Origin: Mesaphorura yosii
Taxonomy: Eukaryota; Arthropoda; Collembola; Poduromorpha; Tullbergiidae
DNA: 64,000 nt
Assembly: GCA_009869945.1 (NCBI GenBank)
Contig: WIXG01000274.1
Location: forward strand, 44,793 to 108,792
Direction of reading: 5' to 3'
Translations under genes and position numbers: made by a program
Shown here: piece after piece, positions 1 through 64,000 of the stretch
Layout of the letters: each line of letters begins with the position of its first letter
Position numbering within the stretch: position 1 is the stretch's first letter
The notes under the pieces: generated by a model
Told to the model about the DNA's origin: nothing
Database searches by the model: none
Seen by the model: only the letters and a program-made list of their open reading frames with translations

Positions 1-3000
1 CGAAATGAGTAATTATTTCGGTTGCCACAATAATTCTTGGTTCTATAATTATGGCATGTCACCTTTACTTGCTTTGTCTTGGTGGCTGCCGCATTTGGGG
101 ATAATAAATCCTGAATTCACACTTGTAGAACGCAATTAAGCCAAGCGCTGCGTGGAGGTAACCAAATACAGAGATCTGTAGTTCATGCATAAATTGGTCG
201 TTGCAATGTTGTAGCAAAAAATAGCTCAGCTCTCAATTCTAACAATCATTCAGGTAGTTCAAGCTTTATGCTTGCGACTTTCGATGAACTGATATCGTGG
301 GTGCTTAATATTAGACTTCATAATGAAAGCAGAAAGGCAGGTGTTTAAATTCTCAGCAATGCAGACACAGTCAAGTCTAAAAAGTCTAGCAATACAGCAC
401 GCTTCAACAATTCGTATAATAATTCAACCGCGTAAAGTTCAACGTGGAATTTGGCGTGGGCATGAGTCATGTCCCTGGCTCCGAGAATAGATTCGTTGCA
501 ATTATGCAAGAATAATTGGGATTTCTGGCGTTGACTGAATCCGAACAGTTTACTCACACTTTCCATAACTCAATCACCGAATTCAGCACATTTGTATTTC
601 GTTAGAAAGTTCACTCCCTCTCATTAAGCCATCGCTTGAAATCTTCCACTTTCCTCATTCATTTCGTTTGCTTTTACATTCCATCCACGCTCGTACCCGA
701 GTCAAGTGGATGTTCACAAATAAATTCTGCTACTTGTACTGGTGAGGATCCCCTCGTCGAATGAAATGAAATATTTAACAAGTTACGTACATCGTTACGC
801 TGCGTTTGGCCTCTAAAGTGAAGTGAAGTACGAGACTCAACATCGACAAAGCACCAAGCACACGGTTCGTCAATTGAACCTCCTTCCTCGGTCCATAAAA
901 ACATGCAACTTGTTCAATTTCTCTCGATCTCATTCACGTTCCAGAAATGCGCCAACATCAATAAAAAACATTTGCATCATAAAATGCTGCTTTCCTGTTT
1001 TATTTTCCAATCTGCTGAGCGGGAGAGCGGAGAAACAATAAAACGCGATTTTCGTTCGAGATCACAAGGTATTTAAAAGTAAAGAACATGAATCGCCTAC
1101 TCCATTTTTGATGCTTTCATGCTCATTTCAACTCCAAAGTCCAAAAGCGAAACGAATTTTGTTAGTTGTTCTTTCATCTCGGGTTCTCTTTTGAGCTTAT
1201 GGTTAAAGTACAAAAAAGAGTCAATCTAGTGCTCGCAAAATCTAAACGCAAACTTGAAGACCTGAACCCATAACCACAATTTATAACTGCAGGAGCCTTA
1301 TTCATTGTATTGATAATTATAAAGTATTTCGCGTGGCGTAGGCATTCGCCACGCGTGGAATGCGAAAACGAAAATGGCAATGCGATAAATCAAGCGTTCG
1401 CAGATCGCAGCACGCACTTGCGTTTCTTTTTATTGCCTGTGTATTTTAATTTAAGCCATCTCCATTCCTTTGTTTTAAGACTGTAGACTAGCCTGGCCTT
1501 AAGAGTAATCCCGAGCTAAGGCGAAAATAATAGTCGGTAGTTCCTTAATGCGTGATAAATGTGCTTTTCGTGAATAACCATAACGAATCAAAGCATGAAA
1601 TCATAGTCGCGTGCTCTCATTATTTATTGTTGCGCTCCCCTCGTCCATTGTGCGTGTGGCGTGTGCAGGGGCAACCAGGCCTCAGCCACAACAAAAAATA
1701 ACGGATTATTCGTTTTGCCTGAATAGATTAACTCGCTGATACTTCTTGAGTCTGTCTGGTCTGGTCTGACTGGGTCCGCTTTTGCTTGGTGCTTTGCTTG
1801 TTATCGAAAGAGTTCCTGAAAATAATGTTCGATGCGTGCGTTCGCCCGGCTACAATCGACCTCGCCCTTGTCCGGTGTTGTTATTGGGCTTTTGTGAGTG
1901 TTTCTGTTCTTTGCATTCTACTTTTTCAAAGCACAACTAAGTGGATTATCGATTAACTCTTTCTTTTCATCCTGCATACAGGATTCTTATTAAATATTTA
2001 TCGCATGTCGAAAGTTGTGCGAGGGATCAATAACTAATGAGAGGTATGACGCAATGTTCCTTGCCTGGTTTATGTCTGTCGTACATTTATAGCCCCATTA
2101 AACGCATATTAATTAATAACATGAGATATGAGCGGGTATGACAAGCTGTAAGGCGAAAGACATTAAATAAATAAATTATGAGCGAGCGAAACGTATTTTT
2201 AGAAGAAGCACGTCATTAAAATGTTACCGTTTTTGTGCCATCGTAAAAATAACTGACACACAATAGCAAAGACACAATGTATTGCAAATGCACGCGTGCG
2301 AGAAAGGAAAGGCAGAAATTTTACTCAGCGCCTGAGCCTCCTAATTTTCACGCTTCACTTTTCAATTACCCTCTGAAGCACCTTGCCTTTCGGTCCGGAC
2401 AATGGAATACACGAAATATAAATTTTGACTGCAGGAGTACAAAACTTGAGACTCGGCGATTCGGGGCTGGCATTCACATTTCGCTTTTGGCAGTTTCCCT
2501 TTGATTTCATGCTTGAATCGAACGGAAATAACAAGCACATTCAATAACTCTGGGATTGGTGTTGATAATTCTTGGTTGAATTGTCCTGCCTGTACAAGAA
2601 TGGTGTACGGTGGGCCATGGCCCATACCTCATTCACATGCATTACATTCATACATTCTTACACATGCAATGCCACATAAAGCGCCTCTGCTGTATGCATT
2701 GGACTGAAAAAAATCAAACTTGCTAGTTTATTGAAAATCAATACGATTTGGGTGCATTTTCGTTTATCCAGGCCAGAAATACCTGAATATCCTGCAATAG
2801 GCAGCAGAGAATGCAGTATAGAAGGTATGGTGATGGTAAGAAAAATAATCCCGATTCTAGATTTGGGGCTTTCCTGGAATAATTTGATATTTGTATCTAC
2901 ATAGCCCGCACTTCAAACGCTTGATTTAGGAAGTCTCTGTCCTGCCAGCTTCAAATACTGCACGGCAGCGCAGAGCTTGTGAGAAGTGCGAGTACTTTGA

Positions 3001-4135
3001 GCTGCTAGACTCGGTTTAAGTGTTTTCCTTCTTGGAAGAAATCAATGTTCCCTTTCGGGTAAAGAAGCGGAAAATTATATTAATAAATTGTTTAAGGGAT
3101 TCTTGCAAGCTCACCTCAGCCAGAAGCGTTGCATGTGTTAGCAAGGCGTGGCAGGCTGGAAAGCCTGCTTTGACTTTGCTGTCCCGTGCCGTGGCTATGT
3201 GCTCTGCGATTCTAGGCTCTGTATAGCAGTTGTAGAGGAAATTTATAGGCTAAGACAGGCTGGGTCGATTTAACTGGTTATGAATGTCGCTTTCTCCTGG
3301 GCTCTCTTTTTTCATCTTCCATTTTCCACATTACCGTCAAGGTGAAAGTTTGGGCACTACTTTCTGTAGGTACAACTTGGTCTATGGTCTGACTCTCCGC
3401 AGTCTGCAGCAAAATGGATAGCGCAGTGTTAGCGCTTTACGTGCATTGAAATCGCAGGTCTCTTTCAAGACGTCTCCTACCAGGACAGCGTAGACTGTAG
3501 AACGAGCAATTTTTAACCCAGACACATTTCAGGACGGCATGATAAAAACTTTCTGTAAAGTTCGTGTCTATGTACATGTGGACGGGCGACTGCAGCCTGA
3601 ACTTTCTCAGAGGAATTCGTATTGGGCATGAGGAGAGAGTGAGCCGAGCTCCCTACTTTGTTTCGTCTGAGCTCCTCCTTGCACCATTCCTGGTATCCAG
3701 TACAGAGTGCGGGTCCCGCCTGCCAAGGACGACGGTTGGGCTCACACTTGCGTACAGCTGCCTCACAAGTCTCGACTTTCTCTGCTGCTCCTTTCTCGTG
3801 CTCCGAATTCTGATAACACATTTCACTTCTGCTGCACAGTACACGGAGCTCGTACACTGCATTATAGCTGATCCCTTTTTATTTGTCAGGTCTTCAGCTA
3901 CCAGCACTCTACCTGAACTTTCTCGTTAATTTCTCTTTGTTGAGTACTGCATTTATGTTAATGAGGTGAGTTAATAAGTGCAAGTCTGTGTGCAGCAGCA
4001 GCTGAACTTGTAAAATTGTACAGAGTTTAAATTGTTATCAACAACTGACCTGTGATTAAAGCCAGAGTAAATTATCCTGTAAATATTCCACGTATCAGAT
4101 TCACATATCAGAACACAACTGACAATCGTCCATAA
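1..4135. other. 5' flank of the cholinergic locus, no gene recognised
   Basis: This is AT-rich DNA upstream of the first ChAT coding exon. Open frames here (up to about 120 codons near 3.5-3.9 kb) occur on both strands at once and have no recognisable domain, good start context or matching splice sites. By comparison with other animals, the promoter and 5' non-coding exons of the ChAT/VAChT transcription unit should lie here or further left, but I could not place a transcription start. Confidence 0.6.
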
Positions 4136-7100
4136 AAGTATGCGTGCTTAATTCAATCATCTCGGCATCAACTCCGCAAAAACAAAGGAAATTGTCACTA
4201 TTTTCTTCGCATTGACCTGTTCAACAAAGTCGTCAAAATTTCTCGTTTCGGGATCCAGAATTTGAGCGGACTGCGGGACTACTGGAACAACCGAGTAGGT
4301 CCCTACATCACCGAAGTCTCAAGTAAGTCGAAACTCTTGACACTAAGCAAGGCTTTGAACGAAAGGCGAAAGGCAAATTCACGAAATGAGATTATGGCAT
4401 TGTACGTGCGTGCACGCATATTCACGTATTGGCGTTTCGCATACGATATGGTGAATAACATGAGACACAAATCGACTGTTTCATCTCGTCACGTTCGTTT
4501 CGTGGTTGCTGGCAAGCCATGGAATGAGAGGAAACTAAAATTAGATTAAACCCATTTGAAAGAGTTTTCAATTGAAATTGAAGATGTTGCTCGGAGGGAG
4601 AAAAGGCAAGAAAATGTGTTATTGCACATGATTTGTTTGCGAGTTCTTCAAATTGAATTTGGTCCACAGTCTACCAAAGGCATCGCGTTGAAAAGCGAAA
4701 AGCTGCGCCCAAATTTGATGCAAGAATCCTCGCTGTGTTTTGCTTTTGGCTTTGTGGTACGAGATTTCTTGATAATACCCACTTGACATGGCAAGTGGTG
4801 GTCAAACACTGAATTAGCCATGACCATTATGCTATTATCGCATTGTGCACGGTTGTCTCTTCGTACAGATTTCGATTCGAGCCTCTTCACTTCTGCTTGG
4901 CCAGACTAACGCGTAATCCTTTTGTTGAATCAACCAACCAACCAGCCATCAAGTTGAGCCTCTGTGAGCGGTGAGCGGCAGGCGACCGTTTAGGAAAATT
5001 CCTTGTTGCAGGCAGAGAAAGAAAGAAACTTGTTTACTGGGATTGAGATGAGGATTTTCCCAAAGATTACGAAACCAAGCTTCCTCTGATCGCTAGGGAA
5101 GGGGAATTCTTTCTCCGAATGAATGAAACTCAATTCTTCGGACAATTCAAAGTTGATGTTGCGAGTTCCTGAATTGAAGCGCTTTGTGTGCCGTTTAATG
5201 TCTTAATAATTTCTACATCAATTATTACAACAACCTCAAGTTAGTCGGCCGCTGAAGAGTGGAAGATATCCGAATTGTGGTAGAGGACTCAAAAGCTGCC
5301 GAATGTTTTAATCCTTTATGCTTGGAATAGACTGGAACGCTCGGTTGGAACGTTGACGGTTGACGTTCCAATGTTGAGTGTGAAGCTTTCTTGGAGTTGG
5401 AGACATTTGACGAAAGTTTCTCATTTTATTCACGCCAGGGAGTCCTTCAGGTCGAAGACTTGGCTTTGACAGGGCAGAGTAATGGCGTTAAAATTTTCCA
5501 CCGGATTTGAGGAATCGACCATTCTGACATTTTCTATTTCATTTGGAAGCTAGAAAAATGGCAGTGCAAAACTGTTTAATAATTCTGAAGGTGCGAATAC
5601 TTAATCTGTGGTTTTTTAGAGCTATACTATTCTTCTTTCTGTACTATGCTAAGCGGTTGAAAGTGAGCAAAAAGGAACTCAGCTACCCCAGGCAAGGGGG
5701 TCGCGAGAGAATAATGGGAAAGGACCACCTCTGGCAGAAGTTTCACTCGGCCTGGTTCCAAAAAGAAAATCCAAAATCGTTAGCCTCATGCATTTTAATT
5801 GAGTTTATCCTATTGCGTTGTTTAATATTTGGTTTTGCTTTTCGGTTCGCATGAAATTATCACCGCAGTGCTGCGAGCTTTACAAGGACAGAGAACACAT
5901 TCACATTCCTGGTATAAAAATTGTGTGTAACTCTTCTGTCCCGTTGTAACCTCAAAAAATAACATAAATTCTGGTTTACTGAAAAGAATTTCATCGTAGA
6001 ATTGACATTTTCGTTTAAAAAGCGAATGCAGGGTGAAGTGGCTACTGGCCAGCGGCGGAGGTTAAGAGGAGAAAAGAATAACAGACTGAAATAACTTGCA
6101 TTGAGACGAATAACAAGCGATGACGATTGTGTGAGAATATTTACACAATGCAAGTGCAAATGCAGAGGGAAAGGCCATAAAAAATTCTGTCCGATATTGA
6201 ACTATTGTGCAATGTGAAGGGTAAACTCTCATGGGACGAACAAATCGTGTCTAGTCTAAACTCATGTGAATGTACAACGCGTCCTGTGCGTTAATCTATT
6301 ATTTATAGGGAAGCATAACATATCACATAACGCGAAGAAGAAATGCATTTCTTCAGGAGAGTGCTCGGGGTTTAATTAATGAAACCTTGTGCCTGGAGAT
6401 GACCTTCGTCTAAAATTACACAACCTTGTCGGTTTTCGGAGGGAGTTCATTAAATCCTCGAGCTTATCCTCTCCTCCAATGTGGCTTTGAGGCTTCTGCT
6501 TCCAAGGAAGTGATGTAGTATGGCAAAAATAGAAATACAATGGACTAAATTTAATATAAAGTCAAGGCTACTCAACGACGGCCTTCGCCTTTTAAAACGT
6601 CTGACAGAGCTGCCAGGGCTCACGAAAAGATCTTTATACTTGAAGATTGACATTGCACTTCACAAGATTCAATTTAGCAAATATTTCTTAGAATTTTGCA
6701 CTTCATTCATGTCTTGGTCCATAGCATGGCCGAGATAGTACCAGCAAACCTGTTGTGTTTGAGTTGGTATTTCCTTGTATTTCCTCGTTTATGAAAGACT
6801 TGAAAGTGCAACATGGCCCAACCCAAACAAATGTGTTGGATTTTTGGACCCTGCTCGCTGCTCTGACGTCCACAAAAGGGATATGCACACTGAATCATAT
6901 TTTCTGTAGCTAGAATTATTTTTTAAATTGCAAGCATTAGCAAAGACATTACGGAAGCAGTAATGCGACAATGAATGAATGAATGAATTTATTAGGTGCA
7001 GTGCACAACACACAATACACATTAAATGCTTCCATAATGCGATGCTATACAAAGCGAAATACATTTACATTTTTTCTCAAATCCTCACCAGTCATCCGCC

Positions 7101-10100
7101 GCCTCATCGCAGAGCATTTACTCCTTATCTTCGTTCGAATGAGACAATTTCGGAGAACGAAAAGGATCAGTTGGGATTTTCTCAATGATCCCGAGCAACT
7201 TTCCATCTTCACACGCTTTCTCCTACTCTTCCCTCTCAGATTGCTCTGATCTGGCAACTAAACCCGGAAAATCAGCGGGTGTTCTTCCAATTATCTTGCC
7301 AACTTCTGTCGCTCCTTCCTGTTTCATTTATTCACACATACGAGGTGGTATGCATAAAGCCGCAACTGCACGGCGGCACTGCTGACTGCACTGCGGGCAT
7401 AAAATTATTTTTTCTCATTTATTATTATGACGAGGAGATTTAGCAGCAGAGTTGCCAGTAGAGAAAGCTCGCGAGACCGAGACAGGAGCCAGAACAGCCA
7501 GAACCCTCAATTTCGGGAATTTACATTTTTTATTTCCTCGGGACAATTTCTGCCTCGCTCTACTTCATGTACATATTTTCTGGTGTAATTCGCAATCGAG
7601 TGGGTAGTCGCTTCGCTGGATACTGTTTTGTGCTGCCCGAGCCCGACGTTCTATTTCCACATGCACAAATTGATCAAAATAAGTGCATGTTCTATAATTT
7701 AGGACATGAAGCAGAGTTTGCTTCGCAATGATCTGATATTTGTGAGGGCAGATGAATGCTTTGGGAATTGCACAATTACGAATACATCCCGGCATTTAAA
7801 CTGGAGAGCATGAAGAAACGAAGCACGCAAAAGAAAAGGCATGCATGAATTGAGAAATGTCTTCAAAAGTATGCAGAGCATCCAAATTCTAAACTCATTG
7901 ACATTTCGAGGCGATTAAGATTTAGATTCATTTAAGTACTCAAATTTCAGCGTTATTAGTTTAGCAAACCTCGGCAGTCGTGCCATGGGCCGTGAGCGGT
8001 GGACCGCATCAGAAACAAATGAGTTGCATCCAGATGAAGAAAGCACGGCGCGACGCTAGAATCCCCGCGGATAACTTTGGTTGATTAAGTTTCCACACAC
8101 TGCACGTGTTGATGTCAGGGATAAAAGAGAGCCGATAGCAGAGGCGAAGGAGGCTAGACTCTAGTCGGGTAGGGCAGGATTACCCGCTGAATGAGAGTTG
8201 TTTCATTTGGGATCTCTGTGTGTATCTTTCAAATTATTATTACGAACGTGACACGAAACAGGCTCAGTATTTGTAGATTGCAGGGGATGTATGGCCGTGG
8301 CGTTGGCAGTGCATCAGCATTTTAATTTGCTTTTGCCTCTCATTTCTATTTCATCATCATATCAAATCTCATTTCATCCATTACAATCATCGTGTTTCTC
8401 ATCACGCGGCCAATTTGTATTCATAAGCAAAGCGGAGACAGGAGACTCAATGCAATTCAAATTATACTCAAATACGCAATATTCACCTTTTGCATCTGCC
8501 TGGTCTGAATGGCGAATGACCAAGTGCCAATAGCGACAAGACAAGCTCGTGACTCGTAGCCGGGCAATGCAAAAATTGACCGACCAATTTTTCCACGAAC
8601 TAAGAAACCTTGCATGTGTTCCGCGATATTCCTCAACGTGACTGAAAGTATAATGAGAAAATCCAATGAATTTCTGGCGAAAAGAAAGTGGAAATGCCAC
8701 AGGGGGAAAGACATCGCATGAATAGTAAATCAATAGCTTCTCGTTGTGCCATGCTGTGCAAGAAGCACAAGGCACAAACGAGCAAAGGACCAAATGTCAT
8801 AAGCAGCATGAGAATGGACACGCAACAACGAAACCTACGAAAGGTTTGCTTTTACCTTTCTCCTTCTCCTCTGCAAAGAGCATAAAGTGTATACTCACAA
8901 AGCGGGTAAAACAAATAACAAACTAAAATTAAGGAAAAGTCGAACTGTTTAAGAACAAAATTATCATCGCAGGTACTGAAGTGCAATTAGTCAGTGAATG
9001 AAATTAATTATTCACAATCTTCGACTAAAGACGTGCGAGTAAAGCAGAGGAAATGACATTAAAGTAGTTGTAATTAGTTGGCATAACCCAATTAGTGCAG
9101 TAGACGCTTGGATGAATGAGATGGATGTAAAGAAGGTTGAATTGTGTTATGGTTTGCCATTCTGAGCCATGCCTTCGTTTCGTTTCGTAATCTGATTACT
9201 GACGCGACCCAAAATGCCTCTCTTCTCTCATTAAACGATTACCTGCGACATAATGCCTTAATGAAAACATGCAATGAGACTTTTACTTTGGGACCTGATT
9301 TTTGAAACCCATTTCTTTGGTTTGTATTTTAGGATCTTTAGAGATCTGCTTCCTCCACTCGAACCGGTACTACTGCGGAGAAGAGATCGAAGCGAAGGAG
9401 GGCTGGAGGATGGAAACATAACCAATCCAACCAATTAAAATATTATATTGACAAAAGAAATACCGAGTGCAACGTGCGGTGCGACGTAACGTAGAAAGCC
9501 AAAACCAAGAAAACGTCTCGCATTTCCATCTCCCTTGCTCGAATCATCGTTCCCAGAATCGCATCTGCTTGTTCTGTGCAGTGCTGAACGCGAACAAGCG
9601 AAGAGAAAATACAACTAAACAGCCAGTAAAAGTCGCCTGCAGTCTGGAACCAACTGCTAACCATCATTACGCATTTATGGAATACGAAATGAAGAGAATC
9701 ATCGCGAAGAACAAACTAAGTGCGTGACTGTGACTTTGTCCGTGTTCGTCTTGCTCACGGGAAGAAGAAACAGAAATTACATTCAGCGTCAAACAAACTT
9801 TTCCTTTGCAGCAAGAGAGCGAAGAGAAAGCTCTCTGAATTAAATTATTCCGTATTACCCACCAAGCAGAAAATACAACGAGCCAGGCAGTTTAATGTCT
9901 TTCTTCGTGGCAATGCATCACGAGTAAGACAAGACAAGACAGAAGACAAGAGCAAGGAGCAAAAACAAATGCGCTGCGTGCGTGGTTATGTGCTGAATCT
10001 TTCATGGTGGCTTTTATATTCTCTTTGAAGCGACTGCGACTCCAGTGAACTGAATTCACTTTCTTGCCATTGCCACTGCATTTGCCGTTGCCGAAGCCGA

Positions 10101-13100
10101 CTTTGCTCACTTCACTGAAGAAAGTGCAGGAAGGATAAGTTGGGGATTTGTGAGACACGTCGCACTCGCACGGTGCTTTCGAAATACCTGCAGATAACCA
10201 CTCCCTGCTTTCGTGCCGTCAGTGTCGGTTCCGGAGAAGCGACAAGGACAAGTCGGGAGAAGAAAGGAAAAGGAAAGCTACAATTCAAATGCACATTGAG
10301 AGAAAGAAAGGCGAGTCAATTGCCTGGGGACATGAAATGTATGTGAATTGACAAAGGCAGGGAAATACCAAATACGTAAAGTGTACCAGCTCAGGCTCGA
10401 ACATTTCTCCTCCATTCGAACCAGTTTGGAAAGGCACGTTTGCTCATTTTGTTCCCAGGAGACTCCACTTCCTATTTTGCAGGACGGTAGAAGTAGCCGA
10501 GCGGAATTTCGAGCGAATCAACTCCATTAAACAAGCAAACATCCACCGACGAGCCGACAGAAAGAGAGCGAGAAACCCCAAATGCAAATCTGTGATGATC
10601 GAATCAGCAGCACAAAATTAAGACATAATACACATTACATCGTTCTGTGATACGTCATTGAGAGAGGAAAGCCGAGGATTTAAAGCTGATTTCCGTGCTT
10701 GAGAAGCAAAACAGGAGTCAAGATGCCGCAATTACCGATTTTGAATTTGGAGATCGCGGAGATCAAGGATTTTGTCATCACGAAGCTGGAAGAACCGAAA
10801 GCTCAAAGGAAGATGGTGCTTGTCATCGTGTCGATCGCCCTGCTCCTGGACAACATGCTGTACATGGTCATCGTTCCTATCATTCCAGACTACCTCCGAC
10901 GAATCGGAGCATGGGAGACTCACACCGAGGGCGGGAGCGAGGTGACCGAGGCGCCACGAGAAATCACGTTCAAAAACGACACGGGAACGTACATGTACAA
11001 GGAACCTTCACGGACTAAGATTGTGAGTGGAGTGCTTGTGTATGAAGGAGAAGACGCCGCGATTGGAATGCTGTTTGCGTCGAAAGCGATGGTGCAATTG
11101 ATGATCAATCCGTTCTCTGGTGCTCTCATCGACAAGATTGGCTACGACAAACCCATGATGATTGGACTCACCATAATGTTCTTATCCACGGCAGTCTTCT
11201 CGATCGGAAGCTCGTACTCGCTGCTGTTCTTTGCGAGAAGTCTACAAGGCGTGGGCTCAGCATTCGCAGACACTTCGGGGCTAGCCATGATAGCAGACAG
11301 ATTCACAGAAGAGGGCGAAAGAACAAAGGCTCTTGGAATTGCGCTGGCTTTCATATCCTTCGGTTCTTTAGTTGCTCCTCCGGTGAGTACTTTTCTGGTA
11401 CAACTTTCCTGTACTATCGTCCTAGGTGTTCTAAGCAATCCTTTCGGCTTTCGATAGTTTGGAGGACTGATGTACGAATTGGCAGGCAAAGAAGTCCCAT
11501 TTTTAATTCTGTCGCTGGTTTGTGTGGCCGATGCGACGATGTTGTATTTTGTGATGAAACCGATCAAGGCGCAGCAAAAAGAGCAAGGCATCCAAAAACC
11601 GAAAGGGACTCCCATCTGGGTCCTACTCATGGATCCGTACATAGCCTGCTGGTAAGTGACAACTCTACTTGCGCCCATGCCTTGCAACAGCGGCTAACGC
11701 GGCGCACTATTTGTTTACAGTGCTGGGGCACTTGTAATGGCCAACGTGTCGTTAGCATTTCTCGAGCCCACAATCAGTGTGTGGATGATGGACACTATGC
11801 ACGTCTCTCAGTGGGAGCAGGGCATGATTTGGCTGCCTGCTTTCTTCCCTCACGTCGCCGGTGTTATTGTGAGTTTCCACTTCTTAACCATTCAGGGTGT
11901 GGGCACCGGATTTACAGTATGCAGTTCAAACATCATTCGGGCGCGTTGCTAATTGCAGGTGACCGTGAAGCTGGCTGCGCAATACCCTCAGTATCAGTGG
12001 GCGCTGGCAGCGGGTGGTCTCGCTCTGGAGGGTGTTTCTTGCCTCATCGTGCCATTCGCAAAGTCATACTGGGTCCTCATGATTCCAATCTCAGGAATCT
12101 GCTTCGGCATAGCGCTGGTTGACACCGCCCTCCTGCCGACTCTGGGCTACTTGGTTGACTCGAGATACGTATCCGTCTACGGAAGCATTTATGCCATTGC
12201 AGACATTTCGTACTCCATGGCGTATGCCTTCGGTCCCGTCATCGCTGGTCGAGTAATGGAGTCGATTGGGTTCTTAGCGCTAAACTTAGGAATAGCAATC
12301 TCCAATCTGATGTATGTCCCCGTGCTCCTCTTGCTTCGGCACATTTACGACAAGGGATTCCTGGACGAGGCGAATGTGCTCATGAAGGACCCGCCCGACA
12401 AGCAGTACCAGACGTACGTCATGCAAGACAGACAACAAGCGGTGCCCGACTACTCCAAGAAGTACGGAAGACTTGACGACGAGGACGACGAATACAACAG
12501 CTCGATGGGTCATCGGGTCACGTTCCAGGAGACGAGCATAAGTGACCGGGACATTAGTAACCGAACAGCCACGAACGGGCCTTCATCAACACCTTACTAC
12601 CAAACACAACCTTCGCAACAGCAGCAGCCACCGCCGCAACAGGAGCCGAACGATCAAAACACGTTCAATCCCTTCAAGAGCCTTGGAGGAGGCGGAGGTG
12701 TTAGCAATCCATTCCGATGAAAGAGCAGAGAATTAGGCTGTTAGAGGTAAGAAGCTGGAAGCTGCTGGTGGAAACAAAGAGATGATAGAAAATTAGATTT
12801 TAAATCCTAAACAAGGAAGGATGAAGGGAAAAGATGCAAGGCACAATGCGATATGCAATGAAATGAAATGCAAGATAGACGATGAATTTCAAGAAGGATG
12901 GCGAATCTTCGATTTATCGAAATACTGTTTTCTGTAAACGAGAGAGAAATCTCATTGGCTGTGGCACCAAAAGGATAATACATTTCATAGCTGTAAGAAT
13001 AGTTAGGCAATATTAATAGCAATGAAGAGTAGTAAATGCATAAAATTAGATTCTATTCTAACGTTGATTGTTGTGCAAAAGAGAGTATTTATAACGAGAA

Positions 13101-16100
13101 AATGAATGGATGAAATGCTGTTTGTTCCAGTCGTTGTTTTACAGTAGGAGAAAGTAGTTGAATATTAGTTGTGTTATGAGTATGGAAGAAAGGTGAGCGC
13201 ACAGAATGTTGACGTTGAATAGTCGAGTTGCAAATAGTAAATAAGTTTTATCATTGAATCGTACGCGTACGTGCGTGTTGCGTAGCGTACATCAACCAAG
13301 ACTCAATACATATCAATTCATCATGTATCACCGTATGTACGGGAATCGTAATCATTAAAGTCGGCAAATCGCCGGTTTTTAATTACGTTCTCGAACGCGT
13401 ACAAAATACAGCTGCATATCATTCCAAAGATCTCATTAGTGCGACGTAGCAAGGCGGCAGGACAGGACAGGTGTGAAAGCACTCCACGTCCACTCCAACG
13501 CTTGTCGTGCTAATTGTACATATTTTGCTAATGACAATTACTCGTCTCGTGTCTAGGTAGTGAATCGAATTTAAAATTTTTTCTCCAATGCATTTGCAAT
13601 GTGTAGTCCAGCATCAAAACTGATTCGTAGTTATGTTGAGCTGTGAGCGTTTCGACCAGTGTTCAATTTATTCATATCTCGTAGAGTAATTTAGGTAAAG
13701 CAGCAGATGCAGGGAAATATGAGCTTGTCTCATACAAAGAATTTCAACGTGACATATCAACTGTAAATATCAACTAGAAAATACGACTAGGAGTACGTGG
13801 ATAGCAATTAGCGATTGGCGTATTAAATATCAGGTGAGGGTTCGACAGCTCGACAGTAGCTCAACTCCCTAGGATTAATTACACTCACTTACTTATATTT
13901 TGAGTACATGCAAATAGGTTGATATTTACAGTAAATGTCCATAAATAATTACCTCCTACGGAAATTTCTTCGAGCAGTGCTGAGCCGAGTCTCGCATTCG
14001 CTCAAGAAAGCGTGTAGTTCTTCAATAGCATTATTAGAGTAGTGTCAAATGCAATGAAATGCATGACCGACGAAAGTCTATGTATAAATGTACAGAATTG
14101 CTAGTCTTAAGTGTTGTGAAGAGTGTTACTGTTACATTTACTGTCTACCGTGCTACCGTGCAATGTGTCCTAGATTATTGATTACTTTAATCTGAGATGT
14201 ACGTTGAGTTGATTTACGTGATGTGCAATCTCATTCTCAGTCGCAATAGCCAATCCTCAAAACGAACATCATATCTGTACTGTGAAAACTGATCTTGTTA
14301 TTATTGTCAAATGTCAACTTGGGAAGGCGAGAAGCATAAAATAAACAAGCAATAACCGTAATAAAAATAACATTTACCAAACCCAAAAGCGTCCCGCCGT
14401 CATTTTTTATGCACTCGCATTCATTAAAACCCGCTTCAGCTTTTGAGGTCGTAAATGAGTGAAAGCTTCATTTTTGTCCTTGAACGTGCATCAACAGTAA
14501 CGCTACTGCCGCCACCGCCAACAACCACAACACGTGTCATAATATTTATGTTTATAGTCCGTACGTCTTTCTCTTCTCGCATCCATATTCGCGTACACTC
14601 TTGTGTTCTGTCTTCTTCCTTTTCATGTCAATTTTAATGAGAATTAATGCGACATGAAACTGACACTTTACGGTCTACATTCCGTCGTGCGTGCCTGCGG
14701 AAAGAGTAACTGTAAAATTAGCTTGTTCCTGGGTTTGGTTTGGTTTGGCTTTCGCTTGACAATGATGTGACTCGTACACGACTTTTCGCTTTTGGAAGTC
14801 TCACAGACGACGACGAGTTTTCACCCGCCGCTCCCGTGCGCCGTGCTATGCGTCTCATTTGCATGTTATGAAGGTCCTTGGCCATGTAAGTCTAAACTAA
14901 GGCTTGGCTCTGACTAAATCCCAAACCTAAAACTTTATATCCCATTTCCCGTACCCGCTCCAGTGAAAGTGTCCGTCCTGCTCCTGCTAAGCCAAGCCCC
15001 ACGCCACGCATATCCCATGCACATCACGCTAACTGCAAATCTAGGAAATGTTGCCAACTCCAAAGTTCTAGTTTTCGAGTCGTACTTTCTCTCGCCTTTG
15101 ACGTCATCGGGCGTACGGTTCGACATGAAAAATAATTTTTGGTAACGAGCACTACTTCTGCGAGTTAAGAGTTTCGTGAGCGCACTGTGGAAGGGTAACA
15201 AAAAGAAAAAGGTGCGGCGCGATGCGGGTTTTCGCTGTACAAGCCTGAACAGGTACGATCGATGCCTTTCTTTTCCTTCTCCCCGGCCGTCCGTAACATT
15301 TCAATCATGCTGTACATCAGCAGCAAAAGAAGCAGAAGCAGAAGTACGTGAGAAAAAGGAGACAAGCATCCGAAAAAGTGTAACACCAAGCTAAAGTCAA
15401 AGCCAAAGCCAAGTCTTGTAGTTGCAAGTCGAAGAGGAAGGGATTTGGCAGAGGCAAGAAAGCTTTGACTGTGGAAATGAAAAGATAAAAAAAGGAATTT
15501 GGGGGATATCAGCTTCGGGATTTTTGCGGTGACTTTTTCCTGCTTCTCTCAATTGGATTGCAGCTTTGTAATACTTTTTTCATTCTTCGTGCCATTACCA
15601 CTGCCACTGCGACCGCATTGTGACATTGTGAGGCTTCTCTCTCTTGTGTCTCAAATCTATCCAAGTCCCATTGAATTCGAGGCTTAGCTCTTGCAATACT
15701 GTCGCAGTGCAATGTGCCATTATGGCAAGTGTAACTAATCGCTTGAATGGAAACCAAAAAGGCGTCTAATTTGCTGACTTTATCTTCCCTTTCATCAGAT
15801 CATTCTGCCGCATTTTCTCGCATCACCACAACCATACGTACCCGCATCATGTAAAGAATGCACAGCAGAGTTCGTTTCGCTGAAGTAAAACCATTAAAGA
15901 ATATCCAATTTAAGGTTTGGCCGGTCTGGGCCTTTGGTTCACTTTTCGCTTTTCGGTTCTCATTGCTCCAGATTCTTCATTAGGTTGACTTCCGATTTCG
16001 AAGAAATCGAAGGAGGCGAGTTTCAACTTTGCCTTTCACTATTTTGCAAGGTAATTGTTATAATTATGTGCCGGCAAATTGATTTCCCCATGAGGGGAAA

Positions 16101-19100
16101 TTGAATCGCCGAATGAATGATTGCTCGTCGTCATTGCTGTTTGCCGTGATTCAAATAATAATCACTGCATCACGGACTAAGGCCAAAATGACTAATCCTT
16201 GGCTGGACTGAATCACGCAATGCGCTAGATACCTGGAGCATGCAATGTAAGGCCAATGCGGGTGTGGATGCGTACGCAACTTTGTTGAGTCGAGTCGAAA
16301 TCTGCAGAGCAAGAGAAGCCCATGAAAAAATCCAATTTTCTCGGTCGTGCCGTACTTTGATGGGGAGTTACCAATTCGTCATTACTCCCAAAGTACGCAC
16401 GTCGTGTATGTGAACATGGATGTGGACTGAGCACTAGCGAGATTGACTAATGTGTGGAGACGATGAAAAAAGAGTCGGGCGATTGCCAAAGGTGTAATTA
16501 GATGGCTATTGTGCTACTGCTAACGCTAGATTCGCGTTCGGGTTCCCCTCCGTCGATAATACGAACAGTATTTCACCAGAGCCGGCCAGAGAGAGAAAGA
16601 ACACGTTGTAAAAAATAATCAACAAGACTTGCGGCTGATCTCGTAACTGGTTTGGACTATGGGCAGACAGGGAAACGCGATGAACAATTCCTTGCTTTGA
16701 AACGAAGTAACTGCTTAATCAGCTTCTTTATTTACTTCCCCTCCTCGAGGCGGCAGTAGCAAATTACTCGAGTTGGTCAAGACCGCATTTGTTCTGATGA
16801 CCAGCGAACACATCTCCGACCAGCAAATGCGTAGGGTTCTGTTCTTCTAGATTGAAGTGCATGGCAAATAAAATAAAAACGAACACGGCAACTGGTAACA
16901 GTAATTGCAATTGACTTGATAATCATAAGAATACATCTTTCCCAACTCACTCGTCTTGCCACTCGCCAATATCCGTCTTTTCTTCGTTTCTCGGTGCGGA
17001 AACAGTGGCAATATCGGTGCGGTGGTGAAAGGAGAGCTAATCCATCCCGACACTTATTGCCATGTTTTCTTCCCTTCTCACAAATGACAAATATCTTTCC
17101 TGACACTTTTCTTCTCCATTGAACATTTGTGCCATTATACGATATTATCTCTGCCTATCCCGCACCGAATCGCTTTGCAATATTTTTATTGTCCTCGCCC
17201 TCGCAGCGCCGAGTCGCAGAGCATTGCAGTCAACAACGTCCGGCCACGGCATATCGTGTGCTCCTTGCCTTCCGTTATTTATTATTATCGCACATATTTC
17301 TTTGTTTCCTTAAACATATGTTTCTGTTCACACATGTAATTATTGACAATCGACTGACTCGACACAGTACACTGCCAGGAAACACGACGACACGAGACGT
17401 GAGTCGCGTCAAGTTGACTTCTTTACTCGGGTTGGACAAGTTGACATAATGAATCACTCAATTCAAACTAAATGCATCAGACTAGCCGGCAGCACGCAAG
17501 ATAAGCTGCTATTTGAAGCTCACAGCTCGTTCTGTGCATGCTGAGTCGGTGTGTTGCTGTGTAAATGTAAATGCGTAAAGCATTCGTGAAGAACATCAAA
17601 GGAAGACTGGGTTGACAAAATGTTCGTTTACATAATTAGGAAAGCAAACTCCAATTGACGGAACCAGTCAGCTCGAGTCGAGCAGTTGACAGAAAGCGAA
17701 ACGTAAACGTAAACGTACAGAATTAGCAAAGTTAACTTCGAAACAGGAAAAACTTCCCCTTCCCTCCTCCAACGTTGCTTTTCAGGTCTTCTGCTGCCTA
17801 TTTTCACTGTCGCTCGCTCACTCGCTGTGGACCTGATATGCCATGAGTTGCTGTGTTCCTCATTCACGTCCTGAGTTCTGCACTTGAAAGCACGACAAAC
17901 CAGCACCGAAGTGGATGGGAGAGCCCTCAAGGGAATTCTGCTGCATGCAGACTCTGGACGCGGGCTGGAAAGGAAAGCAGCGAGTGTAACAAAATAATTT
18001 CACCAAGGCGAACGGAGAAAGAAAGAAAAACAGAAACACAGCACGGCATGGCACGAGTTGAGTTGCGTTGGTTCGTTAAAAGAGCTGCTTCTCTATTCTC
18101 ATTTAAATTCAAAGGTTGATGTGTGCACTTGACATTCACAGCAGCCGAGTAGCGGCAGGCGCGGAGCGAATCTCATCCAATATTTATACATTTAGTGTGC
18201 GGGGACGGCAGGAGAAAGACCTTTGCTCATCAGGATCAAATTCGTCCTCAAGTGAGGCAGAATAATGATCCGTGTGCGTGCTGCGCTTTGCTTTTGCTTG
18301 GCTTGGCTGTTGCGGTTCGGGATTTCTAAGAAACGACGTAAAGCAGAACAGAACAACGCTTCATTCACTTTTACTAATGAATGATGACGAATATTCCGGA
18401 TAACCTTTAGTTTATATTTAACTAAAAGCTTAGACAAGACACGTACCTGCAAATAGTGCGCGTAATGTTTGTGTCAGTACGCCCTTCGCCTACGTAATGA
18501 AAGTTGTGTTTAATTACTTAAATTTATTGTGTAAACTTTCAAATCTCATCATCAAACAATTCAAAGTAACTTTAGCTTTTACTGAGCCGAGCAGTGCAGA
18601 AAGAGGATTCATCTACGGGCTGGAGCGTGGGGTAAACTTTGCCCGATTTGGTTCGGTAACTTTTTCTTTTCTCTCCGTCGTGCTTTTCAGACTAATTAAA
18701 AATTATAATCTAATCTAATGAGTACAAATGTGCAAACGCGATGCTCGGCAGCAAGATCAACGATGTAAGGCATGAACTTTTCGTGCTGAGGTGCCGTCAA
18801 TGAAGACTGTGCTGAGCCCCAATCTCGAGTGCAGGACGGTGATGTTGCTATCTAAGAGAAAATGAATCGGCACTGAATGAATGCCTTAACGTATTTTGGG
18901 CATACGGAATTCTAAAGCAGAAGTTATGATTATCAAGGGTACACTTACGTTTCATGGCAGACAGCTCGAAAGGAAAGAACAAATACTCGACATTCGACAA
19001 TGTATGCGCCCAACGAAGCAGATAACTAAACACGTCTCACTTCCTCCACCGAGACGGCGAGACGCAGTGTAACTTACGGGCGTACAGCGAAATGAACAGT

Positions 19101-22100
19101 TCACCATTCACCCGTCCTAAGAAGTCCCGCGACCACGACGATGTACCGCGCCTGAGCCATTGCCTTGCTGAATTTTGCCGTGGAACACTTTTATCTCATG
19201 GGCGAGTTCATTCCAGTTTAGTTTTAGGCAAACCCGTGCAGCATTGTTCAAATAATAATAATGGCCGCATTTATTCCCGGAAAAGTAAATACACAATAAT
19301 TTTATGAACGTTTCCCTTGGCTGGGCTATTAAACATTCACATTGCATTTTACGCTTAACTCTAGATTATAAATGTGATTTTTTAATAATGACAAATAAAG
19401 TGTAAAAGTAAAAGCACGACTGTCGTTAGACGTTACCGCGCCTGTGGATATTGTCTCGAATTTCGGAGATTGCGATGTGCCAAGCACGTCGCATGTCGTC
19501 CTTTCGAACTTGTTTGCTTTTGCGAATCATGAACTCCACGACACCCTTGAGAATTAGTTGAAGAATTCATTCCTTTTCCTTGGAGCCATAAAACTAGAAC
19601 TTCGAAAGGAACTTCCTTCACGCTTTCAATAGAGTTTCTATTCCAAAACGAAGGTAACACGGACAAGACACGGACACGTTTGATAAGTGGGACTTCCTGC
19701 TGGAAGTATTGGCTAAATGCCTGGATGAATATTCAATACTGCTAGCCTCCTCCAACACAGTCTAAAAAGTCTCAATATTTGGGTTGCCTTCAATCCTGCC
19801 GAAGCCGCTGAAATGTTTATTCTTTTTCTATGAAACGCTGTCAATAGTACAAGCTCATTAGTTCTCCTGTCTTATGCTCTGACGTAATGTTGCGCAAGTA
19901 CGTATTAACCTGGCGAAGTTTCTTCAAATGCTGAAACTCAGATTTCTAACCTCGCTTGCGTTTTGCTTAAGTTTTTCACTTCAGAATATATCATCTACTA
20001 AATACTCAATAACGTTTACGCAAAGCAACCTTGAGTTCAGCTTTATTTTAATGAGCAAACAAATAATTTTTCACAATATCTGTTAATAACAAGTGTGATT
20101 GTACTTTAACCGTGCCAATTTCCATCAGCTCAGCAGCAGTCTGGCCTTCTCACCGAAGATTCTGGTCTAAGAACTTTAGATGAAGGTGTGGTAGGTGTAC
20201 GGAACTCCATATTGGTACGTGTAGTATGTGCTGTAGTACGGGTACGGGGCCAGGTAGCCAAATCTCGGATGGAAGCCATATCCATATCCGTATCCGAGGC
20301 CGTAAGGTGCATACCCAAGGCCGTAGTATGCGTAGCTGTTGGACGATTCCAAATCTGCGGACACTTTCATGTCGTCTTTCACTTCTTTGGCGCCCACAGC
20401 CACTGCAGCGCCCTTGGCCATCTCTTCCGCTGAGAAAATGCCAACCACCAGGCACATGAGAAGCAAGGCGGAAATCTAAACAGATAAAAAACGTAGAGTC
20501 CTCAGCATTTGTTAATTTACAGTACTTGGCAGTCAAAATTCTATAATTTTCGCTTATTCTTACCTTTAAAGCCATTTTCTTGGCTGCCAGTAGAATGTGC
20601 CGAAGCCAAACGTGTGGGAATCTGATATTAGACTGATATCGCGTCATTTGTGCGCCTTCTATTTATAATATTCTTCTGGAGAAGATCGTATCAGCACCTG
20701 GACTCCATTTTTTGTCCCACACTGGATTCTCGCCAACTGCGGACTTGTGGAAACTGGGGCAGGACTGTGCATGATATGGAGAAGTCTGAATCTCATCAAA
20801 TGTGCGTCAGAGCCATAGTACTACAACATATGATTACATAACAAATTCATTCACTGAATTTTCGCAGCAGCACAGTAATTAAAGAGCCTCCACATCGTAT
20901 TTCTCACCAGCATAAGCTAAGAAAGAGCCATTATGTGATGTTTTATTACTCTACTCTCGACGCAGCAGTGCATGAAGTTCGAGTTCAAATTAGTATTTGA
21001 GAATATTTTTTATTACCCAAGGTGAGCCGCATTCGTAGGCTTTGTGTTGTCGAATAATGCTTACTGTAATACTAATTCATCGGAGACATCCCATTCTAGT
21101 CTTCCGGTGGCACAAATGGTGTATTTTAGAATTTAGGAAACTCGTAGACCTAGTAAGGGAGGTTTGAAACTCGGAACCCAAATTAGAGTTTAATATTGCA
21201 GCCTTCAAAAGAGCCTTAGCCTCGCTGAAGCAATGATTCGTCAACCGTAACATAACAATTGTAATAATTGTAATTCTTTATCTCAATCTTTGAGGATTAA
21301 GCTACTACCCATATGCACGTCTTGAATTTTTGCAATGCAATTTTAACACATCTTACTTATACAGTGCGAAATTACAAATTGCGGGAATTTCCAACTGGAG
21401 GTACGCTTCCTTCGTTAATGAGAACTCACATTGCACTGAAGGTACGCTCACAATGCATGGCAATGCGAATGCTTTCAAGAATTGAGTTGTTTCAGTTAAT
21501 TTGCGTCGTCAATTCAGCAGGAAATCCACCGCCAGCGTTGAAAGAAGCGCAGGCGGAACAAAAGTTTTGTCGACAGCAACTTTTTATTGTAATTTGGATT
21601 TCAAATCACGTTCTTCGAGCGTTGTATCTCTTTTTAGATTTTTCTTTCCCATTTCGGCGCTGTCCCAGAGGACCAGAGCAGAAAACTATTTCTCTCATTT
21701 CATTGTGTCCTTTTGTTCGAGGAAGAATGATGATTACATTCTGTATCGTTATAAAGTCCGACGCACGCATTCCATTTCTTTATTGCACGCACGTACCACA
21801 GGCACGCCAATCTCGTCGTGGACGTCCACAATCGCCTGTCAATGCCAAAATCGCTAAAATGATGCTGGTGGTTGTAATTTATAACATACATTCATTCATG
21901 ACTTCACATGTTTTAGGCTGGCGAGGTTCGGTGACTGGAATTTCGGGTCGGATTTTGACTCGAGCATCTTCGCTTGTGACTTCCGGCCTCGGAATCAACC
22001 AAGAAGATGTGGACAAGGTAAGTCTAAAACTACAGTCGCCTCTCGAACAGAAAATTGAAGTGGTTTGACATTTAGAGAAAGGATTAATAACTCGGGACCC

Positions 22101-25100
22101 TCACCTTTGATCTTCCGAAATAATAAATGTTGCGAGTCATTGAGTGGTCGTGTCTTGTGTCTTCATCGCACTTCGCGACAAAATAACATTATTCTACAAT
22201 AATACGATACAATACGACGAGGAAGAGGAAAGGGTACAGCTCTCTTTCCTGTTTGCTTGAAATCTCGTACCAGGAACTTTGTCTTTCATCTCCGCTCATC
22301 TTCCCACTTGAAAAATTCTGGCTCGGGTTGAAGACTCAAGTACGTTTGACATTTTCCATGCTCAAGCATCAGCGACAGCGACATATTTGTCATGGTTCAA
22401 GTGCATTCACAAAACTAGATAAAACCTGCCATATTTCTTTGGTGGTCTTCCTGTCCTTTGTTTTTGCCCGGTGGATCTGATAACAACCACACATTAATTG
22501 CAACCCGAAATTACAGCGAAAATACCAAACCAGCTGAAATGAACCGTATATAGAACAATTGAGACTGTGTAATAGGCAATTAAAGTGTAATCTCAGGTAA
22601 ATGCGAGAATATAATGAAATCTGTCCTATGGGCAGTTTCGTTTATAGCCTCACAAACATAAATGAATGAATGGAACTCTGATTCCAGCGGCTCGTGGAGG
22701 ACTTTCCAGCAGCACAAGACAAGACAAGAGGAAGCAATACACCCGTTTCCAATTATCATTACTCCGATCATTGCCGTGCCGTTATATACGAATGCGAACC
22801 AAATCGCAATTCTTTCATGGGAGCTGGAAGCCTGGCCTGGCCCCGACCACGACGGTAATGGCAATGAATGTGTGCCTCGCATCACAATTAAATGCTAAAA
22901 TATTGCGGAGCACATTAAAAGAAATTCAAAGGGAGCACTAAAAGTATCACCACAGCCCCATCACTAAACAAATAAAAACAAAAGACAATGAAACTCGTAA
23001 TAAACCCAAAGCACGATCACACGGCTTCCGTGTGCAGCAGTTCTTATCAGTTATATGTACACGAAACAATGGACGGAGGGCTCAGACGAGAGATAGTGAC
23101 ATAATGGCAATATTTTACATGCGGAAAGAAAGGAAGGAGGAAGTGGAAATGAGAAGCTCCACTTTGCGGTTCCTCCCTTTGCTGTACCCGACGGTGGGCC
23201 GCCGTGGCACGGCGGTGGGTGCCTCTTCAGGTTTTATTACCCTGCACTAATGTGCCCCATTCTCTGCGCCCGTAATTCATTTTGTATTTATTCCTAATAC
23301 CCATGCCTAATGCACTCTACTGCACTGCGCTGCATTGCCATCGGCAGCCAATACGAAAGGTCATATTGTATTACACTCTGCCGGAACGAATTAGACTGAG
23401 CTTCCTCTCGGCTATTAATGCGAGACACGGCAAGAGAAAATGAAACAACACAGAGATCAGATGACAAAAACAAATCGGTGGTTCAAGCAACCACACAATA
23501 CTTCAGGCCAGGCCAGGCGCACGACACATCAGATTACATCACAACACATGTAATGCCCATGCCACTTTATTTTCATAACAATGAAAAAGGTTGGAGGTTG
23601 AGAACTCGGCACGTGGAGCCACTCTTCCTCGTCTGCCTCCGTCTTTCTGTCCGTATGTTGCTAGTTTGGGTTTAAGTGGGTCACTCTGGACATTAAAGTG
23701 AAAACTTTCGCCATATATCCAGGCGAAAAGGTCGTGAAAGCCCCAACGCGAAGGCGAAATTAAGCGAAAAGAAAGAGCGAGCGAGAACGAGAAAGACGCG
23801 TTTGGAAATTGAACTTTGGAGATTTTAAGTTTCTTTCTGGGAAATTCTAAGAATTCTGTTTGTTCTTCGTCTCCTTCGCTTGACCACTTATTAGGTTTTC
23901 ATCTGAGCTAATTTTATAAACGTAAAACGAAGGCACGAAAGCACGAGGCCTGGCATTTGGCAGGACGCTTTATGTTATGAAAAATGGCAGAATCCTAGAG
24001 CCCAGAATGAATGAATGAGATGGCAAAGAACAGATATGACGAACGGCAACGCAAGGACGATGTGATGTGGATTTCATGTGGCGTGTTCGTGTTTGTGTTA
24101 TGATGTCGAGGTCTGGTTTGGCGTGGCGCGCGGCGCGATGCGGTGCGGAGACGCTGAAGATGACGATGACGATGATGGGAACGCAGGCAGGTGGTCTTTC
24201 TATTTATTCTCTACTTTTCACTCTTTCCCCTTCGCCGTGCGATGCGATGCATTTTCACCGCATGCACACGTTACATTGTGAAACCTTTGCAACTGCATTG
24301 CAATGAAAGTGATGTTATCATTTCAGTAGATCATTTCATCTGGTACGTCGTGGCTGGGGTTATGCAGTATTCATTTCTTGTCATAATATTGTTTCTGTAA
24401 CGTGTACACTCACCTCGCCTTGTTTGTTTGTCCCATTGTTTTCGTCTGCAGAGAACAGGCAATCTTCTTCCTTGTATTATTTTATACGACGGAAGCCTTG
24501 CGGGAAGATTTTTAATGTCATCCAGAAAATTCACCAGTCGAAAAAGCTGGAAGACACTGAGTAATAGGAAAATGATAAATTAAAATGGTCCATTAACCAT
24601 TTCAAAGGAACGGACGCCCACTCTCTAAAAATACCCTCAAGCGAGCGCAGCGCAGCACGAGAAAGTCATATTGATAAAGTTCTGTGCTGTGTTTCAAAAG
24701 TAAGGAGAATTTCCTAGTAAAAATGCAAGCCATTCATTCATTCATTTCATCAAAATTAAGGAGCTGAGCTAAGAATCTTCAAGACGGAAGGATACTTTCA
24801 CAGAAACTCGTGTCTCGCGTAATTCATTCCGGGAAGAGTGAAATAATGTAATGACAAGGCACCAAAGACGCCAAAGACACGAGGTGAGAGTGCAACTGCC
24901 TTGCGCTGGACAGAAGCCTTCAGGCCGAGCTTACGTTTCTGTTCCTGCTTTTCTTGCTTACTCTTCCGCGGAAGGCCGCCTGGCACATTCGTCTTTCATT
25001 TTCCCATCTCTTTACTCTCACCGTCCGCCGTCGTCGTCATCTTCATGATTGTATGAATCATCTTTCGCCTGCCAGCCCGGCACCACCGCCTCGTATCGTC

Positions 25101-28100
25101 CTTCCCGCGTATGTTTATTTACTGCAGTCATGAATAAAAAGAGTGGAGTAGTCTCCCGTGACTGCAATCCACTTTGGTCTATTATATTTACTCATGTTGC
25201 ATTTAACCCTTGCCTTGCGTTGTCCTCGCCTGGGTCCGGTCCAAGATGCATTCGCGTGCTCGCTCTTGCTTTCAACTACAAAAAGCTCTTTTCGGTAATG
25301 TTACCGTGGTCAATCAGTCGTCCGTCCACATTTGTTCATTTCATGGTCAACAGAAATCAAATATTCACTGCCGCACAGCACAGCAGAGTAAACTTAATTT
25401 AGTTAATTAAAACACCGTCGTTCTTCGAGATGAATGAAACGCGAGTGAGAGCCAGACGAACGCAGCCGAAGCAAAGAATTCTTATTTCCATCCGTGTCTT
25501 ACCTGCTAATAAATGACTGCACTTCGTCGCGCCGCGTCGCATGCGTGCGTGCAGGTTGTTTGCGTCTCATTTGAGCTTGCAACGTGCATTGCCCAAGAGT
25601 TTTGCCGTGCACGTAAGTGTGTCATGCCGCCTTCGCTGCAAGCCAGCAGCGGAAATCGATAACTCGAGGAGAAAATTCCAATTTGGAGGGGAATAAATAA
25701 TTGAGTGATGTTTCTCGAAAGGGAAGCAGAACGGGACGGCACGGGCACGGAGCGAGAACAAGAGACCTGGCTTAAATAACACAACGCGCACCGGCATAGC
25801 GGGCACACAAAAACTTCGTCAACATCCCATCAAAATTTCATGAAGTTTTTCCTGGCCCTGCCGACCAAGCAAGCATACAAAACAATGAGAATGAATGGAA
25901 GAAAGAAGCATACAGCACGGCTGCATGGCACACCTTTACAGCCGGACTATAATAAGATGCTTCGCCGTATAATTCTTGATTCTCTTCAAATGAAAGTGCA
26001 CACAACAACGCGAACGCGTGCTTTCCACTTCCACCATAAAAGAAAGTAAAAGTACTGTATTAAAGCACGGGGACGGATTCAGGTACGGCAGACGATATGC
26101 TGTTGTATTGTGTGCCAGGAAATTCATGAAAAATAAATGGACTTTCTTTCATTCTTGCTTCATGCACTTATCCATTATCCTTCTTCCCCTCGTGATAATT
26201 CATGGGTCTACACTGCAGCAGAGCGCGTTGTGTGCCTGCCACCTGCGAGGCTTCGACACGACACAAACTGCAAAGCAAACCCGACTGGGAGTGAGACATT
26301 TTGTATCGCATCGCATGAGCAATAGCAAGGTGAGAGAATGACAGTCTTAAATAACCGCACGACTAATTAAGAACATAATCTCATTACGCATAAAGCCAGA
26401 ATTAGAAGCCAGACAGGCACGGCGAGAGCATTGAGCTGTAGACCAGACTACAGATTACAGAGAAGTATGTGCGGTGGTCGGTTTCGGCAAGGGACCATAC
26501 GCGCAATTAGCAATTCAGATGTTCACACGTGTGGACGTACAATCTGTTGACACCACGATGACAATTGATGGCTGATGCTGAATGGCTTAGTTAGGCTAGC
26601 ATTTTAATAGCCAACACGGGCTGATCAATTTGCCTTTGCGGCTCATACAAATGAACTGGTTCGCTAATTAAAGCTAAATTAATTAAATTAATTCGTGTGT
26701 CATTCAGTCTGAATCGTGCAACTTGACCTCATTGAATTTGTCTGCGTAAAATTAACCTCAATAAAATATTTCCAGTCGAATCGCCATTATATTTCCAGGT
26801 ACAAACGCAGCTTATAGGCGGGCAAAAGTAATTAGTTTGAGTATGAAAGCGAAGGCGAGAGGCCAAACATTTTCTTTGCTCGGTCTTGCCCACGCCAGGC
26901 CACGCTTTTGACGAGAAGAATAGTTTTTGTGAAGTGACCGGAGTTTATTTTGATTCCGAGCAAAACACAAGACAGAAAAGGTAGGAAAATGTGGTGGTCC
27001 ACGTCCACCGAGTTTCGGGAGTGAAAGGGGAATTTGAAATAGAAAAACAAATACGTTCGTGTTCTTGCGAGGTCGCTCCATTAAGGAGAATCCACAAATT
27101 TGGAAGACCATCTCACATTACTCGGGACCCTTAGCGAGTTCACGTTGTAGTAATAATGTATGTAACGTTATCTCGGGAAGAAGAGAACAGGAAGAGGAGA
27201 AAACACAAATTTCGTGCAATTTTGTGCCATGTGTATTCGAACCACGCACATTACCGTAAACATTCATTCGTGATTCGTGCTTTCCAGTTGTAAATGCTCA
27301 ATGTGGGGCTGTGAAACTAAAAACTAGGCATTAATTTTAATGGAGATGTTCGTTTATCGTATTTTCCTATTTGTGCTGCTGGTTGCTGTGAAGAGAAAAT
27401 ATATACACATATAGTTAATGGTCCCACTTTCGCCTCCACGGGTCCACTATTGCGTAACAACTTCATTTCCGACACGTCTCAGTTTACTCTCACTTGCTCT
27501 TTTGCTTTTGCTGCCGCTCCTGTCTTCATTCATGTACTATATGTAACTACGACCCACTAATATCTGCCGTGCACATTAAACAATACAACACAAGACGACA
27601 AGTCATTAGGCTAATTATTTTGATTCTTCGTACATGATGCTATTAGCGGCATGTCCAATTATGCTCATTCTAAAAAATCAAAACAGCCTCGCGATTAAGA
27701 ATGGCCACAATTCGCACAAGATCAGGAGGAAATCTACCAACTTCCTGCTCTCGCCTGCGCCCGTGCCTAGCAATGGCAACTGTCTCCGGCGTCTTCTAAA
27801 ATGGGAATGGGTAAATGATATCATGTAATGCGGTTGAATATGACCACAGGCCATGTGCCATTGCCATAAATAACCATGACTCGTAGAGAATGCATGAATG
27901 CGCGGATGAATTGGGAACTTTGTGAGTTACACGTCATTCTTGTTTGCAGCAACCAAATCTTCCACGACTGCCTGTACCTGAGTTGGATAAAACACTGGAG
28001 CGTTACTTGGAAGCAATGCAGCCGATTCTGACATCGAATCAATTTGAGCACGTGAAAGAGTTGGCCAAGCAGTTGGAGGAGGGCGACGGGCCGGAGCTGC

Positions 28101-31100
28101 AGCATCAATTATCCGAACGTCAGATGAAAATGAAAAATTGGGTGAGACGTTAGCAGACAACAAGCACATCGTGGCAGGATGTTCGTGTTCAGATGAGTTT
28201 GATTATGATAATTCGATTTGCCGTCTATTTGTAATACGCAGGCTTACGATTGGTGGTTGAATGATATGTACTTGAACAATCCAGGTTAGTGTTTTTCGTG
28301 TTTTTGCGTTGAAGTGAATGGCATGGAATATCTAATGAATTTTCATGTCTAGGATGTCTGCCCATCAACTCGAACCCTGGAGGAGTTTTCCCATCACAAA
28401 CATTTCACTCCGTCGATGATCAATTAAAGTTTGCAGCTAAAATCACAACTTTCCTCCTCGACTTCAAAGACAAGCTTGACAAGTAATCATATTACGTCAA
28501 TTTCCTCCTCCCGCACACGTACGCGCTGTGATGAAGTATTCAGGCACTTGCACTTTTCACCGCTGCTCTGCGGAAGAGATTTTCATTAAATTCCTTGATC
28601 TTTGAAGCTTGCATTTAGGGAAAATTCAGAATCGGCTGAAGGTTAAACTTTTCAAGAAGTTCCGTTTTTGCTAATACAGGCTACAGCTTGTTGGGAGGGT
28701 AGTTGATTTTTTTCTATTAGGAGGTCAGGTTCAGGTGTCTTTTGCATTCATTCATGGCGAGTGGCCATAACACGTCGTTTGAAAAGGAGCTTAGCATCTG
28801 ATCTCACATCTGATGCCTGCCTACGCGCTTGTTTACTCACGCCTGCCCGCCCGTGCACTGCACTTCGTTAGTGGCAAGACGAAGAGCGGTGTAGCGCAAT
28901 AACGAACAATCGTAAGTCAAATCCTCAGGAGAATTCGTGTACTAGGGATTCTTTGCTCAGCAAATGCGATGTGATCTTGTTTACTCTCCCCTTTGCCTTT
29001 TTTCTACCTGCTTAGCATAACTCACTTAACTTTCTTTCTTACACTCGCGCATTTTTATTCTGTGCTGCCTCAGTCGATCTTCCACGCTCGTTTGCATACA
29101 AACAAACAAAAGACATAAAACCCAACAAAGGATTACCAGACGATTGTCGGGGATGGGAAATGCTTCGTTGTACCAGACTTTCGTATGGTTCAGCTCCTAA
29201 ATCGAGTCAGTAGAAGTTCAACTCTACTTGTTAACGTACTTCTCGAAGTGTTGTTCCATGAAATAGATCTCTGACAATAAGCAGAGAAAAATAATACCTA
29301 CTTATTCTTGATATAAAAATGGACTCCTAGCACACACGCTTATGAATGTGAGTCGTGAGTCAACAAAAAAGATGAATAAAGATGCTATTTTTAGACGCAG
29401 AAATGCAGATGTCAATGTCAAGATTTACTCTAGCAATTCCTACTTCCATGCGAGAACGGCCAGGGCAGGCTAATGAAAAAAATGTAGCCAGGAAATACAT
29501 GTGCAAGCTCTGAACATTGCGCTGTGAGAAAATGAGAAAGTGAAATGGTGAAAGTGGAGAGAAATCCGTCTTTCTTTCGTCACTGAGTGAGGGACCTCTG
29601 CCGTGTGCTCGATAAACTCGATCCAGTGAGATGAAAGTGCTTGGATCCAGTGCTTTGTAAGAATTTCTAGCAGTCTGAATTTCATTTTTTATCTTAGGAA
29701 TCAGATTCCGGTGGAAAAGGCAACAAGTCGAGAGCCCGGGCAGCCACTCTGCATGGCACAGCACTACCGGTTGATGACAACTTACCGAGTGCCATGCTTG
29801 CCCCGTGACTATCAACGGGACACGTCAACCGCTCTCGTGGATCACATCATTGTGGCCTACCGCAAACAGTTTTACAGCTGCCCAATCCGCACGGTGGAGA
29901 GACGCTTGTCTGCGAAGGAGATCTTTGATCAGCTTAAAGTCATCGTGGACTCTGAGCCACCGAGCGACTTGGAGACTCCTGTTGGGATTCTGACGTCCAT
30001 GAAGAGGCCGGCTTGGGCTGATCAACGAACTAAACTGCTTGCTGGTACTTTGAACATTTTCTGTATTAATTTGCTGATGTATAACCAGTGCCACTGCCAA
30101 ATTTCCAGAGGAAATCAACAAGCAATCACTCGAAGAAATTGAAACCTGCTACTTCATCGTTTGTCTGGACGAACCTCTTCCGGCAAAGCGATTCAATAGT
30201 TCGTTGGCCTCAACGTCAGTCGATCGAATACAGATCGCGAGTAACGGGAGAGATGAAACTAACATCATGCATCAAATGCTGCATGGCGGTGGGTCAAACT
30301 TCAATACTGGTAATCGATGGTTTGACAAAACTATTCAGGTATGTCATATCTTTGACAGCTTCATGCTTAAGACGACAATAAAGCCTCTAATTTGATTTGC
30401 GTAGGTAATTGTGTCATCGGATGGAGCCGTTGGAATTTGCTACGAACATTCCCCGGCTGAAGCCATTGGAATTTTGAATTTGTTCGACGAATTCTTCTCG
30501 TCGTCACAAAATGGTATCGAGGCGGGCAAAGAGGACGTGGAGGGCGAGGCGGACTTGAAGCAACCGGTGGCTCCACCGATCCGTCTAGAGTGGGTCATCT
30601 CGCCTGAGATGAAACGATACATTTCTGATGCAGCTGTGACAATTGACAAGTAATTGAGTTTCTTAAGTATGAGCACTACAATAAATTAATGCGCAGGGTA
30701 CATTAAAGCTTCATCATTTTGCGTAGGGTCATTTCGGACTTGGACTACACTGTGTTCCGCTACGAAGGCTATGGAAAAGAATTTATCAAAAAACAGCGCG
30801 TGAGTCCAGACGTTTACATCCAGCTTGCACTCCAGTTGGCATACTACAGGTTACATTTCTCTTAGACCTCAATACAAATGCAGTAAATCCTAATTTGGAT
30901 TCTGCAAAAATTGCAGTCTTCATAAGCGAATGGTCGCCACATACGAAAGCGGTTCCACTCGCCGCTTCAAGCTCGGTCGCGTTGATTGCATTCGTTCCAC
31001 AACGATGGAGGCCCTTGAATGGGTAAAATCTATGCAATCCGGGGTGAAACTGGATGATCCAACCCACGATCAAGCGAAGAAGTTTCACTCGGCCGTCGAC

Positions 31101-31530
31101 AAGCAAACAGTAATCATGACAGAGAACATTTTGGGCGAAGGAATTGACATCCACCTGCTCGGCCTGAAGCAGCAAGCGCTTGAAATGGGAAAAAGCGTAC
31201 CACCGCTCTTCGCCGATGAGACTTTTGGAATTGCAAATTATTTCGCACTATCTACGAGTCAGGTATGTTTTGCTAAATTCCGCAAGCAAATGCTAATTTA
31301 CTAATTTACTGTTCGTTTAATTTATCTTGCAGCTACCCACGCAAACGAATCAGTTGATGGGTTACGGGGCTGTCGTTCCCGACGGTTATGGGTGTTCATA
31401 CAATCCGAAACCGAATTCACTCATTTTCTGCACTGCTTCATTTCATTCGTCCCCGGTCACGTCTACGACGAATTTCGTACAAAGTCTTCAGAATAGTTTA
31501 GACGCGATGCGGAAGCTTCTAGAGCAATAA
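4136..31530 (+). CDS. ChAT: Choline acetyltransferase, 11 coding exons seen
   Basis: This enzyme transfers acetyl from acetyl-CoA to choline to make acetylcholine in cholinergic neurons; it belongs to the carnitine/choline acyltransferase family. Exons read: open part 4136-4322, then 21917-22017, 27950-28141, 28242-28284, 28353-28482, 29698-30044, 30109-30338, 30405-30649, 30727-30849, 30917-31262, 31333-31530 (TAA). All junction phases agree. Family blocks appear in order: LPVPEL near the N-terminus, [28 protein letters not shown] with [17 protein letters not shown] (catalytic His codon at 30447-30449), [37 protein letters not shown]. Exons two to eleven give 650 residues, near full length for an arthropod enzyme. 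The first exon ends in phase 1 (ITEVS, then SWRG), matching the position of the first junction known in Drosophila. That exon has no ATG in any frame from 4143 to its donor, so the start is unresolved: either a non-AUG codon or another exon upstream. VAChT lies inside intron 1. Confidence 0.95.
4323..10722 (+). other. ChAT intron 1, part upstream of VAChT
   Basis: No coding exon is recognised here. Open frames on both strands (for example 139 codons at 8374-8793 minus, and several at 9.4-10.5 kb) show no family signature. If VAChT mRNA shares the ChAT leader exon, as in other animals, its acceptor should lie just before 10723; candidates are the AGs ending at 10703 and 10714. A tetranucleotide microsatellite sits at 6971-6989. 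Confidence 0.6.
6971..6989. repeat. (ATGA)n tetranucleotide microsatellite
   Basis: Between four and five perfect copies of an ATGA/TGAA unit lie in the first ChAT intron. The same unit recurs at several other non-coding sites in the window. Confidence 0.8.
10723..12720 (+). CDS. VAChT: Vesicular acetylcholine transporter, nested in ChAT intron 1
   Basis: This proton/acetylcholine antiporter of the synaptic vesicle membrane belongs to the major facilitator superfamily (SLC18). Four exons (10723-11382, 11458-11651, 11721-11868, 11959-12720, TGA) give 587 residues and 12 predicted membrane helices. Helix 1 is at about residues 31-54 and contains the conserved Asp43 in [17 protein letters not shown] large lumenal loop follows, with a glycosylation sequon at Asn85. 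The MFS loop motif [12 protein letters not shown] is at about 133-144, and [17 protein letters not shown] opens the second half. The cytoplasmic tail is acidic (RLDDEDDEY) and then rich in Gln, Pro and Gly. The ATG at 10723 has A at -3 and begins the conserved N-terminus; an upstream TTG in the same frame is not needed. The three introns are only 75, 69 and 90 bp. Nesting in ChAT implies joint transcriptional control. Confidence 0.97.
14340..14365 (+). terminator. Candidate VAChT poly(A) signals
   Basis: Two AATAAA hexamers (14340-14345 and 14360-14365) lie 1.6 kb after the VAChT stop and are followed by a T-rich stretch. Assignment to VAChT is inferred from position only. Confidence 0.3.
17699..17717. 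repeat. (AAACGT)3 hexanucleotide tract
   Basis: Three tandem AAACGT units lie in the ChAT first intron. No function is evident. Confidence 0.6.
20042..20047 (-). terminator. Candidate poly(A) signal of the Gly/Tyr-rich gene
   Basis: AATAAA on the minus strand, about 130 nt downstream of the TAA at 20176-20178. Confidence 0.45.
20176..20575 (-). CDS. Small secreted Gly/Tyr-rich protein, cuticle-like, antisense inside ChAT intron 1
   Basis: Two exons: 20564-20575 (ATG plus three codons, donor GTAAGA) and 20176-20475, giving 103 residues. The first four codons join a hydrophobic core ([16 protein letters not shown]) to form a signal peptide, probably cleaved near SAEE. A short charged and Ala/Val stretch follows (about residues 20-45). 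The C-terminal half has repeated G-Y-G and Y-Y units (YGLGY occurs twice, then [22 protein letters not shown]). There is no cysteine beyond the signal region and no chitin-binding RR motif. Short secreted proteins of this composition are typical of arthropod cuticle or silk-like matrices; that role is inferred from composition. A very short first exon interrupting the signal peptide is common in cuticular protein genes. A TATA box, initiator and poly(A) signal are all present, so it looks like an independent transcription unit. Confidence 0.85.
20632..20667 (-). promoter_or_regulatory. TATA box plus TCAGT initiator of the Gly/Tyr-rich gene
   Basis: On the minus strand, TATAAATA begins at 20667 and a TCAGT initiator lies at 20636-20632. 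This puts the predicted +1 A at 20634, about 33 nt after the first T of the TATA box. The resulting 5' leader is about 59 nt. This is the best core promoter I can see in the window. Confidence 0.65.
20668..21916 (+). other. End of ChAT intron 1 with a long open frame into exon 2
   Basis: From the ATG at 21313 the frame stays open without a stop through the ChAT acceptor at 21916 and across the exon to 22068, in the ChAT reading frame. This could be chance or an alternative ChAT first exon. The upstream translation shows no recognised motif. Confidence 0.4.
22018..27949 (+). other. ChAT intron 2 (5.9 kb), no gene recognised
   Basis: The intron is bounded by GTAAGT at 22018 and TGTTTGCAG ending at 27949. 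It contains ATGA/CATT tetranucleotide repeats (about 22659, 24006, 24731) and short frames on both strands, none with a coding signature. Confidence 0.7.
24731..24748. repeat. (CATT)4 tetranucleotide microsatellite
   Basis: Four copies of CATT, the complement of the ATGA unit at 6971, lie in ChAT intron 2. Confidence 0.75.
28483..29697 (+). other. ChAT intron between the fifth and sixth coding exons
   Basis: A 1215 bp intron with donor GTAATC and acceptor ATCTTAG. The flanking codons join as DK then NQIPVEKA, with phase 2 preserved. Nothing else is recognised inside. Confidence 0.75.
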
Positions 31531-32381
31531 AGCAATAATTGCAATCTTGTCTTACATATCATCACTAACGTGAATGTTAAGATGTGAAAGCTTGCGTAGA
31601 ATTGTAGAATACTGTATATTGCCATGTCTATTTGTGTATCCAGAATGGAACATAGCTAAGTTGCAACTAATGGTGCTACAAATCATATGTGAACATGAGC
31701 ATATCGTCTTGTCATATCAGTAAATCACGTCAAGCATGGTGCTAAACGAAAGATCTCAAGTTTTCTTGTTCTAGCCTTGAGGGCAAATGTTATCTAGTCA
31801 CAAGTAGTCAAATCAGTAGAGTAAACAGTCGTAGGCAAAGCTTATCAGTAGAAATTATAGCTATTCCTAATTAGTGTGTAGTTCAGAAAGGTGCTTTAAT
31901 TGTAAACATGAAAAATGCTGTATACTGGTGCTAATTGCGAGTATGACATTAAACTGAGCCGTGATCCTCAACAAGGCTGTGCACGTGTCCTTCTACGTTA
32001 ATTTTACGTTTCATATCTGCCAAGAAAGCACTTTTAACACACGACGCAGTTCCGAGTTCGTGAAAATGAGCCGATCGCAGATGAAGCCGGTAACGCAACA
32101 ATGATACGCAATAGTCAAACAGTTTACGTGTACGAATTCATTTTGTTATCAATATACCTTCAAGCTTCATGCACTTCATGTCTCAAGTCGCTCCAAGTAT
32201 TTCGTGTGTCGTTAATCGCCATCGAGTTGCAATTTCTTTAGCCATCAAGAAAATATTGTGTAAAAATTCGCCTCCACCGTTAATTCATAATTCCTAAAAT
32301 CTGCTCAAAAGGAAGTTATAAAATAAATATTCAGAGCTTTTATAAGTGGTGGTGTATCTGTCAAAAGTCTTGACCATTCAA
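31531..32381 (+). other. ChAT 3' UTR and spacer before the next gene
   Basis: This is AT-rich, with several stop codons in all frames. An AATAAA overlaps the ChAT stop codon and is too close to be the main signal. Others are at about 31949 (ATTAAA) and 32322-32327 (AATAAA), the latter only 55 nt before the next start codon. The transcript end is uncertain. Confidence 0.5.
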
Positions 32382-33751
32382 ATGGCAGCTGAGCAAGCGG
32401 AAGGAGTTCGAAAAGCTTTTGGATCCATAATTCTAGACTTGGATGAGGTAATTAATCTTAGTAGCAATTAAATTACCTCATGTTTAAGGAAATTGCAATT
32501 GTTAAAACCCATCACTACTTGGTTTTTGGAGGACCTGGAAAAAGTCGTTCTAGGTCGTGTCGCAATACACAAACAGGGCAAAAATCAGATGGACCTCAAT
32601 GACTACGACGTCGATGATGAGGTATACATCAAAGCTAACAGGTATGCACATTTTTAGTGATAGACCCGCATTGTAGTTACAGCCTTCATTCTTTCAAATT
32701 AGTGGCCCAGAAATGGATCCCTCCACACTCAAATACGTCTACAAAGACGAAGATTTGGATCATCCTGAGCTCAAGCGTCTAATGCTGGCTTCGAAGATAA
32801 GAGCACAAGTCCTGGAGATGATGGACGCGAAAGCGCGCTACAATCACCCGAAGTGTCAATCATTTAATGTCAAGCTAGAAATGCTTAAAACACTGAAGGC
32901 CAACACGTTAGAACTGATGGAATTAAGCAAGTAAGTTCACCAGGCAGTACTGAAAGCTAATAATTACCTTAATTGCATCACATTCTCATTCTCTTGTCTG
33001 GTATTTTGTTTTAAGGCTTAACCCAGGAACCAGTGAACGAGAGGTCATTCTAGCATCACTCAATTGCATCGGTAAAATATTCCAGTATAACAAAGTTCAG
33101 TTCGGGCTCACTATTCAAGACGTCGGGTTGAGTTCTGTGGTTGAATACTGCTTGAAAAGATTGTGCGATAATTACTTTGATGTAAGTAAAGGGTTCATGA
33201 ACATCTTAGAACTTTATTGATAGAAGCTTTAGGACCGTATCCAATTTGGACAACTGCCTGTGTACTCTTTATCGCAGTGTGAAGCTCTCGTCGGAAGATA
33301 CGAACTTATTTCTGAAATTTTTATGATGCTGAGATCAGAAGAGATTCTTCACTTCGCTTTGGAGTTACTGACTGGGGCTGTCAAATCTGCGTTGAATCGG
33401 ATTCACAGAGTACTTGTCAATACGAACGGGTGCGGAATTGTGAATATGGCCGACATGGATGTCATTTTTAAGTGTTTCGAGCTGATGGAACAGATAATGG
33501 CAAATATGAACTCCGTTTCGGTAAGCTGCCTGTAGCATTATTCACGAACCAACTGAATATTCTTATAATTCATTTAATCTGAACAATGAATATGAATACT
33601 TTAGGAAATGGAAGTGTTTAAGCTGAAAAGCATTGAACGAACTGTGACTAGGGCTATTCCGTACCCTTTGATTGTCTTCAACTCAGCCAGAGTCGCTATA
33701 ATTGCCGAGTCGCATTCCGCCAATTCAGCCTTGGTCCTCAAGAATAATTAA
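32382..33751 (+). CDS. Uncharacterised helical protein, six exons
   Basis: I do not recognise this family. Exons: 32382-32447, 32532-32641, 32703-32930, 33016-33181, 33233-33520, 33605-33751 (TAA), giving 334 residues with all phases consistent. The second exon could instead begin at 32489, where a stronger-looking AG occurs, but that breaks the frame; the acceptor ending at 32531 restores it. The ATG context is good (TTCAAATGG). The protein has no signal peptide or membrane span. It begins with an acidic segment (DLDEDLEKV), then charged and leucine-rich amphipathic helices throughout (for example LMLASKIRAQVLEMMDAKA and MLKTLKANTLELMELSK), with repeated EMM/LME patterns. The C-terminus is basic-hydrophobic (RTVTRAIPYPLIVFNS). 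An all-helical, possibly armadillo/HEAT-like or complex-scaffold fold is a guess. Two AATAAA signals follow. Confidence 0.78.
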
Positions 33752-33944
33752 GGGTTGCAATTAAATTATTACCAACTTAAACGAATTTGCCACCAGAAAA
33801 ACAAATTAATTTATTATCACAATATTTTGCGTTTAGTACAACCGGAAAAAGGAAAATGTCACCACGAAAATGAAGACCGGAAGAAATGAAAATGTCACCT
33901 AAAAGAAGGAACTTCAAAATAAAGTCAGATATTTAAAAATGGCC

Positions 33945-33950
33945 AATAAA
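33945..33950 (+). terminator. Poly(A) signal of the helical gene
   Basis: AATAAA lies about 195 nt after the stop and is followed by a T-rich run; another AATAAA lies at 33918-33923. Confidence 0.55.
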
Positions 33951-34396
33951 GTCTTTTTATTATTGACAGACTGAACCGCGTCACCTGCGTTTTTCTGAAT
34001 ACTTGTTTTTTAAATTCCGTTGACTTTGTTGTGAAAAAGCTTACTTCACAATACAAATGGTCAGATCTTAAACTCTTTTCGTTTGTCCACTTCGCGGTTA
34101 GAAGTTGTCACTGTTCATGCATGACGCGGTTCAGGCTGTCGGGGTAATGAAATGGAAGCGGTCCAGGCATTTCATGATCAGGCTTTCCCGGTAAGGACAT
34201 GGAATCAATTAGCGTAACCTGGTGATATCATCACTTGATGACAATTCTATTTTTACCGGTGAACCTTAACTGATTTCTGGTTGTGGCCCTGGTTGGTAGC
34301 ACTTTCTTTTTAAAAAAATGATGGTATTTTCACTTATTCCCGAAGTTGGTGGTAGAAAGGTTGGGCTAAATTCACCGATTTTTTGGCGAAGATTCA

Positions 34397-34402
34397 TTTA
34401 TT
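34397..34402 (-). terminator. Poly(A) signal of the Cys-loop channel gene
   Basis: AATAAA on the minus strand, 44 nt downstream of the TAG at 34446-34448. Confidence 0.6.
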
Positions 34403-34445
34403 TTGGTAGTGAATTATATATAAGCCAATAATTAATTCATCGCTT

Positions 34446-36134
34446 CTACGTGAGACACACCGCAAAAAATATCACATCAAATATTACGACAAATATTGGG
34501 ATTCCAATTTTGAGCCACGTTTCAATTCTGTTACTTAGCTTATCTTCTGTATCTTCTTTCTCCTGAAATTGTAAATTTAATAGTTATTGCCTTGGACATG
34601 TTTATCGTTGAATGTGGAGCAATAAAAACATGTTAACTTACTTGTGTCACACTGGAATCCCTCCTAACAGTTGTAATTAGCATAGTGAAATTGTGAATGA
34701 AGAGGATGAGAACAATTGCGTTTATCACACTGCACCAAACATCAAAGGCGGTCACTGTTGCAGTTCTCGGAGAATTTACGAAGTGAAGCTGCGCGACACC
34801 AGTTGTCAGAGCCATAATGAATCCATTGACAGCCAGTCGTATTAATTGCACTTGGACGGGGCTTAGTTCGCTAGAGCATCCGACAGATTTCTGGGACGCC
34901 TCTTCGCCAAAACTTTCGGCTCGTGGACTGCTGGCCGTACGGAAGAATAATGTCAGATAGGCCAGCAGGGCAAAAACGGCGAGGGGAATGATTGTATGTG
35001 TCATGGAACGCATTCCGCTCCGACGCAGGACAATGTGCATTTGAAGGGTTGCATGCTGTCCATCATCCAAAGTCTCCTTGAACGACTTCTGTCCCACGGA
35101 ATGCACATAATACTCTGGATCTCCGACTTGGATATCGTCTGCTGTGATCAGCCCGTTCCAAACCATGTCGAGATTTATCAAATTGTAAGCAGCTGTAACG
35201 AGTAACCAAAATTGTCTAAAAGATGTCCAAGTCCCAAAGCTCTTTTAGCTAAATAAAGTGAATAAAGTTTAAGATATCGCTCACTTGATTGTAGTTTGAT
35301 GGCACACGCGTATTTATCGAAAGGGTATTTCATGAAGGACATTGTGGGGCAAGAGATGCGTGTGGACAGCCTGCGAATTGAGTTGAAATGACATTATTAC
35401 CAATTTCACGCGTCACGTGGTGCAATTTAAGCAAAGGATGGTATGCACTAAGGGGTGTCGGGCCACAATTTTTTATTTTTGTGATTAATAGGCCTTAGTT
35501 CATAGAAAAAGCGGAGCTAGTCGTATAGACGCCTACCTCTGACTAAACGTTAACTCGCCCTCCGGCTTTAGTCGGTAAGTTCGCCTTGTGGATTCTTCAG
35601 AGCGATAAGCACCGGCATTTGTGATATAGACGTCTGGTACCCAAATCTTGTGAGGAAATTCGTTAATGAACACAGTCTCCTTTCCAACTAAACTATGAAG
35701 CCTCGGGTCGGTCCACGCTTTCGTCAGCACAAAATCCATGCTGAACTCCATGTTGTTGTGCTTGTTGATGTCCATGATCGACATGATCTTCAGGGACACA
35801 TTACAAATGTCTGCAACTGCCCCGTGATTGGGTCTCAAGTACGGATCATACTCCTTGGAGACATTCAGCCCCGACGCGGTGGACAAAAATCTGAAAGCAA
35901 CGAGATGAATGAGTCATGTCACGAGGGAGCCATCACCTGCACTTCATGGCCTTTACAAAACAACTTTTACTTGTCTTAATCTGGTCATAAGGTCCACGAC
36001 GGGAATTAAATTTATGACCGAACAATGAATATAAATGAGCTCTTGACTTACAATGAAATTAAGATGAGAGTCTTATGCAATCGCCTGTGTGCGTGACCTG
36101 CGTGAGACGACACTGGGATGGCTCTTGAACACAT
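34446..36134 (-). CDS. Divergent Cys-loop ligand-gated ion channel subunit, five exons
   Basis: A pentameric receptor channel subunit of the plasma membrane. Exons in transcript order: 36134-36052, 35890-35537, 35370-35285, 35192-34642, 34562-34446; 396 residues with all phases consistent. There is a signal peptide at about 18-35 (KTLILISLFLSTASG), split by intron 1, with two sequons just after it (Asn37, Asn58). The extracellular domain has WTDPRL (87-92) and KIWVPDVYITNA (109-120). The Cys loop runs from C153 to C168 with YPFD inside. M1 is at about 238-259, M2 at about 289-311 and M3 at about 322-345. A very short intracellular loop (about 25 residues) precedes M4 at about 374-395. Oddities: 14 rather than 13 residues between the loop cysteines, no PAR motif before M2, and no clear cation-type Glu ring. 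Ligand and ion selectivity cannot be predicted. The short M3-M4 loop recalls divergent arthropod subunits rather than classical nicotinic receptors. Confidence 0.92.
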
Positions 36135-37573
36135 TGTTGCTTGCAGCCGTGATGTCGTCGTTCCTTTGACTGCGCTCCCCTGATGACGATGACGGAGTCA
36201 GTTACCATAAAATTAAACACTAATCACTAATCATCACCCATTCGTCCTTGGTCGTGTACAATTTCTGTGTGATTAAAGAACGTAAGTACGAAACAATAAA
36301 GCACGTTAAGAAGAGTATCACGTCTCAAGTACAAGTTGAGCGCTGAATTTCTATGTGATTTCCGACGGAGGCATTATAACAGTGGGCGAATGGGCCTCAA
36401 CGAACAGTCGAACAGCTTGAACTGGGATAAATACTGGTTAAGTCGAAACCTTTCTAGTTTGACAACCAAGTTATGATTGAGCACTTCGGTCCAGGCGGAA
36501 ATAAGTCAACGCTTAAGAATTTTAAAAGAATTCCTCACACACTGTTTACACTTTTGCAGAGTCATCCACACGTCATGTCTTTTGTCTGAACTCAACTAAT
36601 TTAAGAACTTTTCGCTCGTATGAAACACGTACACACATATTTACACTCGCAGGCATGTGCGAATTCTCGAATTCACAATATTGCAGTTATCGTCACGGTT
36701 GATTAGCCTTTAAAGTTTACGGTTCGTTCTTGACTTGCCGCAACCACAATGACGGGATGGGATGTGAAGCTGAGGCTTAATTTTTCAACCTGCCAGTGAA
36801 GAAACTGAAGCACCACGACCACGAAGCCACGAACGACTGGGATCAGCTATCAGCTTCAGAGTCATGCCAAGTGACTAATAAGTGTGAAAAACTTGTTAAG
36901 CAAGTTTCGTTGCAAGGAACAATGCGGTGGTTGTGACTGCATTTGCCTGCCGTGTCGTGTAATTGTTATGATGATGATATGAATGAGGCTGCTGGGGCGA
37001 AGCCAAGTCGCTTGTGGTATGACTATGACGAAAATTCAATCAATTCCGTTCAGGCCCAAGAATGTATCTTCCATTTAAAGCTAAAGAAAGGGACTGACGT
37101 CGTACCAATGAACTTTAGCATGACCACAATGCAATGATCGTAAACATCATCTAATCAACATTCATCTTTTGCTCGCACTGCGCTGCGTTCAGCTTCAGCG
37201 TTATGAATAATGCTGACGCTGACTCTTTATTACAACACAATGGCAATGCAAAATTTCGCACTCTACCACTCTACGCATTGGCATTACAGAAAGAAATGAT
37301 TCCTGATGTGATAGGATCAAAGAATATGGCAAGGCAAGACAGCATCCCAGCTCAGCCACACCGCACAGATTTGACACAATTAAGCTTTTTATGGCCGCTT
37401 GTTTAACGAAAATAACCCTGAAGCAACTCAATGACGCAATGCGGTCTATTCTTAGTACACTGAACTTGTCACATTCCACGCACAGCTGCAGAGGAGTCTC
37501 AGTCAGAGGGAAGATGATCGTGAAAGCCAATGAACTGACCATTTATGCATGTGAGTTGCGTATGTATATTTGT
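36135..37573. other. Spacer between the channel gene and the coiled-coil gene
   Basis: The promoter and 5' leader of the channel gene should lie just to the right of 36134. No TATA/initiator pair was identified. Short frames on both strands (for example 113 codons at 37201-37542 minus) show nothing recognisable. Confidence 0.5.
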
Positions 37574-37579
37574 TTTATT
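37574..37579 (-). terminator. Poly(A) signal of the coiled-coil gene
   Basis: AATAAA on the minus strand, about 47 nt after the alternative-frame stop at 37626-37628 and about 185 nt after the main-frame stop at 37763-37765. Confidence 0.5.
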
Positions 37580-37625
37580 TGCGTTGTGCCTGTATGCTCT
37601 CATGAATTTTGATCAAAAAATTGTT

Positions 37626-37790
37626 CTAATCGGGAGCTGGTGCTGAGTCGGCAGGAAGAGAAGCAGCAGCAGCAGCAGCGACAGGACCATGTTCATCTGC
37701 GACCTGCGACTCTTTAGCAGATGCTTCCGTCGTCTTTTTCGTATCTGGCGACTCGCCCTCCTTCAACTCTCCCGAAGATGACTTCGGGAC
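37626..37790 (-). other. Alternative-frame acidic/Ala-rich tail of the coiled-coil gene
   Basis: Directly after (and overlapping) the end of the main frame, another minus-strand frame stays open to TAG at 37626-37628. It encodes a Ser/Glu/Lys-rich then Ala/Pro-rich segment (SSSGELKEGESPDTKK, six Ala from a GCT repeat, SLPADSAPAPD). Its composition looks like a natural disordered C-terminus. It is one frame out from the main frame, so it may be joined by an unseen intron or be the result of an indel in this copy or assembly. Confidence 0.4.
37662..37679. repeat. (AGC)6 trinucleotide repeat
   Basis: Six perfect AGC units. On the minus strand they read GCT and would encode six alanines in the alternative-frame tail of the coiled-coil gene. 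Confidence 0.8.
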
Positions 37791-39559
37791 TGCTCTTCCT
37801 TCACAGTCTTCCGACGAGGTTTGCCATCTGTGTCGACGAAGTCACTGAGACCATCTTGCGAGCTCGCTCTTTCTAGGAGCTCAGACAATTCGTCGCTGAA
37901 ACGTGTTCGTTCCTGCGTCAGCTGATCAACTTGTTTCTGGAGCTCCACAATTTGTGACCCGGAATTGGCAAGAGTGCTCTCCATCTTTTTGTGCTCTGCC
38001 TCCAAGTCAACTGTCGCCTGCTTCATCTCCAGCAACTCGCGTCGTGGAACTGCATCACCTTTCTCTTTCTCTAGAGTCGCAATTCTGCGCAATGTTTAAA
38101 ATGTTCAAATAGGAACCAGTACATTCAAATAATAATTGTGGGCATTAAATTAAGATTTACCTCGCTTCAGCCTCTTTCAAATCGTTCTTCGCAATTTCGA
38201 GTGCCCTCCTCAAAATGATTGCGTCATTGTTCACCGTAATGGACATATCACGAGGAATGGAAAACGTCTCCTCTTTATCTTCGACATCACCGCCCGCCGT
38301 GGCTCCCTGCCCTTTTTCGGTTTCCTCCTCATTTTCTCCTGCAGTCCCAGCCACCAGTGTCCGCATTGCAATATCCGAACTGTAGTCCACCGGCCGCGGA
38401 GTCATTCCGAGCTTTTGGCGGTAGTCGTTGATGTCGAGCAGCAGCAGCTTTTGCTGGCCCTCCGCATCGTGCCTCAAATCGTGCTCTTCGCTCAATTCAC
38501 CTTCCAAGTAATTCAGAATTTCGCTCATGGTTGCAATTGTGGACTCCTGCTTTTCAATGTGCTTCAGGAGTAGCTCCGTTGACTCCTGAATCTGCTCCAG
38601 CTGGTCCACACCCTCAAATTCCATGTTCTCGCTCTTGACGTCCACGATCTTCTTGTAATGCTCCACGTTTTGCTTAGTAATTTTGACCTCTCGCAGTTCT
38701 TTGTGTCGTACGCCGAGGGCGTGGTCATAACATTTCTTTATGTCTCGCAGCACCGGGCGGAGAGGCTCGAAATGGAGGATCAGAGCGTTAAAGGCGCGTT
38801 TGACTAGTTTCAGGCGTCGTAGTAGTGCCGCTTCAGACTCCTGGGCACTTTCATTTACGGCCATCCTATCGAAGTCGGGAACTGAATCTCTCCCCGCCTC
38901 CACTTCGTCGAAGATCCAGGCTGTTTCGAATGCCGGCTGCTCGCAGCCAAGCCTATGGAACTGCAGTTTTAGTTGTGCTTCCAATTTGCGGAGAAAGACG
39001 GAGTGTGAAACCATTGCAGCTGGACGCTCCTAAGCAAAAATTCACGCCTTTTATTGCAAACAATTCCTAATCAGTGCAAAATCAATTTGCAACACACAAT
39101 AATTGGTCCCAAACGTCCATCTCTCATGTCCAGCATTTCTGTCATTGTTTTTGGTTCTGCCTTCTCTGACCTGTCATCGGTCTTCCTGCCCAAACCCGGC
39201 AGCGAATCCTCCTCGTCTCCGTCTTTTTCATCTGCATCCCGCTCCTCATTCAAGAAAGGCTTGTCTAGCCCAACATTCCTCGAGCGTTCAATTTCTGGCA
39301 TGTTTCCGCCGCGAAGTTCTTCCTCAAACGCCTGGAGAAAAATGTACTTTGGTATTTTGCCACCCGAGCCGACCTTGGCAGTCAAGTGTTTCATTAAATG
39401 TGACGCGATGATTTCATCTCGGAATGTGGACTCTCCATGCTGAAGCAGCCGCAACTGCTTGTCAATGGGCTTCACTAACTTTCGTGCGCGGGTTTCTTCA
39501 GTTAACTTCGTCAATTTCTCCATAGCGGTCCCCAGCAGACGCTGGTGCACGCCTCCCAT
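37763..39559 (-). CDS. Coiled-coil protein, TSNAXIP1-like
   Basis: Exons in transcript order: 39559-39098, 39029-38161, 38084-37763; 550 residues to the main-frame TGA, phases consistent (first donor is GTGTGT). Residues 1-154 are hydrophilic and acidic (NEERDADEKDGDEEDS). Residues 160-280 contain FLRKLEAQLKLQFHRLG and then FEPLRPVLRDIKKCYDHAL. This pattern resembles the N-terminal domain of translin-associated factor X interacting protein 1, a protein of ciliated and testis tissues. Heptad-rich coiled coils follow at about 285-370 and 445-540, separated by an acidic linker. There is no membrane span. The TSNAXIP1 link rests on recalled pattern only; other ciliary coiled-coil proteins are possible. 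The C-terminus is uncertain because a second frame continues past the stop. The ATG context is good (GAACATGG), and the start faces a divergent small frame at 39681. Confidence 0.75.
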
Positions 39560-39680
39560 GTTCGAAATTCGGAGTTAAGGTCTTCCTCCTTTGATTGTAT
39601 TAAAAAACGTTACATAAAATTCGCTAGTGCAAGGATAATCGTAATCGCAAAGCGAGTGTGGTAATGTGCATTCTCATGAA

Positions 39681-40024
39681 ATGATGATTTCATTGGAGTT
39701 TGATGCTTCTTCGTCTTCCCCATCGATTGGGGAAGATGAAGGATCTTGGCCTCATTCAGATTCAGATAAAACATCGGCATCTGCTTGGGTTGATTGGGTT
39801 ACTGCCATTCCGCTCAGACTAGGACATATCAGCACACGGTACGAGTTCCGAATTACGCCAATCCAAGACAGGCAACCAGAATCCGCAGAAATCATAAGAC
39901 GTGAGGCCGTGCAATCATAATCGATGTTTTCTGTCCGTCAGCACCAGCAAATCGCGATACAAACGTCGCTTTGCTGATGTACCTCAATCTGACTGCGGGC
40001 CCGGAAGCCGGTACATGCTATTGA
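39681..40024 (+). CDS. Possible tiny orphan gene, two exons
   Basis: An ATG at 39681 opens a frame with a Ser/Asp/Glu-rich N-terminus (FDASSSSPSIGEDEGSW), then WVDWVTAIPLRLGHISTRY. A donor GTGAGG at 39901 and a pyrimidine-rich acceptor ending at 39941 join in frame to a segment reading ANRDTNVALLMYLNLTAGP and stopping at 40022-40024. That would give about 100 residues. The implied intron is only 41 bp, shorter than any other in the window, which is the main argument against it. Without splicing the frame ends at 39920. The gene would be divergent from the coiled-coil gene, with about 120 bp between start codons. I do not recognise the product. Confidence 0.3.
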
Positions 40025-40586
40025 TAAGAAATGGCGCTGTCTGGTTTGTATTTTCTGTAGTATTTCGCTATCTTATCTCGACTGTGTACACAAACTTCAT
40101 TCACAAGTCAAGTATTAATGGAGTGTCATGTGTCATATCATTAGGCGACCGCTTGACGAGAATTTCCCAACGTGTACCAAGTTGCGTAAGCGGAGTGTGC
40201 GAATAAAATTGCCAATTATGCAAACAAAATGCAGAAGTATATTAACAACTTGGGAGTATCGATCTGTTGCTAAAACGCGGGTCATTTCTATCAATCATCG
40301 GTATTTCTGGACAGATTGATGAGGTCTGGCATTTGTATGGCTTGACTTATTATTAAACATCTATTAACTGGCTGGTAACATCTAGCCTTAATATTGTGCG
40401 CAACCTTGCATTCGTCATTCGATTCGCGTTCGCACTCCTTTCCTTGAACTATGCGAGTACGAATTCAGGCAGCTCACATCGACCGTGTGTACACGCTTTT
40501 TGTGTGAGTTGGTGTGGTTGCACAGTTGTACTTGTGCGAGCCGTGTTCGAATTGTTTCATGCTCGGTACCTGAAACAAATATATCA
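40025..40586 (+). other. Spacer and 5' region of the pyrophosphatase gene
   Basis: No gene is seen. The pyrophosphatase frame is open from about 40485, but its first ATG is at 40587. Core promoter elements were not identified. Confidence 0.5.
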
Positions 40587-42818
40587 ATGAAGACATCGGC
40601 ATTTTATTCGCGTGCATTTTCTTTCATTATCAGTAAGTGTGCCACGGTTGAAAAGAGCCGGTCGCGATTGACGTTAGGAAATACCCGAACAATCATACCG
40701 AGTAGCAGCTGCAAACTTGGAACCATTCGATTCATTCTACATCAGCGCAAGTACCATACGCTAATAAGCCTGCCACCGGCGTCTTGTTCAACTGCTGGAA
40801 ATTCTAACCGAATTCATACGAACAGATATTCAGTATCATCAACAATGAGCAGCAACTTTACTATTGTGGAACGTGGAAGTCCAAATTCATTGGATTACAG
40901 GATCTTTTTTCGTAAGTTGCGCATTCGCTAATTGTACATTTTCAAAAGAACCTCTTGTTATCTTGGATAATTGCGACTAGGCATTACCGGAGTAATACTG
41001 TGCACTGAAGCATAGTATGCTAGCCATTTCCACGTAAATCGATTAAACAGATATAACGTTCCAAGGCATAAACGGTTCATTTCTCGCGTGAGCCCTGACA
41101 TTAACCAGTCAAAAGGGTTTAGTCAAAAAAGTTTAGTGACGCTTTAATAAAATTAAAGATAGGAGGTAGGAGCACATTTAACAACTTCAATGAGAAAGAC
41201 CGTGACCGTGGCCATAATCAGGCAGAGTACGTTACAATTTGCGATACTCTTTTAGTACGTGCAAACTGTATTCTAGTATAAATCCTTATCTACAAATTGG
41301 CATGAATCCAATAAGTCATATAACAATACTTTAAGCGTGTGTCACCGTACCACACGGTCATTGTATAGATGCGTTCATGAATGCAATTGAACTTCAAAAT
41401 GCGCAAAATGCTTGTCAGAAGTCAAATTCAAGGGTTGGCATTGCATTTGATGTCCCATAATTCGTAATTAGTGCCCTTCATGTTAAAACTACTTCGACCA
41501 AGCTCGCCGGAACACATTACTGACTTTTACCGACAACAACAACCATTTTATTTGCAGGCAATGAGGCTGGATTTATTTCGCCATTCCATGACATTCCTCT
41601 GCGAGTTGGAGATCCTTCAGCCAAAGTCTTTAACATGGTGGTTGAAATACCAAGATGGACAAACGAGAAGATGGAAGTTGGTTGCAATTCACGCATTACA
41701 AGCATTTTGCAATCATGACCATGTTGATTAATTCCATCCAATCTCGATTACCAGATTGCGACTAAGGAACCGTTGAATCCAATCAAGCAAGATGTCAAGA
41801 AAGGACAGCTGCGCTATGTTGCAAATGTTTTCCCACATCATGGCTACATCTGGAATTATGGAGCACTTCCACAGGTGAGTTTCAGTTGAGTGTTAATTAT
41901 AGCGGAACCGGTCTTGAAGTTGTGTTCACATTTTTCAGACATGGGAAAATCCCAATGCGACTGATGCGGCAACTCAATGTAAAGGTGATAACGACCCAAT
42001 TGATGTATGCGAAATTGGAAGCAAAATTCACAAGCGCGGTGCCGTCGTTCCGATCAAAGTTTTGGGAGTGTTAGCACTGATTGATGAAGGTAATTAACAT
42101 CGCCAGAATTCCCTGAATATCAACGGATGAAGTTCTTATTGATTACAACTAATTTTACCATAGGCGAGACTGATTGGAAAATTCTTGCCATCGATGTAAC
42201 TGATCCGGACGCTGATAAATTGAATGGTACGAGCTGAATGGACACTTGATGAAGTTTCCGACGGTGCAGTGCAGGGCATGATTTTTACATAGTTTTCACC
42301 GTTTCCAGATATTGAGGATATTGAAAAGCTGAAGCCGGGCTTCCTGAGGGCCACGGTTGAATGGTTCGGGATTTATAAAATACCAGACGGAAAGCCAATG
42401 AACAAGTTTGCATTCAATGGCGAGCCAAAGAATGCCGAGTTTGCACTGAAGATTATCGAGGAGACTCACGAATACTGGGTCCAGCTCTCTAACAAGACAA
42501 TACCCAACACTTCGGAGTTGGACCTGTAAGTTCCGAAATCCTGATTTAAAGTCAGAATTGGAATTATAATTATACTCACCGCTGCCACGTGTACTGTTGC
42601 AGTGGAAGGGTGACAGAACAGGGATGTTCTCCATTCAGTTTGGATACTGCTACTGCTGAAGCAATTGTTGATGCAAGTAAGCCAGCAGGACCTGCTCAGC
42701 CAGTGGATCCATATGGTGAGTGCCTGTGTTCAGTCTAGCCAATTTAGGAAGCACAATACCAGCTTAACTTTGTTCTTTTTCAGTCAATCGATGGCATTAC
42801 GTGAATGCGAAGAATTAA
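40587..42818 (+). CDS. PPA1: Family I inorganic pyrophosphatase, with possible mitochondrial presequence
   Basis: This enzyme hydrolyses pyrophosphate to two phosphates with Mg2+, pulling biosynthetic reactions forward in cytosol or mitochondria. Eight exons: 40587-40911, 41558-41676, 41755-41874, 41939-42089, 42164-42226, 42309-42525, 42603-42715, 42784-42818 (TAA); all phases agree. From the ATG at 40845 (context CAACAATG) it gives 294 residues, normal for the eukaryotic cytosolic enzyme. It has [56 protein letters not shown], the catalytic signature [24 protein letters not shown], and [19 protein letters not shown]. The frame extends upstream without a stop to an ATG at 40587. The extra 86 codons contain many Arg, Lys, Ser and Thr but only one acidic residue, like a mitochondrial presequence. 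Both compartments may be served by alternative starts or promoters. Confidence 0.97.
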
Positions 42819-42920
42819 AACGTTCCAAAACTACAGAGGATAGACTATTTTTTGAGAAGAATCTGTTGGAATATGTGTTTAGTGCATATGAAGCCCATGC
42901 CTAAACACAGATTCTGGATC

Positions 42921-42926
42921 AATAAA
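42921..42926 (+). terminator. Pyrophosphatase poly(A) signal
   Basis: AATAAA lies 103 nt after the stop codon. Confidence 0.65.
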
Positions 42927-44956
42927 ATCGGAGTGTCTTAACAATTATTTGGCATTGGAATTTACTTGATCTCGGTTGGTTGTACTACGAATTGCGAAGG
43001 CAAGAAAGCAGAAAGAAGCAACTACCACTGAAATGAGATACTACTTCGGTTCGGTGCTTCACATGCTTGCGAAATACAGCTATCAGCATTTAGTCTACGT
43101 TTCTTTTGCAACGGAAATGAATATACTGCGAGCTAGAGGCTGGCTTACTAGAAATTGTTCAAGTGTAATCAATTTGTCGTGCCAAGACACATTCAGACCT
43201 GAATGACGAATAAGGAAGATTTTCGCCCGGCATTGATATAAGAGATTTTCTTTGGACGAAATCGTGCATCTTTTTGTTTGCGCTCGTTCACTCATTCATG
43301 CGGACTGCAGATTCTGACTCTCGCTCTTTGATCCACACAGTATCTTTGATCAGTTAGTTTAGGTTAGTTCCTGTTCAGGTGCCACAGTTTTTTCAGATCC
43401 TTTGTTGACAAATGACTCAAATCAATTGAGTATCTATGCCCTGCTTGTTTGGAGAAAATCACTCGACTGATCTAGTACGGGAACGAGTTGTGGTATGAGT
43501 CGTGTCTTGAATTCGTCTGATCTTAAACCTTTGTACTTTGTTACATGCAAAGCAGACCATCCGACGCTTGACTCTCTCGAGCTGTAAGTTCTCCTGCAAA
43601 ATCAACCTCGACTCGAGACTTCGGACGAAAGTCTCACAGCTTGATGTCGCACTTCCCTCTCTCCTCTCTACCAACTCTGCTTGCCTTACTCGACTTGTTT
43701 GACCTGACGGGAACTCAAACAAAGGGACACAAATAACTCACTGCTTTGACTGGGACTGGGCTGAGACTAATTTAAATACTTGCAATCTAATTCTGGGAAT
43801 GCATATTTCTGACTCCGCCACAGTCGTTAAAGATGGAAAATTATTAAATGTCCTTAACCCGAGTAGCAAGAATATTAGCACTCGTGCAGTGGTTGCGGGT
43901 CGACCTTGCAGGAAAAATATTTACATTCTGCGAAAACCGTGCTGAGTTGATAAGCAATGCAATGGACTGAAAATTGTAAACAGTAATCAACTTCCTCCCA
44001 ACCACTTGTAGTATAAAAGTTTTGTTTTGCTTTCACTTTACTACTTGCATGTCCGGTGGAGAAAGTTTACAACAAAAATTACTCATGCGTAATGAGTAAA
44101 CGGAATTAAGTTTCGTTAAGCTACAGATAACTTCAAGTACGACTTCGGCTCGGCTGTTCTCTTCGACGTAGGCTGACTTGAAGATCCTCTGCTTGGAATT
44201 CTAGCGTAGTGAGCGGAATGCGTAATGCATACGATATTAAGGCAGAAAACGTGAACTCGTCGGCAATTAGCATGGTATCACATCAAGATTGCATTCTTGT
44301 ATCAATTATGAGCCTTCCCGAAAGAAATTATCTGGGTCACGGCAGTATAACTACTTCACCGTCCAACTGACTCGAAAATGCGCCGTCGCCACTTTTCACT
44401 TCAGAACTCGCTGCCGAGGCTAAAATTAGCGCACTGGCTCGTAAAGTCGTCAGCACACTCACAACTTTCATGCATATGCAAGCTTTTAATTAGTAGTTAA
44501 ATTTTTTACAAATCCCATGCTCAAGAGTTTGTAACTTTTTGACTGACCTGATATTGAGGTCTCATTCATTCTTTGTAATTTCTGCGCCTGTCGACATTCT
44601 CCTAGCAAGCTTCAAAGGTATTGCTTAAGAACATTCCGGAAGGCCGCCTTCTCGTGCCCCCTCACAATCACAACCCATATAAGCAGGAATCTAGACACAA
44701 CAACGTCAGTTCATCAAACCACAACTCTATGAGCCTTGTGAAATATGAATGAAGTTTACAAAGACGAAAACAAACAGGCGCCATGATTCGTAGTACTGTC
44801 GGCTTGTTTACTTGGTTTTAGACAATTAGAACGTGTGTTGACAATTTTCTACTATTAATTCGACCTCCCATGATTTCCTAAACGCTAAGCCATCGATGTC
44901 ATACAAATTATTTGTAGAGCCAGTTGCCAGTTGAAGATAGAAATCTATGCACTACA

Positions 44957-45094
44957 ATGGAAAAGCTTGGTTCGCCTACCGCGAGCACAGACAACGAAGA
45001 CTACGAAAAATTGCGTAATACGTCATCAAACTCTACATTTCCGCATGTCAAACATGTAGGACAAGCAAAAGGAGGCCCCGCACGTGGCTGCTAA
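44957..45094 (+). CDS. Possible short frame or first exon, unknown
   Basis: The ATG has a strong context (CTACAATGG) and opens 45 codons of hydrophilic sequence (MEKLGSPTASTDNEDYEKLR, then a Ser/Asn-rich part) ending TAA at 45092-45094. It resembles a cytoplasmic N-terminus of a larger protein, with a possible weak donor GTAGGA at about 45055. No downstream exon was found to join. It could equally be chance. Confidence 0.2.
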   Translation: MEKLGSPTASTDNEDYEKLRNTSSNSTFPHVKHVGQAKGGPARGC

Positions 45095-46089
45095 TGCGAC
45101 TAATTTCTGTTTCTATTTCTGCAAATTTACTACCCAAATACAAATGTGTACAATGGGAAGAAGGAGAGGAAATTGTTATGCGACCAGTTTTCACATCTCG
45201 GAGATGCAGCACGGTCGAAAGATTTTCTTGGAAGTCAGGAGTCAGTGGTCTACATTGTGGTTCCTGTTAAGTATAGCTATAAACGGTAGATACTCTCAGG
45301 CTAGGCTTCGGATACCAGCCGTGCATTTCGCATCGCCTCACTTGACAAGGTCATCTCCGTCAGAGAGTTGAATTGAATCAGTTCCACGTGTACATGCGCC
45401 GCACTTGTAAATGAATGGAAAATACATGCGAAGTGATAAGAAGATAATTCAATAAGCCAACCCCTCAGCGCTGGTTCTCTGTTTTCCTGAGATGTGACTG
45501 GAGTGCTTCAAGAGCGTGGAAAGTACAATAATGAAAGCTGGTAATCTACCGCTTCCGAAGTCGCTTTTCCGCGTATGAACCAGCTCCTTTTAAATCCGAG
45601 TGCGCTGGTTGCAAGAAATTAAATTCTAAGTGCAGCACTCCACTTGCAAATTGGCACCATTGAAATAAAGCGGATTGTGGCCGCTTCTCGGGAATCGCAA
45701 ATGAATTAGACGTCTGTACCATTAGCACGAGCCCAAACACTAAGAAACGTTGCGAAACCTGTGAAACTGAGTCAAATGTAAATAAATCCGTACAAGTCTC
45801 TTTATTAATTAGTTGCACACGCACTGAATGCCATGCCGTCCATGCATTAAATGTTTGCAAATCACTCTGTGATTACCTTGTCAAGCGTGTTGCTTTCTTT
45901 TGAAGTTTACAGCTCCACGTGCATCGGTGAATGGGAGGAAGTAATTAAACAGAGAATTACGGCCACGCCAACGTAGAAATCATTCAGGCTCTCACAGATT
46001 GCGTAAAGTCCTAGGCTCTATGTGGCACACACGGTCACCTAACAAGTGAAACCTGCACCACCTTGCTTGCATTAACATTGCATTCATCA

Positions 46090-46103
46090 ATGAATGAATG
46101 AAT
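46090..46103. repeat. (ATGA)3 microsatellite
   Basis: Three tandem ATGA/TGAA units, the same unit as at 6971 and 24731. Confidence 0.6.
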
Positions 46104-49100
46104 TATTGTAATGTTGTAGTAATTACAAGTGGAATGCAGACACCCATCGTCTGCGTCGGAGTTATGCGGATAATCCTAATACAATTTTAGACAATGGACA
46201 TTCACAGCCCCACGACATCTTACAAATCGAACTTTGCAACATCCACGGAAAGTTCTTGACTGAAACGTCCCTGTGCCATTACCGTCTATGATAGTTGTAG
46301 AGATCGAGTGGGAGGATGGCTGCGCTATTTCTATCTGACGAGACAAGTAGACGACGATCTTTGTCTTGTTTCAATATTAAAGGGTTCATTTTCCACCTGT
46401 GGGCAGATCAGAAGTGGGACATGAATTCCGGAAATTATGTCCATAAATGGCGTAATGGGAACTTCCATTAATATCGAGAACTGTCAACTTGTCTTGTATT
46501 GTTTACACCTGGAAGGCGCATTAGCACAATTCCCTGAATCCTCAAGACTCAGAATCCCGTTAATAACTCATTTCTTGGAACTGGACACAGAGTCCAAGGT
46601 CAACAATTATTGGACCAAGCAACCGTGCATTTGTCACAGTCTCTGTTGTCAGGTTGCTTCTGCTTTGCTCCACGAGCAGAATCCAGAATCTGTCCCATCC
46701 CGGATTTAATAACTCTCGTCCTGAATTGCTTTTTCGCTCCATTTGAGTTTATTGACTCAATTCATCTAATCGCATTTATGTCGAGGCACACATTCATAAA
46801 GTGCATTTTGAGACAAGGACTCCTTCCTTTGATGGGACACACCACAGCACACGGATTACTAGATAGGATTGTTCGCTTCTCTTCTGCTTGAGTGGAGAGG
46901 ATCTCAGACAATAGAAAGCAGCGGAAAGTATATTTATTGTTTATCTGGTCTAATGAGTTTGGTTTGATCACTCATGGCGGATCACGTCAGCCACACAAAT
47001 TTATATTGTTGAGGCTTAGACGTCTACAGGTATCCTTCATTCTGTTCCAAAATAAATCACATTATCTTGATAATATTTTAATGCCCGAGCTCTCCATTCA
47101 GCTCTCCTGGTCCAATAATGTCGTAAACACTCGAGTCTGCCCTGCCGTGACCGCCGAAGATTGTCATAAATAGTGTAAGAGGTTGTACATCTGGCAGACC
47201 TTCACTGGAAGCTAATCGCGGATTTACCCAAACTTATCCAAGGCTGTGAAAAGGTCAGGTTGACCTGAATACGCTCAGACTGAGGGCATTGGCCATTTGA
47301 ATGCCAACTCTCAATATATAACAAGGGAATGAATGCAAAACAATTTAATTTCGAACTACCACGGGCGACAGGTAAAAACTAGAAATGAAGTAATACATAC
47401 AACAATCCTAACAAAAGCAGGCGACTCGGGTTATCAGAGTAAAAATCCAGCCTGACGTCATAATGACTGTTCTACAATAAAATGTTCAAAATTTATATAG
47501 CTCAGCAGAAACTTTGAGGTAGATTTAGCCTCCGGAAGCAGGCGACCTTTACTTCTTTCCCGATAAGATCGCAAAACTAGGTCCAAGGTCAAGAGAAGTG
47601 ACCTTTCTCGTTCTCATTGTTTATTCTTGTAATTAAAACGGAGAGAGAGAAAGAGTGCACTTTGTGGAAATGAAGACAAACTCACACAAAGGCCTGAATG
47701 AATGTTAAATTAAGTAATTAAAGTCAAGTGGGGCTTTGGTTCTGGTTGGTTGTGTAATGCTTTGTAATTGGTTGGAAGGCAAGCGGAAGCGCGTCTTTAT
47801 TTGGTTGAAGTGTTGGAAAGTGCGCTTTCACTTCTGGTCAACACTTATGCACCATATTTCCGGATATTGTATTTCATGTTTGTTAATAATATTTGCATTT
47901 TGTCTTGTACATAGCATCTGCTGCTACAATGCCAACGCCAGGTTCCAAACCCCAAATTGTGCACTTAAACAACTTGAGTTCGTGCATACTAATTGCAGCT
48001 TACAAACTTGCAGTGCAGAAGCAGCAACTTGTCACCTAGCCTTGAAAATTATTCGTAAGTGTTTCACCGCCTTGGTTCTAATTTTAAACATCCAAACCCT
48101 CTCGACTCAGAGCCTGGCACTGCCTGGCCAAGTCGTGGTGGCAGTGGCGAAGCTGAGGCGCCCTCATTAGTAAATGTGTCAGCCCCGAACAATAAACTTT
48201 GTTACTGCGACATAAACATGGTCATTTACCGCACCCGGTCAATTGTTGTTTGTGCAGGAGGTCCGCAGCCGCGGCTGTGCCCATAAAAATTCCATTTCCC
48301 CATAAAGCAGTATCGTAAAGATTTTCAATAAAACATTTTTACGATGGAGAATATTTTGATAACCTTTGTACTTATATATTTTTAGCATGTGAATGTGATA
48401 TTTCCTGACGGAGAAATAATCTTTATTATTGCGAATTCAATGGTTTCGTGTCCAATCCAGAAACTAGAAACGGAGGAGGAAGAGTGTTTTGCATTTGCTT
48501 TGCTCCAGGCAGGCTCCTCAGCTTCAATTGTGCTTTGTGCCTGGATTTGCCTTTTCTAAGCCAAAGCATGGCTAATACAAATGAACGCATATTTTTTAAT
48601 GCTTTACAAGACTCAGACTCAAAGGCAGACAGGAAAGTCGTAGGAACAAATCTTACAAGAACATTTTCCGAGGTAATGTTTACGAGAATGATCTAATTGC
48701 TTAAAACTAAAAATATAGTAATTAAAATTGGAAATAAAACGCAGTTTGCATATTTTGGTACCGTTGCGTCAGCAAATATTAACCAATTTAGGAGGGTGTT
48801 ACATGTTACAAGCCAGAAGCTAGCGTCAATTGCCTAAATTATACACGTGTTAGGTTAATGTTTTCGGTGTAGCAGGCTGTTAGCTGCTTCTGCTGCTCCT
48901 GGAGCATGAAATACGAGCAAGCATGGTAAATAAGATCAGATTGCAGCTTGCAGGAGAGGAGACGCGGAACAAACAACGAAACGCGCGTATTTTATGACTC
49001 TAATTACGATCGCTTGGTTAATGGCGAGTGACGAGTGACTCTGACTGCAGGCTCAGCTGCTTCCTTCCTTTCAGGAATGAAAACTTTGCAAACATAAACA

Positions 49101-52100
49101 AAAACACGGGTTGGCTGTGAGGTTTCCAAAATGGTTACATGATAAACTACGACACTTTGGCACTTTGGGAGAATACATCACACAGCACGGCAGCTGTACA
49201 TCATTATTTTCAACAAACTCTTTAAGTAGAAGTGTGCCTAGATTGCAGAAGCCACTTTCATGCTCCTATTTGCTACATTTCCAAAATCACAATTAGCACG
49301 AGGCGTTAATTAGCTGATTTAAGCACGTCTCATGGTAATGTGATTGGCTAACTTGACGATGACGAGGAATATTTCTTGGCGCCAGATGAAGTCAGCATAT
49401 TGCACGTGTATTACTACGTAAATGCAATTTGTTCACAAATTAAACACTCATCCTGCTTGTCAGCAGACATTAAAATTTTGAATAAGTTGTCGTCACCTCG
49501 AATTTCTTCGCCTTGTGATCTAGAAACACAAATTAAGCACGAGCAACCATTGACAGCGAGTGAGGTCAGTGACGAAGAATGCAACATAGCAAAACGGTTT
49601 CTCAGCATATTTCGCATTGTAATATGAAGTGACGCGCTTTGGTTCTCAACTTGCCCTCAACAGCCTCGACTCAACTGCACATTCTCGATGAATGATGGTA
49701 CTCGCTTTCAAACTAAAGCCAGACCAAGTCGACTCACAATTCGCTATTTCCAAACTGGCTGGCTCCCTTCGCGACGCATTCTACTCAGCTTGTTCAGTTT
49801 CAGTTCACTTGGTTGCTGGATTTCCTTCCCGTAGTTACCCACACTTTCGTGGCGGTTTTGTTTTCTTGTGCCTGTACGTGTCTAGTCTATACGTGCAGCA
49901 GCAGCAGCGACCAACTCAACTCCCTGTCTACGAGTATTTAAGTCTTGCTCCTCCAGCGTCTGTAAACGAGACGTCTTTCACTAAAGCAGGCACCAACAGA
50001 CAACTGCACCTCTCAACTTGTGCACCGTGTCGTAGCATCGTCGACTAGATCATTAACGGTGAAACTTCAGACTTCCCGTCAAGTCGCTTGACTCCATCAA
50101 ACTTTTCGGTACATCAAGAAGCACATAACAATAAAAGTTGGCAAACTAAGAATTACTGTTATTGATGATGTTGGGGCCCTCTCTTTGATTGAGGATTTTT
50201 ATTGTGAGTGCAGTGCGAGCTTAACTTTTTATTTGCAAAAAGACAAATAAAAAACCGTGGTCACCGTCCAAGGCCTGTGCCGAAGTTGCCCTGTGTCGTA
50301 TCTCAAGAATTAACTTTTACTACAAGACCACTGAGAGGCAAAGAAAGTCGGACTCTGAATTAACACAGGAAGCAGACTCGTGGATTCGGCGTTGGCGTGT
50401 TTATATTTCTTCTTTTTGAAACGAGAGCAAGGCGAAGAGAAAGCAACGGATTTCTGCAAAGTTTCAAGTGTCATGTTCCGAAATTTTCTCTCGCCTCGCC
50501 ACAATACTGCAACTATCTCATTGTGCAGTGTAGGAACCTGATTCAAGCACCGCTACATTATTAATTGGACGAGTGAAAGCAACTAAATAACTGCGCTTGA
50601 CTCATTTAATTTGTCCGAATTCATTTCACTAATTTACGGACACGGTGTTTGGCGTGACGAGAACAATAGTAGTTATCAAGCGCACATTGACTGACTACTA
50701 CTACTATCGAGCTACTGCGAAAGAAAAAAGGAAGACAGAAATAACTTCATCTTGTTAAACAAAGGAAAATCATAAATCATCCGTCATACTCGCGCCCGCA
50801 CGTGGCCACTCTTCTGCTGGACAAGTTACAGTTACAACATACAACAGCAGCACAGGCACCAGGACGACACAGCCCTCGTTTCGTTCCACCACCCGTTGGA
50901 AAAGGAGTAAGCATCATTTATTTTGCTTTCGACATACATACACAACGTCTGTCATCACAAATCACGATTTCATGTTACTGGCTTATTATTCATTGCAAAA
51001 GAAGCAGAAAGGCCAAAACCCGGCTTTCAGTCAGTCCAGTCAGTTAGTCGAGTCGAGGCTCATAAATTCTGACACATTGTACACGGCTGATGTTGATGCA
51101 ATTGGCTAGATAGGGAGGGAAGTGGGTCTGAGGTATCAATCAAGCTGTCAGTAGAAAGCTTGAAGTGTCACGTCAGCTTGCCTGCAAACTTGGAATCGGA
51201 ATTCGTCTAACAGTAAATTGCCCGGCTGTCTTGTCTCGTCCTGGTTTGTCTTTGTCCGCTCGCTTCTGAATAAATAAAGGGGGCGGGTCACGCAAATTAT
51301 TAACTGGGTAAAGATTAAGTAAATTATTACAAGTTAACAACAAACGTTTTAAGCAAAGAACCGTGTTGCCTTTGTCCGTGTCTGCCTTCTCGAATCAGAC
51401 AAGAATTGACACGGGAAGAAATTCCTTTCACAAGGCAGACAGGCAGGAATTTCAAAGTGGCATTTATTGGATTTATTGCAAGTTCCAAGGCAAACGTTTT
51501 TGATCAACTGTTCGCACGGAAACAAAGGAGGCCTTCATTGTTGCGGACGAGGATAACAAAGTCGACAAGGAGAAAGCATATCAGGTGCCTGCCTATACTT
51601 TTCTTCTTTTCTAATTCCTAAAGAAAGGAAGGGAAGGTTCTCTGTCTCTCACCGAGTAATTAAAATTTGAGTTTGAATTCCCTAAAGTGTGTCAGGGCGC
51701 CCCGTGGAGCGACGTCTGCCTGCCTATTTTGTGCTTGCACGTGCTCATGCTCACAAAAGAACTCTTGCAAACATGAATGCGTGCTTTATTCTCATGAAAT
51801 TGAGCTATGATTAATTAAGGCCAATCTTCCATCCACGTCGTCGAGGCGCACCTGCATTTTGCGTTTATTGACATTGACATGGTGAGGCGAGAGGCAGAGC
51901 GAGAGAATAAAGAATATGTCAGCTGGCTATCAAGTTCCAGCTGAGAAAGCCGAGTTTCTGACTTATTCGAGATGTTGATGTGCTTTCAAGTGTCTGGCTG
52001 GCTTTCGAAATTTTTTATTGTCGTAAACAGACCACCAAGCAACGAATTCCGGTAAAAGCAGATTCCAATTTCATTTCAACTTTATCACATTTTAGTTGAG

Positions 52101-52832
52101 AAAGTTTCCAAGCCAAAAAAGCCAAAATGAAAATATGAAGGAAAGTTGTGAGTTGGCCAGCAGCAAAGCACTCGGCTCGCTCACGGGAACCAGAATCAAA
52201 TTATGTCCTTACCAGCACTGTCTCTGTCTCCCACTTTATGTCCGTTATTAGCTGTCAAATGAAAGAACTCTCATTCTCATAAGTGCGGTGCAGCATCAAC
52301 GGCTTACATTTCGGGGTTCGTGTTTAAGTTTATTACCTTACGCTTATGGACTGAAAGAAGTCCAATTCCTGGAAAGAAGTCAATTACAAAAGTTTACAGC
52401 AAACACAGCAGAGCACGAAATGACGACAGTTTATGAGTGGGTCCATTTTCTGGAGCGAAGCGAGTTGTTTATAATCGAGCACCTGCATGCTGTACTCTCG
52501 TCTGCTCGTCGGGCATTTGCTTGCAGTTTTCTGTAAACATCATTTTCTATTCAAATGAGAGAAACAAATTTGAGATAAGGATCTGAATGCAAATTGGGAG
52601 GCCAAGGTGACAAAGCATCTTAGACCTGAATTCGAATGAGTTCAGAGTCAGAAGTAAAAAAATGGAAAGCTGTGGTACGAATTTGGCTTTGGCATGATGC
52701 GAGTGTGACGGGCTGGAAAAGTAAAATAAAACAACATTGCAATAAATTATTTGAATGGACATGTGTTATTAAATAATTCAATCCAATACGTGATGCGAAT
52801 GCAAATGCAAAAATTGCCCTTTCTCCAAAAAT

Positions 52833-52856
52833 TGGCGTTGGTGTTGGTGTTGGTGC
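52833..52856. repeat. (GGTGTT)n hexanucleotide tract
   Basis: About three to four GTTGGT/GTTGGC units in tandem in the gene-poor region. Confidence 0.6.
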
Positions 52857-55800
52857 GATGCAGCACGATCAGGTCAAAGTAAGAAAAAAGCGTAGGCACA
52901 GAACAGCTGACTATCATTCGTATTAAATTAAAACACTTTTTTTATGACAGTTCTTGCTAGACGCTTCCCGCCCTGTCTGTGTCCAATCCAGTAGCATATT
53001 AAAAGTTCCAACTGATAATACCTCGAGGCTATCACACGCGCACCTGTTTTAGAATCAAGGCTAAGGCCTCGAAGAGAATATTTACATTCTTTTTTCCTTT
53101 TCCATTGTTTAGACGGGGACATGGACTATCATATAAAACCACTGTTTTATTTAACACAAGCTTCAGAGTGACCATTTCACCCTCCTTCAAGTTATTCTTT
53201 TCTAATTCAACGGTGAATTTAATGTTATTGAATGATCCCTTGCTCACTTTAAATGCATTTTAGAAGCTTTCTTCCACGTGCATGAAAATGGCAAGCTTTG
53301 AGTACGTAAAAGTGCGACTGAGGCGTCCAGTTACTTTTACCGTTTCTCGTACCATCAACATTCCATTATTGATGGTGGAGCACGATAATGACTTCTGTTC
53401 CTTGTTACCAGAAACGGCGGAAACTTTTATGAAGTTCCTACTCACTTTCACTGATTTCAGCGTTCAAACCAACATGGGTCATGGGAATTGACTAATTCAC
53501 TGTTCGCTCGAAACCATTATTACGCAGGATAAAGCAGCGGGCTCAATGGAACATGATTAGTATTACTACAGCCTATCGATCTTAATGCTACACTCCATTT
53601 TACTTTTTACACTGGAATGGAGCTCATTTTTCATTATTGAAGACCGGTCCAATAAAGTAATAAAACATTCCTCAGCCACCGCTGTCTAAGACGAGATTTG
53701 GGGAATGTTATAATATCTCAACCCAAGTCGAGGCAAGTCATACAAGCCGCCAAATATGGTTGCATTCCGAATTTTTGGTATAAAAGTCTTGTCAGGCCTC
53801 AAGGCTACATGGACATTTGGACATTTGCATCTCGAAACCCAAAATAGCTGAAGGCTGATGTGGTTTGTTGCTGCTTCTTGTTAATTCAATTATTGCTGCT
53901 TGATGGAACCGCGAGTGAGCTGGATTCATTGAGAATCTTTCACCGAAATTGATTTCATGAGATAGTATTTATGTTGAAGAAATATACTCGAAATTCTGTC
54001 GAAAAGTTTTGATTTCCGAGTTCTTACGTTGATGTTGCAACTTTGAAGTAGCGCATCGTCTGGAAAGGCGCGAACCGCATGGTTTTTCGTCTGAGCTATT
54101 TTGGTGCTCTTTCGTGGAATTTAAACAAACGTCAATAAGTGACAGAAGAAAGACAAGGCCAGGCCAAAAGCTAACTGGAATTGTACAAACCCACAAAGGA
54201 TCTGATAGAAGAACAAAGCCCGTTTGACAGATTCTTTGCTCTCTTCGTTACCTTTTTGTTCTTGCGGGTTGACACCTGAATAAATTCCAGAAATCCCATT
54301 GTCTCTTCGTGTAATTCATATTCAATGCTAGTTGAAGGCGCCGCGGTCCCCATTGAATAGTCTTTGTGCAATTTGCAGCTGTAAATTGTGATCATAAGAC
54401 TCGTTCCGTTCTGGCGAAAATTTGCAAGATCAGACGGCTCCACAAATAAGAAGTAGCACAATAGCTTCGCCTTGCCTTGGCAGCGAGCAGCTGAATGATG
54501 AATTTATCGTAGACCGTAATGACTTTTGTGTACGTCCCCTGTGCCTTCCGAATATCAGCTGCAAACTGAAGATTTTGACTTTGGACTTAAGTTTTGCAAG
54601 TATGGCAAATTCTCTTTTATTATTCCGACAAGCCCATAAGCCCGAAGCTTCTGCTCAGAAGGATTACGGCTGATTTGGTCAATGTGATTATCTGTATTTG
54701 CCCATCTGCGTGCTGAATCGTAACCTACAGTTTAGAAGCGCATCCGTTTCTACTTTCTACCAGTGAATTTGGTGCGAGATGGATGAATTGACTGCGGAAG
54801 ATGAAAATATACTTCCTTTCCACCATCCACCAGCTTTAAGTCAGGATGGGAATCTCTCGAAGGGATATTATCATATTCAACGGTTCAATTTACACAATTT
54901 GCCACTAGCCACCGTGCTCTTCCTCACGCCTCTCTGATATTGTCGCTTAATATTCAAATCTATTCGTGATTCGTGGAGCCAGGTGAGGCGAGCAACTTTT
55001 GATTCACATTCACATTTCTCTCCAGCTTCTGTAAGTTCACGCTTCCTTTCATTTCGCCTTTCGAGTCTGTGCCTGGAGGAGCTCTCCAGGCATAAAATCC
55101 AAAATCCACATGGCGTAATCATTTCAATCTAATGGGTACTAGTGTTAATACGAAACGATCCATCAAATTGGAAATTGGACTGGTCTCATCCGCGTGCTGC
55201 ACTCATTCGCTCTGCCATGCCAGACGCAATTCAATTTACTGAATTACAGTCTGGAATGAACTCAAGGTTAACTTAGAATGATTAAAGAGACAATTGTCAA
55301 TTTTAGATCTCTTGGGTGGAAGCAGACGATGCAACTTCTGGCGAATAATGCAATTACGAATTAAAGACTTGCTTCAGGACGAACGAAGAAGAATTGAATT
55401 TTATTATTGTCTGACATTCTTAATGAATACGCTCATTGCAGGTTGCATTGCATTGCGCGGCTACACGCCTACGCAAAGAGTAAATAGCACGATTTGGGTC
55501 TAATTATGGTGCAGATTTTCTTTAAAGTTCAATATAATTGATTTTTCATAACAATGAGGAGCGCTCGTAAACTTGTGCGGACGGGATACCCACGGAAATG
55601 AGAAAGCAGGCTTTCGCCTCCGCCTCGCTTTCCCCACGGGAAGAGGCCTTACTGTGGATACTGCCACTGCTTTGTTGTGAGGTCTGAGCCAGACCAGCTT
55701 CCAAGTTTGTGCCTGATTCATCTGTCGGCATGTCGTTCCTGGTGTGACTATTGCCAGTGTCTATTATCTACAAAGTTTTGACATCCTTTCCGATGCACTG

Positions 55801-58800
55801 TAAAAGCGATCCTATCAACCGAATTGCACGAGTGCAGTGCAGACTTCACTTTGTACAATCAAATCAAGTGTATGAGGCCCCGAGACTCACTCACTCGGAT
55901 ATTTGTCGTCATCTATTATCTGTACGTCAAAGTCACATTCAGCGATTCAGCATAATTTATGCTCCATTGTGGTCTGGAGAGATCATTAAGCCCGCATTAC
56001 TTCATGTTACCCTTGATAGCTGAAGTACCTGTACAGAAGTTGTCAAAGTTAATGCGTGGGGAATGCCTTAATGGAAGAGCAATGCTAGTCATCAGGCGAA
56101 CCGCTGTTCGCCATCTTCAACCTCCAACTTTAATTTGTTCAGCATTTGCAGTCAGGCGTGCATTATCAGCACCCAACTGGCTGCTGATTTAGAAACTGAT
56201 TACTTTCTCCTGCGTGGTCTGTTCTGAAAGCTTGGCTCATTGGTGACTAGCCATTCTGTTTTATTGCAGCTGTGACTTGTGGAAGTTACCAACGTGGAAT
56301 CTTTGACACGCTGAGTACCAATTACAAAGTATAAATATAACCTTGAGCCTTCTTGACATTATAATTTCATTCCCGGCTTCCCGACGCCCATCTTTATTTT
56401 TATGAAGACGCTGCCGCCGTCCCCGATGCGAAATGATTGGTGACACCATAATATTATAGCATTAGGGACCTCAGGAAGGCAAGACTCCTGACTTAATTGT
56501 ATACAAGAAAATAGTATTTTTATTACGCGACTAGTGAGGTTTAGACAGCGTAGACTCAGTGCAGAGAATGAAGACGGCTTGCAGACGAGGGCTTGGAAGA
56601 TGGTTTCACAATTTTTGGGTAAGACTTCCAAAACTACAAGTTTTTTTTTGTATTTTAATAACCTGATACCTATCAGAATTATCCAACTTACAAAATGCAT
56701 ACAAAAGCATGTTGTGAGGTGAAAGTCAAAATTACAACCTTGTAACATATAACATGATACAGCAGGGCTATTAATTGAAAGCAGAAATCAGAGAATGAAG
56801 TGAAGAATGAGATACTTCCGCCTCTTCTCTGCCTTCTTACACTCGCTACACTCTACGATTATGTTACGTTACATGCGCTGGCTGGCATGCTGTTAATAAT
56901 GGGCTTCCAGTGTATTTCTCAATAAATATTGCGAAACGAATTTTTCGACTTCCAAAATAAATAAAAACTTCGGTCCTGGGCCCATGTTCCGGCTCCCATT
57001 CCATGTAGGAAAATGTTTAAAGCAGAGGTCTCGACTTGACTCGCTGGTTCCTATTGAATTCTCCAGGGAATTGGTATAAAATTATGTAATATGAATGGAA
57101 TCTACCCAACGTACCTCCTACGATTTGAATTTTTCATTTGCTTACTCCCTGCTCTGTTGCATCTATGCAAAGGAAACGTGAAATTTAATGATACCTGTTC
57201 CGGTGGTCTGCCTTTGAATCTGCTGCATGGCCTATTATTAGCTGGCTCGACTTGAGAAAATACTAATTCTAATGTTCACATTTTCCTAATGCCGATGTTA
57301 GTGCCACAATTAGTGCAGAGGCGAAGGAAGAGACTGCAACTCGATTTTCACTATAATTTGTATGTACGAGATGAGGGGGCTTATTCTTGCACCGTACCAG
57401 CCTAAAACTCTAAGATTACGCATCATAAATATTCAACGGTATTTCAAATTTAATTAGATTTTGCAACAGACGCACAGCCGAGTCCGAATTCTTGGATGCA
57501 AATATTCAAAAATTGAATCCACCGACTTGTGAGCGGACAACGTATTTATCAAAGTCTGCCTTAAAATCTTGAAAAGCGAGCGAAAATAAAATATTAAGCC
57601 TCGCGATTCGAAAAGCACATTGAGGATTTGTAATTTATGCAATTCATTGCACAAAGGCACGAGCTGCAAACTCTTTGAAAAGTTAAAATGCGAGTTTCAC
57701 TCAAAGGCAAAACGCACATGAAAGTTGTTGACAAGTAGGTCCCGAAATATATGTGAATACGCTAAAGGTATGAAAATTGAAGTAAATAAGTTGATCGCAC
57801 ACGCTACACGAGTCTGATACTGATACATTCATTTCTCACGTCCTTGGTCTGTTCTGCATCGTGCCCTGTGTTGGCGAAATCAATAAAATATTGCGTCCTG
57901 TCTGACTCCTAATAAACTTGTCACAGAGTTCGATTTTCGTTCATGTGATGCACTTTATCAAACAGTTTATTAAAAATCTTATTTCCGCTCCACGAAACCC
58001 GAGCGGTGCAGAGGCGCAGAATGACAGGATGCATTAAGGCGAATGAGGCTGAGAAAGATTTTGGATGTGGTGCACTGCAAGGCTGAACATTCTCACAGCC
58101 GAGTGCCTGAGCTTGCAGGAATAAATCGGTGCAATTTCTTCATGATGATTCAAGGAGATTGCAAATCTCTTGGAGGAGAGGAGAGCAAATGAGAGCTGAA
58201 TCTGTCGCATGACGAGACGAAGACGCACTATAAATAACAGCAGCCATCTGCCTTCCCTTCAACTTTGCAGCTGGCTATGATCCGTCCGTGTTGTTTTATT
58301 AGGACAAGTCAGTGTCTGATTTATGATTCCTTAAGCAATGTCAAAGTGTACACTTGACAGCATTTTGCATTTCATTGCCTACGCTTGGAAATCTCATCTC
58401 ATTCACGAATGAAAAGCGTTCTCAGATGCCAGCTCCCAGGTGGTGACAATAATGTATTCAGATTTCCGCTGCCTTTGCCTAATTTTCTATTGCGCTCCTG
58501 AGAATTACTTTATTGAGTCGCTTCCTTTGCTCAAGCATGCATTATAATCGCACTGAGACCTGCGAGACAAAGTATGCCAAATTCTCATGAAATTCGATTA
58601 CTTTCTCAATGTAAAAAATTTAATTTCTCCAAAAGCTTTCTTGGATTGTTGAGACGTTAGAAGCTTCCTCTCTAAATTCCTGAGTGATGTCGGTCGAATT
58701 CGGGAAGTACGACGCAGACGGGACTTTCTTCCTCTGACAGCTTGAGTACAGTGTGCGTCTGGTCTGCATTGTCCATTTCCACGTAGTCGCACATCATTAT

Positions 58801-61070
58801 AGAAAATCTAAAAAACCGTTTTCTTAATTAATTTCAATTTCACCAGACCAGACCAAAACCATTACAAGAGGCACTTACCACAATAGTAGAACATTTATTC
58901 AAACAACTACGCCAGAAATAGAAAGGCAAGCAGATCAAGATGTATTTACTTCATTGTACGAGCGTCCACATTAGAATTGTAAAAATCTTGCGAGCGCGGC
59001 GAGCAGCTCAACAATTCACAATTCAGTTCTCAACTCGATCTCAACTGCTTTTACTTCACACCGCCATTTAATGATTACGATGTGTTTTTGATTAAACAGT
59101 CCTTCAGTCAGCGTCCAGGCCCTCGGCACCAAACACTGTTTTGACACCAGAGTACAGCAAAGCTTGCCTGTGTGACGGGGCCTGATGCGTATAAATCTAC
59201 CACCAGACAGCAGCCAGGCCCGACTTTTATCGCCCAGTTCGTACACAGTTAACAAAATTGCTTTTGTAATTCCGGGAAAAAGAATAATAAAAGTGTGATC
59301 GTATTCTGCTCGAGTGTGAGTGTCATGCCTGCTCTTCATTTTACAACCGATGGAATCCATTATTATTTGCAGCGCCCGTCCACCTCCGCTTTCGCTTCTG
59401 CTGTGTTTGGGATTTTCAGCGTTTACGCGTTTATGGAATTGTTTTCCATAACTTTTCTCATTCCCCCGCCAGGAGAGCTAGCAAATTGCGTATTGCAAAT
59501 GGCGAATTGCGTTTGAGTGAGCATTTAGTTTCGCACAGGCAAGACTCGCAAACTCTCGTCAAATATCACCATGTGCTTGCTGCTGCTTGCTACTCATCTC
59601 CGGCTCATTTCATTCAATCCTTTGCTCTGTCCTGCAGAAGCACTACTCAGCCCTCGTAAATGTCCCGTCTCGTCGCTCCTGTTTTGTCTACCTTTTACTA
59701 CTTTCGTTTTATTGGGAAAGGAAAATAGTCCCGAGGTGTCCGCGTGCTTTAGTGCGAGTCTCGAATCTACTTTTACTTTTAACTACTTCCCTTCTCCGAA
59801 CTCATTTCATCGTTTGCCTGCTTTCAAAGCGTTCGAGTTCGTTCGAGCACATGCGAGCAGGTCATGACCATGACCGAAGATGGATGGAACGAAACAGAAA
59901 CAGAGTGCCCGAAACCCGCGCTTTCCTGAAGTGGAAGTGGAATTGGAGATTTATTTTCCTTTCAAGTCCCTCATTGCCTGCGAAGCTTTACTTTTACACG
60001 ACGCGCGGTATGCTAACGCGCTGGTAACAGATATAAATGATGAAACCACATGCAAGACATGTGGGCGGTGTCTGCTTGAGCCTCGAGTTGAGCTAAATGA
60101 TTTGTCTACAAGAGAGTAAGTGAAATTGTGAAATTGCATTTCCACTTCGAGATGTGATAATGGCAGGGATGCGGCAGTAAGTGAGGCTGGCTGGTCCTCG
60201 TCGTTTTCGTACACTCGAATTGAATCATAATGCAGTAGAAATATTAAAGACGACACGCAATTCGGGCATTATTTTACCACCCTCGTGTGTGTAACTTGAC
60301 ACTCATCTTGGTCTGCGGAGAAAGTGATTCTTCCGACTAAAGCAGTCAATGTAAAAATGTAGGACACACAAAGACGGTGTTTTGAGAGAAAGAGGATCCA
60401 TTAAAGATGAACATAAGAATAAGAATATCCCGAAATAGAAAACACGCGGCCACGTCTTGTCAACTGCCAATGATAATATGCTTCCCGACTTAATTACGAC
60501 GTGACCTGCTTTTCTGCTGGCGCTGGTTGCTAGTTTTCTTTCTCCAATGGCAAAATCATGGTGCTCATCAAAATCTCGACCGCTCAGGGAAGGAAATTTT
60601 ACGTAACATTTTCTTAACATTCGTTGCCATGATCGAATTACCTCCAAATAGATCCGGCTCTCCTCTTCAGGATATTCGCAATCAATCTCTGTCACGCGTC
60701 ACACGCTTGACTGAGGACTGAACCTTCGAGTTGTGGTCTGGAGACTGTCGTTGTCCATTGATGGATGCTGATCTGAACATATTGATAACTTCTTCCGATC
60801 CACAGCTCGCAGCAGATCCGGAGGGATCATGCCTTGCCTTGCTTTACTCCAAAACAATGACAATACATACTGATAGGCTCAACCACGATCTGCGTCTGTA
60901 AATTGTTAGAGGTACCAGATCGAACGGAGAGTGTATAGAATCCAAGTGTCTAGCAGTCTAGTGTTTGTCTTTTCGTTTCAACTTGGCAGCCTTGTAAACT
61001 ATGTACATCATCTGGGCGGAGAAAGTGAGACGATTTTACTCCTGTGTCAAAAACCGAAAATCATAGACTA

Positions 61071-61772
61071 ATGAAGGCTGGAATACTTCTTTTGTGCCAT
61101 TGCCAATGTCATGGAATGTTGCAGCTTCCAAAATTCGTAGCTGTAAGGAGCGCTGGTGCTGAACACAAAGAAGAGGCTTTAGCAAGTGAGTAACTCGTGA
61201 TCATTAAGCCCTGTGGGCATCATCATGCCGATTCGGCAGAGAATCCAGATATAGTAATATAGAAAAGTTTTCAGGGTATTATTACACTTCCGACTTTGCA
61301 AACGGAGTGCATCTGGAATCCCATTGCAGGCGCATTCAGCATTCACAGTAGGACAAGCATTTACTTTTGTCTAAATTCAACATCACAGCCAGCAAAAATA
61401 GCCGAACGAGCAGTGGCTATCCTTCTGATGAAGAAGATGGTATGAATTTGCAATTCAATCAAGAGCAGAATGAAAAACCGTGTGTCAATTCGGGCGTCCA
61501 TCAGCGTCAAGCTGTTTCTAGTTATCCCGGTACGCTAAAAGCTTCATTTCTTATTTGTGTGATTCCACTCTCCACAAGTTAATGTTTATTTTATCACCGA
61601 CACTTCGAAGTGTTCTGAGGTATGCAATATTTATGGTTCAGTTACTCAGCTTCCAGCTTATAAATGTGAGGTTCGTGTCAATATTTTCAATACCATTAAC
61701 AAGAAGGAATCAAGTGAAGAAAAGTTTCGGTGGAAAAGTTTATTGTTTTGTTTCAAGCGCATAAGCGAATAA
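61071..61772 (+). CDS. Candidate three-exon gene, 128 residues, unknown
   Basis: Exons 61071-61185 (ATG; donor GTGAGT), 61389-61529 (acceptor ATCACAG, donor GTACGC) and 61642-61772 (acceptor GGTTCAG, TAA) join in consistent phase 1. The predicted product starts MKAGILLLCHCQCHG, continues through a Ser-rich acidic piece (SKNSRTSSGYPSDEEDG), and ends with a basic segment (ESSEEKFRWKSLLFCFKR). That last piece faintly resembles the cysteine-containing basic N-terminal region of small CTD phosphatases, but no phosphatase domain (DLDETLVHS) is visible in the remaining 2.2 kb. A second possible donor, GTATGA, follows the GYPSDEED codons. I cannot name it. The phase agreement and excellent first donor are the main support. 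Confidence 0.33.
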
Positions 61773-62283
61773 GCGTGTTTTCATTGCCAGCGTTCAGAGA
61801 GAGAGAAGCGAAGAGAAGTTCGCCAGTTTCTGGGTACATTGTTCCGAACTCTGTGCCAGCTTGTTACTGCGGTCTGACTGACTTTGACGAAACCAAGCAT
61901 TCAACTTACCGCCTACTGGCTTGAAATAATAGTTGACGAGTTTGTCGCCTGTGCATCATTATTTCCTGAACATATTGCGCTTGTGGCTTGGCGAGTGGCG
62001 ACAGCCGCACTTATTTCCTATATCATCACTTGACACTAGTCGAAATTAATTTCAACAAAGGATTTCCAGTCATTCAAACACTTGACTGCACCGAAAACTT
62101 CTTAATTATGCTTAAGAAGTCCCCGGCATGAGCCGTGCTTGCAAATGTTCGCTTTATGTAAAACCTTTTAACAAGATGCGACCAGAAGAAGAATTGCAGG
62201 CAGTCAGCCGCGATGACACATCTTGACACACAAAAAAAACTTGCTTTAGTTTCATCTTGAAACTATTAACTAAATTTTTACGC
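61773..62283 (+). other. Spacer, no gene recognised
   Basis: A frame open at about 61787-61924 shows no recognised motif. Nothing else is seen. Confidence 0.4.
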
Positions 62284-62685
62284 AAAGGATCACGAAGTGC
62301 GTTTCTTCAGATTGATCAAAGGAATGACTGACAAATTAATGAAATTCGTCAATATTTTCAAAGTCTTCGATCCAACTAACCACTTAACAGACTCGAAGGT
62401 CTTTAATCATTGTGCTTGGGAGTTCATCGCCTTCAAGGTCAAACCACTTTGTACCACGCGACAGCAACCATCCCAAAAGAGACGGGTGATTATATTAATG
62501 AGTTCTGCCTTAGTCTTTTGTGGAAATTTGTTTCCGCCATGTTCATCGGAAGTGCAAGGAATTTCCACTCGCCGTGTTCTAAGCCTCCAATAACAATTTT
62601 ATCACAGAAGAACAAAAGACAAACGAGCCTGAACTCTGAGCCCAGACCGAGTCGTAAAGTGCTGACAACATTATTTGACTTTTGA
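62284..62685 (+). other. Two overlapping coding-like frames before a poly(A) signal
   Basis: One frame runs to TAA at about 62591-62593 (contains MTDKLMKFVNIFKVFDP and NHCAWEFIAFK). A second starts near 62410 and ends TGA at 62683-62685 (contains TIPKETGDYINEFCLSLLWK). A perfect AATAAA follows 29 nt after the second stop, so this may be the 3' end of a plus-strand gene, perhaps with an intron or frameshift between the two frames. The product is not recognised. Confidence 0.25.
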
Positions 62686-62713
62686 AATTAGAGAAGTAAA
62701 ATTATTTATTCAT

Positions 62714-62719
62714 AATAAA
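62714..62719 (+). terminator. Candidate poly(A) signal, with a minus-strand one beside it
   Basis: AATAAA on plus at 62714-62719, with a minus-strand AATAAA at 62721-62726. This back-to-back layout is expected where two genes converge. Confidence 0.35.
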
Positions 62720-63239
62720 CTTTATTTCAGCACGTGTTCTCAAGCATGGAGAAGCTCACATTCTCAAAACTTCATTATGATCATAAGAATTTGACTACCA
62801 TTCTCATTTTATTCAAGGGCGTCATTCTGAACAATTAACGTCTTGGCCACATGATTTTTGACGTCTGCTAGACGTCTTGGCCTCGAGATTTGAGGTACAC
62901 TAAGTAACCTGGAGCGTCTCCGCCAGCCAACCACAAAACATTCATTGGTCGTCGTTTCCAACATAAATTAAAGAAGTTTGACGCAAAAGAAGCACGACGC
63001 ACGAGCAGAAAAACATAAATTCAAAAACCGACACCGTAAAATTCCTAATTAAGACGAATGACGAATTCCGTCTTATGGTTTTTGGTCACGCCGGTCCGCC
63101 GTGAAGTACCGCGGGACATTGCGAAGTACAAGCCAATGTTTGACATTTCCGAAACGTTTGTGGTCAGTTTCACAAGTTTAATTAACGCACGTGTGATTAA
63201 ATTCAAAATCCAAACACCGCATCAGAACAAGTCGAGTGT

Positions 63240-63560
63240 TTAATCCTGATCAAAAAGTAATTTCTTCTTGGATTTGACAGGCTGAAGTTTATTTGATTCG
63301 AAAGCGACGACCGCACGATTGCTTTTGCTGCGTCGTAGACTAAAATCTGCGAAGAAAGTACGACGATGTGTGACTTCACAGAACTTGGAACAGAACTGGA
63401 ACAGCCCGGAGTATGTTAGCATGTAGCCATTTCCAAGTCCGTGTGCAAATTTAAAGGTTGACTTGTATCTTTTCGTGGTGGCTTCTTCTGTAGCAGTCGG
63501 CAGTTTCCTTCCTTGTTCAATAAATTCTGCAATGCTTACTTGGCATTGGCGAGCAGGCAT
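63240..63560 (-). CDS. Intact 106-residue basic protein candidate, unknown
   Basis: A single open frame from an ATG in good context (AACAAGATGC) to TAA at 63240-63242. The predicted protein is basic, with a Cys/aromatic-rich middle (GYMLTYSGLFQFCSKFCEV) and a Lys/Arg-rich C-terminal part (FSLRRSKSNRAVV, VKSKKKLLF). It has no signal peptide. The GTAAGC eight codons in could instead be a splice donor, in which case this is only a first exon. I do not recognise the family. A CG-rich patch (about 63620-63650) upstream could be its promoter. Confidence 0.33.
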   Translation of the reverse strand: MPARQCQVSIAEFIEQGRKLPTATEEATTKRYKSTFKFAHGLGNGYMLTYSGLFQFCSKFCEVTHRRTFFADFSLRRSKSNRAVVAFESNKLQPVKSKKKLLFDQD

Positions 63561-64000
63561 CTTGTTTCACACAAATGAGCTCGACAATGCATTAATTCAC
63601 TATTGAATCTGTGACAAGTTCGTCCGCGAGTCGCGACGCGTCAGACTTTGACATTTGACTTTCTGTTATTGTTCCTAATCATCCACTGCTATTTGACTAT
63701 TAGAATGGAAGAGGAATTATTCGTGTGATAAAACAGGTGCGCTTGTTGTTCTCCGAATGCAACCCTTTACGAAAGAATTGTAGCTAATCGTGTAAAGTTT
63801 CGTATCGTACTCTTTGTACGCCTTCGTCCGTACATGCACGAGCTAGCTGGCGCCAGGGAGTTGTAAGTTCCCTGTGCAGAACTCCACACGGGAGGGTAGA
63901 CCAGCCGCTGATGCTGCCTGGAGCTGATGCCGCTGGAACCCTCTGCGTAGTGCGCCAAGTGAATGGTGGTGTGGGGCCGCCAAGAAAAGGGGGCAAGATG
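63561..64000. other. Window end, possible partial exon on the minus strand
   Basis: A minus-strand frame at 63767-63958 reads as a Ser/Gly/Tyr-rich segment (VYPPVWSSAQGTYNSLAPAS) that resembles the low-complexity N-terminal region of a transcription factor. It is cut by the window edge and has no domain that names it. Confidence 0.2.

Follow-up and report, generated by a model that had tools for sequence, protein, structure and literature searches.

At which codon does translation of choline acetyltransferase (ChAT) begin in the collembolan Mesaphorura yosii, if the first coding exon of the gene contains no AUG? We address this question in a window of 64,000 nucleotides, the whole stretch of DNA analysed (contig C274, WIXG01000274.1, positions 44793-108792, in a 93-Mb assembly). 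In keeping with an arthropod, the assembly gives 66 matches to the cuticle domain Chitin_bind_4; four weak ones to the odorant-binding family PBP_GOBP hint at a hexapod, and COX1 had no match. Positions are window coordinates unless the contig is named. The features that enter the argument are collected in the table.

The cholinergic locus and its first coding frame

ChAT is modelled with 11 exons on the + strand, and the catalytic protein is encoded by exons 3-11 (27950-31530). A PDB search with the model returned choline acetyltransferase as the top solved structure (467 bits, E 6e-139), with carnitine acetyltransferase at 412 bits, and by full-length similarity the product is closer to ChAT than to carnitine acetyltransferase. 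The alignment to solved ChAT spans query residues 71-683, and the first in-frame Met falls inside this aligned part. With a 116-residue ChAT query, one scan of bacterial and archaeal genome contigs and one of viral contigs returned no relatives.

The gene for the vesicular transporter (VAChT) lies between ChAT exons 1 and 2, in intron 1 and on the same strand, and this nested layout is the customary one for the cholinergic locus of animals. The first 220 residues of its product match vesicular acetylcholine transporters (E 1.5e-59), and its coding region scores +0.19 per codon. A seeming short intron (11383-11457) separates VAPP from FGGLMYE within it.

Exons of a high-affinity choline transporter lie on the + strand at contig positions 27850-30600, about 14-17 kb before window position 1. 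They are thus some 18-21 kb upstream of ChAT exon 1 and on the same strand, so that genes for uptake, packaging and synthesis are clustered. The first of these exons matches High affinity choline transporter 1 (E 1.6e-28); the remaining ones were assigned by eye. A second copy of the transporter on contig C182 shares 79% identity over 29 residues. Directly downstream of ChAT, a Neur_chan_LBD match on the - strand (E 3.5e-12; 35533-35913) marks an exon of a ligand-gated channel of the Cys-loop type.

Table. Features of the ChAT-VAChT locus in window coordinates (a slash marks a splice junction)
Feature	Position	Strand	Remarks
TAA closing the ChAT frame upstream	4133..4135	+	
Upstream ATG, three codons then TAA	4140..4151	+	M R A stop (ATG CGT GCT TAA); not in the ChAT frame
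ChAT exon 1, coding part	4211..4322	+	5' limit uncertain; donor CAA/GTAAGT
ATT, candidate start	4211..4213	+	Sole one of nine with G at +4 (cttcgcATTgac); C at -3; codon-score maximum begins here
CTG, candidate start	4217..4219	+	T at both -4 and +4, G at -3 (attgacCTGttc); reads LFNKVVK...
TTG, less likely candidate start	4262..4264	+	A at -3, A at +4
CTG, less likely candidate start by codon score	4271..4273	+	C at -4 and G at -3 favourable; C at +4 unfavourable
Putative VAChT leader	10483..10722	+	Follows acceptor 10483; upstream ATGs at 10582 and 10595
TAG ending the exon 1 frame in a putative exon 1-VAChT mRNA	10488..10490	+	37 codons from CTG 4217; 232 bases before the VAChT AUG
VAChT coding region	10723..12720	+	ATG 10723; within ChAT intron 1; seemingly interrupted by short introns
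In-frame ATG in intron 1, shortly before exon 2	21898..21900	+	Rival start if an intronic promoter exists
ChAT exon 2	21917..22017	+	101 bases; TTTTAG/GCTGG...GACAAG/GTAAGT
ChAT exon 3	27950..28141	+	Conserved core begins (LPRLPVPEL); spliced frame reaches its first Met here (LEAM); phase 0 start
ChAT exons 4-11	28242-28284, 28353-28482, 29698-30044, 30109-30338, 30405-30649, 30727-30849, 30917-31262, 31333-31530	+	TAA at 31528

The exon 1 frame, whose codons start at positions congruent to 2 mod 3, has no stop over 4136-4322, from the closing TAA up to the donor GT at 4323. ATGs near the exon occur at 3955, 3961 and 4140 and then not before 4386, so that 4143-4322 is free of them in any frame. 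The ATG at 4140 opens only its three-codon frame. A preliminary description of this DNA had claimed the extent of the open frame, the lack of any ATG, the three-codon upstream frame and the presence in frame of four near-cognate codons (ATT 4211, CTG 4217, TTG 4262 and CTG 4271), and a scan of the frame bears it out on each of these points.

By itself, the absence of ATG over 180 nt is ordinary. Stretches of that length without ATG make up 6.6% of the + strand and 3.9% of the - strand of the window, and 12% of dinucleotide shuffles of the segment itself lack one; likewise, 337 of 993 open 62-codon stretches in the window on the + strand, and 244 of 772 on the - strand, have no in-frame ATG. 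The absence is noteworthy here because the coding frame would have to begin in this exon. No AUG stands in the upstream coding frame between the in-frame stop and the conserved core, and in the spliced frame a Met is first reached at residue 119 (numbered from 4136), which lies within the core, after LPRLPVPEL. An AUG-started product of an exon 1-2-3 mRNA would therefore be without LPRLPVPEL.

The connection between exon 1 and the core depends on exon 2, which we located because its phase fits and because it weakly matches a fly ChAT sequence. Placed at 21917-22017, exon 2 links the exon 1 frame to exon 3 free of stops, with an A/GC joint, and provided that this placement is correct, the in-phase joining of exons 1 and 2 asserted in the preliminary description holds. 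For comparison, we took all phase-compatible open cassette exons within 4400-27900 with both splice scores at least 4 (n=11). Among these, 21917-22017 is first by codon score and third by summed splice scores. It is also first of the 11 in similarity to the fly sequence, a ranking that is not independent, since similarity led to the choice of the exon. An mRNA that skips exon 2 and joins exon 1 straight to exon 3 (27950) was ruled out, as the frame that it requires meets TAG 4296.

Coding onset and candidate start codons

Does the exon 1 frame look as though it is translated, and from where? Codon usage was trained on 31 of 68 loci (7780 codons, ChAT excluded), consisting of stop-free kinase, GPCR and acyltransferase stretches on contigs longer than about 60 kb. 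Over its whole length (4136-4321) the open frame scores just +2.4 bits, a value that 2.4% of noncoding open stretches reach. The higher score of 4217-4321, which arises after start selection, is +10.2 bits; it is matched by 0.2% of noncoding open stretches, and 79% of coding stretches score no higher. At +0.29 bits per codon this part is at the top of the 11 ChAT exons (the others range from -0.05 to 0.25). The part before it, 4136-4216, is noncoding-like at -7.8 bits, a value as low as is seen in 0.1% of coding stretches.

The best-scoring suffix of the frame starts at ATT 4211, with CTG 4217 trailing by one bit, and the observed best suffix score is reached by 38 (1.5%) of 2561 noncoding open stretches of 62 codons that overlap one another. 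Judged by codon usage, coding sequence sets in around these two codons, but the measure is too coarse to single out one. The boundary method is imprecise: in simulations it came within 5 codons of the boundary 43% of the time, and it was calibrated on a smaller set of 14 genes (3555 codons) instead of the 31-gene set. In VAChT it overshot, putting the start at 10750, nine codons past the ATG at 10723.

Together, exons 1 and 2 resemble the fly ChAT N-terminus (LFNK/LFSK...LRD/LRG...W) with shuffle p of 0.0035 and 0.0135 under two gap costs. The exon 1 peptide taken alone shows no resemblance to that sequence beyond chance (p 0.42 and 0.47). Both proteins presumably share an N-terminal extension ahead of an LPxxPVPxLD core.

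Nine near-cognate codons stand in frame in exon 1: the four named above, AAG 4136, ATT 4151, ATT 4238, ATC 4253 and ATC 4307. Weighted by codon score with an equal prior for each of the nine, ATT 4211 and CTG 4217 take 80% of the weight. For mammals, a review of non-AUG starts gives CUG as the most efficient codon, a demand for G at +4 and better performance of AUU in some contexts (PMC9082881). None of the nine candidates in frame combines all three features of the efficient mammalian context (C or A at -4, A or G at -3, G at +4). We therefore make no choice between ATT 4211 and CTG 4217, which codon score favours over the other candidates as the most likely starts. No stimulatory RNA structure or downstream hairpin stands out in 4187-4322 (z 0.86), and a hairpin as a stimulator of initiation was dropped on this value. 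Simple core-promoter patterns, sought in 3701-4216, turned up no TATA box and no fly initiator. What they did match, an initiator in loose form at 3823 and DPE-like sequence at four sites, is not convincing.

ATT 4211 is a single base away from ATG, carries G at +4 and sits at the codon-score boundary. An error of assembly or base calling could thus conceal an ordinary ATG, for example at this codon, a possibility that we regard as very improbable. No second copy disagrees with the assembled bases, a weak point given that the locus is the sole match in the genome, and fly ChAT is reported with the same missing-AUG oddity (PMC4528330).

Other possible sources of an AUG

The preliminary description had offered an unseen upstream exon as its alternative. 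Such an exon would bring the AUG and join somewhere in 4136-4262, with acceptor 4259 (phase 0) as the most plausible site. The two ways of scoring this acceptor disagree. A generic matrix accepts it, placing it at the 93rd percentile of AGs in the window and within the range of the ten ChAT acceptors. By a matrix derived from ChAT's own acceptors it scores -0.1, compared with 2.98-11.98 for the ten real ones, and all four AGs in 4136-4262 fall below the lowest of the ten. Stronger acceptors at 3945 and 3996 were considered and rejected: both lie upstream of the in-frame stop TAA 4133 and so are unable to deliver an AUG.

One concrete phase-0 candidate for such an exon lies nearby: it opens with ATG 3570, spans 41 codons with a codon score of 6.2 and ends at donor 3692, which scores a fair 4.8. 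Counter to this, across about 24 kb upstream (20 kb before the window plus the window start), no AUG exon of any phase among the candidates listed beats the best reverse-strand control, the choline transporter stretch excepted. In addition, codons 4211-4258, which would be intronic if acceptor 4259 were used, score as coding-like (about +4.5 bits over 16 codons). We consider an upstream AUG exon unlikely; the alternative is weakened by the local matrix, even if the generic one leaves it standing.

First exons that carry an AUG and bypass exon 1 were also surveyed. In window positions 1-21900 there are 12 candidates joinable to exon 2, compared with 21 on the reverse strand, and one of them has a codon score above 3 (3.1). 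Joinable to exon 3 are 20 AUG exons, and the sole one with a codon score above 3 is VAChT itself.

The rival hardest to exclude is a promoter within intron 1, because it requires no splice. The ChAT mRNA would then start before exon 2 and be translated from ATG 21898, and exon 1 would be a noncoding leader, mainly that of VAChT. The exon 2 frame is indeed open upstream as far as 21301, with ten in-frame ATGs, the last of which (21898) lies by the acceptor. This open upstream sequence is noncoding-like, however, at -0.22 bits per codon over 206 codons, and an intronic promoter would leave both the coding-like composition of exon 1 and its exact phase unaccounted for. On this evidence we judge the intronic start quite improbable. 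As a separate observation, the + strand open frame of 255 codons at 21301-22068, which spans intron sequence, exon 2 and beyond, seems long for chance in spite of its noncoding-like score.

A proposed shared leader and its counterparts in other animals

Taken as a whole, the evidence makes it fairly probable, in our estimation, that exon 1 is both a leader of the cholinergic locus and the source of a ChAT N-terminus begun at a near-cognate codon. The non-AUG reading is supported because the open exon 1-2-3 frame runs into ChAT protein. Initiation without AUG, as proposed in the preliminary description, thus emerges as the best-supported reading through what the DNA itself shows, namely the open frame, the matching phases, the lack of AUG, the splice-site sequences and the coding-like composition, and stops short of proof.

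In the mechanism that we propose, exon 1 would be the 5' leader exon of the locus and would at the same time encode the ChAT N-terminus. Ribosomes would scan past the tiny upstream frame at ATG 4140, and some of them would initiate at a near-cognate codon, with ATT 4211 and CTG 4217 the likeliest. From there they would read about 35 codons of exon 1, go through exon 2 and continue into the catalytic core. By splicing, exon 1 would also be joined to the nested VAChT, where its frame would end at TAG 10488, ahead of the VAChT AUG. The weak start would let most ribosomes move on to VAChT, whether through leaky scanning or by reinitiating. Any strong AUG in exon 1 would come at a cost to VAChT, and leakiness may be the reason that none is present.

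The splice sites before VAChT are consistent with such sharing. Acceptor 10483, 240 bases before the VAChT AUG, ranks first among the AGs of the window by the local matrix, and exon 1 is probably spliced to VAChT at this site as well; a generic matrix gives a second strong site at 10459. We also considered whether the exon 1 frame could run on into VAChT, and rejected this: the frame meets a stop two codons beyond acceptor 10483, or ten beyond 10459. A stop-free join in frame is possible only through the weak acceptors 10715 and 10718. The putative VAChT leader contains two upstream frames, 10582-10650 (22 codons) and 10595-10621 (8 codons), and it is not an AUG-free path because of these two upstream AUGs.

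We can also imagine, tentatively and as something possible rather than likely, an old insect or arthropod device. A single weak near-cognate start in a shared exon would be decoded by splicing, either as the ChAT start or as a 37-codon upstream frame ending at TAG. With a single promoter, start-codon stringency would determine how much ChAT is made and in what ratio to VAChT, while gain of an AUG in the exon would harm VAChT.

The closest counterpart in arrangement is the cholinergic locus of the Ixodes type, in which, as here, intron 1 of ChAT holds VAChT in the same orientation; here a strong acceptor precedes it. An 82-bp exon 1 in Ixodes is common to ChAT and VAChT, as confirmed by RT-PCR (PMC7524744). 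Here such common use is inferred, for an exon that lacks AUG, would encode ChAT and would lead VAChT. The VAChT open reading frame occupies one exon in Ixodes, in contrast to the apparent short introns here (PMC7524744). A figure legend for Ixodes ChAT labels an ATG as the start codon, and the accompanying text leaves its exon unnamed (PMC7524744). As far as this legend goes, it speaks against the conserved translational control that the preliminary description had thought possible, at least across all arthropods, and because of it the splicing-decoded device cannot be assumed for all of them. Together with the upstream AUGs in the VAChT leader, it also weakens the idea that a shared leader imposes the constraint.

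Mammalian proteins initiated at CUG or AUU resemble the candidate here in their near-cognate start (PMC9082881). In examples given there an AUG start mostly follows downstream (PMC9082881), whereas here none occurs before the conserved core, and G at +4 is found only at ATT 4211.

The precedent nearest in kind is Drosophila, in which ChAT is among the better-characterised non-AUG starts, with Sugihara et al. 1990 cited for it (PMC4528330). The fly precedent given in the preliminary description is borne out at the level of that citation. In Drosophila melanogaster, as here, the N-terminal part of ChAT is reported to have no AUG (PMC4528330). The case here differs in that it is known from sequence alone, with a start codon that is a candidate only and an exon 1 that by itself has no clear match to the fly protein. 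Among the titles and abstracts of the matches listed from a partial literature collection, we recognised no report of a non-AUG ChAT start outside Drosophila. M. yosii ChAT is a probable new case of this already reported phenomenon, and gene predictors may truncate ChAT genes of this type. If the reading is true, it would suggest that selection maintains the non-AUG start, perhaps because the exon doubles as a VAChT leader, and it would tie the synthesis of acetylcholine, in a testable way, to the fidelity of start-codon choice. Besides Drosophila, another arthropod, with a very different N-terminus, would then begin a key neurotransmitter enzyme exclusively at a non-AUG codon.
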